From Opitutaceae bacterium (GTDB lineage Bacteria; Verrucomicrobiota; Verrucomicrobiia; Opitutales; Opitutaceae): a stretch of DNA of 37,312 bases. The stretch is taken from positions 1 to 37,312 of the forward strand of contig JANJTQ010000134.1 in the NCBI GenBank assembly GCA_024711005.1. The letters run 5' to 3'. Made by a program: the position numbers and the translations under genes. Of the stretch, positions 1 through 37,312 are shown in pieces (position 1 is the stretch's first letter; every line of letters begins with the position of its first letter). A model generated the notes under the pieces. The model was not told where the DNA came from. It saw only the letters and a list, made by a program, of their open reading frames with translations, and searched no databases.

Positions 1-112
1 CAGACTCGTGGCGGGACGCGAGGTCAGGCCCGTGCTGTCGCACGTTATGGCCACAGATTCGTGAACCGAACGAAAATGCTTCGGCCTGACTCCCATCGCC
101 GGACTGGCCACT

Positions 113-154
113 CCGTGCACAACTGTGTTCCGACCGGAACATAGTTGTGCACGG
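113..154. repeat. 42-bp near-perfect palindrome, copy 1
   Basis: Arms of 20 nt (113-132 and 135-154) separated by two bases, with one mismatch. The core reads TGCACAACTGTGTTCCG then AC then its near reverse complement. The same core recurs at 350-389 with the same single mismatch, so the two are copies of one element. Flanks are also loosely alike (GGCCA before, GGGGATT..TTTGAT after). No T-run follows on either strand, so an ordinary intrinsic terminator is unlikely; a REP-like or mobile-element end is more plausible. Confidence 0.85.
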
Positions 155-213
155 GGATTATTTGATCCTGTCGAGTTTGGTCTGGTGATCGGTGCGCATG
201 CCGGCGTCGGTCC

Positions 214-312
214 GTCGCCAACCGCGTTTTCTACGAGCACACCGGAACGCCCGTCGCCGACTCGCCTTACGACATCCTGTTCAATCAGCGCGCGAAGTTG
301 TTGCGGCGACCC
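214..312 (+). pseudogene. Possible coding remnant between the two palindromes
   Basis: In the frame beginning GTC at 214 the translation runs through FYEHTGTPVADSPYDILFNQ with codon use like the real genes here (mostly G or C in third position, balanced composition), while the other frames give arginine- or serine-rich shadow sequence. There is no convincing start codon, and upstream the frame runs into sequence that does not look coding. I do not recognise the family. It may be a remnant of a gene broken when the flanking repeats arrived, or chance; the call is weak. Confidence 0.2.
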
Positions 313-349
313 CATGCGAGGCCCCGGCCCTGCGCCACGCCGGCCAACT

Positions 350-389
350 CGTGCACAACTGTGTTCCGACCGGAACATAGTTGTGCACG
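350..389. repeat. 40-bp near-perfect palindrome, copy 2
   Basis: Second copy of the element at 113-154, with 19-nt arms (350-368 and 371-389), the same two-base centre and the same internal mismatch. It lies 7 bases past the stop codon of the GH2 gene (stop at 396-398 on the minus strand). It could form a strong hairpin in that transcript, but no uridine run follows. The stretch from 1 to 395 otherwise shows no gene I can support apart from the weak remnant at 214-312. Confidence 0.85.
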
Positions 390-395
390 GGGGAT

Positions 396-3206
396 TTACT
401 TGATGAGTGAGGCGCGCAAGCCCTGCCAGTCGACCACGGGGGATGGGTTGAAGGTGGCGCCGGCCATGTAACGAAGGAGGCTTGCGCGCATCTGACGCGC
501 CGCCGGGCGGGTTGCGAGGTCGGTTCTCAGATTCGCCGAGCAGGCCAGCAGGCGTCCGTTGCCCACGCGGGTCTCGAAGATCAGACCCAGCTTGCGCGCG
601 GTCACCCAATCGTCGATCACTTGAACGATCGGTTTCACCTCGGGATGCGCGGTCAGAATGAACGGCGCGGCATTATGGACCAGATCCCACCATTGCCAGT
701 TGCTGTGCGACTCGGTCGGGAAATCCGCAAGCGCCGGGTGCGCCGGATCGCAGAGAATGCCCAGCGTGTGCGGCGCCTGTCCTCCGGTCCAAACCGTGTT
801 CCAGAAGATCGACGAAAAACCCATCTTCACCGGGCCTTCAGCCGGATCGCCGGCCACGGTATCCGCCGGCGGCAGCCACAACAGATCTCCGCCTGACGCG
901 AGGTGCGCCTCGGCCTCGGTGTCGAGGGTTTCGACGATTTTCAAACGATCGCCCGCGGGCAACTGATCGATGATCGTCGGGTTACCTGGATACACCCAAA
1001 TCTCCCATGAGTTGGCGACGGAGACTTGGGGCAGGCCGACTTCCAGAACCAGCTTGCGCGCGGGACCGGACGGGAGGCGGAGGTTGATCGATCCGAGTGC
1101 ATGCAGCTCTCCGGGTGCGAACGGCGCATCCTCGATCAACCGTCCCTGCGCGATCGCTGCTCCCGCGGCATCGCGCAGAATCCACTCGACGGGACCGGTG
1201 ACTACATCGGCGCCGAATTGCGCGAGTTCGACGGCGGCGTCGAGGGTTTCGCCTTCGGTGAAGATCATTTTTTTCAGGCGGACGAGCGGCACGACCGGAC
1301 CGGAGAATCCGCGAAATTCCTCCGGAGTGGTATAGCCTTTCGATTCCCAGAAGGCATTGAGCACACCGACCAACGCAGTGCCTTGGCCGGGAAAATCATT
1401 GAGGCCGAGTAATTGAAAACCGCCGAAGCCCGGCGTGCGCAGCGCGGCCTCGATGTCGGCTTTGTAGCAGAGCACTTGAAGCCGGCCCGAGGCCGCGAGG
1501 AAGTCGCGTGCATACGGGAGCAGCCCGGCTCGCGTGGCTTGCTCACGGAAAATCTCGAAGTTCGCCGCCCGAAACCAACCGGTGTAGCGGGCGATTTCAT
1601 CGAAGTCGGGGTACGCGCACCACTGACCGATTTCATGGCTGACGGTTGGTGCGTCGGGGTGGGTCCGCACCCAATCGCTCCAGTCGTAATCGGAGCGTGG
1701 CGGCTGTGCATTGATGATGCTTTTGAGCTCCTGCCCCCAACCTTGAATCCGGGGATCAAACGGGCAGTGAAAGTCGCTGCCCTTGACCACCGGCCAGCCG
1801 GCGCCGGTGGTGTAGAGTCGACGGTTGTCCTTTGCCTTCCATCGCGCAACGAAAGCCGTGAGCCATTCGATGTGATGCGGTCCGGCGGGTTCGTTGCCAT
1901 AGGCCATGAGCAGGAACGACGGGTGGTTTCCGTAACGCCTGACGATCGCGTCCGCCTCGGCATCGAGCCACGCATCGAGCGTGCGACCGCTACCGATCTC
2001 GGCGCCTTGATTGGCCCAGGACGAGCACTCGATCTGGCAATAGATTCCCAACTCGTCAGCCACGTCGAAAGCGGCTTCGGGCGGGCACCACGAATGAAAC
2101 CGGACGTGGTTTAGTCCGTGGGCCTTGATCGTTGAAAAGATGCGCAACCACTCGGGCTTTTCGGTGGGAGGGTAACCGGTGAGCGGGAACGCCGCGCAAT
2201 CGAGCGTGCCGCGAAGGAAGATTTTTCGACCATTGACCGTGATGCGGGTGCCTTCGACGCCGACCTCGCGCAGGCCAAAGCGAACGCGACGCGTGTCGTC
2301 TCCGGCGGCCGTGTGCAGGGTTACCTCGACCTCGTAAAGATTCGGCGAGAATTCATCCCAGAGGACGGCGTCGGCTCCGAGATCGAACACGATGGTCGCC
2401 TGGCCCGCGACCGCGTCGGCGGTGGCGCGCTGGTTGGTGAAAATGGGTGCGGGACCGGCACGGCGGACAACGGCAGACACCTTGGTTGCCGAGCCCTCGT
2501 TGCTTGCTGCCGTGCCGATGTCGATGTGGACGGTGGCCGTGAGTTTCGCCACTGACGGGACGATGCGCACGTCATCGATCCACGCGGTCGAAGGCGTGGT
2601 TGAGAGCTCGATACGACCGACGATGCCGTTCCAGTTTCCCTGCGTGTGGTCGCTGACGCTGTGGCTGTTGACGCCGACATCCACGATCATGCGATTGTCG
2701 ACGCGTAGCGTGAGCGTATGCGGACCGGGCTGGAGATCGGTGCCGAGCACGAACACGTGGGGAACGCCGAGACGGTCGCACGTGCCGATCTGCACGCCGT
2801 CCAACCAGACGGACGTCGCCCAATGCGGCCGCTCCAGGAACAATACGACCCGTCGGCCGGCCCAGGCGGAAGGTATTTCGATCGTGCGCTGAAACCAGGC
2901 GGCTCCCTGATAGATCCGCGGAGGTTGGAGCCAGAAGGGCATCCTGAAGTTTTCGGCGGTTTGATACTGCTTATAGCGCGGGTGTTTTGTCCAGATGGCG
3001 AGCATCTCGCAGGTCCACTGCGTAGCGAGTGAAGGAGGATCGCCAAAACCTTGCTCGGCGACGGTGCCGGGGAGTTTGACGGTGTCGGAAAGCCGGGTGA
3101 CGGCAAAGCCCCCGGTTTCACCCGCGTCGTTCGGGTCGAGGCGAAAGCGCCAGTCGCCGGCGAGATCCAGGGGTTCGGAATGAGAGGATGAGGGAGTGGA
3201 ATTCAT
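396..3206 (-). CDS. Glycoside hydrolase family 2 protein (beta-galactosidase/beta-glucuronidase type)
   Basis: 936 aa. Likely a cytosolic exo-acting glycosidase cleaving beta-linked sugars. The N-terminal GH2 sugar-binding jelly roll spans about residues 15-205 (WFQRTIEIPSAW; LFLERPHWATSVWLDG), an immunoglobulin-like domain about 205-320, and the TIM barrel begins about 325 (NGRKIFLRG). Predicted catalytic residues are Glu439 in MAYGNEPAG (acid/base) and Glu525 in VSHEIGQW (nucleophile). There is no signal peptide. Its ATG overlaps the stop of the upstream DUF5107/TPR gene by 4 bp (TCAT at 3203-3206 on the plus strand), implying translational coupling. The substrate cannot be told from sequence; galactoside, glucuronide or similar are all possible. 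Confidence 0.9.
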   Translation of the reverse strand: MNSTPSSSHSEPLDLAGDWRFRLDPNDAGETGGFAVTRLSDTVKLPGTVAEQGFGDPPSLATQWTCEMLAIWTKHPRYKQYQTAENFRMPFWLQPPRIYQGAAWFQRTIEIPSAWAGRRVVLFLERPHWATSVWLDGVQIGTCDRLGVPHVFVLGTDLQPGPHTLTLRVDNRMIVDVGVNSHSVSDHTQGNWNGIVGRIELSTTPSTAWIDDVRIVPSVAKLTATVHIDIGTAASNEGSATKVSAVVRRAGPAPIFTNQRATADAVAGQATIVFDLGADAVLWDEFSPNLYEVEVTLHTAAGDDTRRVRFGLREVGVEGTRITVNGRKIFLRGTLDCAAFPLTGYPPTEKPEWLRIFSTIKAHGLNHVRFHSWCPPEAAFDVADELGIYCQIECSSWANQGAEIGSGRTLDAWLDAEADAIVRRYGNHPSFLLMAYGNEPAGPHHIEWLTAFVARWKAKDNRRLYTTGAGWPVVKGSDFHCPFDPRIQGWGQELKSIINAQPPRSDYDWSDWVRTHPDAPTVSHEIGQWCAYPDFDEIARYTGWFRAANFEIFREQATRAGLLPYARDFLAASGRLQVLCYKADIEAALRTPGFGGFQLLGLNDFPGQGTALVGVLNAFWESKGYTTPEEFRGFSGPVVPLVRLKKMIFTEGETLDAAVELAQFGADVVTGPVEWILRDAAGAAIAQGRLIEDAPFAPGELHALGSINLRLPSGPARKLVLEVGLPQVSVANSWEIWVYPGNPTIIDQLPAGDRLKIVETLDTEAEAHLASGGDLLWLPPADTVAGDPAEGPVKMGFSSIFWNTVWTGGQAPHTLGILCDPAHPALADFPTESHSNWQWWDLVHNAAPFILTAHPEVKPIVQVIDDWVTARKLGLIFETRVGNGRLLACSANLRTDLATRPAARQMRASLLRYMAGATFNPSPVVDWQGLRASLIK

Positions 3207-6200
3207 GAAAGGGTGAGGAGGGTTGTTTGAAGGAAATCGGCGGCGATGGGATGGGCGGGATCTTGTTGAAGAATGGAACGCAGACGCTTTTGAGCGATGG
3301 CCTTTCGTCCCAAGCCGTAGTCTGCCTGGGCGAGCATCACCGATGCCGCATGGGTCTGGCGGAGTTGAAGATCGTCGTCGAACAGCAGCATCGTCGGAAG
3401 CGAGGTGGCGAAGTAGTCGATCTTCGCAGGGGTCTTTTCGAGCGCGCGCGCATACGCGTGCAATTGCCGGTAGAGTTTCTGCGCGGCGGTTTTTTTGCCG
3501 AGTCGCTCAAGCGAGAGGGCGGAATAACAGGTCATCTCCGAAAACGCGCGGACGCTCATCTGTTGGAAATCGCCGCGGAAGTTCGCGGCGAGCGTCCAGT
3601 GGCGGCGGGCCCCGGTCCGATCACCGAGTTTTTCCAACACGACGCCGAGCCAGTAGTGGATGTCGCTTTGATTCGCGAGGAGGTGCTTCGCTTCGCTGAG
3701 ATTATGCGGCGAGGTAAGGGCCTGCTCGAAGTGTTCGCGCGCCTTCGACGCGTCGTGTGTTTGGAGCGCGGCTCGACCGAGGGCGAGGTGAGTGCGCACA
3801 TGCTGGCCGAGGGCCTGGCCTTCGCCGCCTTCCCACGGCTGAAACTTGCGCGATGAGATGATTGCAAGCGCGTCCGCGTGACGACCGGTTTGATTGTAGA
3901 GTGCGCAGAGTTCGACGGAGAGATCGTCGCGTTGCGCCACCAAGTCTCGGTGCTTTTCGAGCTCGCGCAGACGTCGGGCCGGAGCGACGCCGAGGCGCTT
4001 CCAGAGCTGGTCGCGTTCATACAGGACGCGGGCGTCGCGGGGGTTGGCATGGAAGGCTTTTTCGTAGGCGGCGCGGGCCTTGGCGGGCTGATGGACGATG
4101 TTAAAGAGACCGATGCCAAGATTGCGCCAGACGATGGAAAACGAGGGGTCGAGCGCTGCGGCTTTTTGCCACAGGGAGATTGCTTCGTGATGACGGCGTC
4201 GGTCGTAGAAGAGATTGCCGAGGTAATAGGGCGCGCGGGCGTCGGACGGGTTCAGACGGATGGCATTTTCGAGGATGGCGATTTCTTCCAGACGCGAAGG
4301 GAAGCAATAGTCGGGAGAGGCTTTGGCGGCGATGCGGCAGGAGGCCTTCGCGGCTTTATCGTCGCCGGTCAAACCGTGCAGCCAGCCGAGATAGTAGCCC
4401 ACAAGCGGCCCGGTGCCGGAGCCGGGTTCGGGCGTGGTGGATTCGAGCAAGCCGATGGCTTCGCTGTAGAGTCCGGCGCGGGCGAAATCGAGTACGAGGT
4501 CCAGCCGGGTTTGCGTGGGGCAGGCGAGCGGTTCGCCGGCGAGATAGCGGGACCACCAATCGAGCGGATCGAGCGTGCGGGTGGCGTCGAGTTGACGTGC
4601 GGCCTCATCGTTGCGGCCGAGATGACGCAGGACCACGACACGAAGATTGCGGGCGCCGAGGTTGTCGGTGTTCAGGCGCAGTGAGCGGTCGAGATGATCG
4701 AGTGCGGCGGGCCAGTGTCCGCGTTTGCAATCCAGCTCGGCGAGGGCGTGGTAACCCGCCGACTGCCACGCCTGATTCCATGTCGCTTTATAGAAGGCGG
4801 CATAGGCCTCTTCGTCGCGGCCGAGATGACGCAGCGTCTGGCCGAGGTTGTAGAGTGGTTCGCCGTCGTAGGGATTGGCGTTGCGCAGGAGTTGTCGTTC
4901 GAGCGAGCGGCGGAAGCAGGCTTCGGCGAGGGAGAATTCGCCGCGTCGCAGATGCCAGCGCCCGAGCGCGTTGTTGCAGCGCGCATCGCCCGGATCGCGG
5001 CGCAACGCCTCGCGCCAATAGGGAATGGGATCGCGCGTGGCGTGGCGGTATTGTTCGAGGTGCAGCCCGGTGAGGTAGAGCTCGTCCACGCTCGCGATCT
5101 CCCCGGGAAGCGCCGGCTCGGTGGCGGGCGGAGGAGTCTCCGTCTTCGGGCGCGGCTTGGGTTGATAGGCGATGATCTCGCGACCATCCGCGGCGAGCAC
5201 ACGCAGGCGAACGTCGGTGGGGGAGCTGTTCTTTGGAAGTGCGATGTCTTCGGTCCACGAAGCACCGGGCGCGAGGTCTCGGGAGAACGTGGCGAGGGGT
5301 TTTCCCTTGGCGAGCAACTCGATTCGCGCGCCGGTGAAGGGCGCGGAGACGGAGACGCCGGCGCGCGCGTTTCCGTTTTCCACTGAAAGGCTCACGGCGG
5401 CGTTGAGGTTGGCGTGATGCGCGGTGCCGATCCGCTGGATCGGATACCAGAACTGGCTCCAAGTCTTGGTTTCGCCGGGCATCAGGAAGGAGAAGTCCGG
5501 CTGGTTGTCGGTGTAGACGCCGGCCATGAGTTCGATGTAGGGAGCGTATTCGCCGCGTTCATCGGGATCGGTCAGGCTGCGATCCCAAGCATAACCGAAT
5601 TCGTGGTTGCCCCAGGTCCATTGTTTTTTGCCGGGGGAAATGTGGTGGTTGGCGATGTGGACGAGCCCTGCCTCGGCGCGATGGTCGTAGCCGCCGAAGA
5701 AGTCCTCTTGCGAACCGACGCACATGTAGGACGTGGGGACCGGGATGTTGGCGTAGAACGACAGATCGTTGGGCGCGGGACGACCGTTGCGCGCGCCACC
5801 TTCACGGGCTTTCGCGGCGTAATCCACGCCGTAGTAGCGATCCCGACAGAGCGGGTACTCGCTCATGGAACGGCGGGCATGGTCGGCGACGCAGGACACG
5901 TCGGGCGGGAAAAAACTCTGATAGTCGTCATGCACCCGCGTGGCAATGTTGGCCCACCAGAGAAACGTCTGCACATCCTGGGTGCGGTTGTGGGCGCGGA
6001 CCTTGAGCTCGATGTAGGCTTTGTCGGGATACAGGCAGACGCCGTGCATGCCCTTCATGCGCACCATGGGATCGTGGTCGCCGCACCAGACGGTGACGGA
6101 GCCGTCCGCGTGTCGTTCGATTTCGACCTCCACGGGCATGAACGTCGCCGGGCGGTGATGCTGCGGCCAGTTGAATTCAGCCCCGCCGGAGATCCACGGA

Positions 6201-6535
6201 CCCGCGAGGCCGACGAGCGCGGGTTTGATGACATCCTGACGGTAGAAGAAGTCGTACCCGTTGGTCTTGTCCTTGCCGATGTGGATACGCCCGCCGATCT
6301 CCGGCAGCACCATCACTTGGATGAACTCGTTTTCCAGCCACACGGCGTCCCAGGCGCGCTCGGTTCTCCGCTCGGCGATCCGATCATAAAAGGGGAGGGG
6401 ATAGACCCGCCCGCTGCTGCCTTGATAAACCCGCTTTTCGAGGAACATCGGATTTTTGTCGGGGGGCAACGGCTCATAGGTCGGCAGGATGACCGGTTCA
6501 CGACGAACTTGAACGGACGGAGAGGCTGAGGGCAT
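3203..6535 (-). CDS. DUF5107 domain protein with C-terminal TPR array
   Basis: 1110 aa. The N-terminal third (about residues 10-380) matches the DUF5107 type: a beta-rich domain with VWLENEFIQVMVLPEIGGRI and GGAEFNWPQHHRP, resembling the fold seen in aldose-epimerase/GH-like carbohydrate-binding proteins. From about residue 480 to the end there are tetratricopeptide repeats (for example NPYDGEPLYNLGQTLRHLGR, PYYLGNLFYDRRRHHEAISL). No signal peptide is visible, so it is probably cytosolic. It is the first gene of a two-gene operon with the GH2 enzyme and is divergent from the AraC regulator at 6609. Biochemical function is unknown; a role in handling the GH2 substrate or product is inferred from coupling only. 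Confidence 0.85.
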   Translation of the reverse strand: MPSASPSVQVRREPVILPTYEPLPPDKNPMFLEKRVYQGSSGRVYPLPFYDRIAERRTERAWDAVWLENEFIQVMVLPEIGGRIHIGKDKTNGYDFFYRQDVIKPALVGLAGPWISGGAEFNWPQHHRPATFMPVEVEIERHADGSVTVWCGDHDPMVRMKGMHGVCLYPDKAYIELKVRAHNRTQDVQTFLWWANIATRVHDDYQSFFPPDVSCVADHARRSMSEYPLCRDRYYGVDYAAKAREGGARNGRPAPNDLSFYANIPVPTSYMCVGSQEDFFGGYDHRAEAGLVHIANHHISPGKKQWTWGNHEFGYAWDRSLTDPDERGEYAPYIELMAGVYTDNQPDFSFLMPGETKTWSQFWYPIQRIGTAHHANLNAAVSLSVENGNARAGVSVSAPFTGARIELLAKGKPLATFSRDLAPGASWTEDIALPKNSSPTDVRLRVLAADGREIIAYQPKPRPKTETPPPATEPALPGEIASVDELYLTGLHLEQYRHATRDPIPYWREALRRDPGDARCNNALGRWHLRRGEFSLAEACFRRSLERQLLRNANPYDGEPLYNLGQTLRHLGRDEEAYAAFYKATWNQAWQSAGYHALAELDCKRGHWPAALDHLDRSLRLNTDNLGARNLRVVVLRHLGRNDEAARQLDATRTLDPLDWWSRYLAGEPLACPTQTRLDLVLDFARAGLYSEAIGLLESTTPEPGSGTGPLVGYYLGWLHGLTGDDKAAKASCRIAAKASPDYCFPSRLEEIAILENAIRLNPSDARAPYYLGNLFYDRRRHHEAISLWQKAAALDPSFSIVWRNLGIGLFNIVHQPAKARAAYEKAFHANPRDARVLYERDQLWKRLGVAPARRLRELEKHRDLVAQRDDLSVELCALYNQTGRHADALAIISSRKFQPWEGGEGQALGQHVRTHLALGRAALQTHDASKAREHFEQALTSPHNLSEAKHLLANQSDIHYWLGVVLEKLGDRTGARRHWTLAANFRGDFQQMSVRAFSEMTCYSALSLERLGKKTAAQKLYRQLHAYARALEKTPAKIDYFATSLPTMLLFDDDLQLRQTHAASVMLAQADYGLGRKAIAQKRLRSILQQDPAHPIAADFLQTTLLTLS

Positions 6536-6608
6536 GCCGAGATCATATCCTGTTTTGACTCAATTTATCCATGGACGCGGGAGGGAAGAGCATGGAGGAT
6601 CTTATGAC

Positions 6609-7502
6609 ATGAAAAAGATCGCTCCGCGTCCGGAAGGGTTTCCCGGACAGCATATGCACGTGGTGCCGCGACCCGTTCGGGAGGCGAGCGCGGATCATCC
6701 CTTGCTCAAAGGATTGCTGGTGACCGACGCGGGCTTCTTCCCGCGGACCACAGGGCACCGTGTAGAGCGTCCGAAGGGGATCGATACGCACCTTTTTATC
6801 GTATGCCAGCGCGGACAGGGCTGGGTGACGACGCTCGATGGAGCCCGCACGATGGCGGCGGGAGAACTCGCCTGGCTTCCGGCCGGACAGGCCCACGCCT
6901 ATGGAGCGCAGTCTGGTAATCCATGGACGATCACATGGGCGCATTGCACGGGCGCGGAGGTGCCGGCATGGCGTTCCTTGCTCGGATGGGCGGCCGGTGA
7001 ACACGGGGGCTTCGGGCGGGTGGCGGTGGAGCAGATACCGTTGCTCAAGCTGGACGAGGTGTATCGCGAGTTGCAGGAAGGATATGATCTCCCCCGGTTG
7101 GTTGCGGCGGCGACGTCGTTGCGCGCGACCTGGCTGGCGACGGCCCGGTTGGGGGCGCTGGCGGGGGCGACGCGCTCTGCGGCCGAACGTGTCGCGGCGG
7201 TCGAGGCGCGGTTGCGGCGGGATTACGCGCGCGCCTATCGGTTGGACGAACTGGCGGCGGCGGCGGGGTTGTCGGTGCCGCATTTCTCGGACTTGTTTCG
7301 CAAGCAAGCGGGGTATCCGCCGATCGAGTTTTTGTTGCGAACCCGCATCCGACGGGCGTGCGCGTTGCTGGATGGTTCCGATGCGCCGATCAAGCACGTG
7401 GCGGCGGAGGTGGGTTTTGAGGATCCGTTTTATTTCACGCGCTGTTTCAGCCGGGTAATGGGCTGCCCGCCGCAAGCGTATCGGGGGATTCAGAAGGGGT
7501 GA
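6609..7502 (+). CDS. AraC family transcriptional regulator with cupin sensor domain
   Basis: 297 aa from the ATG at 6609, which has GGAGG at 6594-6598 ten bases upstream; an in-frame ATG at 6534 would overlap the divergent gene and lacks a ribosome site. Residues 1-165 form an AraC-type ligand-binding cupin (HLFIVCQRGQGWVTTLDGA, ELAWLPAGQAHAY). Residues about 195-295 carry the two helix-turn-helix motifs (RLDELAAAAGLSVPHFSDLF and IKHVAAEVGFEDPFYFTRCF). It is divergent from the DUF5107/GH2 operon with only 73 bp between starts, so it probably activates that operon in response to a sugar. The ligand is unknown. Confidence 0.9.
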   Translation: MKKIAPRPEGFPGQHMHVVPRPVREASADHPLLKGLLVTDAGFFPRTTGHRVERPKGIDTHLFIVCQRGQGWVTTLDGARTMAAGELAWLPAGQAHAYGAQSGNPWTITWAHCTGAEVPAWRSLLGWAAGEHGGFGRVAVEQIPLLKLDEVYRELQEGYDLPRLVAAATSLRATWLATARLGALAGATRSAAERVAAVEARLRRDYARAYRLDELAAAAGLSVPHFSDLFRKQAGYPPIEFLLRTRIRRACALLDGSDAPIKHVAAEVGFEDPFYFTRCFSRVMGCPPQAYRGIQKG

Positions 7503-7549
7503 GGGCGGGAAGTCGGGCTGAAGTCAAGGTGGCGAGTTCCGGCGGAACT

Positions 7550-7740
7550 ATGGAGTGCGGTGAGTTCTCACCGCTTTGGACGGACCGACCTGTCGGCCCG
7601 CCTCCGTTCGACGGGGTTGTCACGAGTGCGACGCGGCGATTGGTCGTTGACCGGGCCGTTCTTGGGGCTGCGAACCAGGGCGGCGAACCAGGGTTCGCCG
7701 TCAAAAGCGGCGAGAGTTCGGCGAGCTCGCCGCACTCCAT
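7550..7740. repeat. Large imperfect inverted repeat (MITE or REP-like)
   Basis: Outer arms ATGGAGTGCGG (7550-7560) and CCGCACTCCAT (7730-7740) are perfect and continue inward through GAGTTC/GAGCTC with wobbles and a mismatch; CCGCTTT (7571-7577) pairs with AAAGCGG (7704-7710). Inside the right half, 7681-7700 is a perfect 9-bp hairpin (CGGCGAACC AG GGTTCGCCG), and GCGAACCAGGG is repeated in tandem. It fills most of the gap between the AraC and LacI stop codons. Short frames crossing it on both strands are not convincing genes. Confidence 0.75.
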
Positions 7741-7753
7741 GGACACGGGTGAC

Positions 7754-8788
7754 TCAGGTTGCATTGACCAAGATTGGTTGACGCGTGCCGGTGGGCTGCC
7801 AAGAGCCGGGGAGGAGGAGCATTTTCACGTGTTCGGGAGCACCGCGTTCGTTGCATTGGAGTTGCGCGGCGACCATGTCGATGGCGTTCGCGGCGACAAG
7901 ATCTTCACGGACATCGATTCCTCCGTAACCGTGAGGATTGGGTCGCCAGTCGAGCAGGATCACACGCATTGCATCGGGCGGAACCACGCCCGTGGATCGT
8001 AACCGTTTGAGCAGGCTCAATGTGGTCACGAGCGTGGCCGGCCCCAGGGTTTCGAACCACCGGATCGTGGCATCCGGGATGGGATCCTCTTTGATGATCG
8101 CCAGATTTTTTCGGACCGATGCCGGAGTCGGATGATGCTCGATAAACGCGGCCGACCAGGCGCGCCGGGCACGTTCGTTGATATCGTAATCGAGGGCGGC
8201 GGCGATACGGCCGGGGTGATGTTCTTGGGCTTTTTCAAGGGCGAGCCGCATGCCGGCGAAATGATGATGGCCGGCGTGATGAAGATCGGGCGTGCAGGAG
8301 GCGTTGCCGATCACGGCCGCGGAAAACCGACTCCAATCCCAATCGATCTCGAAGTGGGTGCGATCGTGCAGCGGGGAAAGCACGACGCCGACGATACCGC
8401 GGGACCTCAGAATGTCGGCGAGTCGGGCGGGCGTGAGTCCGGGTTCCGACAGCCAGAACTCCGTAAGCCCGAAGCCCAGTTGAAGCGCGCGATCGCGAGC
8501 TCCTTCAAATGCCAGTGAATAGGTGCGGACGCCCGGTTTGGAGTGGATCCAGAGGAAGGCGATCTGCTCGCCATGGGTCACCGGCCGTGCCTGACGGATA
8601 TGCGCCATGAGTGAGGCGATGCGCGGATCGGGCCGGTAACCGAGTCGCCGGGCGATTTCGTTTACGCGGGCTGCGGTTGCCGCGGAGATCTTCGGACTGT
8701 TGCGCAGTGCATACGAGGCGGTTGCGACGGTCACGCCGGCGGCCGCGGCGACTTGGGCAAGAGTGACGTGGCGGGGTTCGGATGGCAT
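7754..8788 (-). CDS. LacI family transcriptional regulator
   Basis: 344 aa from the ATG at 8788 (MPSEPRHVTLAQ). The frame is open far upstream, to 10192, but that extension is antisense to the FAD oxidoreductase and has no LacI features; an in-frame ATG at 8812 is an alternative start. Residues 8-60 are the LacI helix-turn-helix with hinge (TLAQVAAAAGVTVATASYAL, then ARRLGYRPDP). The rest is a periplasmic-binding-protein-like effector domain that is more divergent than in classical LacI. It is divergent from the FAD-dependent oxidoreductase at 8867 with 78 bp between starts and probably represses it until a sugar ligand binds. Confidence 0.88.
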   Translation of the reverse strand: MPSEPRHVTLAQVAAAAGVTVATASYALRNSPKISAATAARVNEIARRLGYRPDPRIASLMAHIRQARPVTHGEQIAFLWIHSKPGVRTYSLAFEGARDRALQLGFGLTEFWLSEPGLTPARLADILRSRGIVGVVLSPLHDRTHFEIDWDWSRFSAAVIGNASCTPDLHHAGHHHFAGMRLALEKAQEHHPGRIAAALDYDINERARRAWSAAFIEHHPTPASVRKNLAIIKEDPIPDATIRWFETLGPATLVTTLSLLKRLRSTGVVPPDAMRVILLDWRPNPHGYGGIDVREDLVAANAIDMVAAQLQCNERGAPEHVKMLLLPGSWQPTGTRQPILVNAT

Positions 8789-8866
8789 GGTTAACGGTTT
8801 CAACAAGGCCATGATTGAGGTCGTTCCGCAAGCGCCCGTAGCTGGGGAACACCAAGACCCATCCCC

Positions 8867-11143
8867 ATGCTCACTCATCCTGCGCAAGCTTCCCGCGAAC
8901 TGAACACCGTCCACCTTGCCTCCGATCTTGTGATCGTCGGCGCAGGATTGGCGGGAGTTTGCGCCGCCATCACCGCGGCGCGTCGCGGGCTCAAAGTGGT
9001 GCTGATCCACGACCGGCCTGTTCTCGGCGGCAATTCCTCCGGCGAGATTCGCCTCTGGGTACTGGGGGCGACGACCCACATGGGTACCAACAACCGCTGG
9101 GCGCGCGAAGGCGGCGTCGTCAACGAGTTGCTGGTCGAAAACCTGTGGCGGAATCGCGAAGGCAACCCGGTGATGTGGGACGCTCTTCTCCTCGAGAAGG
9201 TCGCGGACGAACCGTTGATCACGTTGTTGCTGAACACCGCCTGTTTCGCCTGTGAAAAAGATCCGGCGCAGCCGGACCGCATCGCATCGGTGGAGGCGTT
9301 CTGCCCGCAGAACAGCACGCGTTATGTGGCGACCGCGCCGCTCTTTTGCGATTCCTCGGGCGACGGTATTCTCGGGTTTCTGGCCGGCGCGGCGTTCCGG
9401 ATGGGAGCGGAATCCAAGGATGAGTTCGACGAGTTGTTCGCCCGCGGTGACGAGTTCGGTCACCTGCTCGGACATTCGATCTATTTCTATTCGAAAGACA
9501 CGGGACAACCCGTGCCATTCGTGGCGCCTAGTTTTGCGTTGCAGGACATCGAGGAAAAGATCCCGCGCTACCGGCAATTCAACGCGCGCGAGGATGGCTG
9601 CAACCTGTGGTGGATCGAGTGGGGCGGCCGGCTGGACACCGTGCACGAGACCGAACGCATCAAGTGGGAGCTGTGGCGGGTGGCGTATGGAGTTTGGAAC
9701 TACATTAAAAACTCCGGCAAGTTTCCCGAGGCGGCCAACCTCACGCTGGAATGGGTCGGTTCGATTCCGGGCAAGCGGGAGAGCCGTCGCTTCGAGGGCG
9801 ACTACATGCTCTCGCAGAAGGATATAGTGCAACGCCGGCTGCACGACGACGCGGTCGCCTTTGGCGGCTGGTCGATCGACCTGCATCCGGCCGATGGCGT
9901 GTATGCGGAGATTGCCGGTTCGCATCACCTGCATCCGAAGGGCGTCTACCAGATTCCCTATCGGTGCTACTACAGTCGGAACATCGAAAACCTGTTTCTG
10001 GCCGGCCGGATCATCAGTTGCACCCACGTGGCCTTCGGCTCGACCCGGGTGATGGCGACCGCCGCCCTCGGCGGACAGGCGATCGCGATCGCGGCGGCTT
10101 TGTGCAAGGAAGGTAATCTGCTTCCCCGGGCCATTGGTTCGGGTGAGCCGTTGCAACGGCTGCGGCGTGAGTTGCTGCGCCTTGGCCAGCATATCCCGGG
10201 CGTGCCGTTGGACGATCCGGAGGATCTGGCCCGAGAGGCGAAGATCACCGCCAGCAGTGAGCTGCGTCTGGCCGAGTTCCCGGCGGATGCCGAGGCGGTT
10301 CCGCTCGACACGTCGCGTGTGCAGTTGCTGCCGCTTCCGGCCGGGCAGGTGCCGTTGTTTACGGTTACCCTGGATGTCCTTGAGCCTGCGGAAGTCGTGG
10401 CTGAGTTGTTAACGACGAGCGATCCGCGCCACCATACTCCGGATGTCTTGCTGGGGAGGCTGACGCTGTCATTGAAGCCCGGATACAAGCAGGAAATTCC
10501 GCTGGTGTTCGACGCCCGGCTGAAAACGCCGGGCTATGGATTTGTCGTTTTGAGGCCGGCGGCCGGAGTGAGTTGGCAAACGTCGGGCCGGAGGGTGTCC
10601 GGCGTGTTGTCGTTGCGGACCGGGCGTCCCGAGGAGACCACTGCGGTGGGCGGAGAAGCCTTCGAGGTGTTCCGTCCTGAACGTCGCCCCGAAGGGCGCA
10701 ATTTCGCGATCCGGTGCGAACCGCCTTTGACGGCGTTTGCGGCGGACAACGTGACGAATGGTTTTCACCGACCGACTGACCGGCCGAATGCGTGGGTGGC
10801 AGACTGGTCGGACGAGGCTCCGCGGCTCACCTTGGAATGGGGGCAGCCGACGGTGATCGCGGAAATCGTGGTGGGTTTCGACAACGACTATGATCACGCA
10901 CTGGAGTCGGTGTTGCGCGGGCATCCGGAGCGCGCGTTGTTCTTTGGCGTGCGGCATTGCCGGATACTCGCGGACGACGGCACGTTGGTGCACGAGGTGA
11001 AGGACTTTCATCACTCGCATTTGCGCGTGCGTCTTGAGGCGCCGATTTCGACGCGCCGATTGCACATCGACGTGGTGTCCACGCACGGCGGACCGGCGGC
11101 GATCATGGAGGTCCGGGTTTATAAGAAGCCTGTGCAAGCGTGA
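8867..11143 (+). CDS. FAD-dependent oxidoreductase (PF12831 type) with C-terminal beta-sandwich
   Basis: 758 aa. The dinucleotide-binding motif is at residues 21-40 (LVIVGAGLAGVCAAITAARR), followed by RPVLGGNSSGEIR, typical of the FAD_oxidored family found with polysaccharide and sugar-acid loci in Verrucomicrobia, Planctomycetes and Bacteroidetes. A second FAD-contacting segment is near NLFLAGRIISCTHVAFGSTR (about residue 375). From about residue 610 a domain resembling discoidin/F5-8C follows (NVTNGFHRPTDRPNAWVADW). No signal peptide is evident. The substrate is unknown; oxidation of a sugar or sugar derivative is inferred from the LacI neighbour. The start is weakly marked, with no good Shine-Dalgarno. 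Confidence 0.85.
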   Translation: MLTHPAQASRELNTVHLASDLVIVGAGLAGVCAAITAARRGLKVVLIHDRPVLGGNSSGEIRLWVLGATTHMGTNNRWAREGGVVNELLVENLWRNREGNPVMWDALLLEKVADEPLITLLLNTACFACEKDPAQPDRIASVEAFCPQNSTRYVATAPLFCDSSGDGILGFLAGAAFRMGAESKDEFDELFARGDEFGHLLGHSIYFYSKDTGQPVPFVAPSFALQDIEEKIPRYRQFNAREDGCNLWWIEWGGRLDTVHETERIKWELWRVAYGVWNYIKNSGKFPEAANLTLEWVGSIPGKRESRRFEGDYMLSQKDIVQRRLHDDAVAFGGWSIDLHPADGVYAEIAGSHHLHPKGVYQIPYRCYYSRNIENLFLAGRIISCTHVAFGSTRVMATAALGGQAIAIAAALCKEGNLLPRAIGSGEPLQRLRRELLRLGQHIPGVPLDDPEDLAREAKITASSELRLAEFPADAEAVPLDTSRVQLLPLPAGQVPLFTVTLDVLEPAEVVAELLTTSDPRHHTPDVLLGRLTLSLKPGYKQEIPLVFDARLKTPGYGFVVLRPAAGVSWQTSGRRVSGVLSLRTGRPEETTAVGGEAFEVFRPERRPEGRNFAIRCEPPLTAFAADNVTNGFHRPTDRPNAWVADWSDEAPRLTLEWGQPTVIAEIVVGFDNDYDHALESVLRGHPERALFFGVRHCRILADDGTLVHEVKDFHHSHLRVRLEAPISTRRLHIDVVSTHGGPAAIMEVRVYKKPVQA

Positions 11144-11245
11144 GTCTCCAGGTGCCGCCGCCCGCGGTCGCGGGCCTGTCGGAAAAAAATATTCACAAGA
11201 GGATGGACCCTATCGCCGGCTGGCTGTCGAAAGGTCTCCATCCCC

Positions 11246-12631
11246 ATGAAAACCCATCTCCTGTTAGCAGCCGCGCTGGTCGCGGCGTCCCTGTCGTTGG
11301 CGGCCGGTCCGGCGCTGACAATTTACAACCAAGACTTCGCGGTCGTGCGCGAAACGATTCCGTTGGAACTCCAGGCGGGGTCGAACCACTTCAATTTTTC
11401 CGGAGTCACGACTCAGGTGGAGCCCGATTCGGTCGTCTTGCGGGATGCCGCGGGCAAGGTGACGCTGCGCATCCTTGAACAAAGCTATCGGGCCGACGCC
11501 GCTTCGCAGGGGCTGTTGCTCGCGATGAACGAGGGTAAGCAACTGGAGTTTCTCGTGACCGATCAGGACAAAAAAGAGCATACGGTGAAAGGGCGTGTCA
11601 TTCGCAGCGGACACCGGGCCGACGGAGCGGCCTCCACGCCGATCGTCGAAGTGGACGGCAAGCTTCGTTTCTCGCTGCCAGGGCAGCCGATTTTTCCGTC
11701 GCTCGGGGATGACGCGATCCTTCAGCCCACGCTGTCGTGGCAATTGCTGGTGGAGAAAACGGGAAAGCTGGATGCCGAGTTGGGCTATATCACCGGCGGG
11801 ATGAGCTGGCAGGCGGCGTATAATTTTATCGCGCCGGAAAAAGGCGATCAGGTCGACATCGTCGGCTGGGTCACCGTTTCGAATCGGACAGGCAAAACGT
11901 TCACCGATGCATCGATCAAACTCATGGCGGGCGATGTGAATCGCATTCAGCCCGTTCCGCCGCCTTCCGGCGATCCCTTTGCGGCGCCGGTGATGAGGAC
12001 GATGGCGGCGGCCGAGGTCACCGAGAAGGCCTTCGATGAGTTCCATCTCTATTCGCTGCCGCGCAACGTGACCCTCTACGATCAGGAGACGAAGCAGGTG
12101 GAGTTTCTTCGCGCGTCCGGAGTGACGGCGCCCCAGCTCTATATTTTCGATCAACAGAAATATGGCGAAAAAGTCGCCACGGTGCGTGAGTTCAAGAACA
12201 CCAAGGAGAACGGTGGGCTGGGTCTGCCACTGCCAAAGGGCCGCACGCGTTTCTACCGGCAGGATTCCGCCGATGGTCGTCTGGAATTCGTCGGCGAAAA
12301 TACGATCGATCACACCGCGAAGAACGAGAAGGTCCGCATCTACACCGGCGACGTGTTCGACATCGCGGTCGAGCGGAAGGCGACGGATTCACAGATGAGC
12401 AATCGCAATGATTTTCGCGAGGAGGCGTTCGAGGTGACGTTGCGTAATCGCAAAGCCGACTCCGTCGAAGTGCGGGTGGTGGAGCATCTTCATCGCTGGC
12501 CCAACTGGAAGCTCGTCCAACAGTCCGATCCCTCCGAAAAAACGGATGCGCATACGATTGAGTTCCGCGTGCAGCTCCAGCCCGACGAGGAAAAGAAGAT
12601 CACCTACCATGTGCGCTACGATTGGAAGTGA
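11246..12631 (+). CDS. DUF4139 domain protein, exported
   Basis: 461 aa. An N-terminal signal peptide (MKTHLLLAAALVAASLSLAA) indicates export. The mature part begins GPALTIYNQDFAVVRETIPL, the characteristic opening of DUF4139 family proteins, and continues as a beta-rich protein containing YITGGMSWQAAYNFI and a C-terminal RVVEHLHRWPNWKLVQQSDP. The family is usually annotated as mucoidy-inhibitor-like or conserved hypothetical; no reaction is established. AAAGG at 11229-11233 is a loosely spaced ribosome site. It stands alone, 102 bp after the FAD oxidoreductase, and a hairpin lies just downstream. Confidence 0.85.
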   Translation: MKTHLLLAAALVAASLSLAAGPALTIYNQDFAVVRETIPLELQAGSNHFNFSGVTTQVEPDSVVLRDAAGKVTLRILEQSYRADAASQGLLLAMNEGKQLEFLVTDQDKKEHTVKGRVIRSGHRADGAASTPIVEVDGKLRFSLPGQPIFPSLGDDAILQPTLSWQLLVEKTGKLDAELGYITGGMSWQAAYNFIAPEKGDQVDIVGWVTVSNRTGKTFTDASIKLMAGDVNRIQPVPPPSGDPFAAPVMRTMAAAEVTEKAFDEFHLYSLPRNVTLYDQETKQVEFLRASGVTAPQLYIFDQQKYGEKVATVREFKNTKENGGLGLPLPKGRTRFYRQDSADGRLEFVGENTIDHTAKNEKVRIYTGDVFDIAVERKATDSQMSNRNDFREEAFEVTLRNRKADSVEVRVVEHLHRWPNWKLVQQSDPSEKTDAHTIEFRVQLQPDEEKKITYHVRYDWK

Positions 12632-12661
12632 GGAAAAACACCGCGTCCGCGGGTGATGCCA

Positions 12662-12697
12662 TCCGTGATCATCGCTTGCCGGGGCGCTGATCACGGA
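12662..12697. terminator. Hairpin between DUF4139 and amidotransferase genes
   Basis: Perfect 10-bp arms TCCGTGATCA (12662-12671) and TGATCACGGA (12688-12697), with further pairing CGC/GCG inside after one mismatch. It sits 30 bp after the DUF4139 stop. No clear T-run follows, so it may be a factor-dependent terminator, an RNA-stabilising stem or an operator for the next gene. Confidence 0.5.
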
Positions 12698-12720
12698 CAG
12701 ACTTTCGTGAAGAACCCACC

Positions 12721-13413
12721 ATGAGAATTCACTGGTTTCAGCATGCTCCGTTTGAGGGACTCGGAGCGATCAAGAGTTGGGCGCTCGAACGCGGGCACAC
12801 ACTTACGTGCACGCGTTTTCACGCGGGTGAGACCGCGCCTGCGACGGTTGATGAGATCGACTGGTTGATCGTGATGGGCGGGCCGATGAACGTTTATCAG
12901 TACCGGGATTACCCTTGGCTTCGGGCGGAGAAGCGGGTGATTCGCGATGCGGTGACGGCGAACAAACGGGTGCTGGGCGTGTGCCTCGGGGCGCAGCTCA
13001 TCGCCGATGCGTTGGGCGGAAAAGTCTACCAGAACGACGAAAAGGAAATCGGCTGGTTTCCGGTGACCGCGGTGCCGGAAGGGATGGAGTCGCCGTTCGC
13101 GCTTCCTGATCAAGTCGTTGTGTTTCACTGGCACGGCGACACGTTTACGTTGCCGCCGGGCGGGGTGTGGCTGGGGCGCAGCGAGGCCTGTGAACATCAG
13201 GCGTTCGCGGTCGGTGAACATGTGCTCGGACTTCAATTTCACCTGGAAATGACACCCACGGACGTGGCCGCGATCACGACCGCGTGCGCGGACGAACTAA
13301 AGCCCGCGCCCCATGTACAGGAGGCCAGCGAGATTCTTGCACGTTCGATTACCGAGCAGGCCGGGACCACGGTGTTGCTCGAATGGCTGCTCGGCGTGCT
13401 GGAAGGCGATTAA
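12721..13413 (+). CDS. Class I glutamine amidotransferase-like protein
   Basis: 230 aa with a GATase (PF00117) fold. The nucleophile Cys88 lies in RVLGVCLGAQLIADALGG; His174 and Glu176 in LGLQFHLEMT complete the triad, so it is likely catalytically competent. The oxyanion-side motif VMGGPMNVYQ is at residues 51-60. Such stand-alone proteins are often mislabelled GMP synthase; the lack of an ATP-pyrophosphatase domain rules that out. Close relatives hydrolyse gamma-glutamyl compounds or glutamine, but the acceptor here is unknown. No obvious operon partner. Confidence 0.85.
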   Translation: MRIHWFQHAPFEGLGAIKSWALERGHTLTCTRFHAGETAPATVDEIDWLIVMGGPMNVYQYRDYPWLRAEKRVIRDAVTANKRVLGVCLGAQLIADALGGKVYQNDEKEIGWFPVTAVPEGMESPFALPDQVVVFHWHGDTFTLPPGGVWLGRSEACEHQAFAVGEHVLGLQFHLEMTPTDVAAITTACADELKPAPHVQEASEILARSITEQAGTTVLLEWLLGVLEGD

Positions 13414-13446
13414 TTGGAGGCCGTGGGTGTAACGATGCGGTCGAAC

Positions 13447-13602
13447 GTAGCAGCCGAGCACAGGGACTGAGGCGCTGCGCGGCCCAGTTGTAGCCGCAAG
13501 AAACTGGGTTGGCGTGGGCCGGGAAGGGCCATGTTTCTTGGGAGGTAGCGAGGCTGGTTGATGGCGACTAGAAAAACCCAGCCTTGTTACCTTGGCTGCT
13601 AC
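13447..13602. repeat. Nested inverted-repeat element upstream of the DNA ligase
   Basis: Outer arms GTAGCAGCCGAG (13447-13458) and CTTGGCTGCTAC (13591-13602) pair over 12 positions with one G-U. Inside, CCCAGTT (13483-13489) pairs with AACTGGG (13502-13508), extendable by two G-U pairs and a C-G; CTGGGTT (13504-13510) can alternatively pair with AACCCAG (13575-13581). Related words recur (GTAGCAGCC, GTAGCCGC, GGTAGCGAGGCTGG). It occupies most of the 290-bp gap and could be a dispersed palindromic repeat or a structured RNA. Confidence 0.65.
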
Positions 13603-13703
13603 CTGTATTCGGAGGGCCCGGCCGGGTGGATGCGGAACCTGTGGACCGTATAGCGGACATTGGTTCGAAGCCTCTCCGGCAATTCGGAGATAACCCCACC
13701 GCC

Positions 13704-14744
13704 ATGTCGCGCCCTCGTTCACATCGTTCAAAGTCGAGGGAGCTGTCCCCCGCGCGGTTTGTCGTTCCGATGAAGGCGCTGGCATCCGCGGAGGCTCCCG
13801 TGGGCCGCTGGCGTTGCGAAATCAAGTTCGACGGCTATCGGGCGTTGGCCGTGTTGAATTCCGGCGAGGTCGAACTCTGGTCGCGCAATCATAATTTGCT
13901 CAACACCGACTATCCGGAAGTGGTCGCGGCACTGGCGCGGGTGAAGTGTCGCAGCGCTGTGGTCGATGGAGAAATCGTCGCCCTAGATTCCGCGGGACGC
14001 TCTCACTTTCAATTGTTGCAAGGGCGAGAGTTGGGGGAACGGCCGGTCATCGCGTTTTATGTTTTCGATATCCTGCATCTCGACGGGAAATCGCTCACGG
14101 CCCTGCCGCTTGAAGAGCGGCAGGAGGTCCTGCGTCGCGTCCTGAAAAAAACCAAGTTTCCCCTGCGGCTGTCGCCTTGGTTCGACGATGTGGAGCCGGC
14201 GGATTTTTTGGACTCCGCGCGGGAGCAAGGTCTGGAAGGCATCATCACCAAGCGCCTGGGCTCTTCTTATGAGAGCGGTCGCCGCAGCGGCGCCTGGCTT
14301 AAGTGCAAGGTGGTGGGCGAGCAGGAGTTCGTGATCGGTGGCTTCACCCCGCCGCAGCGGAGCCGACCTTTTTTCGGGGCGATTCTCATCGGTTATTATC
14401 AGCGGGGGAAGTTCCTCTACGCCGGCAAGGTCGGCACGGGCTTTAACCATGACCTGCTCAAGTTGCTCCACGGCGAATTTCTAAAACGGAAGCGCGCGGA
14501 GTGTCCGTTCTTGAATTTGCCGATGGAGCGGAGACCTCGGTTCGGTACGGGGATGACGCGCACCGAGATGAAGAAAGTGACGTGGGTAAAACCCGAGTTG
14601 GTGGCGCAGATCAAATTCACCGAGTGGACGAACGACGGATTGTTGCGCCAGCCGGTATTCCTTGGATTGAGAACGGACAAGGCGGCGAAAGATGTTCGGC
14701 GTGAAGTGGGCGCGGTGTCCGCGTCGGTGAAACGAGCCGCATAA
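13704..14744 (+). CDS. ATP-dependent DNA ligase (stand-alone LigD-type ligase domain)
   Basis: 346 aa from the ATG at 13704, with GGAGA at 13686-13690; an in-frame upstream start at 13584 would add 40 unlikely residues running through the repeat element. The adenylation motif I is CEIKFDGYRA with catalytic Lys41. Other ligase motifs are visible: VDGEIVALD, FYVFDILHLDG, EGIITKRLGSSYESGRRSG and WLKCKVV, followed by an OB-fold (FVIGGFTPP to the C-terminus). It would seal breaks in non-homologous end joining. It converges on the gene for the Pol-PE part, with only 24 bp between stop codons, and Ku lies beyond, so the three parts of the pathway are together but on opposite strands. Confidence 0.92.
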   Translation: MSRPRSHRSKSRELSPARFVVPMKALASAEAPVGRWRCEIKFDGYRALAVLNSGEVELWSRNHNLLNTDYPEVVAALARVKCRSAVVDGEIVALDSAGRSHFQLLQGRELGERPVIAFYVFDILHLDGKSLTALPLEERQEVLRRVLKKTKFPLRLSPWFDDVEPADFLDSAREQGLEGIITKRLGSSYESGRRSGAWLKCKVVGEQEFVIGGFTPPQRSRPFFGAILIGYYQRGKFLYAGKVGTGFNHDLLKLLHGEFLKRKRAECPFLNLPMERRPRFGTGMTRTEMKKVTWVKPELVAQIKFTEWTNDGLLRQPVFLGLRTDKAAKDVRREVGAVSASVKRAA

Positions 14745-14768
14745 ATCGAACGCGAGGGGGCAGGCGGT

Positions 14769-16265
14769 TCAAGTGTTCCACTGGGCATCGTTGTCCTTTG
14801 CGATCCGTGCCATCGACCGTCGCGTGAGCACGGAGCTGTCGTCCCGACGGGCCGAAATGGGTTTGGCGGCTTGTCCGGATTTCGCGATCAGCCACACGTC
14901 TTTTCCGTCGTTGCTGCGGATTCTGAACAGGTGCCACTCGCCTTTCAGCTTTTTGCCGGCGAGCCGCAGTTTTAGGTTTCCCGAGGCGTAATCTCCGCCG
15001 AGCACCTCGTAGGTGCCGATGTCCCAGACCATGACGGTGCCGCCGCCATACTGGCCCTTGGGGATCGTTCCTTCGAACTTTAGGTAGTCCAGCGGATGAT
15101 CTTCGACTGCGAAGGCGGAGCGTTTAACGCCGAGTTCGGTCGGGATGCCCTTCGGAATCGCCCACGATTTCAAGGTCCCATCCATCTCCAGGCGGAAGTC
15201 GTAGTGCAGGTGCGAGGCCGCGTGTTTTTGGATGACGAAACGGTTTTCCTTTCCACCAGTGCGCCGCTTCCTCGACACGGGACCCGGCTCTTTCGTTTTG
15301 GAGAAGTCCCGCTTCGCCCCGTAGTCCTTTAGGGTCTCTGTCGTGGACGCCGTGAAAATGGCTTTTGGACCGAACGCCCGCGGGAGTTTTTGCTTCAGCG
15401 TGAGCACGGGCGCGAAGAGGTCGCCGGTTTTTTTCAGGCGCTTGAGCGCGGCCTCGGGCGTGAAGAAAAGGGTCGTTGGCCGCCTGAGCCGTTTCAGTTC
15501 GTCCCACGCCACGGGCATGGAGATGAACGGTTCGTCGCGTTTTCCGCGCAGGGAATAAACCGCCACGGTCGTCTTGGACCGGTTGTTCTGACTCCAGTCG
15601 ATCAGCACCCGGCCGCGGCGGTGGTGCTTGGACATCTTGCTTACGATCAGCTCGGGATGCTGTTGCTGCAAAAGCTCGGCCACGGCCTTGGCGAAAGAGG
15701 CGGTCGCCTCGTAAGTCGTCTTGGTGTTCAAGGGAACGTAAAGTTGAAGCCCTTTCGATCCGGAGACCTTGGGGAACGCCTTTAGCGAGAGGCCGTCGGT
15801 GATCTCTTTCACGAGAAAGGCCGCGCGTGCGCACGTGCGAATGTCCGAGCCTTCGCCAGGATCCAGGTCGAACACGACGTGCGTGGGCTGATCGATTTTG
15901 GGCGCCCGGTGGAGGAACGGGTGAAGCTCCACGGCGGCGAGATTTGCGCACCACGCGAGCGTCGAGATGTCGTTTACCAGAATGTAGTTGGTTTGTCCGG
16001 GGTGATGCCGCCGGTCGACCGCGTAGGTCTTGATCCATGACGGTGCGAACTTCGGGGCATTTTTTTCGTAGAATTTTTCTCCCTCCACCCCGTCGGGATA
16101 ACGAATGAGCGTCACGGGCCTTTGCTTGAGGTGGGGAAGGATGAACGCGGAGACGTCCACGTAGTACTGAATCATCCGGCCCTTGGTGAAACCTGTCTTT
16201 GGGAAGAACACCTTGTCGAGATTGGTGAACCCGACCTTGGGTGTTTTGGAATGCGTCGCACACAT
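14769..16265 (-). CDS. ligD: LigD polymerase-phosphoesterase protein lacking the ligase domain
   Basis: 498 aa from the ATG at 16265. Residues 10-290 are the LigD primase-polymerase (THVVFDLDPGEG with catalytic aspartates, VSGSKGLQLYVPL, GRVLIDWSQNN). Residues about 340-490 are the 3'-phosphoesterase (NRFVIQKHAASHLHYDFRLE with metal-binding His and Asp, KGQYGGGTVMVWD). Domain order equals the first two thirds of mycobacterial LigD, but no ligase domain follows. It starts one base after the Ku stop (16267), so Ku and this gene form one transcription unit. An in-frame start further upstream (16328) would overlap Ku. It would process ends and fill gaps during NHEJ. Confidence 0.9.
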   Translation of the reverse strand: MCATHSKTPKVGFTNLDKVFFPKTGFTKGRMIQYYVDVSAFILPHLKQRPVTLIRYPDGVEGEKFYEKNAPKFAPSWIKTYAVDRRHHPGQTNYILVNDISTLAWCANLAAVELHPFLHRAPKIDQPTHVVFDLDPGEGSDIRTCARAAFLVKEITDGLSLKAFPKVSGSKGLQLYVPLNTKTTYEATASFAKAVAELLQQQHPELIVSKMSKHHRRGRVLIDWSQNNRSKTTVAVYSLRGKRDEPFISMPVAWDELKRLRRPTTLFFTPEAALKRLKKTGDLFAPVLTLKQKLPRAFGPKAIFTASTTETLKDYGAKRDFSKTKEPGPVSRKRRTGGKENRFVIQKHAASHLHYDFRLEMDGTLKSWAIPKGIPTELGVKRSAFAVEDHPLDYLKFEGTIPKGQYGGGTVMVWDIGTYEVLGGDYASGNLKLRLAGKKLKGEWHLFRIRSNDGKDVWLIAKSGQAAKPISARRDDSSVLTRRSMARIAKDNDAQWNT

Positions 16266-16266
16266 G

Positions 16267-17100
16267 CTAGGCGGCCTTGGCGCGTGGCCGCGTCTTCGTC
16301 TTGCGGGCTGGTTTGGATTTGGCGCCACCTGCTTCCTTCAAGCTTTGCTGGAGGACGGCGGCGAGATCGATGACGTTGGTTGCCTGTTTGCGGGCGTGAC
16401 CTCCGGACGGCAGTTTCTTGCCGCCGCTCTTCACTTTCTGGTCGATCAATTTCATCAGCGCCGAGCGGTAGTCGTCGGAGTAACGATTGGGATCCCACTT
16501 CGCGGTGAGTTGGTCCACGAGGGTCTTGGCCATGGTGAGTTCACGCTTGCCGGGCGTCTTGTCCTCGACGCCTTTGATCGCCGGCGGATCCACGATTTCA
16601 TCGGCGAAGCGCATCAACTCAAGTACCAGCAGATCGCCGTTGGCCTTGACCGCGGCGAGATGCTGCCGTGTGCGAATAATCACTTTGGATATTCCCGCCT
16701 TGTTGGTCTGTGCGAGCACGTCACGCAAAAGGTGATACGCGGTGCCGCCGCCCTTCTGGGGTTCGAGATAATACGGACGGTGGAAAAAGATCGGATTGAT
16801 CTCCGTGAGATCCACGAAATCCACGATGTCGATCGTGTCGGTCGCCTCCAGATCCACGCGTTTGAAATCCTCATCCTTCAGGACGACGAATTTCCCTTTC
16901 TCGTATTCGTATCCCTTGACGATTTCGTCCCACGGCACCTCCTTGCCGTCCACCGCGGCCACGCGCTTGTAATTGACCGGGCTCAAATCGGAGCGACGAA
17001 GCAGTTTGAACTTGAGCTCTTCGCTGCGGCTGGCGGTCTGCAGCGCGACGGGGATGCTGACCAGACCAAAGGTGATCGAGCCTTTCCAGATGGAGCGCAT
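16267..17100 (-). CDS. ku: Non-homologous end joining protein Ku
   Basis: 277 aa, within the usual bacterial Ku range. It begins MRSIWKGSITFGLVSIPVAL, the standard Ku N-terminus, and contains FFHRPYYLEP and KRELTMAKTLVDQL, both conserved. The C-terminal tail after about residue 225 is rich in lysine and arginine (SKPARKTKTRPRAKAA), as in Ku proteins with a DNA-binding extension. It forms a homodimer that encircles broken DNA ends and recruits LigD. It is the first gene of a two-gene unit with the LigD Pol-PE gene. Confidence 0.95.
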   Translation of the reverse strand: MRSIWKGSITFGLVSIPVALQTASRSEELKFKLLRRSDLSPVNYKRVAAVDGKEVPWDEIVKGYEYEKGKFVVLKDEDFKRVDLEATDTIDIVDFVDLTEINPIFFHRPYYLEPQKGGGTAYHLLRDVLAQTNKAGISKVIIRTRQHLAAVKANGDLLVLELMRFADEIVDPPAIKGVEDKTPGKRELTMAKTLVDQLTAKWDPNRYSDDYRSALMKLIDQKVKSGGKKLPSGGHARKQATNVIDLAAVLQQSLKEAGGAKSKPARKTKTRPRAKAA

Positions 17101-17133
17101 GAGCGGGTGATTCGAAGCCGGCCCTGCACGTGC

Positions 17134-17289
17134 TCAGAGTTTATCGAGCAGCAACAGAGCGATGATGATGACCAGCACGATGCCCAGTCCGCCGGTCGGA
17201 CCGTAACCCCAGCCGCGGCTATGCGGCCAGGTCGGCAATGCGCCCACGATGAGGAGAAGCAGAACGATGAGGAGGACGGTTCCCAGCAT
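17134..17289 (-). CDS. DUF3309 family small membrane protein
   Basis: 51 aa read directly from the minus strand: start CAT at 17287-17289, stop TCA at 17134-17136. It begins MLGTVLLIVLLLLIVGALPT, continues WPHSRGWGYGPTGGLG and ends in a second hydrophobic helix (IVLVIIIALLLLDKL). The WPHSR.WGYGP centre is the signature of DUF3309. Two membrane helices are expected. Function is unknown; the family is often found in stress-related gene groups. It lies just upstream of Ku on the same strand. Confidence 0.85.
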   Translation of the reverse strand: MLGTVLLIVLLLLIVGALPTWPHSRGWGYGPTGGLGIVLVIIIALLLLDKL

Positions 17290-17387
17290 GGTGATTTGAT
17301 TTGGAGGTCGGAGGTAAGCCCGAGAACGATCGCAGTCGCGACTTCCCCGGGTTTACGCGAAGCGGCGCGCCGCGGAGGGGACGTGCG

Positions 17388-17606
17388 TCAGGCAGGTGGG
17401 GTGTGTTTGCGCGCTTGTTCGGCTTGTTGGGACGAAGCGGTGGACGAGGCGCCGGGCGTCGGTTCATCCGCCGCGGGTTTTTGTACCACCACGGGTTTGT
17501 CGGCGGGGACGGTGCCGCGGGGCGGCTTGCCGCTCGAGCGAGCCAGAACGGCGATCAAGACGCCGAGCAGGACGATCATCAACAGGCCGATAAGAATGTA
17601 TCCCAT
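17388..17606 (-). CDS. Small single-pass membrane protein
   Basis: 72 aa. An N-terminal helix (YILIGLLMIVLLGVLIAVLA) is followed by a hydrophilic tail rich in Pro, Ala and Ser. AGGA lies eight bases before the ATG, which supports a real gene. It is next to another very small membrane protein on the same strand. No family is recognised. Confidence 0.55.
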   Translation of the reverse strand: MGYILIGLLMIVLLGVLIAVLARSSGKPPRGTVPADKPVVVQKPAADEPTPGASSTASSQQAEQARKHTPPA

Positions 17607-17867
17607 GGGATAATCCTACTCGTCCAACAGGTCCTCCGCCATCGGCGGATTCCACCTTGGTTTCGTCGGTGGATTTCCGGTGCGAGCGATACGTTCGCGT
17701 TCGCTTGATGAGCCGGGCGGGGATTCGGGCGGGTATCGCAGGCGTCTTGCCGGACGAAAGGTGGCGGGAACGGCCTGATATGAGTGGACTTCATGCGGCG
17801 CTAACGTGGCGGAGTTCCCATCGAGGCGCCGAGAGGCGTGCGTGGGCGCAAACACATAATCCCACAT

Positions 17868-18800
17868 ATGACTATTCCAACCACCACCACGGGCCATCCC
17901 ACGACGGTTACGACCGAGGGATGCGCCCCCATTTATCGGACGCTTTCGTGGCGTGCGATTATCGCCGGTACCGTCGCCGGTCTGGCCGTCCATCTTCTGT
18001 TCACGCTGCTCGGGCTGGGCCTGGGTGTCGGTCTGCTCGATCCGATCACCGATGAAAGCCCCGCAGTCAAACTCGGCATCGGCGCGACCCTTGCCTGGTG
18101 TATCAGTGCGTTGATCGCACTCTGGGTCGGCGGCTGGGTCGCCGGTCGCTTTGCCCCCGCCAACCGCGGGTGCGGCGGCTGGTTGCACGGGTTTCTCGTG
18201 TGGAGCCTGGCGACGGTCGCCGTGCTCTACTTTGCGACTTCCACGGTCGGAATGCTCGTGGGAGGAACTGTCAAGGTTCTGGGGCAGGCGGCCAAGCCTG
18301 TCGCCGCCGCGGCCTCCGGCGTGACGGATCTCGCCAAGGAAGCGATCAAGCAGAACTCCGATGCGATCGACAGCTATTTGGATGAGGCCATTCAACTGCG
18401 CGGTGAAAACGGCACCCCGGGTTCGGAGGTGCGGGCCAAGCGTGAGATCGGTTATGCGCTCGCCCAATTGTTTGCGCCCGGCGCGGACGTGAAGGCCCCG
18501 GAAAAACGAACCGCCGTCGTACGCGCGCTCACCGAGGCCGGGGTGAGTGAAGCCGATGCCAACCGCCTGTTGAATGAGTGGACGGCGTCTTACGAACGGA
18601 TGAAGGCCGATCTTCAGGCGGCGAAGGACAAGGCGGAGCAGAAGGCCCGCGAGGCCGGTGAAACCGCATCGAAAGCGGTCTCTCGCGCCGCGGTGTGGAC
18701 CTTCCTGGCTTTCCTGCTCGGCGCGGTGGTTGCCTCATTGGGGGGCAAGTGCGGGGCCGCATGCAGCCGAACCCACGACGACGAGCCGCGTCGTGCTTAA
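17868..18800 (+). CDS. Conserved membrane protein (PhnA-like annotation in some genomes)
   Basis: 310 aa from the ATG at 17868; an in-frame GTG at 17838 is an alternative and neither has a good ribosome site. After a threonine-rich start, three hydrophobic segments appear at about residues 27-50, 64-88 and 104-130 (AIIAGTVAGLAVHLLFTLLG; LGIGATLAWCISALIALWVG), then a long charged, alanine-rich region likely to form helices or coiled coil (about 135-275), and a last membrane helix near 280-300 (VWTFLAFLLGAVVASLGG). No enzymatic motif is seen. Similar proteins in other bacteria are called PhnA-like without functional proof. A terminator follows at once. Confidence 0.7.
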   Translation: MTIPTTTTGHPTTVTTEGCAPIYRTLSWRAIIAGTVAGLAVHLLFTLLGLGLGVGLLDPITDESPAVKLGIGATLAWCISALIALWVGGWVAGRFAPANRGCGGWLHGFLVWSLATVAVLYFATSTVGMLVGGTVKVLGQAAKPVAAAASGVTDLAKEAIKQNSDAIDSYLDEAIQLRGENGTPGSEVRAKREIGYALAQLFAPGADVKAPEKRTAVVRALTEAGVSEADANRLLNEWTASYERMKADLQAAKDKAEQKAREAGETASKAVSRAAVWTFLAFLLGAVVASLGGKCGAACSRTHDDEPRRA

Positions 18801-18829
18801 CTGCATTGCGAACGCGATGTGCAATTGGG

Positions 18830-18858
18830 GCCTGGTCACGCGACCAGGCTCTTTTTTT
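18830..18858 (+). terminator. Intrinsic terminator after the membrane protein gene
   Basis: Perfect 8-bp stem GCCTGGTC / GACCAGGC (18830-18837 and 18842-18849) with loop ACGC, followed by TCTTTTTTT. It is 29 bases past the stop at 18800. Confidence 0.92.
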
Positions 18859-18920
18859 ACGGGCTGCCAGTCGACGCGGAGGCGCGCAACCGTGTTGGCG
18901 GCACCGGGTCTGGGACGATC

Positions 18921-19262
18921 ATGAAATGCTTTTCGCTGATCCTGGGCGCGCGCAACACGCCGGCTGCCGGGCGCAAGTTCTCGCGGGAAGACGACGCCTT
19001 GATCCGCGAGCTCACCGGACGTCATTTCCCCGACGGGTTCACCATCCTCAATGCGGACGGAGGATGGTTCGATCCGGGCCGGAAGGTGTTCGTGGAGGAG
19101 GAGGCCCGACAGATTCTTATCTGCACGTCCGACCGGCAGGCACTGCGTACGTGGTGCAAGGCACTGGCCCGGGCCCTGCGACAAAAGGAACTGCTGGTCG
19201 TGGAACTCGGTGTCGCGCGTACATTTCGCTACCGAGATTTCGTGGCCCCACGCGACGCGTAG
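18921..19262 (+). CDS. Small protein resembling DUF3574
   Basis: 113 aa from the ATG at 18921 (MKCFSLILGARN); the frame extends upstream to 18819 but that part overlaps the terminator. The central HFPDGFTILNADGGWFDPGR resembles the core of DUF3574 proteins, in which a RFPDGxTVLDxxGQW motif is typical, and ARQILICTSD follows with the expected beta-strand character. It lacks the lipoprotein signal many DUF3574 proteins have. Function is unknown. Confidence 0.55.
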   Translation: MKCFSLILGARNTPAAGRKFSREDDALIRELTGRHFPDGFTILNADGGWFDPGRKVFVEEEARQILICTSDRQALRTWCKALARALRQKELLVVELGVARTFRYRDFVAPRDA

Positions 19263-19419
19263 GAGGGTTTTCGATTGGGCGCATCGGGCCCGCGGACGAA
19301 TTACCCGGCGCGCGCGGCCAAGCGGGAACGGGCCGGGCGCACGGGGGTCGCACGGACCTCACGTCATCATCTTTTCGAAGGAGATGATTCCTCCCCACCA
19401 ACGCTAAAATCCAAATCTC

Positions 19420-19911
19420 ATGTCCACCGAATCCCTGAAACAACTTCTGGTCGAAGAACTCAAAGATATTTACGACGCGGAAAAACAACTCGTGAAGGCC
19501 CTGCCCAAAATGGCCAAGGCCGCTTTCGACGAAGAACTGAAGGCCGATCTCACGGCGCATTTCGAAGAAACCAAGGAGCATGTCACTCGACTGGAACGGG
19601 TCTTCAAACTCCTCGACGAACCCGCCAAGACCAAGTCCTGTCCGGCGATGCGAGGCCTGATCGAAGAAGGCTCCGAGGCTCTTGAGGAGAAGGACGTATC
19701 CGCCGTGCGAGACGCCCAGATCATCGGCTCCGCCCAACGAATCGAACATTACGAGATGGCCGCCTACGGCACCGTCCGGACGCTGGCGGAGACGCTCGGA
19801 GAGGACGAGGTTGCTGAAATCCTCCAGATGACCCTCGACGAGGAAGGCGAAGCCGACAAAAAGCTCACCATGGCCGCCGCCACCGTGAACGAGGCGGCGC
19901 TCACCGAGTAG
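19420..19911 (+). CDS. DUF892 (YciE-type) ferritin-like protein, first paralogue
   Basis: 163 aa. Four-helix ferritin-like protein of the DUF892/YciE family: LLVEELKDIYDAEKQLVKAL at the start, HFEETKEHVTRLE and QRIEHYEMAAYGTVRTLAE supply the Glu and His residues expected to bind two metals. Family members are induced by stress and starvation in enterobacteria, and a role in oxidative or osmotic stress is likely but unproven. The gene is followed after 25 bp by the isochorismatase-like gene. A second paralogue lies at 24309. Confidence 0.92.
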   Translation: MSTESLKQLLVEELKDIYDAEKQLVKALPKMAKAAFDEELKADLTAHFEETKEHVTRLERVFKLLDEPAKTKSCPAMRGLIEEGSEALEEKDVSAVRDAQIIGSAQRIEHYEMAAYGTVRTLAETLGEDEVAEILQMTLDEEGEADKKLTMAAATVNEAALTE

Positions 19912-19936
19912 AAAAATACAGCGACCAACGCGCGTC

Positions 19937-20419
19937 ATGAAGAAGAAGACCGGCCGGGCGCAGGCGGCACTCGTTGTCGTCGACGTGCAGCAGGCCTTTT
20001 CGGTTCCGACGAAAATCGTGGAGGGAATCCGGCGTTATTCACGTCGCTTTCGGCAACGAATCTTCACGCAATTCGTCAACCCGCCCGGTTCGCTTTTCCG
20101 CAAGAAACTCGGCCAAGGCTCGTGTGCTCCCGGTTCGGGCGACCTGCGTTTGATCGTGCGGCCCGACCCGGGTGACATGGTCATTCGCAAGGCGGGCTAT
20201 GGACTCAAGGCGCGCGATATCCGACGAATCAAAAATGCCGGCGTGACCCGGGCGATCGTATGCGGAGTCGATACGGACGCCTGTGTGCTCGGGGTCATGT
20301 TTTCGTTGTTTGACGCCGGCATTGTCTGCCACGTGAAAGAAGACCTGTGCTGGAGTTCCACGGGGCTGCATGAAGCCGGGCTGAAGATCATTCGCGAACA
20401 GTTTCCGACCCCTCGTTAG
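19937..20419 (+). CDS. Isochorismatase-like cysteine hydrolase
   Basis: 160 aa, slightly short for the family (usually 180-210). The triad of the isochorismatase-like hydrolase fold is visible: Asp16 in LVVVDVQQAF, Lys85 in MVIRKAGYG and Cys116 in GVDTDACVLG. The usual cis-peptide region is present (CGVDTDACV). Relatives hydrolyse nicotinamide, N-carbamoyl compounds or isochorismate; the substrate here cannot be assigned. It is 25 bp after the DUF892 gene and 90 bp before the PKS operon. Confidence 0.85.
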   Translation: MKKKTGRAQAALVVVDVQQAFSVPTKIVEGIRRYSRRFRQRIFTQFVNPPGSLFRKKLGQGSCAPGSGDLRLIVRPDPGDMVIRKAGYGLKARDIRRIKNAGVTRAIVCGVDTDACVLGVMFSLFDAGIVCHVKEDLCWSSTGLHEAGLKIIREQFPTPR

Positions 20420-20509
20420 GTATCACCCGGTTCAACGTCGATGAAGGTCGCGGCGCGAGCGGCGATTTCACGGCTGTTTCTTTCCCTCACATTTACTTCC
20501 CGAAAAATC

Positions 20510-21418
20510 ATGCATGACGTCATCATCATCGGGGGCGGGCCGGCTGGCCTGAGTGCGGCGCTTTTGTTGGCGCGCTGCCGTCGCACGGTGTTTATTTTCG
20601 ATTCGGACAAACCGCGAAACGGCGTCTCGCGCGGACTGCACAGCTACCTTACGCGGGATGGCGTGGGCCCCCGCGAGTTGCGAGATCTGGGCCGGGCGGA
20701 TCTTGCCCGCTATCCTTGTGTGACGATTCACACGGATACGGTGGTTGACGCCATCAAGGCTCCGGCAGGCTTTGAGGTCGTCGCTCAGAGCGGTCGCCGC
20801 GAGCGTTCACGCTTGCTGCTGCTGGCTACGGGACGAACGGACCCGGTTCCGGACCGTCCCGGATTTCACGAATACTATGGGCGCGGGGTGTATCATTGTC
20901 CGTACTGCGATGGCTGGGAGCACCGAGGACAGGCCCTGGTGGTGATTGGAAACGGAGCGAGCGCCTTCGGTCTTGCGCGCGAGCTGCTCACCTGGAGCGA
21001 TCAGGTCGCGGTGTGCTGCGAAGGCCCTCCGGAGTGGCCAGGCGGGGTGACCCGCGCGGCCGAGTTGGGCATTCGTGTAGTCACGAGTCGCGTAAGGAGG
21101 ATCGAGGGGACGCTTGCGACGGGAATGAGCGGGATTTGTTTCGAGACCGACGAAACGCTCGCATGTGGGGCGATCTTTTTCGACCGAGAGGGCGAGCAAC
21201 GCTCCGCCTTGCCCGAAAGGTTGGGCTGCCGCTTCAATGAAGGAAATTCGGTATTATGCGAGGGAAGCGCCGTGACCGATGTTCCCGGGCTGTACGTCGC
21301 CGGCAACGTGCGCGGCGGGCTTCACCTTGCGATCACCGCGGCCGCGGAAGGTGTGGAGGCCGCCGTCGCGATGAATGCGATGCTGTTGGATCGCGCCTAT
21401 CCCCCGACTTCTCCATGA
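20510..21418 (+). CDS. Thioredoxin-reductase-like NAD(P)/FAD-dependent oxidoreductase
   Basis: 302 aa from the ATG at 20510 (MHDVIIIGGGPAGLSAALLL); an in-frame ATG at 20441 would add 23 residues without family support. The FAD motif is GGGPAGLSAA, the redox pair is CPYC (in GVYHCPYCDGWE), and the second Rossmann motif is VIGNGASAFGLA, slightly divergent from GxGxxA. Overall it belongs to the thioredoxin-reductase-like flavoproteins rather than to classical TrxB. Its stop overlaps the methyltransferase start by 4 bp (ATGA at 21415-21418), so it is translationally coupled to the biosynthetic genes. Confidence 0.88.
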   Translation: MHDVIIIGGGPAGLSAALLLARCRRTVFIFDSDKPRNGVSRGLHSYLTRDGVGPRELRDLGRADLARYPCVTIHTDTVVDAIKAPAGFEVVAQSGRRERSRLLLLATGRTDPVPDRPGFHEYYGRGVYHCPYCDGWEHRGQALVVIGNGASAFGLARELLTWSDQVAVCCEGPPEWPGGVTRAAELGIRVVTSRVRRIEGTLATGMSGICFETDETLACGAIFFDREGEQRSALPERLGCRFNEGNSVLCEGSAVTDVPGLYVAGNVRGGLHLAITAAAEGVEAAVAMNAMLLDRAYPPTSP

Positions 21419-22071
21419 ATGCGACCCGTCTCGTGCGGCCCGAGATTCTTGACAGCCTGCCGGACGACGAACCGGCCGCACAACGCTCGCGGCGTGATCT
21501 ACAGGTGATCAATCGCCTGCTCGGGAGCGAACGTTGGTTCCGTCGTACGCTGGCGGAACGAGTCCGGCCGGGCGGACGGCTGCTGGAAATCGGCGCAGGC
21601 GACGGCATCTTGGGACGGAGACTGATGAAAGCGGGCCTGGGGACCGTGGCGGGTCTCGATCTGGTGGGACGTCCGCGATTCTGGCCGGAGTGGGCGCCCT
21701 GGTTTCAGACCTCGGTGTTTCATTTCGATGCGTGGTCGGACCATCCCGTGGTGATCGGAAATCTGGTTTTTCATCATTTTCGGGACGAAGAACTCGCGAG
21801 GCTAGGGGGGCAGTTGAACCTGCATGCGCGCCTGATTGTCGCCAACGAGCCCTTGCGAACCCCTCGGGCGGCGCGGCTTTTTTCCGCGCTCTGTCCGCTG
21901 ATTCGGGCTGATTCGGTGACGCGTCACGATGGGAAGGTAAGCATCGCTGCGGGATTCAGAGACGATGAGCTCGCCGTTTTGTTGGGGCTCGATGCGAAAA
22001 TCTGGACGTGGCGTGTAGAGAAAACCGTGCTGGGCGCCGCCTGCAGACTCATAGCGGAAAGGCGTTCATGA
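21415..22071 (+). CDS. Class I SAM-dependent methyltransferase
   Basis: 218 aa from the ATG at 21415. The SAM-binding motif I is LLEIGAGDGILGRRL; a motif resembling post I is VAGLDLVG, and VIGNLVFHHFRDEELARLGG is in the position of motifs II/III. It overlaps both neighbours by ATGA. In three-gene cassettes with type III PKS and a flavoprotein, such enzymes O- or C-methylate the PKS product, which is the likely role here. Confidence 0.88.
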   Translation: MNATRLVRPEILDSLPDDEPAAQRSRRDLQVINRLLGSERWFRRTLAERVRPGGRLLEIGAGDGILGRRLMKAGLGTVAGLDLVGRPRFWPEWAPWFQTSVFHFDAWSDHPVVIGNLVFHHFRDEELARLGGQLNLHARLIVANEPLRTPRAARLFSALCPLIRADSVTRHDGKVSIAAGFRDDELAVLLGLDAKIWTWRVEKTVLGAACRLIAERRS

Positions 22072-23099
22072 CCGCGGGATCCAGGCCGGTTGAAATTATC
22101 GGAGGCGGGCTGGCCGGACTCGCCCTCGGCATCGGGCTGCGGCGAGCGGGCGTGCCGGTTACGGTGTTCGAGGCGGGAGATTATCCGCGGCATCGTGTTT
22201 GCGGGGAGTTCATCGCCGGGTTGCCGGACGAGGTGTCGAGGAAACTGGGGATCGAAGATGTATTCGAGGGATCAATACTAAATACGAAGGTGTGTTGGTT
22301 TTTGAAAGACCGGAGGATCGGCGACATGCGGTTGCCTCGGGCGGCGATCGGGATCAGCCGTTTTATGCTCGATGCGCGCCTGGCAAGACTGTTTGTCGGG
22401 CGAGGAGGCAGGCTGGTAACGCGTCGGCGGATGGCATCCGACGTTCATGGGCCGGGCCGGGTGCTGACCGCCGGCCGGCGACGGTATGCCGACTCGCCGT
22501 GGGTCGGACTCAAGGCGCATGTGCGCAATCTGTCTCTCGGGGCCGACCTGGAGTTGCACCTGGGAACGGGCGCCTATGTGGGGTTGTCGCGAGTCGAAGA
22601 AGGTTGGATCAACCTGTGTGGTCTTTTTCGACGGCGGAGCGGACTGCGGGGTGATTCGCCGGAGGGGCTGGCAAGAACGCTGCGAAGCAGCGGATTATTC
22701 GCATTGGCGGAACGGGTGGGCGGTGTCGAGTTACGGCGGGGTTCGGCATGCGCGGTGGCGGGCTTTGTCTTCGACCGGAGGGTCGGACAACGCGGCGCGG
22801 TGGCGCTGGGTGACAGCTGCGCCGTGGTTCCGCCGTTCACCGGAAACGGCATGGCGATGGCGTTGACCGGAGCGGCGCTCTCGCTCGATCCGCTGCTCGA
22901 CTGGGCGCGTTATCGGGCGTCTTGGGAGGATGCTTCCGCAACGATTCAGGAAGGGCTCCAACACGAGTTCCGCGTGCGGTTGAGAGGGGCGGCACTGTTG
23001 CATCCGATGCTGCTCGATCCGGCGGGGCAGTCTTGTCTGGGCGCGCTCGCACGCACCGGCCTGCTCCCCCTTCGTCCGCTTTATCATTTGTTGCACTGA
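22068..23099 (+). CDS. FAD-dependent oxidoreductase, geranylgeranyl-reductase/hydroxylase type
   Basis: 343 aa from the ATG at 22068, overlapping the methyltransferase stop by 4 bp. The N-terminal FAD motif IIGGGLAGLALGIGLRRAGV is followed by VFEAGDYPRHRVCGEFIAG, the RxCGE feature of geranylgeranyl-reductase and related flavoprotein monooxygenases. GAVALGDSCAVVPPFTGNGM is the second FAD contact. In type III PKS gene sets such flavoproteins oxidise the resorcinol or pyrone product, so a tailoring hydroxylation or oxidation is likely. Confidence 0.88.
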   Translation: MTAGSRPVEIIGGGLAGLALGIGLRRAGVPVTVFEAGDYPRHRVCGEFIAGLPDEVSRKLGIEDVFEGSILNTKVCWFLKDRRIGDMRLPRAAIGISRFMLDARLARLFVGRGGRLVTRRRMASDVHGPGRVLTAGRRRYADSPWVGLKAHVRNLSLGADLELHLGTGAYVGLSRVEEGWINLCGLFRRRSGLRGDSPEGLARTLRSSGLFALAERVGGVELRRGSACAVAGFVFDRRVGQRGAVALGDSCAVVPPFTGNGMAMALTGAALSLDPLLDWARYRASWEDASATIQEGLQHEFRVRLRGAALLHPMLLDPAGQSCLGALARTGLLPLRPLYHLLH

Positions 23100-23108
23100 A
23101 TCCGGCTT

Positions 23109-24155
23109 ATGTTTTTGCACGCGCTCTCCACCGCCGTTCCGGAACGCTCGCTTACACAGCGGGAGTGCTGGGATATTCTTCGCGAGTCGGATGTGCGCGC
23201 ACGTTTGAACCGACGATCGGTGCTGACGATGCAAGCAATCTTGCGGGGTGACAGCGGTATTGACCGAAGGCATTTCGCAACGCCCGCGGTGGAGAATGTC
23301 TGGAAACGTACGCCGGACGAACTCAACGAGGCGTTTCGAGAAGCGGCGCCGAAGCTGGCGGGCCGGGCGTTGGAGTCGGCGCTCGCGCTCGCGAAACTGG
23401 TGCCGGAGGAGATCGATGCACTGCTTGTTTGTACCTGCACCGGCTATCTGTGTCCCGGGCTCACGAGCTATATTGCGGAGCGGATGGGACTGCGTGCGAA
23501 CGCCTGGCTGCAGGACTTGGTGGGCTCGGGTTGCGGTGCGGCGATCCCGCTGATGCGCGCGGGGAGCGCGGTCCTGGCGGCGCAGCCCGAAGCGGTGGTG
23601 GCCTGCGTCGCCGTGGAGGTGTGTTCGGCGGCGTTCTACCTGGATGACGATCCGGGCGTGTTGGTGAGTGCGTGTTTATTTGGCGACGGGGCCGCCGCAA
23701 CGATTTGGCGGGCGACGCCCGGTCCGACGGGAATTCGCTGCGGTGGGTTCAACACGCTGCACCAACCGGCTTATCGGGATTTTATCCGTTTCGAAATGCG
23801 CGAGGGGCGACTGCGAAATCTATTGCGTGCCGAGGTTCCCGCCGTGGCCGCCGCGGCCGTGAGGCATTTACTCGACGAAGAAATCGCGCGGGCAGACGAG
23901 CGTCCGGTCGCCCGTCTGATCGCGCACACGGGAGGACGGGATGTGCTTGATGCGATCGAAAATGCGTGTCCGGGATATCGGCTTGATGTCAGTCGGAATG
24001 TGCTGCGTGGCTTTGGCAACATGAGCAGTCCTTCGGTATTGTTTGCGTTGGAAGGGGCGCTCGACGAAGGACCTCCGCCGGATGAGAGCGGGGACTGGAT
24101 GCTGGTGAGTTTTGGCGCCGGATTCGGCGCGCACGCCTGCAGGATTTTAACGTAA
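23109..24155 (+). CDS. Type III polyketide synthase (chalcone/stilbene synthase family)
   Basis: 348 aa. The thiolase fold is full length for bacterial type III PKS. Catalytic residues by motif: Cys142 in LVGSGCGAAIPLM, His273 in IAHTGGRDVLD and Asn304 in RGFGNMSSPSVLF. It would extend an acyl-CoA starter with malonyl-CoA and cyclise to a resorcinol, pyrone or similar ring. It begins 9 bp after the flavoprotein stop, making it the last gene of the operon that starts with the thioredoxin-reductase-like gene. The starter is unknown; fatty acyl starters are usual for such cassettes. Confidence 0.92.
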   Translation: MFLHALSTAVPERSLTQRECWDILRESDVRARLNRRSVLTMQAILRGDSGIDRRHFATPAVENVWKRTPDELNEAFREAAPKLAGRALESALALAKLVPEEIDALLVCTCTGYLCPGLTSYIAERMGLRANAWLQDLVGSGCGAAIPLMRAGSAVLAAQPEAVVACVAVEVCSAAFYLDDDPGVLVSACLFGDGAAATIWRATPGPTGIRCGGFNTLHQPAYRDFIRFEMREGRLRNLLRAEVPAVAAAAVRHLLDEEIARADERPVARLIAHTGGRDVLDAIENACPGYRLDVSRNVLRGFGNMSSPSVLFALEGALDEGPPPDESGDWMLVSFGAGFGAHACRILT

Positions 24156-24308
24156 AATTTTCTGCGTTTTCCGGTCGGGGGCTTCTCCCATGCAAGCGGA
24201 CGGGAAACATGGGGAGGTTGTGCGGGACGTCGCCCGATTACCGAAGCCGTTTCCTCATGATACCCTGCGATGTTCGTTTATCATCAACCCTCATCGTAGT
24301 CTTACTTC

Positions 24309-24812
24309 ATGTCCAAACTCACGACACCTCGCGATCTCCTGGTGCAGGAAATCAAGGATCTTTACAGTGCCGAAACCCAACTGATCAAAGCGCTTCCGCG
24401 GATGGCAAAAGCCGCCGGTCACGCAGATCTGAAAAATGCGTTCACACAGCACCTCGAAGAAACCAAAAGGCATGTGGCGCGTATCGAAGAAATCATGACC
24501 AGACTTGACGAGACGCCCCGCGGTAAAAAATGCAAGGCGATGGAAGGGTTGCTCGAAGAGGCTCGTGAAGTCGTCGAAGGTACTGCGCCTCCGGAGATCA
24601 AAGACCTCGCGCTCATTGCCGCCGCGCAAAAGGTGGAGCATTACGAAATCGCCGGTTACGGCTGTGCTCGCACGTTGGCCGACCTGATCGGCGAGAGTGA
24701 ACTCGCCGACACGCTTCAAGAAACCCTCGATGAAGAGGGGACCACCGACAAGCTGCTCACTGAAGTCGCGATGGGCATCAATGTTGAAGTAGGCGTGACT
24801 GCGGGGGATTAA
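24309..24812 (+). CDS. DUF892 (YciE-type) ferritin-like protein, second paralogue
   Basis: 167 aa, clearly paralogous to the protein at 19420: LLVQEIKDLYSAETQLIKAL, HLEETKRHVARIE and QKVEHYEIAGYGCARTLAD align with it. The metal-ligand pattern is retained. It lies 153 bp after the PKS stop and so may have its own promoter. With the copy at 19420 it brackets the isochorismatase and PKS genes. Confidence 0.92.
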   Translation: MSKLTTPRDLLVQEIKDLYSAETQLIKALPRMAKAAGHADLKNAFTQHLEETKRHVARIEEIMTRLDETPRGKKCKAMEGLLEEAREVVEGTAPPEIKDLALIAAAQKVEHYEIAGYGCARTLADLIGESELADTLQETLDEEGTTDKLLTEVAMGINVEVGVTAGD

Positions 24813-24869
24813 AAAAGCGAACAGTGAACCGCCCAAAACTGAGGCGACTCATAAATCAATCGATGTGAT

Positions 24870-24893
24870 AAATCCGTAAAAAACCACGGATTT
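24870..24893. terminator. Possible weak terminator hairpin
   Basis: AAATCCGT (24870-24877) pairs with ACGGATTT (24886-24893) around an A-rich loop, 57 bases after the DUF892 stop. Only TTCG follows, so termination would be weak. Confidence 0.4.
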
Positions 24894-24968
24894 TCGCAAA
24901 GCCATTGCTCAAAAATATCCGACTGCTGAAACTTCGCTTTTCGAGTCCATTACCCCCTTGGCGCTCAC

Positions 24969-25418
24969 ATGCACGCATCCACCATCTTAATCGCAGAAGA
25001 CGAGGAGATCGACGTGATCCTTCTTAACCGGGCCTTTCGGGCGGCGGGCGTCGAGAATCCGATTCAAGTGGTGCATGATGGCTAGGAGGCGCTCGATTAT
25101 TTGAATGCTCTTCAGGATCCACTGTCCGTTGCGCCTTTTCCGGTTTTGTTTTTGCTCGATATCAACATGCCTCGTTGCAACGGACTGGAAGTGTTGGAGC
25201 GCCTCCGTGGCACGTCTCTTCACGGGGTGATTCCGATCGTGGTCTTTTCGTCATCCAATCATCCGCGGGATGTCGAGAATGCCTACCGCTTGGGGGCCAA
25301 TGCTTATCTGGTCAAACCAACCTCCACGACGCAGCGCAACGAGATGATTCGCACCATTCGCGCTTTCTGGCTTCAGCTGAACCAAGTGCCGCCCGCCAGT
25401 TTGGCCGGGCGGATTTAA
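24969..25418 (+). pseudogene. Rcp1-type single-domain response regulator interrupted by an in-frame amber codon
   Basis: 150 codons from the ATG at 24969. The product would start MHASTILIAEDEEIDVILL and is a receiver domain of the Rcp1 type: acidic pair in AEDEE, phospho-acceptor Asp64 in FLLDINMPRCNG, VVFSSS with the switch serine, and AYLVKPTS with the conserved lysine. Codon 39 is TAG (25083-25085) in VVHDG-stop-EALDYL, where the family usually has Gln, Glu, Ala or Arg; CAG to TAG is one base change. The frame is otherwise open and conserved on both sides. TAG is a normal stop for other genes here, such as Ku and DUF892, so recoding is unlikely; a recent nonsense mutation or a sequencing error fits best. 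Confidence 0.85.
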
Positions 25419-25605
25419 TCCTTCACATTCGAGGGATTTGCGAGGCGTCGACGCCGTAGAGTCGATTTGGAATCTTCACCCAAAAGATGCCCTTGGTGAA
25501 GGGCACGGTTTCGTTGGGAAAATTCACCACCGGCCTGTGCCCGGCAGGATGCGCCCGCCCGCACCCCATGGAGAAACCGATCCATCGGGCGTACGTTGCG
25601 GCACT

Positions 25606-26241
25606 ATGAAAAATCATAACTCCCGTCGTATTCCCATCGCCTTGGTCGGATGTCTCGTCACCGCCCTGGCACTTCCGTTGTCCGCCGAAACACAGCCGGC
25701 CTCGGTTGATCGCGGTCATAACAGGCCCAACACTTCGCCGCGCGCTTATGAGCCCGGCAGGCCCGTCGACCGCGACAACGGGACGCTCAGATCCGCGAAT
25801 GCCCGCGCCGAGTTCACGCGTGGCGATCTCCGGCTCGTCAAAAAGACGGCCGCGACCTCCGCCTACGAAACCGTGCTCTCCCGTCAGGCTACGACGCGTG
25901 CCTCCAATGCCGACGTGCGCGCCTACGCCGATGCGATTGTCCGTGATCACGAGGCCATGGATCGCGATCTCGCGGCATTCACGTCCGGTCGCGGCGTGAT
26001 GCCGCCGGCCACCGAGAAGTATCGTGATGAGTTGGACGACCTCGCCCAAAAAACCGGCACCGATTATGACGAGGCCTATCTGGATGACATGATCGATTCG
26101 CACGAAAGCGGGATCCGCATCCTCGAAAAAGCGGCCGAGTCCGACAACACCGAGCTCGCCGCCTTTGCGGTTCAGCATCTGCCCACGATGCGTGATCATC
26201 TGGCCCGCGCCAAACAACTGGACGAAGTCGTCGATGATTAA
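25606..26241 (+). CDS. DUF4142 ferritin-like protein, exported
   Basis: 211 aa from the ATG at 25606. A signal peptide is likely (IALVGCLVTALALPLSAE). The mature region from about residue 65 is the DUF4142 helical domain: FTRGDLRLVKKTAATSAYET, ADVRAYADAIVRDHEAMDRD and DDMIDSHESGIRILEKAAES, with His and Glu in repeated positions. DUF4142 proteins are periplasmic and of unknown function, common in stress-associated loci. A strong terminator follows. Confidence 0.88.
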   Translation: MKNHNSRRIPIALVGCLVTALALPLSAETQPASVDRGHNRPNTSPRAYEPGRPVDRDNGTLRSANARAEFTRGDLRLVKKTAATSAYETVLSRQATTRASNADVRAYADAIVRDHEAMDRDLAAFTSGRGVMPPATEKYRDELDDLAQKTGTDYDEAYLDDMIDSHESGIRILEKAAESDNTELAAFAVQHLPTMRDHLARAKQLDEVVDD

Positions 26242-26278
26242 GTCTTAAAAAGCGTCTGCAAACAGGTCGCTCTCTCAA

Positions 26279-26306
26279 TGCCCCGGATTTTTCGGGGCAT
26301 TTTTTT
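26279..26306 (+). terminator. Intrinsic terminator after the DUF4142 gene
   Basis: Perfect 7-bp stem TGCCCCG / CGGGGCA (26279-26285 and 26293-26299) followed by TTTTTTT, 38 bases past the DUF4142 stop. Confidence 0.92.
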
Positions 26307-26335
26307 CGACCCTACACCCATCAACTTTCTCTCCC

Positions 26336-27241
26336 ATGATCTCGCTCCTCGCTCCGGAAAAACCTCAGATGCAATCCGAGCCGGTCCTGCCGTTCTCCTC
26401 GGGAAAACAGACGCAACCCGGCCTTGAAAGTAAGCTCGATCCCGCTCCGCGCTGGCGGGCCCCCCGCTATCTCCCGGCCGGCAAACTCAAGGACAAGGTG
26501 GCATTGATCACCGGAGGTGACTCCGGCATAGGCCGGGCGGTGGCGTTCCTCTACGCGCGCGAAGGTGCGGACGTTGCGATCACGTTTCTTCCGGTTGAAC
26601 AGAGCGACGCCGAAGCCACCAAGGAGGCCGTCGAGTCCGTTGGGCGTCGTTGTGTGCTCATTCCCGCCGACCTCTCCGAAGCATCCGCCTGTCGCCGGGT
26701 GGTCGACGCCGTGGTCGCGGCGTTCGGACGACTCGACATTTTTGTTTCCAACGCGGCTCATCAGAGCCGCAAGGAGACCGTCGAAGCCGTGACGGATGCC
26801 GAGTTCGATCTTACGTTCAAAGTCAACGTCTACGCCTGCTTCTGGCTGGTGAAAGCGGCGCTGCCTCACATGAAACCGGGGGCATCGATCATCGTGACCA
26901 GTTCGGAAACGGGTATCTTTGGCTCACAAAAACTCTTCGATTATTCGGCCACGAAAGGTGCGCTCAACGCGTTTACCAAGGCGCTGTCGATGGACCTGAG
27001 TGAACGCGGTATCCGTGTGAACACCATCGCCCCAGGCCCGGTGTGGACGCCGCTCAACCCGAGCGATCCCGGCCTTCCGCCGGAGAAGACCGCTCAGTTT
27101 GGTAAAAGCACGCCCATGGGACGCCCGGCGCAACCGGAGGAACTGGCTCCGGCCTACGTGTTCCTGGCCTCCGATGCCGACTCCTCTTACATCACCGGAA
27201 TCGTCCTTCCCGTGATGGGCGGCGAAACCACGGGCGGTTGA
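26336..27241 (+). CDS. SDR family oxidoreductase with N-terminal extension
   Basis: 301 aa. A classical short-chain dehydrogenase: cofactor motif ITGGDSGIGRAVAF near residue 58, NAAH in the NNAG position, and the active-site Tyr-x3-Lys in LFDYSATKGALNAF with serine upstream in VTSSETG. The first 45 residues (to RYLPAGKLKDK) are an extension typical of the YghA/YhdG-like stress SDRs. It likely reduces or oxidises a small alcohol or carbonyl with NAD(P); the substrate is unknown. It has its own transcription unit after a terminator. Confidence 0.88.
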   Translation: MISLLAPEKPQMQSEPVLPFSSGKQTQPGLESKLDPAPRWRAPRYLPAGKLKDKVALITGGDSGIGRAVAFLYAREGADVAITFLPVEQSDAEATKEAVESVGRRCVLIPADLSEASACRRVVDAVVAAFGRLDIFVSNAAHQSRKETVEAVTDAEFDLTFKVNVYACFWLVKAALPHMKPGASIIVTSSETGIFGSQKLFDYSATKGALNAFTKALSMDLSERGIRVNTIAPGPVWTPLNPSDPGLPPEKTAQFGKSTPMGRPAQPEELAPAYVFLASDADSSYITGIVLPVMGGETTGG

Positions 27242-27266
27242 GACAATCCGATTACGTAGGTGATCT

Positions 27267-27345
27267 CGTGGGAGCGAGCTTGCTCGCGATTCCGATCCTC
27301 GCGAGCAAGTCGCGGACTGTCGCTCACGCTCGAAACGCTCCCACG
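27267..27345. repeat. REP-like palindromic element
   Basis: Outer arms CGTGGGAGCG (27267-27276) and CGCTCCCACG (27336-27345) are perfect complements. Inside, CTTGCTCGCG (27279-27288) pairs with CGCGAGCAAG (27300-27309). The word GTGGGAGCGAGCTTGCTCGC is strikingly like the REP sequences of Pseudomonas. It lies between the convergent SDR and kinase genes. Confidence 0.75.
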
Positions 27346-27372
27346 TCCAATCCTTTCGCTGCTTCAATCAAG

Positions 27373-27388
27373 CCGGAGCAAGCTCCGG
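27373..27388. terminator. Hairpin between convergent SDR and histidine kinase genes
   Basis: CCGGAGC and GCTCCGG (27373-27379, 27382-27388) form a perfect 7-bp stem with an AA loop. It is 23 bases from the kinase stop. There is no T-run on either side, so terminator activity is only possible. Confidence 0.4.
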
Positions 27389-27410
27389 GGGCTTATTCCA
27401 AAAACACAGC

Positions 27411-28586
27411 CTAATCGATTTCGGCCATGTGCAGCACCACGGTAAACACGCTGCCGACGCCCTCCTCGGATTCGAGGCGGATGTTGCCACCGAGATCCAG
27501 GACCGCGTCGCGAGTGATCGAAAGCCCCAGACCGGCGCCGGTGGTGCGCTCGTCGCCCAAACGGACAAACGGCTGGAACACCGCCTCGGTATCCGCGGGT
27601 CTGATACCGCGGCCGTTGTCTTTTACGCAGAGCAATATGCGGCCGTCCGATTCCTTCGACCATATCTCCACCTCCGGCCGGCGACCGGCCGGCACATACT
27701 TGACCGCATTGACAAGCAGGTTGGACATGATCTGCAGCAGCGGCACGTAACGACCGGAAACGGCATGCAGGGTGTCGCGTTGCATGACCAATGCGTCCCG
27801 TTCCTGCAGGAGAGCATGGGAGAGTTCGATCGCATCCGCCATCACCTCATTGAGGTCGACGGTGTGCAGTGGAGTGGGGGCGGCCTTGCCGGCCTCGCGA
27901 GCCCGGCCAAGGATTTCGATGGCGAGTGCCTCGACCTTGGTCGCCGCGCGATAGATGCGATCCACGTAGGCGCGTCCTTCGTCGTTGAGGACCCCGCACT
28001 CCCCGTTCGCGAGCATCTCGACAAACGATTTGATCGTACGCAACGGACCTCCCACATCGTGGGACAACTGGGCCGAGGAGGCGCGGAATTCCTCCAACGC
28101 GACGCGCAGGCTGGCGGTGCGTTGTTCGACTTTCTTCTCCAGAAAATCCGCGAGCAGACGCTGTTCTTCGAAAACCCGTTCCAGCCAGCGCTGCTGCAAG
28201 GCCTGCCACTGCACCAACCAGCCCCAAGCGCTTTCCATGGTGATGATCCCGACGTACCGACCGTCTGGCGCGAGCACCACGAGAATTGCATTCTTGTCGA
28301 CGGTCAGCGTTGCGAGAATCTCTTCCGCCGACGTGTCCTCATCTGTCCGGCGCCAATCTGTCCCTCCCGCGAGATCGGAAAAAAGCGGCGCGTTCGGATT
28401 ACCAAAAACAGAGGCATCTCCCAAACGAACCACACCTTCGAAAGCCTGTGTGCCTTCATTCACGATCGCGCAGTATTGCGCGTGCGCCTGACGCAATGCG
28501 GCTTCCATGTCGGACAGGCGCTGCTCCGGACGCACGATCGCCACTCGGGTGCTGAGCAGATCTTTGGCAATGGTCGTCATCTTCAT
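27411..28586 (-). CDS. Soluble CBS-domain sensor histidine kinase
   Basis: 391 aa, with no membrane helix. Residues 1-125 resemble a CBS-domain pair (LLSTRVAIVRPEQRLSDMEA and VLAPDGRYVGIITMESAWGW), which may sense adenine nucleotides. A coiled coil about 130-170 leads to the HisKA helix with phospho-acceptor His176 in AQLSHDVGGPLRTIKSF. The ATPase domain follows with N, G1 and G2 boxes: SNLLVNAVKY, VKDNGRGI and TTGAGLGLSI. No regulator is adjacent; the nearest is the amber-interrupted Rcp1-type receiver at 24969, on the other strand. Confidence 0.88.
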   Translation of the reverse strand: MKMTTIAKDLLSTRVAIVRPEQRLSDMEAALRQAHAQYCAIVNEGTQAFEGVVRLGDASVFGNPNAPLFSDLAGGTDWRRTDEDTSAEEILATLTVDKNAILVVLAPDGRYVGIITMESAWGWLVQWQALQQRWLERVFEEQRLLADFLEKKVEQRTASLRVALEEFRASSAQLSHDVGGPLRTIKSFVEMLANGECGVLNDEGRAYVDRIYRAATKVEALAIEILGRAREAGKAAPTPLHTVDLNEVMADAIELSHALLQERDALVMQRDTLHAVSGRYVPLLQIMSNLLVNAVKYVPAGRRPEVEIWSKESDGRILLCVKDNGRGIRPADTEAVFQPFVRLGDERTTGAGLGLSITRDAVLDLGGNIRLESEEGVGSVFTVVLHMAEID

Positions 28587-28900
28587 TCACGCAAACGGGT
28601 CGGGTCCTGCGTTCGCGTGTCGTGTCCCCGAACACCGGGACAAAAGCCGCGCCGCCGTTCCGCTACGGGCTGACTGTAGCGGAAGCGCTGGATGCTTTCG
28701 GCGTGTGGAGATGGAGTTCGCATGACTACTGAATGAAGGGCTCCGGGACCTTCATCGAAAACGGAAAACGGCGATGCTTCTTGGGATCATGGGAACTTGA
28801 AATAAAAAAATGCGAAGTAGCTGCATTTTATGGTGACGCCCGAAGCAGCGAGTCCGTTGCCAACGCCGATCCGAAACGGACTTGGACGCTAAAACGAGCT
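28587..28900. other. 314-bp intergenic stretch with one inverted repeat
   Basis: No gene is supported here. The only feature I see is TTCCGCTAC (28658-28666) with its complement GTAGCGGAA (28676-28684), a perfect 9-bp repeat with a 9-base gap, about 70 bases upstream of the histidine kinase start. It could be an operator or part of a leader structure. Confidence 0.4.
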
Positions 28901-29311
28901 TCAGTGTGCTCGTGCATCGTTCTCGGGCTTTGGCGGCTCCGGTTTGCGATTGAAAAGTATTTTGGCCTTTGTGCGGATCCATGTCCGGTGCATCGCCGCC
29001 TCGGCTCGATCGAGCAGGCAGGCCATCGTCCACGACTGGGAGGCAAGCAGTGCGCCGGAGAGCACAAAGAAGACGATGGCCGGGCCGGGGATGAACACGA
29101 GTACGACACCGATTGCCGCCGACACGATCGCGAGGCCGAAGAAGATAAAACGAACCCAGCCGCCTTGGGCGCCATGGTGCCTGACGCGCTTGTGTTCGTT
29201 CTTAAATCGTTCCCCGGAACGATCCCTTTTCATCTTTTTTAAGTCCTGCTTCACCTCTACTAGCATGAGATTAAGGACCTGGGAAGCCGGGGCTTGTTCA
29301 ATGGAGGGCAA
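28901..29311 (-). CDS. PGPGW-like small membrane protein
   Basis: 136 aa. A basic N-terminal region is followed by hydrophobic segments at about residues 52-95 (FIFFGLAIVSAAIGVVLVFI, PGPAIVFFVLSGALLASQSW). The IPGP motif followed by LLASQS.TMACLLDRAE resembles the PGPGW family of putative transmembrane proteins. Function is unknown. In-frame Met codons at 29266 and 29233 are alternative starts; none has a clearly better ribosome site. The complementary frame at 28733-29242 is a shadow. Confidence 0.6.
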   Translation of the reverse strand: MPSIEQAPASQVLNLMLVEVKQDLKKMKRDRSGERFKNEHKRVRHHGAQGGWVRFIFFGLAIVSAAIGVVLVFIPGPAIVFFVLSGALLASQSWTMACLLDRAEAAMHRTWIRTKAKILFNRKPEPPKPENDARAH

Positions 29312-29469
29312 ATTTCATGCGTGCGAATTCTACAGGAAAGCCGGGAGGGGCGTTGCAAAATGCGAGAGCGAGCGGTGGGCATAGGTGGCGGGTGGCTGAT
29401 TAATGGTTGGTTTATAGAGGTCTAAGTAAATTGTTTGGGCTGGCATGCGGTCAGCATTTCAAAGGGATC

Positions 29470-30339
29470 ATGAACACTCACCTCAAAGAAACCGTTTTGA
29501 TCACCGGTGCCTCGAGCGGTATCGGTTATGAACTCGGCCGCGAATTTGCCCAGCATGGCCACGATCTGGTGATCGTTGCGGCGATTCAGCCCGAGCTGCT
29601 CGACGTCGCCAGTCGGTTGAGCGCGGAATATGGCGTCAGCGTCAAACCGATCGTGGCGGATCTCCGGAGCGAACTGGCGGCCGATGATATTTATGCCGAA
29701 GTCGCGGCGAGCGGCCTCTCGGTCCAGATCCTCGTCAACAATGCGGGACTCGGCCGACGCGGCCGGTTTTGGGAGATTTCGCTGGAGGACGATATTTCGA
29801 TGATCCGGCTGAACATCGAAGCCGGTGTGCGCCTCACCAAGCGGTTTTTGCCTGCGATGCTTTCAAACCGGCGCGGGCGGATTCTGAACACCGCTACCGT
29901 CGCAGGCTTTGAACCCGGCCCGATGCAGGCGGTTTACCACGCCACCAAGGCGTTCGTCCTGTCCTGGTCCGAGTCGCTCGCCACGGAACTGGAGAATACC
30001 GGGGTGACACTCACCGTGCTTTGCCCGGAACTGGCGGATACGGAGTTCTTCGAAAAGGACGATAGGGTCGACACTCGCGTGCCTCAGGAAGGTGATGTGA
30101 TGGCTCAACAGGAAATTGCCGCGACCGCCTACGCCGCACTGATGAAGGGGGAGCGGATGCTCGTGCCCGGTGCATTGACCAACGCGCTGAGTTTCAGCCG
30201 TCGTCTGATGCCGGAGTCGCTTCAGGCGAAGATGAACGAAAAGGTGTATGCCGAAACCGATCCGGCGGCCCATAAACGAGAGCCCGGCGATGTCCGGGCG
30301 GCGACGGAAGAGCATCTCGAAATCGTGGTGAAGTCGTGA
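29470..30339 (+). CDS. SDR family NAD(P)-dependent oxidoreductase
   Basis: 289 aa from the ATG at 29470 with GGGA just upstream; an in-frame earlier start (29407) lacks support. The cofactor motif is ITGASSGIGYELGREF, with NNAG in ILVNNAGLGRRG, and the active-site Tyr-x3-Lys in AVYHATKAFVLSW. The expected catalytic Ser is replaced by Thr-Ala in ILNTATVAGFEPG, where threonine may substitute. It resembles the DltE/YqjQ-type SDRs. The DUF72 gene starts 9 bp after it, so the two may be cotranscribed. Confidence 0.88.
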   Translation: MNTHLKETVLITGASSGIGYELGREFAQHGHDLVIVAAIQPELLDVASRLSAEYGVSVKPIVADLRSELAADDIYAEVAASGLSVQILVNNAGLGRRGRFWEISLEDDISMIRLNIEAGVRLTKRFLPAMLSNRRGRILNTATVAGFEPGPMQAVYHATKAFVLSWSESLATELENTGVTLTVLCPELADTEFFEKDDRVDTRVPQEGDVMAQQEIAATAYAALMKGERMLVPGALTNALSFSRRLMPESLQAKMNEKVYAETDPAAHKREPGDVRAATEEHLEIVVKS

Positions 30340-30348
30340 TCATCAGCC

Positions 30349-31308
30349 ATGGCCACCGTGCGCATCGGAATTTCCGGCTGGCGGTATCCGCCCTGGCGCG
30401 GCGTGTTCTATCCGAAGGGCCTTCCCCAACGGAACGAACTGGCCTATGCCGCGAGCGTTTTCCCGTCGATCGAGATCAACGGCTCATTCTACTCCCTCCA
30501 GCGACCGTCCAGTTACGGTGCTTGGGCGGACGCGACGCCGAAGCACTTTCAGTTTTCGGTGAAGGCCCCGCGTTTCATCACGCATATCAAACGGCTTCGC
30601 GACGTGGACACGGCGCTGGCGAATTTCCTGGCCTCGGGCGTGCTCAGGCTCGGCGCAAAACTGGGGCCGATCCTGTGGCAGTTTCCGCCCTCGTTCCGAT
30701 ATGACGCGGCCCTGATGGAATCGTTTTTTTCGGGTTTGCCGCACACCACCGAAGACGCGGTGAAGATCGCCCGGCGGCACGACGATCACCTGCGTGTGAA
30801 AGCCTGGCTGACAATCGATCGATCACGCCGCCTGCGTCACGCGATCGAGATACGGCATCGTTCGTTCGAGACGCCGGATTTCATCAAACAACTGCGTCGT
30901 CACCGCATCGGTCTGGTGGTTGCCGATACGGCCGGGCGATGGCCGTTGATGGAGGATCTTACGGCCGATTTTGTCTATGTGCGGCTGCACGGCGACGAGG
31001 TCCTTTATTCGTCCGGCTACACCGACAAGGCCTTGGACGGCTGGGCGAATAAAATCGAAGCATGGAGGAAAGGCACGCAGGCGGTGAGGGCCCGGACGGT
31101 GGCGTCGTCCGTTCCGGAGCGAAAGACGGGACGCGATATCTTTGTATACTTTGACAATGACGTGAAGGTTCGGGCGCCTCACGACGCGATGAGTTTATCG
31201 TATCGACTCGGGCTTGGTCCGGAACCCATCGACTTGCCGCCGGCGGAAAGTGTTCAGGAAGTCGCGCGGGTGGCGTGGCCGTTGTACGGGCGCGCGGCAG
31301 GCGGGTAG
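30349..31308 (+). CDS. DUF72 (YecE-like) protein
   Basis: 319 aa. DUF72 TIM-barrel-like family: begins VRIGISGWRYPPWRGVFYP, with FPSIEINGSFYSLQRPSSYG, ILWQFPPSF and the conserved EIRHRSF and YVRLHG. Function of the family is not established; distant similarity to sugar isomerase/endonuclease IV barrels has been noted. It follows the SDR gene by 9 bp. Confidence 0.9.
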   Translation: MATVRIGISGWRYPPWRGVFYPKGLPQRNELAYAASVFPSIEINGSFYSLQRPSSYGAWADATPKHFQFSVKAPRFITHIKRLRDVDTALANFLASGVLRLGAKLGPILWQFPPSFRYDAALMESFFSGLPHTTEDAVKIARRHDDHLRVKAWLTIDRSRRLRHAIEIRHRSFETPDFIKQLRRHRIGLVVADTAGRWPLMEDLTADFVYVRLHGDEVLYSSGYTDKALDGWANKIEAWRKGTQAVRARTVASSVPERKTGRDIFVYFDNDVKVRAPHDAMSLSYRLGLGPEPIDLPPAESVQEVARVAWPLYGRAAGG

Positions 31309-31424
31309 CGGTGCGCGGAGGCGAAGCCAAGGCGTGCGACGTCGTGCGGCATCGGATTTCGCCAGCGGCGATGTTCGGAACTTCGCCTGATGTTAAATCG
31401 GTGATTATCGGCTAGAGTGCGGAC

Positions 31425-31637
31425 ATGAGCACGCAGTCATCCACCGACATCCGCAAGGCCACGGCTCATGAGGAGATTGCCCGGCGTGCCCATGAACTGT
31501 GGGAGCAGGATGATCGTCGTCCGGGCAACGATCAGAAACATTGGTTCGAGGCCGAGCATCAGCTCCGGTCAGTGTCTCCCGGCGAAGTGAAAGGCATTCC
31601 TGCTGCAGGCGAAAAGAAAAAGGGCCGTGCGGCCTGA
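31425..31637 (+). CDS. DUF2934 small protein
   Basis: 70 aa. The signature IARRAHELWEQDDRRPG followed by HWFEAEHQL is that of DUF2934, a short helical domain common in proteobacterial and verrucomicrobial stress loci. It ends in a lysine-rich tail. No function is known. Confidence 0.88.
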   Translation: MSTQSSTDIRKATAHEEIARRAHELWEQDDRRPGNDQKHWFEAEHQLRSVSPGEVKGIPAAGEKKKGRAA

Positions 31638-31708
31638 GCCGGCTGAGCCGTCGCTCGGAAGCGGCTCGGCGGGACGCCTCGCCCCGCCTTCCGACGGCAT
31701 CAACCCGG

Positions 31709-31858
31709 CTAGCACTACTCCGTTAAGTCTACGCCCGACGTCCGAGATGGAGCCCCGACGACCTCGTCGGGTCGGTTGGGAGAGCGCGCCGATCAAGCCC
31801 GACGAGGTCGTCGGGCCTCCAAGCCGAGCCCCCGCCCGGACTTAACCGAGTAGTGCTA
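31709..31858. repeat. 150-bp MITE-like double palindrome
   Basis: Terminal inverted repeats of 20 nt with one mismatch: TAGCACTACTCCGTTAAGTC (31709-31728) and its complement at 31839-31858. Inside lie 23-nt arms (31749-31771 and 31798-31820), also with one mismatch, each containing its own hairpin of the CCCGACGACCTCGTCGGG type. CGGC/GCCG flanks extend the outer stem past a bulged A. There is no transposase. The rest of 31638-32007 shows no gene I can support. Confidence 0.85.
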
Positions 31859-32007
31859 AGCCGTAAAAATTCAGTCGAGAGCTAAAGAGCCTCGTCGCCG
31901 GCAAAACCAACAGGTGGACGGCAACCTCCGGGCGCTGTTGAGACCGTCCGTCTGAAAACGCGCCCCGACAACGCGTTCCACCTTGAATCCGACTAAATCG
32001 TCACGGC

Positions 32008-33171
32008 TTAACACGAGGGGTCGAGCACGACCTTGATGCATCCGTCCTTTTTTTCCGCGAAGGTTGCGTAGGCCTCGGGCGCCCGGGTGAGGGGGACGCG
32101 ATGCGTGACGACGAACGAGGGATCGATCTGACCGGCTTCAATCATATCGAGCAGCGGGCGCAGGTAGCGCTGGGTGTGCGTCTGTCCCATCTTCATTGTC
32201 ACGCCCTTGCTGAAGGCCGCGCCGAAGGGGATTTTGTCGACAAAACCTGAATACACGCCGGGGACGGAAAGCGTGCCGCCCTTGCGAACCGCGCGCATCG
32301 CCTGGCGGAGGGCGAAGGGACGGTCGTTCTCCAGTTTTAGGGTTTGCTTCACGTTATCGTAGGTGGACCCATGGGCCTCCATGCCGACCGCGTCGATGGC
32401 CGCGTCGGGGCCGCGTCCGCCCGTCAGCGTCTTCAGGCGGTCCAGCATGTCGTCGTCCTCGTCATTGAGTCCGATCGCGCCGGCTTCCTCCGCCATGTGG
32501 AGGCGCTCGGGTTCGTTGTCGATGGCGATGACCTTGGCCGCGCCGAGCAGGAATGCGCTGCGAATGGCAAATTGGCCGACGGGTCCGCAGCCCCACACGG
32601 CGACCGTACTACGACCGCGCTCGATGTTGCAGTTTTCGGCGGCCATGTAGCCCGTCGGAAAAACATCGGAAAGGAACAGCACCTTTTCATCGGGAATATC
32701 GATCTCGATCTTGATCGGCCCGACATCGGCGAACGGCACGCGCGCGTATTGGGCCTGCCCGCCGGCGTAGCCACCCATCATGTGCGAATAGCCGTAGAGC
32801 GCCGCGCCGCCGTAGCCGTAAAGCGCTTCGACGAGAGCACCGTTGGGATTGGTGTTGTCGCAGCACGACCATTCTTGCCGCGAACAATGATGACAGCCGC
32901 CGCACGAAATCGTGAAAGGCACGACCACGCGGTCGCCGACCTTTATTTTTTTAACCGCGGAGCCGATCTCGACGACCTCGCCCATGAATTCATGGCCGAG
33001 GATGTCGCCCTTCATCATCGTCGGGATGTAGCCGTCGTAAAGATGGAGGTCGGATCCGCAGATCGCCGTCGAGGTGATGCGGACGATGCAATCGCGCGGG
33101 TTGAGGATTCGGGGGTCGTCGACCGTCTGAACCTCCATTTGTTTTTTACCCATCCAGCAGACGGCTTTCAT
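32008..33171 (-). CDS. Zinc-dependent alcohol dehydrogenase (formaldehyde-dehydrogenase-like MDR)
   Basis: 387 aa from the ATG at 33171 ([15 protein letters not shown]). Medium-chain dehydrogenase: catalytic zinc ligands Cys38 ([12 protein letters not shown]) and His59-Glu60 (ILGHEFMG), structural zinc cysteines Cys89, 92, 95 and 103 ([16 protein letters not shown]), and the nucleotide motif [13 protein letters not shown]. The long insertion after residue 105 ([20 protein letters not shown]) is typical of the glutathione-independent formaldehyde-dehydrogenase-like group. The start overlaps the SRPBCC gene stop by 4 bp (33168-33171). The substrate is an alcohol or aldehyde not determined here. 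Confidence 0.9.
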
Positions 33172-33767
33172 TGCTGGTTCTTCCGTTGAGGAGCCCCCAC
33201 CGATTGTCCCTCGGTCGTGGGGATTTCGCCGGCCTCCATCAGGGCCTTGAAACGGCGGAGCATTTCGCCGACCTGTTGACCTGCCTCTTCGCCGGAGAGT
33301 TTGGCCAGGGCCGCGCCGGCTTTTCCTCCGGGCGGGTTGTATTCGAGCGTGACGGTGACCTCCGTTCCCTCGTCGCCGGGTGCCGGCTCGAAGCGCACGG
33401 TTCCGGCATTGGCGATCTCGGAAGCCTCTCTCGAACGCCACGCAATCAGCCGGTCCGGTTCGTCGTTGATGATGAGTGCGTCCCATTCGACGCTCCGGTC
33501 TCCGGGGGCGCTCACCGACCAATGCGACTCAATGGGAGAGCGGACGGTGATAGTGACGGGATGCTTGATGACCTGGGGGAGGTTTTCGAGATTGCGCCAG
33601 AACGCGTAGAGCGGACGTGCGGGTTTTTGGACGGTGACCGAGCGGGAGACTTTTACTCCTTTGTCGCCCGTCACGACGATCTTGGACGGTGCGAGGCCCT
33701 TGCGTGAGGCGATCCCGGTCGGAGGGTGGGAGGGAATATTTCGTTTGAGAGAATTGGGGGTGGGCAT
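33168..33767 (-). CDS. SRPBCC (polyketide cyclase/START-like) family protein
   Basis: 199 aa. The START-like helix-grip fold is seen from about residue 38: [35 protein letters not shown] and [20 protein letters not shown], ending in a helix [20 protein letters not shown]. Family members bind hydrophobic ligands; here no catalytic residue can be named. It is upstream of and coupled to the zinc alcohol dehydrogenase. Confidence 0.85.
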
Positions 33768-33969
33768 GGTCCCGGGAGTCTAATGGTTGTTACGGTCCAT
33801 GCCCATCGGGTGCAGGTCTTAGCGGCGGCTAATGGCACCGCCCCTCGCTCGGCGTCGAATGCGAGTCGGCGATTTTCCGATAACATGAACCGCAGTAGAC
33901 CTGATCCGGGCCGGATGACTCAGCCGACCGTGATCGGGCGTGTGAGAGGTGTATCCCCGCACAAAACGA

Positions 33970-34001
33970 AAAACGGGAACACCTCTTGGTGTTCCCGTTT
34001 T
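33970..34001 (-). terminator. Strong terminator after the NarL-type regulator gene
   Basis: A 14-bp perfect stem, AAAACGGGAACACC / GGTGTTCCCGTTTT (33970-33983 and 33988-34001), with loop TCTT. On the minus strand it follows the regulator stop by 34 bases and leads into TTTTTCGTTTT. The A/T ends on both sides could make it bidirectional. The remaining intergenic sequence from 33768 to 33969 shows nothing else. Confidence 0.92.
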
Positions 34002-34035
34002 TAAAGGAGGTCTGGTGTCCTGGGGCGGCTGGTCG

Positions 34036-34746
34036 TCAGACGATGTTTTCGCTCTTCACCCACTGGATGGCGTGGCGCACAAGATCGGCGCCCTTTTCGA
34101 TGTGAAGCTTGAGCTTCAGGTGCTCGCGATAGGAATCGATGGTTTTGACGCTCAGGTTGAGCTTGGTCGCGATCTGACGCGTGCTGAAGCCGTTTCCGAT
34201 GAGTTGGAAAACCTCCATCTCGCGATCGCTCAGTGTGTCGATCGAGAAGACGACCTCGTCTTTGCGGTTGTGTACGAGGCGGTGGAGCATCTTCTCCTTC
34301 ATCTTTTCACTGAGATAAAGTTCTCCTTCGAGGATGCGACGGATGGCGATGAGGATATTGTCGCTGGCCTCCTGCTTCATCACGTAGCCTTTTGCGCCGG
34401 CGCGCAGTGCCCGTTCGGCGTAAAGACTCTCGTCGTGCATCGACATGATCAGGACGGGCAAATCGGGCAGCAGCACCTTGAGGTTTTTTGTCAGCTCTAT
34501 GCCGCTGGTGGTTTTGAGCGAGATGTCGACGACCGCCAGATCGGCTTTGCTCCGTTGCAGGAGGTCGAATGCCTTGGGCGCGCTGTCGGCTTCGCCGCAG
34601 ACCTCCAAGTCGGGCTCTTGATTGATGAGAACAAGCACGCCTTGGCGGGTGATCGGGTGATCATCGACCAGGAAAATGCGACGCTTGGCAGCGACGGGGG
34701 TGGCTGTGGAGACTGGCTGTGCCGGGGCGGTCGACGTTGATTTCAT
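34036..34746 (-). CDS. NarL/FixJ family response regulator
   Basis: 236 aa from the ATG at 34746, whose ATGA overlaps the kinase stop at 34743; an in-frame ATG at 34773 lies inside the kinase gene. The receiver has IFLVDDHPITRQG, phospho-acceptor Asp74 in LAVVDISLKTTSG, and YVMKQEAS with the conserved lysine. The LuxR-type helix-turn-helix is DTLSDREMEVFQLIGNG followed by STRQIATKLNLSVKTIDSY. It is the cognate partner of the kinase gene just upstream. Confidence 0.93.
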   Translation of the reverse strand: MKSTSTAPAQPVSTATPVAAKRRIFLVDDHPITRQGVLVLINQEPDLEVCGEADSAPKAFDLLQRSKADLAVVDISLKTTSGIELTKNLKVLLPDLPVLIMSMHDESLYAERALRAGAKGYVMKQEASDNILIAIRRILEGELYLSEKMKEKMLHRLVHNRKDEVVFSIDTLSDREMEVFQLIGNGFSTRQIATKLNLSVKTIDSYREHLKLKLHIEKGADLVRHAIQWVKSENIV

Positions 34747-36497
34747 TTGGCGATGGTAAAAGGAAAGATGCACTCGACCCGCGTTCCGCCCTGCGGTTGC
34801 GATTCAATGGAAAGATTTCCGCCAATCATGGCGGCCCGGTATTGCATGAGGCGCAAGCCCACACCACCGCCCGAGGGAGTTTGTTGGGGGTCGAAGCCCT
34901 GGCCGTTGTCCTCGATGGCGAGGCGGCGGCCGTTGGGGCTTGAGTCGAGCACGACCTCGATGCGGCGGGCTTTGCCGTGGCGGGTGGCGTTGTGCAGCGC
35001 CTCCTGGGTGATTCGGTAAAGATGAAGGGCGGTGTCGTGTTCACATTCGAACGGTTCGTCGTCGGATCGGAAATGGCACTCGATGCCATGCACGAGTTCG
35101 ACCTGATAGGCGAGGTGCTCGAGCGCCGCGTGCAAGCCGGATTGGTCGAGTTGCACGGGGCAAAGGCCGCGGGCGAGCGCACGGGTTTGCGCGGTGGCTT
35201 CGTTGACCAGGCGGGCGATATCGTCGGCCTGTTTGGTTTCGGGCCGGTCGGCGGCTTTCAGCCGGTCACGCAACGCCGCCGCCATGCAGGCAATGCCCGT
35301 GAGGTGCTGGCCAAGGCCGTCGTGCAAGTCGGCGCCGATGCGCAACTGCTCGGCGTCGCTGATGAGCAGGACCTTTCTCTCCAGCCAGCGGCGTTCGGTG
35401 ATATCGATTGAAAAACCCACGGCGCTGCGTCCCTGGGTCCGGGTTTGATGGAAGAATGTGTCGAACGCGTGTTCACGGCCCTCGTGGGTGATGGGCAGAA
35501 TGAAATTGGAATCGCCGAGCTGGAACGTCTTGGCGATCTCGGCGGCGGCATGGGTTGAGAAATCGGCGAGAGACCGGCCCACGAGTTGGTCGCCATTGAG
35601 GCCGACGCCCTCCAGCCCGCTGCCGCGGGCTTCCAAGATGGTGCCTTCATCGTCCACGCTCCAGGCGATCACCGGCAGACTCTTGAGGATGCCGTTCAAC
35701 AGACCGGTGGTCTTGAGAAGCATCTCCTCCGCCTTGATGCGCTCGGTGATCTCGATGGCGGCCAGCCCCTGCAGGCGCCCGCTGCGTTCCTCGTCCATCG
35801 GGAACGAGCTCACCAGCCAGTAGTGCTCGCCATCGGTGAACGAGCGCGGCTCCTCCGAGGGGGTGGGCTCCCAGATGGAGCTGACCGGCGCATTTTCGAA
35901 GTGGGTTTTGAAACGTTCGTTTTGGAAAACGTAACGTCCGTCCTCGTCCCGAATACAGACGGCGCAGGGGACGTTGCGCATGAAGAGTTCCAACTGGTGC
36001 TGGCTCTTCTTCACCGAAGCGAGCATCTGCGCATGTCGAAGCGAGTAGCGGATGGCGCGCTCCAGTTGAGTGATGTTGAGCCCGTTCTTGCAGAGATAAT
36101 CGGAGGCTCCCGAGCCGAGGGCTTCGCGGTCCACTTCGGGGCTGTCGTGTCCGGTGAGCAAAATGACCGGTTGCTCGCAGCCCATGTTGATCGCTTCGCG
36201 CAGGAGGTCCAGACCCGTGCCGACACCGAGGTTGTAATCGAACAAAGCCACGTCGTGCTTTCTGGCTGCGACCGCCGCCAACCCCGCTTCATACGTGGGA
36301 CACCAGACGAGTTCGTAGCGGGCGAACGAGGCTTTTTTCAGAATACGCTCAAGATAAATATAATCATCCTCCTGGTCTTCGACCACCAATACATGGATTG
36401 TTCTAAGGGTCTCGGAAGCCGGGAGGATTCGGGAGGCTAATGTGGTGGAAATCACAAGGCTAACGGTAGGCTGGGGATAGAAACTGTTCCCGTCCAA
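34743..36497 (-). CDS. Receiver-PAS-PAS sensor histidine kinase (HisKA_3 type)
   Basis: 584 aa, soluble. An N-terminal receiver domain (about 34-150) has HVLVVEDQEDD, phospho-acceptor Asp87 in VALFDYNLG, and YLCKNG. Two PAS-like regions follow (about 165-255 and 265-370, each closing with ITERI or ITERR). The HisKA_3 dimerisation motif RIGADLHDGLGQHLTG has phospho-acceptor His392, and the HATPase domain includes ALHNATRHGKA, IEDNGQGFDP and GVGLRLMQYR. Having a receiver at the N-terminus means it probably takes phosphate from another kinase or is modulated by one. It is coupled to the NarL regulator downstream and divergent from the BON lipoprotein gene. Confidence 0.92.
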   Translation of the reverse strand: MDGNSFYPQPTVSLVISTTLASRILPASETLRTIHVLVVEDQEDDYIYLERILKKASFARYELVWCPTYEAGLAAVAARKHDVALFDYNLGVGTGLDLLREAINMGCEQPVILLTGHDSPEVDREALGSGASDYLCKNGLNITQLERAIRYSLRHAQMLASVKKSQHQLELFMRNVPCAVCIRDEDGRYVFQNERFKTHFENAPVSSIWEPTPSEEPRSFTDGEHYWLVSSFPMDEERSGRLQGLAAIEITERIKAEEMLLKTTGLLNGILKSLPVIAWSVDDEGTILEARGSGLEGVGLNGDQLVGRSLADFSTHAAAEIAKTFQLGDSNFILPITHEGREHAFDTFFHQTRTQGRSAVGFSIDITERRWLERKVLLISDAEQLRIGADLHDGLGQHLTGIACMAAALRDRLKAADRPETKQADDIARLVNEATAQTRALARGLCPVQLDQSGLHAALEHLAYQVELVHGIECHFRSDDEPFECEHDTALHLYRITQEALHNATRHGKARRIEVVLDSSPNGRRLAIEDNGQGFDPQQTPSGGGVGLRLMQYRAAMIGGNLSIESQPQGGTRVECIFPFTIAK

Positions 36498-36664
36498 AAT
36501 ATAGTAATTTTATGGGGACTGCCATCAGGGCGTTTCCCCATGAGCAGGATTTTTCTTCCGCGTCCGCGGGGAGGAATTCCCATGCGCCGCACGACGTTTC
36601 CCTCGGTGGCGGCCCGGGAGGTCAGTCGGTATGATCGATGCGCAACCTTGCAATAAATAACATC

Positions 36665-36991
36665 ATGAAAACCTACCTTCGAATCATCAGCACCAGTTTC
36701 GTCCTGCTCCTTGGCACGGGCGCCATTCTTTTCAGCACCGGCTGTGCGGGCACGGCGGACCGGGAAAGCACGGGTGAATACATCGACAACTCCGCCATCA
36801 CCGCGAAGGTGAAATCCGCACTCGCTTCGGATGACATGGTCAAGGCGCGTGAGATCAACGTGGATACATTCCGCGGCACCGTGCAATTGAGCGGCTTCGT
36901 CAGCACGTCCGCCGAAAAGGACCGCGCGGGTGAGATCGCCGCCGGGGTACAAGGCGTGCGCGAGGTGAAAAACCATATTACCGTCAAGTAA
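36665..36991 (+). CDS. BON domain lipoprotein
   Basis: 108 aa from the ATG at 36665; the frame is open from 36638. A lipoprotein signal is present (FVLLLGTGAILFSTGCAG, with Cys27 as the lipidation site). The mature part is a single BON domain (NSAITAKVKSALASDDMVKA, INVDTFRGTVQLSGFVSTSA), as in OsmY-like proteins that protect the envelope during osmotic stress. It is divergent from the sensor kinase with 167 bp between starts, which may hold promoters for both. Confidence 0.9.
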   Translation: MKTYLRIISTSFVLLLGTGAILFSTGCAGTADRESTGEYIDNSAITAKVKSALASDDMVKAREINVDTFRGTVQLSGFVSTSAEKDRAGEIAAGVQGVREVKNHITVK

Positions 36992-37026
36992 GCGGCACAT
37001 TTCCGTTTGCTCCTTCGTTGGTCCCG

Positions 37027-37058
37027 CCGCCGGCACGATATGTGCCGGCGGTTTTTTT
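37027..37058 (+). terminator. Intrinsic terminator after the BON gene
   Basis: Perfect 10-bp stem CCGCCGGCAC / GTGCCGGCGG (37027-37036 and 37042-37051) with loop GATAT, followed by seven T. It is 35 bases past the BON stop. Confidence 0.95.
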
Positions 37059-37312
37059 ATATGTGAGCGATCGCACCCAAGCCCGACCGGAATGTTCGCC
37101 CGTCTTGGGGTGAAAACCTACTTGCGCGGCGTCGCGCCGAAACGGCGGGCGATGGCCGGCGCGGAGCCGGGCACGGGCTCTCCACCACACAATTAGCTGA
37201 GGGTGGGGCGCTTTCGTATCCGTTCTGCAGGATTCCCGGTCATGGTGTTTTTGATCGCGGAAGTGGTCTTTTTTCGCGCCCGATCCCTCCTTGGGGCTGT
37301 CGCCCGATATCC
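37059..37312. other. End of window, no supported gene
   Basis: A short frame reading KTYLRGVAPKRRAMAGAEPG on the plus strand and an arginine-rich one on the minus strand are present, but neither has a recognised motif or convincing start. The sequence may belong to a feature cut by the window edge. Confidence 0.3.

Follow-up and report, generated by a model that had tools for sequence, protein, structure and literature searches.

Genes 2 to 4 of a four-gene run in an Opitutaceae contig (positions 21415-24155 of the 37,312-nucleotide stretch analysed here, hereafter the window) form the core unit of this locus; comparison with relatives cuts the operon from four genes to these three. They are predicted to encode a methyltransferase, a FAD-dependent monooxygenase-like protein and a type III polyketide synthase (PKS). 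We consider it probable, though well short of certain, that these genes constitute a three-gene phenolic-lipid cassette, a Verrucomicrobiota member of the planctomycetal and hidABC kind, with a methylated, ring-hydroxylated alkylresorcinol or quinone as the predicted product.

Organization of the locus

The features of the region are the following (gene numbers are those used in the text):

19420-19911: second DUF892 gene, upstream
19937..20419, + strand: isochorismatase-domain gene, upstream (Pfam PF00857), a neighbourhood marker and not a part of the pathway
20510..21418, + strand: gene 1, thioredoxin-reductase-like NAD(P)/FAD dithiol oxidoreductase, 302 aa, CPYC motif; a neighbour, probably not core
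21415..22071, + strand: gene 2 (core gene 1), putative class I SAM-dependent methyltransferase, 218 aa, weakly recognised by profiles
22068..23099, + strand: gene 3 (core gene 2), FAD-dependent monooxygenase-like protein, 343 aa, by sequence and predicted fold
23109..24155, + strand: gene 4 (core gene 3), type III PKS, 348 aa, by the Cys142-His273-Asn304 triad, Pfam and predicted fold
24309..24812, + strand: DUF892 gene, downstream

All four reading frames between 20510 and 24155 are open and lie on the + strand of the window. The compact arrangement described in the first-pass annotation was recovered: an ATGA is shared by genes 1 and 2 and another by genes 2 and 3 (two overlaps, gaps of -4), and genes 3 and 4 are 9 bp apart. 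Three promoter-like sites were detected in the window, none of them preceding the operon, and terminator-like sites numbered 8, compared with an average of 5.6 (sd 2.6) after shuffling. A related genome, G004, has homologues of all four genes with 68-77% identity, the differences falling mostly at third codon positions. Because of this bias, and because genes 2 to 4 are linked in most of the loci described below, the locus is not a chance product.

Conservation of the three-gene cassette

The methyltransferase, FAD protein and PKS genes are consecutive in 26 of 29 loci from relatives. A second set, which overlaps with the first, came from one contig scan and comprises, as named loci, the best 80 of 557 relatives, each carrying the label of a Verrucomicrobiota lineage. 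All three genes lie on one strand in 65 of these best 80 loci, 59 of them with measured gene order and spacing; a recognisable FAD gene was not found in eight of the 80 and the methyltransferase gene was not found in four. The isochorismatase-domain gene is present in a single one of them, L061. In a phylum sample of 145 genomes, the PKS was present in 17 (at least 447 bits) and the FAD gene in 16, all of them within these 17 (E at most 1e-20); the methyltransferase was also present in 17 genomes, 16 of which bear the PKS (at least 165 bits). The three genes are adjacent in 14 of the 16 genomes of this sample that hold them all, and an exception is G054, which has the PKS without the other two core genes. 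From these sequence comparisons, the linkage of genes 2 to 4 is conserved among relatives, where the cassette is common. The gene-neighbourhood comparison that had been proposed as a check spoke for these three genes.

Enzymes encoded by the cassette

The thiolase fold of its model, its catalytic triad and its domains identify the product of gene 4 as a type III PKS. Cys142, His273 and Asn304 are invariant across 26 aligned PKS sequences including that of the window, in agreement with the intact triad noted previously, and the Pfam gathering scores are exceeded for three models (domains Chal_sti_synt / FAE1_CUT1_RppA). The predicted model (pLDDT 91.3) has PKS11 as its top VIA-align fold match (Z 45.3, 339 residues, rmsd 1.8), and the other matches listed, including plant stilbene, pyrone and chalcone synthases, score 1.7-2.7 Z lower; the list consists of PKS11 and mostly plant synthases, and families missing there may still match. 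Among solved enzymes, the most similar in sequence is 1u0m, taken here as the THN synthase of S. coelicolor and not an alkylresorcinol synthase, followed by PKS11. The Cys of the CTG motif is common to 1u0m and the window PKS (Cys110). The best curated model is DpgA (NCBIfam NF042429). For each of the four proteins, all NCBIfam matches listed stay below the cut-off of their model. An identity as DpgA itself was rejected: the score is 136.1 bits versus a cut-off of 425, and beside the PKS gene lie those for a methyltransferase and a FAD protein instead of dpgB and dpgC. A search for viral copies of the PKS gave 11 pattern matches, none of which was confirmed.

In the PKS tree, the window protein falls in a clade of its own (31 rows), with the Caballeronia PKS next to it. 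Only this clade and the group formed by the window, L061 and G001 were used, the long branches being those of PhlD, DpgA, the Streptomyces T3PKS, Methylobacterium and G111. The clade has a signature composed of the loop CTCTGY[LI]CP and the motif L-[RK]-N, in which an Asn follows the basic residue at the position of the tunnel-entrance Phe. It is Asn237, and not Arg236, that occupies the column of the gatekeeper Phe of stilbene synthase and plant enzymes, where DpgA and one Streptomyces PKS have Phe. These columns were compared in a set that holds no enzyme known as an alkylresorcinol synthase, and we draw no conclusion on starter length from them. With this clade-specific active-site signature, the PKS may have a product other than a resorcinol.

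Gene 3 encodes a class A-like flavin monooxygenase, as judged from its motifs and a PHBH-like predicted fold, and a hydroxylase role is predicted. G12, G14 and G17 (GxGxxG) and G248-D249 (GD) are invariant in 42 sequences. Almost the whole of the model (pLDDT 88.1) aligns with flavin-dependent monooxygenases, epoxidases and halogenases (Z 26.6-29.8 among the 50 matches listed). Monooxygenases acting on indole, 3-hydroxybenzoate and further aromatic substrates are among them, and their scores are equalled in this search by those of flavin halogenases and epoxidases. The hallmark of flavin-dependent halogenases is a WxWxIP motif. It is absent from all 42 sequences, so that by this motif the protein does not qualify as one. 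For both the PKS and the FAD protein, sequence and model together establish the enzyme class.

The methyltransferase is less readily recognised. Pfam Methyltransf_23 stays below its gathering score (19.5 versus 27), and NCBIfam PRK06202 gives 60.6 bits versus a cut-off of 243 over residues 111-203. E58, G60, G62 and G64 are invariant in 36 sequences, and hhalign aligns the protein over most of its length with the methyltransferase encoded beside the Caballeronia PKS (probability 99.6). By sequence, no plasmid relative was matched at E 1e-5 and no solved relative at E 0.1.

Comparison with known phenolic-lipid operons

In the window, the genes for the methyltransferase, the oxidoreductase and the type III PKS are adjacent and in this order. 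According to the available parts of PMC10896814, a planctomycetal operon is present in 58 strains, nearly all in the hidABC order, and its proteins are 48-55% identical to HidA/B/C; HidC makes long-chain alkylresorcinols. Alkylresorcinols were obtained from the PKSs of G. maris and R. baltica (three-gene operons), S. maiorica (two-gene) and S. ferox (variant), and the methyltransferase and oxidoreductase of G. maris together gave a methylated product. The same parts report that no oxidised product was seen, leaving the role of the planctomycetal oxidoreductase open, and that deletion of the PKS in S. maiorica caused no growth or ampicillin phenotype. The window shares with this operon the three predicted classes, their order and their compactness, and the cassette is common in a phylum of the same PVC superphylum. 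However, the phylum is a different one, and the likeness is drawn from gene content and order. The planctomycetal operon yielded C15/C17 resorcinols and one methylation after expression (PMC10896814, in part). The content and order are also those of hidABC, the hierridin operon of Cyanobium sp. LEGE 06113, whose HidA reportedly O-methylates both phenolic hydroxyls (available parts of PMC8086630 and PMC10896814); here again, the window is likened by gene content and order only. The resemblance to cassettes for methylated alkylresorcinols or quinones proposed in the first-pass annotation is supported by content, order, this precedent (PMC10896814; PMC8086630) and the predicted fold of the second flavoprotein, and is not supported for the first flavoprotein.

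Within the Opitutales, the T3PKS region of Opitutales bacterium ASA1 (3,629,430-3,670,473) is centred on the PKS homologue of G025 (3,649,430-3,650,452), which has the same three genes as the window; in the available parts of PMC10927696 and PMC12193912, this region is an antiSMASH prediction only, without an assigned product, likened by antiSMASH to an Entotheonella polyketide at 0.32. The cultured relative ASA1 thus appears to carry the operon. Among eight plasmid-borne PKS loci examined, the three genes are side by side in three (PLSDB: Caballeronia sp. SBC2, Methylobacterium oryzae and Deinococcus sp. D7000), one (L165) has the PKS and methyltransferase, and four have neither gene beside the PKS. 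The three triads differ from the window in having the PKS first, with PKS identities of 42% for Caballeronia, 29% for Deinococcus and 36% for Methylobacterium, where the alignment spans 71% of the query. The methyltransferases are related to that of the window in all three and the FAD proteins in Caballeronia and Methylobacterium, that of Deinococcus giving a partial match only (probability 69). The Caballeronia set adds an ACP and a ketosynthase (KS). A description of the three-gene operon in Verrucomicrobiota was not found in the covered portions of the literature searched, which misses most subscription journals.

Alternative explanations

Gene 1 has a CPYC redox pair, and its five best solved sequences include DepH (E 1e-34) and GliT (E 3.4e-33), so that it combines the similarity and the CxxC pair of the GliT/DepH type. 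GliT and DepH have roles in gliotoxin- and romidepsin-type clusters, respectively. By analogy, the four genes might form one pathway in which the gene 1 protein makes or reduces a disulfide or quinone of the product, and the ATGA overlap with the methyltransferase gene and the presence of a gene 1 homologue (72%) ahead of the cassette in G004 would fit such a role. We regard this as very improbable. The four-gene unit was dismissed because gene 1 is missing from 28 of the 29 relatives' loci, within the stretch examined, and from 79 of the 80 named loci (best of 557), the one remaining, L061, being on the same contig as that of G004; no linkage of gene 1 with the PKS was seen beyond the window and G004. 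Moreover, 26 of 30 genomes with the PKS have no close homologue genome-wide, two others (G018 and G015) have one (52%) away from the PKS, and the family is generic, with relatives in 328 plasmid records. Its top match, 4fk1, is named a 'putative thioredoxin reductase', and an oxidase is therefore not separable from a reductase. On sequence grounds, gene 1 is probably a bystander that was added locally and has no conserved pathway role, and the operon of four with two flavoproteins seen in the first-pass annotation is reduced accordingly.

As for the product, a PKS using malonyl-CoA only or a small starter would form a non-lipid aromatic (THN-, DpgA- or PhlD-like), which the methyltransferase and monooxygenase would convert to a small methylated quinone. 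The DpgA model and 1u0m, with its shared CTG-motif Cys, point in this direction, the former despite its low score; yet the DpgB/C partners, present in the DpgA locus L143, are missing here, no match in the 145-genome phylum sample passes the DpgA cut-off, and published operons of equal content make long-chain alkylresorcinols (PMC10896814, available parts), which makes this outcome unlikely. It is rather unlikely as well that the PKS lineage of Verrucomicrobiota, marked by the signature above, differs in function from other type III PKSs; it might then accept an ACP-bound or otherwise unusual starter, at which the ACP beside the related Caballeronia gene hints, and its phenolic lipid or quinone would belong to a new class long kept in Opitutia. 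Methylation and oxidation of a pyrone, made by an alkylpyrone synthase of the PKS11/PKS18 or myxobacterial type, we hold to be distinctly unlikely: PKS11, an alkylpyrone synthase, is the top match by fold and second by sequence, and a T3PKS alkylpyrone cluster is conserved in Myxococcota (PMC12766979, in part), but a shared fold says nothing on ring closure, other listed matches follow closely in Z, and a dedicated ring hydroxylase would suit a phenol more than a pyrone.

Proposed pathway and significance

In the phenolic-lipid pathway that we favour, the choice of starter, the mode of ring closure, C- versus O-methylation, the hydroxylation and the function are all suggested by precedent. The PKS would load a fatty acyl starter of medium or long chain length, add malonyl-CoA about three times and cyclise the chain to a 5-alkylresorcinol or related pyrone. 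The methyltransferase would then put on one or more methyl groups, and ring hydroxylation by the FAD monooxygenase would lead to a methylated alkyl-hydroquinone or quinone, probably located in the membrane; gene 1 would have no conserved part.

As it stands, the locus extends a known type of cassette in a way that was to be expected. ASA1 is cultured and apparently carries the operon; therefore, a knockout combined with lipid analysis is conceivable. The tight co-occurrence of the FAD gene with the PKS would offer a handle on the oxidoreductase role left open in the available parts of PMC10896814. If the product is confirmed, the alkylresorcinol operon type would reach Verrucomicrobiota, beyond Cyanobacteriota and Planctomycetota.

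Organization of the four genes

In the window, which represents contig C11 in a draft genome of 5.0 Mb, a run of four genes coupled by ATGA overlaps and a 9-bp gap had been proposed in the first-pass annotation, and this four-gene finding is real. Four reading frames are open on the + strand, junctions 1/2 and 2/3 are ATGA overlaps, and genes 3 and 4 are separated by 9 bp:

20510-21418, + strand, open reading frame: gene 1, thioredoxin-reductase-like flavoprotein
21415-22071, + strand, open reading frame: gene 2, methyltransferase
22068-23099, + strand, open reading frame: gene 3, FAD-dependent monooxygenase-like protein (FAD protein)
23109-24155, + strand, open reading frame: gene 4, type III PKS

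The PKS triad is likewise intact as claimed, Cys142, His273 and Asn304 being invariant in 26 aligned sequences. Compared with the related genome G004, the four genes show 0.43-0.54 differences per site at third codon positions and 0.13-0.26 at first and second positions; because the differences fall mostly at third positions, all four are conserved as proteins. Two DUF892 genes (19420-19911 and 24309-24812) flank an isochorismatase gene and the operon. Elsewhere in the window (14769-17100, - strand), two adjoining genes resemble, as judged from translation, those for the bacterial end-joining proteins DNA ligase D and Ku.

Conservation of a three-gene unit

The conserved unit consists of three genes, encoding the methyltransferase, the FAD protein and the PKS (genes 2-4, the cassette). 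A search of 56 genomes, counting that of the window, found the PKS in 30 with E-values no weaker than 3.4e-93, and the next matches drop to E 1e-10 or weaker. When the PKS surroundings were compared in the 29 other genomes, the order methyltransferase, FAD protein, PKS was kept in 26; one of the remaining loci lacks the methyltransferase (L056) and two hold the PKS only (L058 and L060).

An overlapping set, the best 80 named loci chosen from 557 relatives, gave all three genes in 65, methyltransferase and PKS in 8, FAD protein and PKS in 4 and the PKS only in 3, two of which (L111 and L140) have it <1 kb from a contig end. Gene order and both junctions were measured for 59 of the 65 complete loci, and the methyltransferase and FAD genes overlap by 4 bases in 49 of these, a count slightly favoured by choosing the start codon nearest the query's start. 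Every named locus among these 80 is labelled as a Verrucomicrobiota lineage, mostly Opitutaceae, Opitutae or Opitutus, and the one with the closest PKS comes from a Rariglobus sp. MAG (L061, 77%). Six loci with Opitutaceae-like PKS genes (L068, L083, L106, L111, L124 and L140) are labelled Chthoniobacter, Akkermansia muciniphila, Verrucomicrobiales or Limisphaerales, and for some of these MAGs the label may be mistaken; the L106 PKS groups with an Opitutaceae row in the PKS tree.

As a control, 145 genomes drawn evenly across the phylum were searched with a profile of each core protein; these searches score only the top candidates of a first pass, so that weak extra copies could escape. With the PKS profile, 31 matches reached at least E 1e-20, and of these 17 score 447 bits or more and 14 score 90-299 bits. 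The FAD profile matched 16 genomes at E 1e-20, every one among the 17 with a high-scoring PKS; G054 is the genome with the PKS alone. The methyltransferase profile matched 66 genomes at E 0.001 and 17 at 165 bits or more, 16 of which fall among the 17 PKS genomes (the extra one is G117). The three genes adjoin in 14 of the 16 genomes holding them all; in the other two, one gene is on a different contig (the PKS in G175, the methyltransferase in G062).

Gene 1 as a neighbour

The best solved match of gene 1 is a putative thioredoxin reductase, followed by DepH and GliT, and relatives occur in 328 plasmid records; by sequence, it is a member of a general thioredoxin-reductase-like family. Close homologues were found in only 4 of the 56 genomes, namely the window's, G004 (72%, beside the cassette), and G018 and G015 (both 52%, away from it). 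Gene 1 directly abuts the methyltransferase gene in the window, a DUF748 gene lies between the two in G004, and in G001 the DUF748 gene holds that place with no gene 1 homologue. Because the family is general, close homologues are few and placement varies among genomes, we leave gene 1 out of the pathway and regard it as a neighbour, probably outside the core.

Genomic location of the cassette

In six named relatives, the cassette is placed between a DUF34/NIF3 gene and aroQ, and in 34 further named loci both genes are just downstream; aroQ lies ≤1.5 kb downstream in 40 of the best 80 named loci (chosen from 557 relatives). The window's genome, G004 and G001 each have their NIF3 and AroQ matches ∼50 bp from one another on a contig without the cassette (G000:C181:2357-3588 in the window's genome; compare loci L062 and L069), and the single strong PKS match of each genome is away from them. 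In the window, isochorismatase and DUF892 genes flank the cassette. The cassette has been relocated, or separately acquired, in this sub-lineage.

Predicted functions of the core proteins

The PKS scores above the Pfam thresholds for three models of type III PKSs, and its structure model (pLDDT 91.3) is closest to the alkylpyrone synthase PKS11 (Z 45.3), the remaining folds listed being 1.7-2.7 Z units lower. In a tree of 43 rows, which holds no enzyme known to us as an alkylresorcinol maker, the PKSs of the window, L061 and G001 cluster together (100/100), nested in a 31-row Verrucomicrobiota clade (100/99); Caballeronia joins next (96/78), then three divergent Verrucomicrobiota PKSs. The loop CTCTGY[LI]CP is kept in 29 of the 31 clade rows and the motif L-[RK]-N in all 31. 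The Asn of this motif (Asn237 in the window PKS) aligns with the gatekeeper Phe of stilbene synthase, and DpgA, the 3,5-dihydroxyphenylacetyl-CoA synthase, likewise has Phe in this column.

A Caballeronia plasmid operon (L141:8001-12708) encodes a PKS (42% identical), methyltransferase and FAD protein together with an acyl carrier protein and a ketosynthase, and the latter two hint that PKSs of this group use a starter bound to an ACP. Divergent Verrucomicrobiota type III PKS genes adjoin FAD_binding_3 genes (L151:3148-6939, L150:1947-4273, L153:4246-6620), one of these loci also carrying a UbiE-like methyltransferase; such loci are perhaps another kind of cassette in the phylum, for phenolics or quinones.

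The FAD protein model (pLDDT 88.1) matches, near full length, indole, 3-hydroxybenzoate, styrene and 4-hydroxybenzoate monooxygenases, as well as squalene epoxidase and flavin halogenases. GxGxxG and GD motifs are invariant across the aligned FAD proteins, and WxWxIP was absent from all 42 sequences searched. A hydroxylase is the likeliest reading of this protein, but the fold alone fits other enzymes too. The methyltransferase is recognized weakly, its Pfam score being under the gathering threshold; the motif E-x-G-x-G-x-G is kept in 36 of 36 sequences. It matches NCBIfam PRK06202 over part of its length (60.6 bits), a family also matched by the methyltransferases beside the PKSs of Deinococcus (314.7 bits) and Methylobacterium (142.7 bits), and hhalign aligns it with its Caballeronia counterpart over most of its length (the pairwise E-values carry no correction for database size).

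Relation to known cassettes

PMC10896814 describes a methyltransferase-oxidoreductase-PKS operon in 58 planctomycetal strains, nearly all with the gene order of hidABC, the hierridin operon of Cyanobium sp. LEGE 06113. In that study, PKSs of G. maris, R. baltica and S. maiorica expressed in C. glutamicum gave pentadecyl- and/or heptadecylresorcinols, S. ferox (variant operon) gave pentadecyl-/heptadecylresorcinols and methylated forms, and two PKSs outside such operons gave no product. When methyltransferase and oxidoreductase of G. maris were expressed together, one methylation resulted, probably on carbon; the authors of PMC10896814 leave the oxidoreductase role and lipid function open. Eight named loci with methyltransferase and PKS and no FAD gene recognizable at E 1e-8 (L075, L084, L093, L099, L100, L114, L117 and L138) resemble the two-gene form that PMC10896814 reports in Stieleria maiorica.

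Other papers count 47 hierridin-like clusters in cyanobacteria (PMC8086630), report a type III PKS cluster in Oceaniferula flavus (Verrucomicrobiota; PMC9865893) and list a T3PKS region for strain ASA1 (Verrucomicrobiota; PMC10927696), whose centre, as listed, coincides with the PKS homologue in G025. Among the papers searched, no description of the three-gene operon in Verrucomicrobiota was found.

The initial guess of a cassette for methylated alkylresorcinols or quinones probably holds for genes 2-4 and is not supported for gene 1, which is no conserved partner. The cassette product is predicted only; genes 2-4 join the already known methyltransferase-oxidoreductase-PKS cassettes as a further example.
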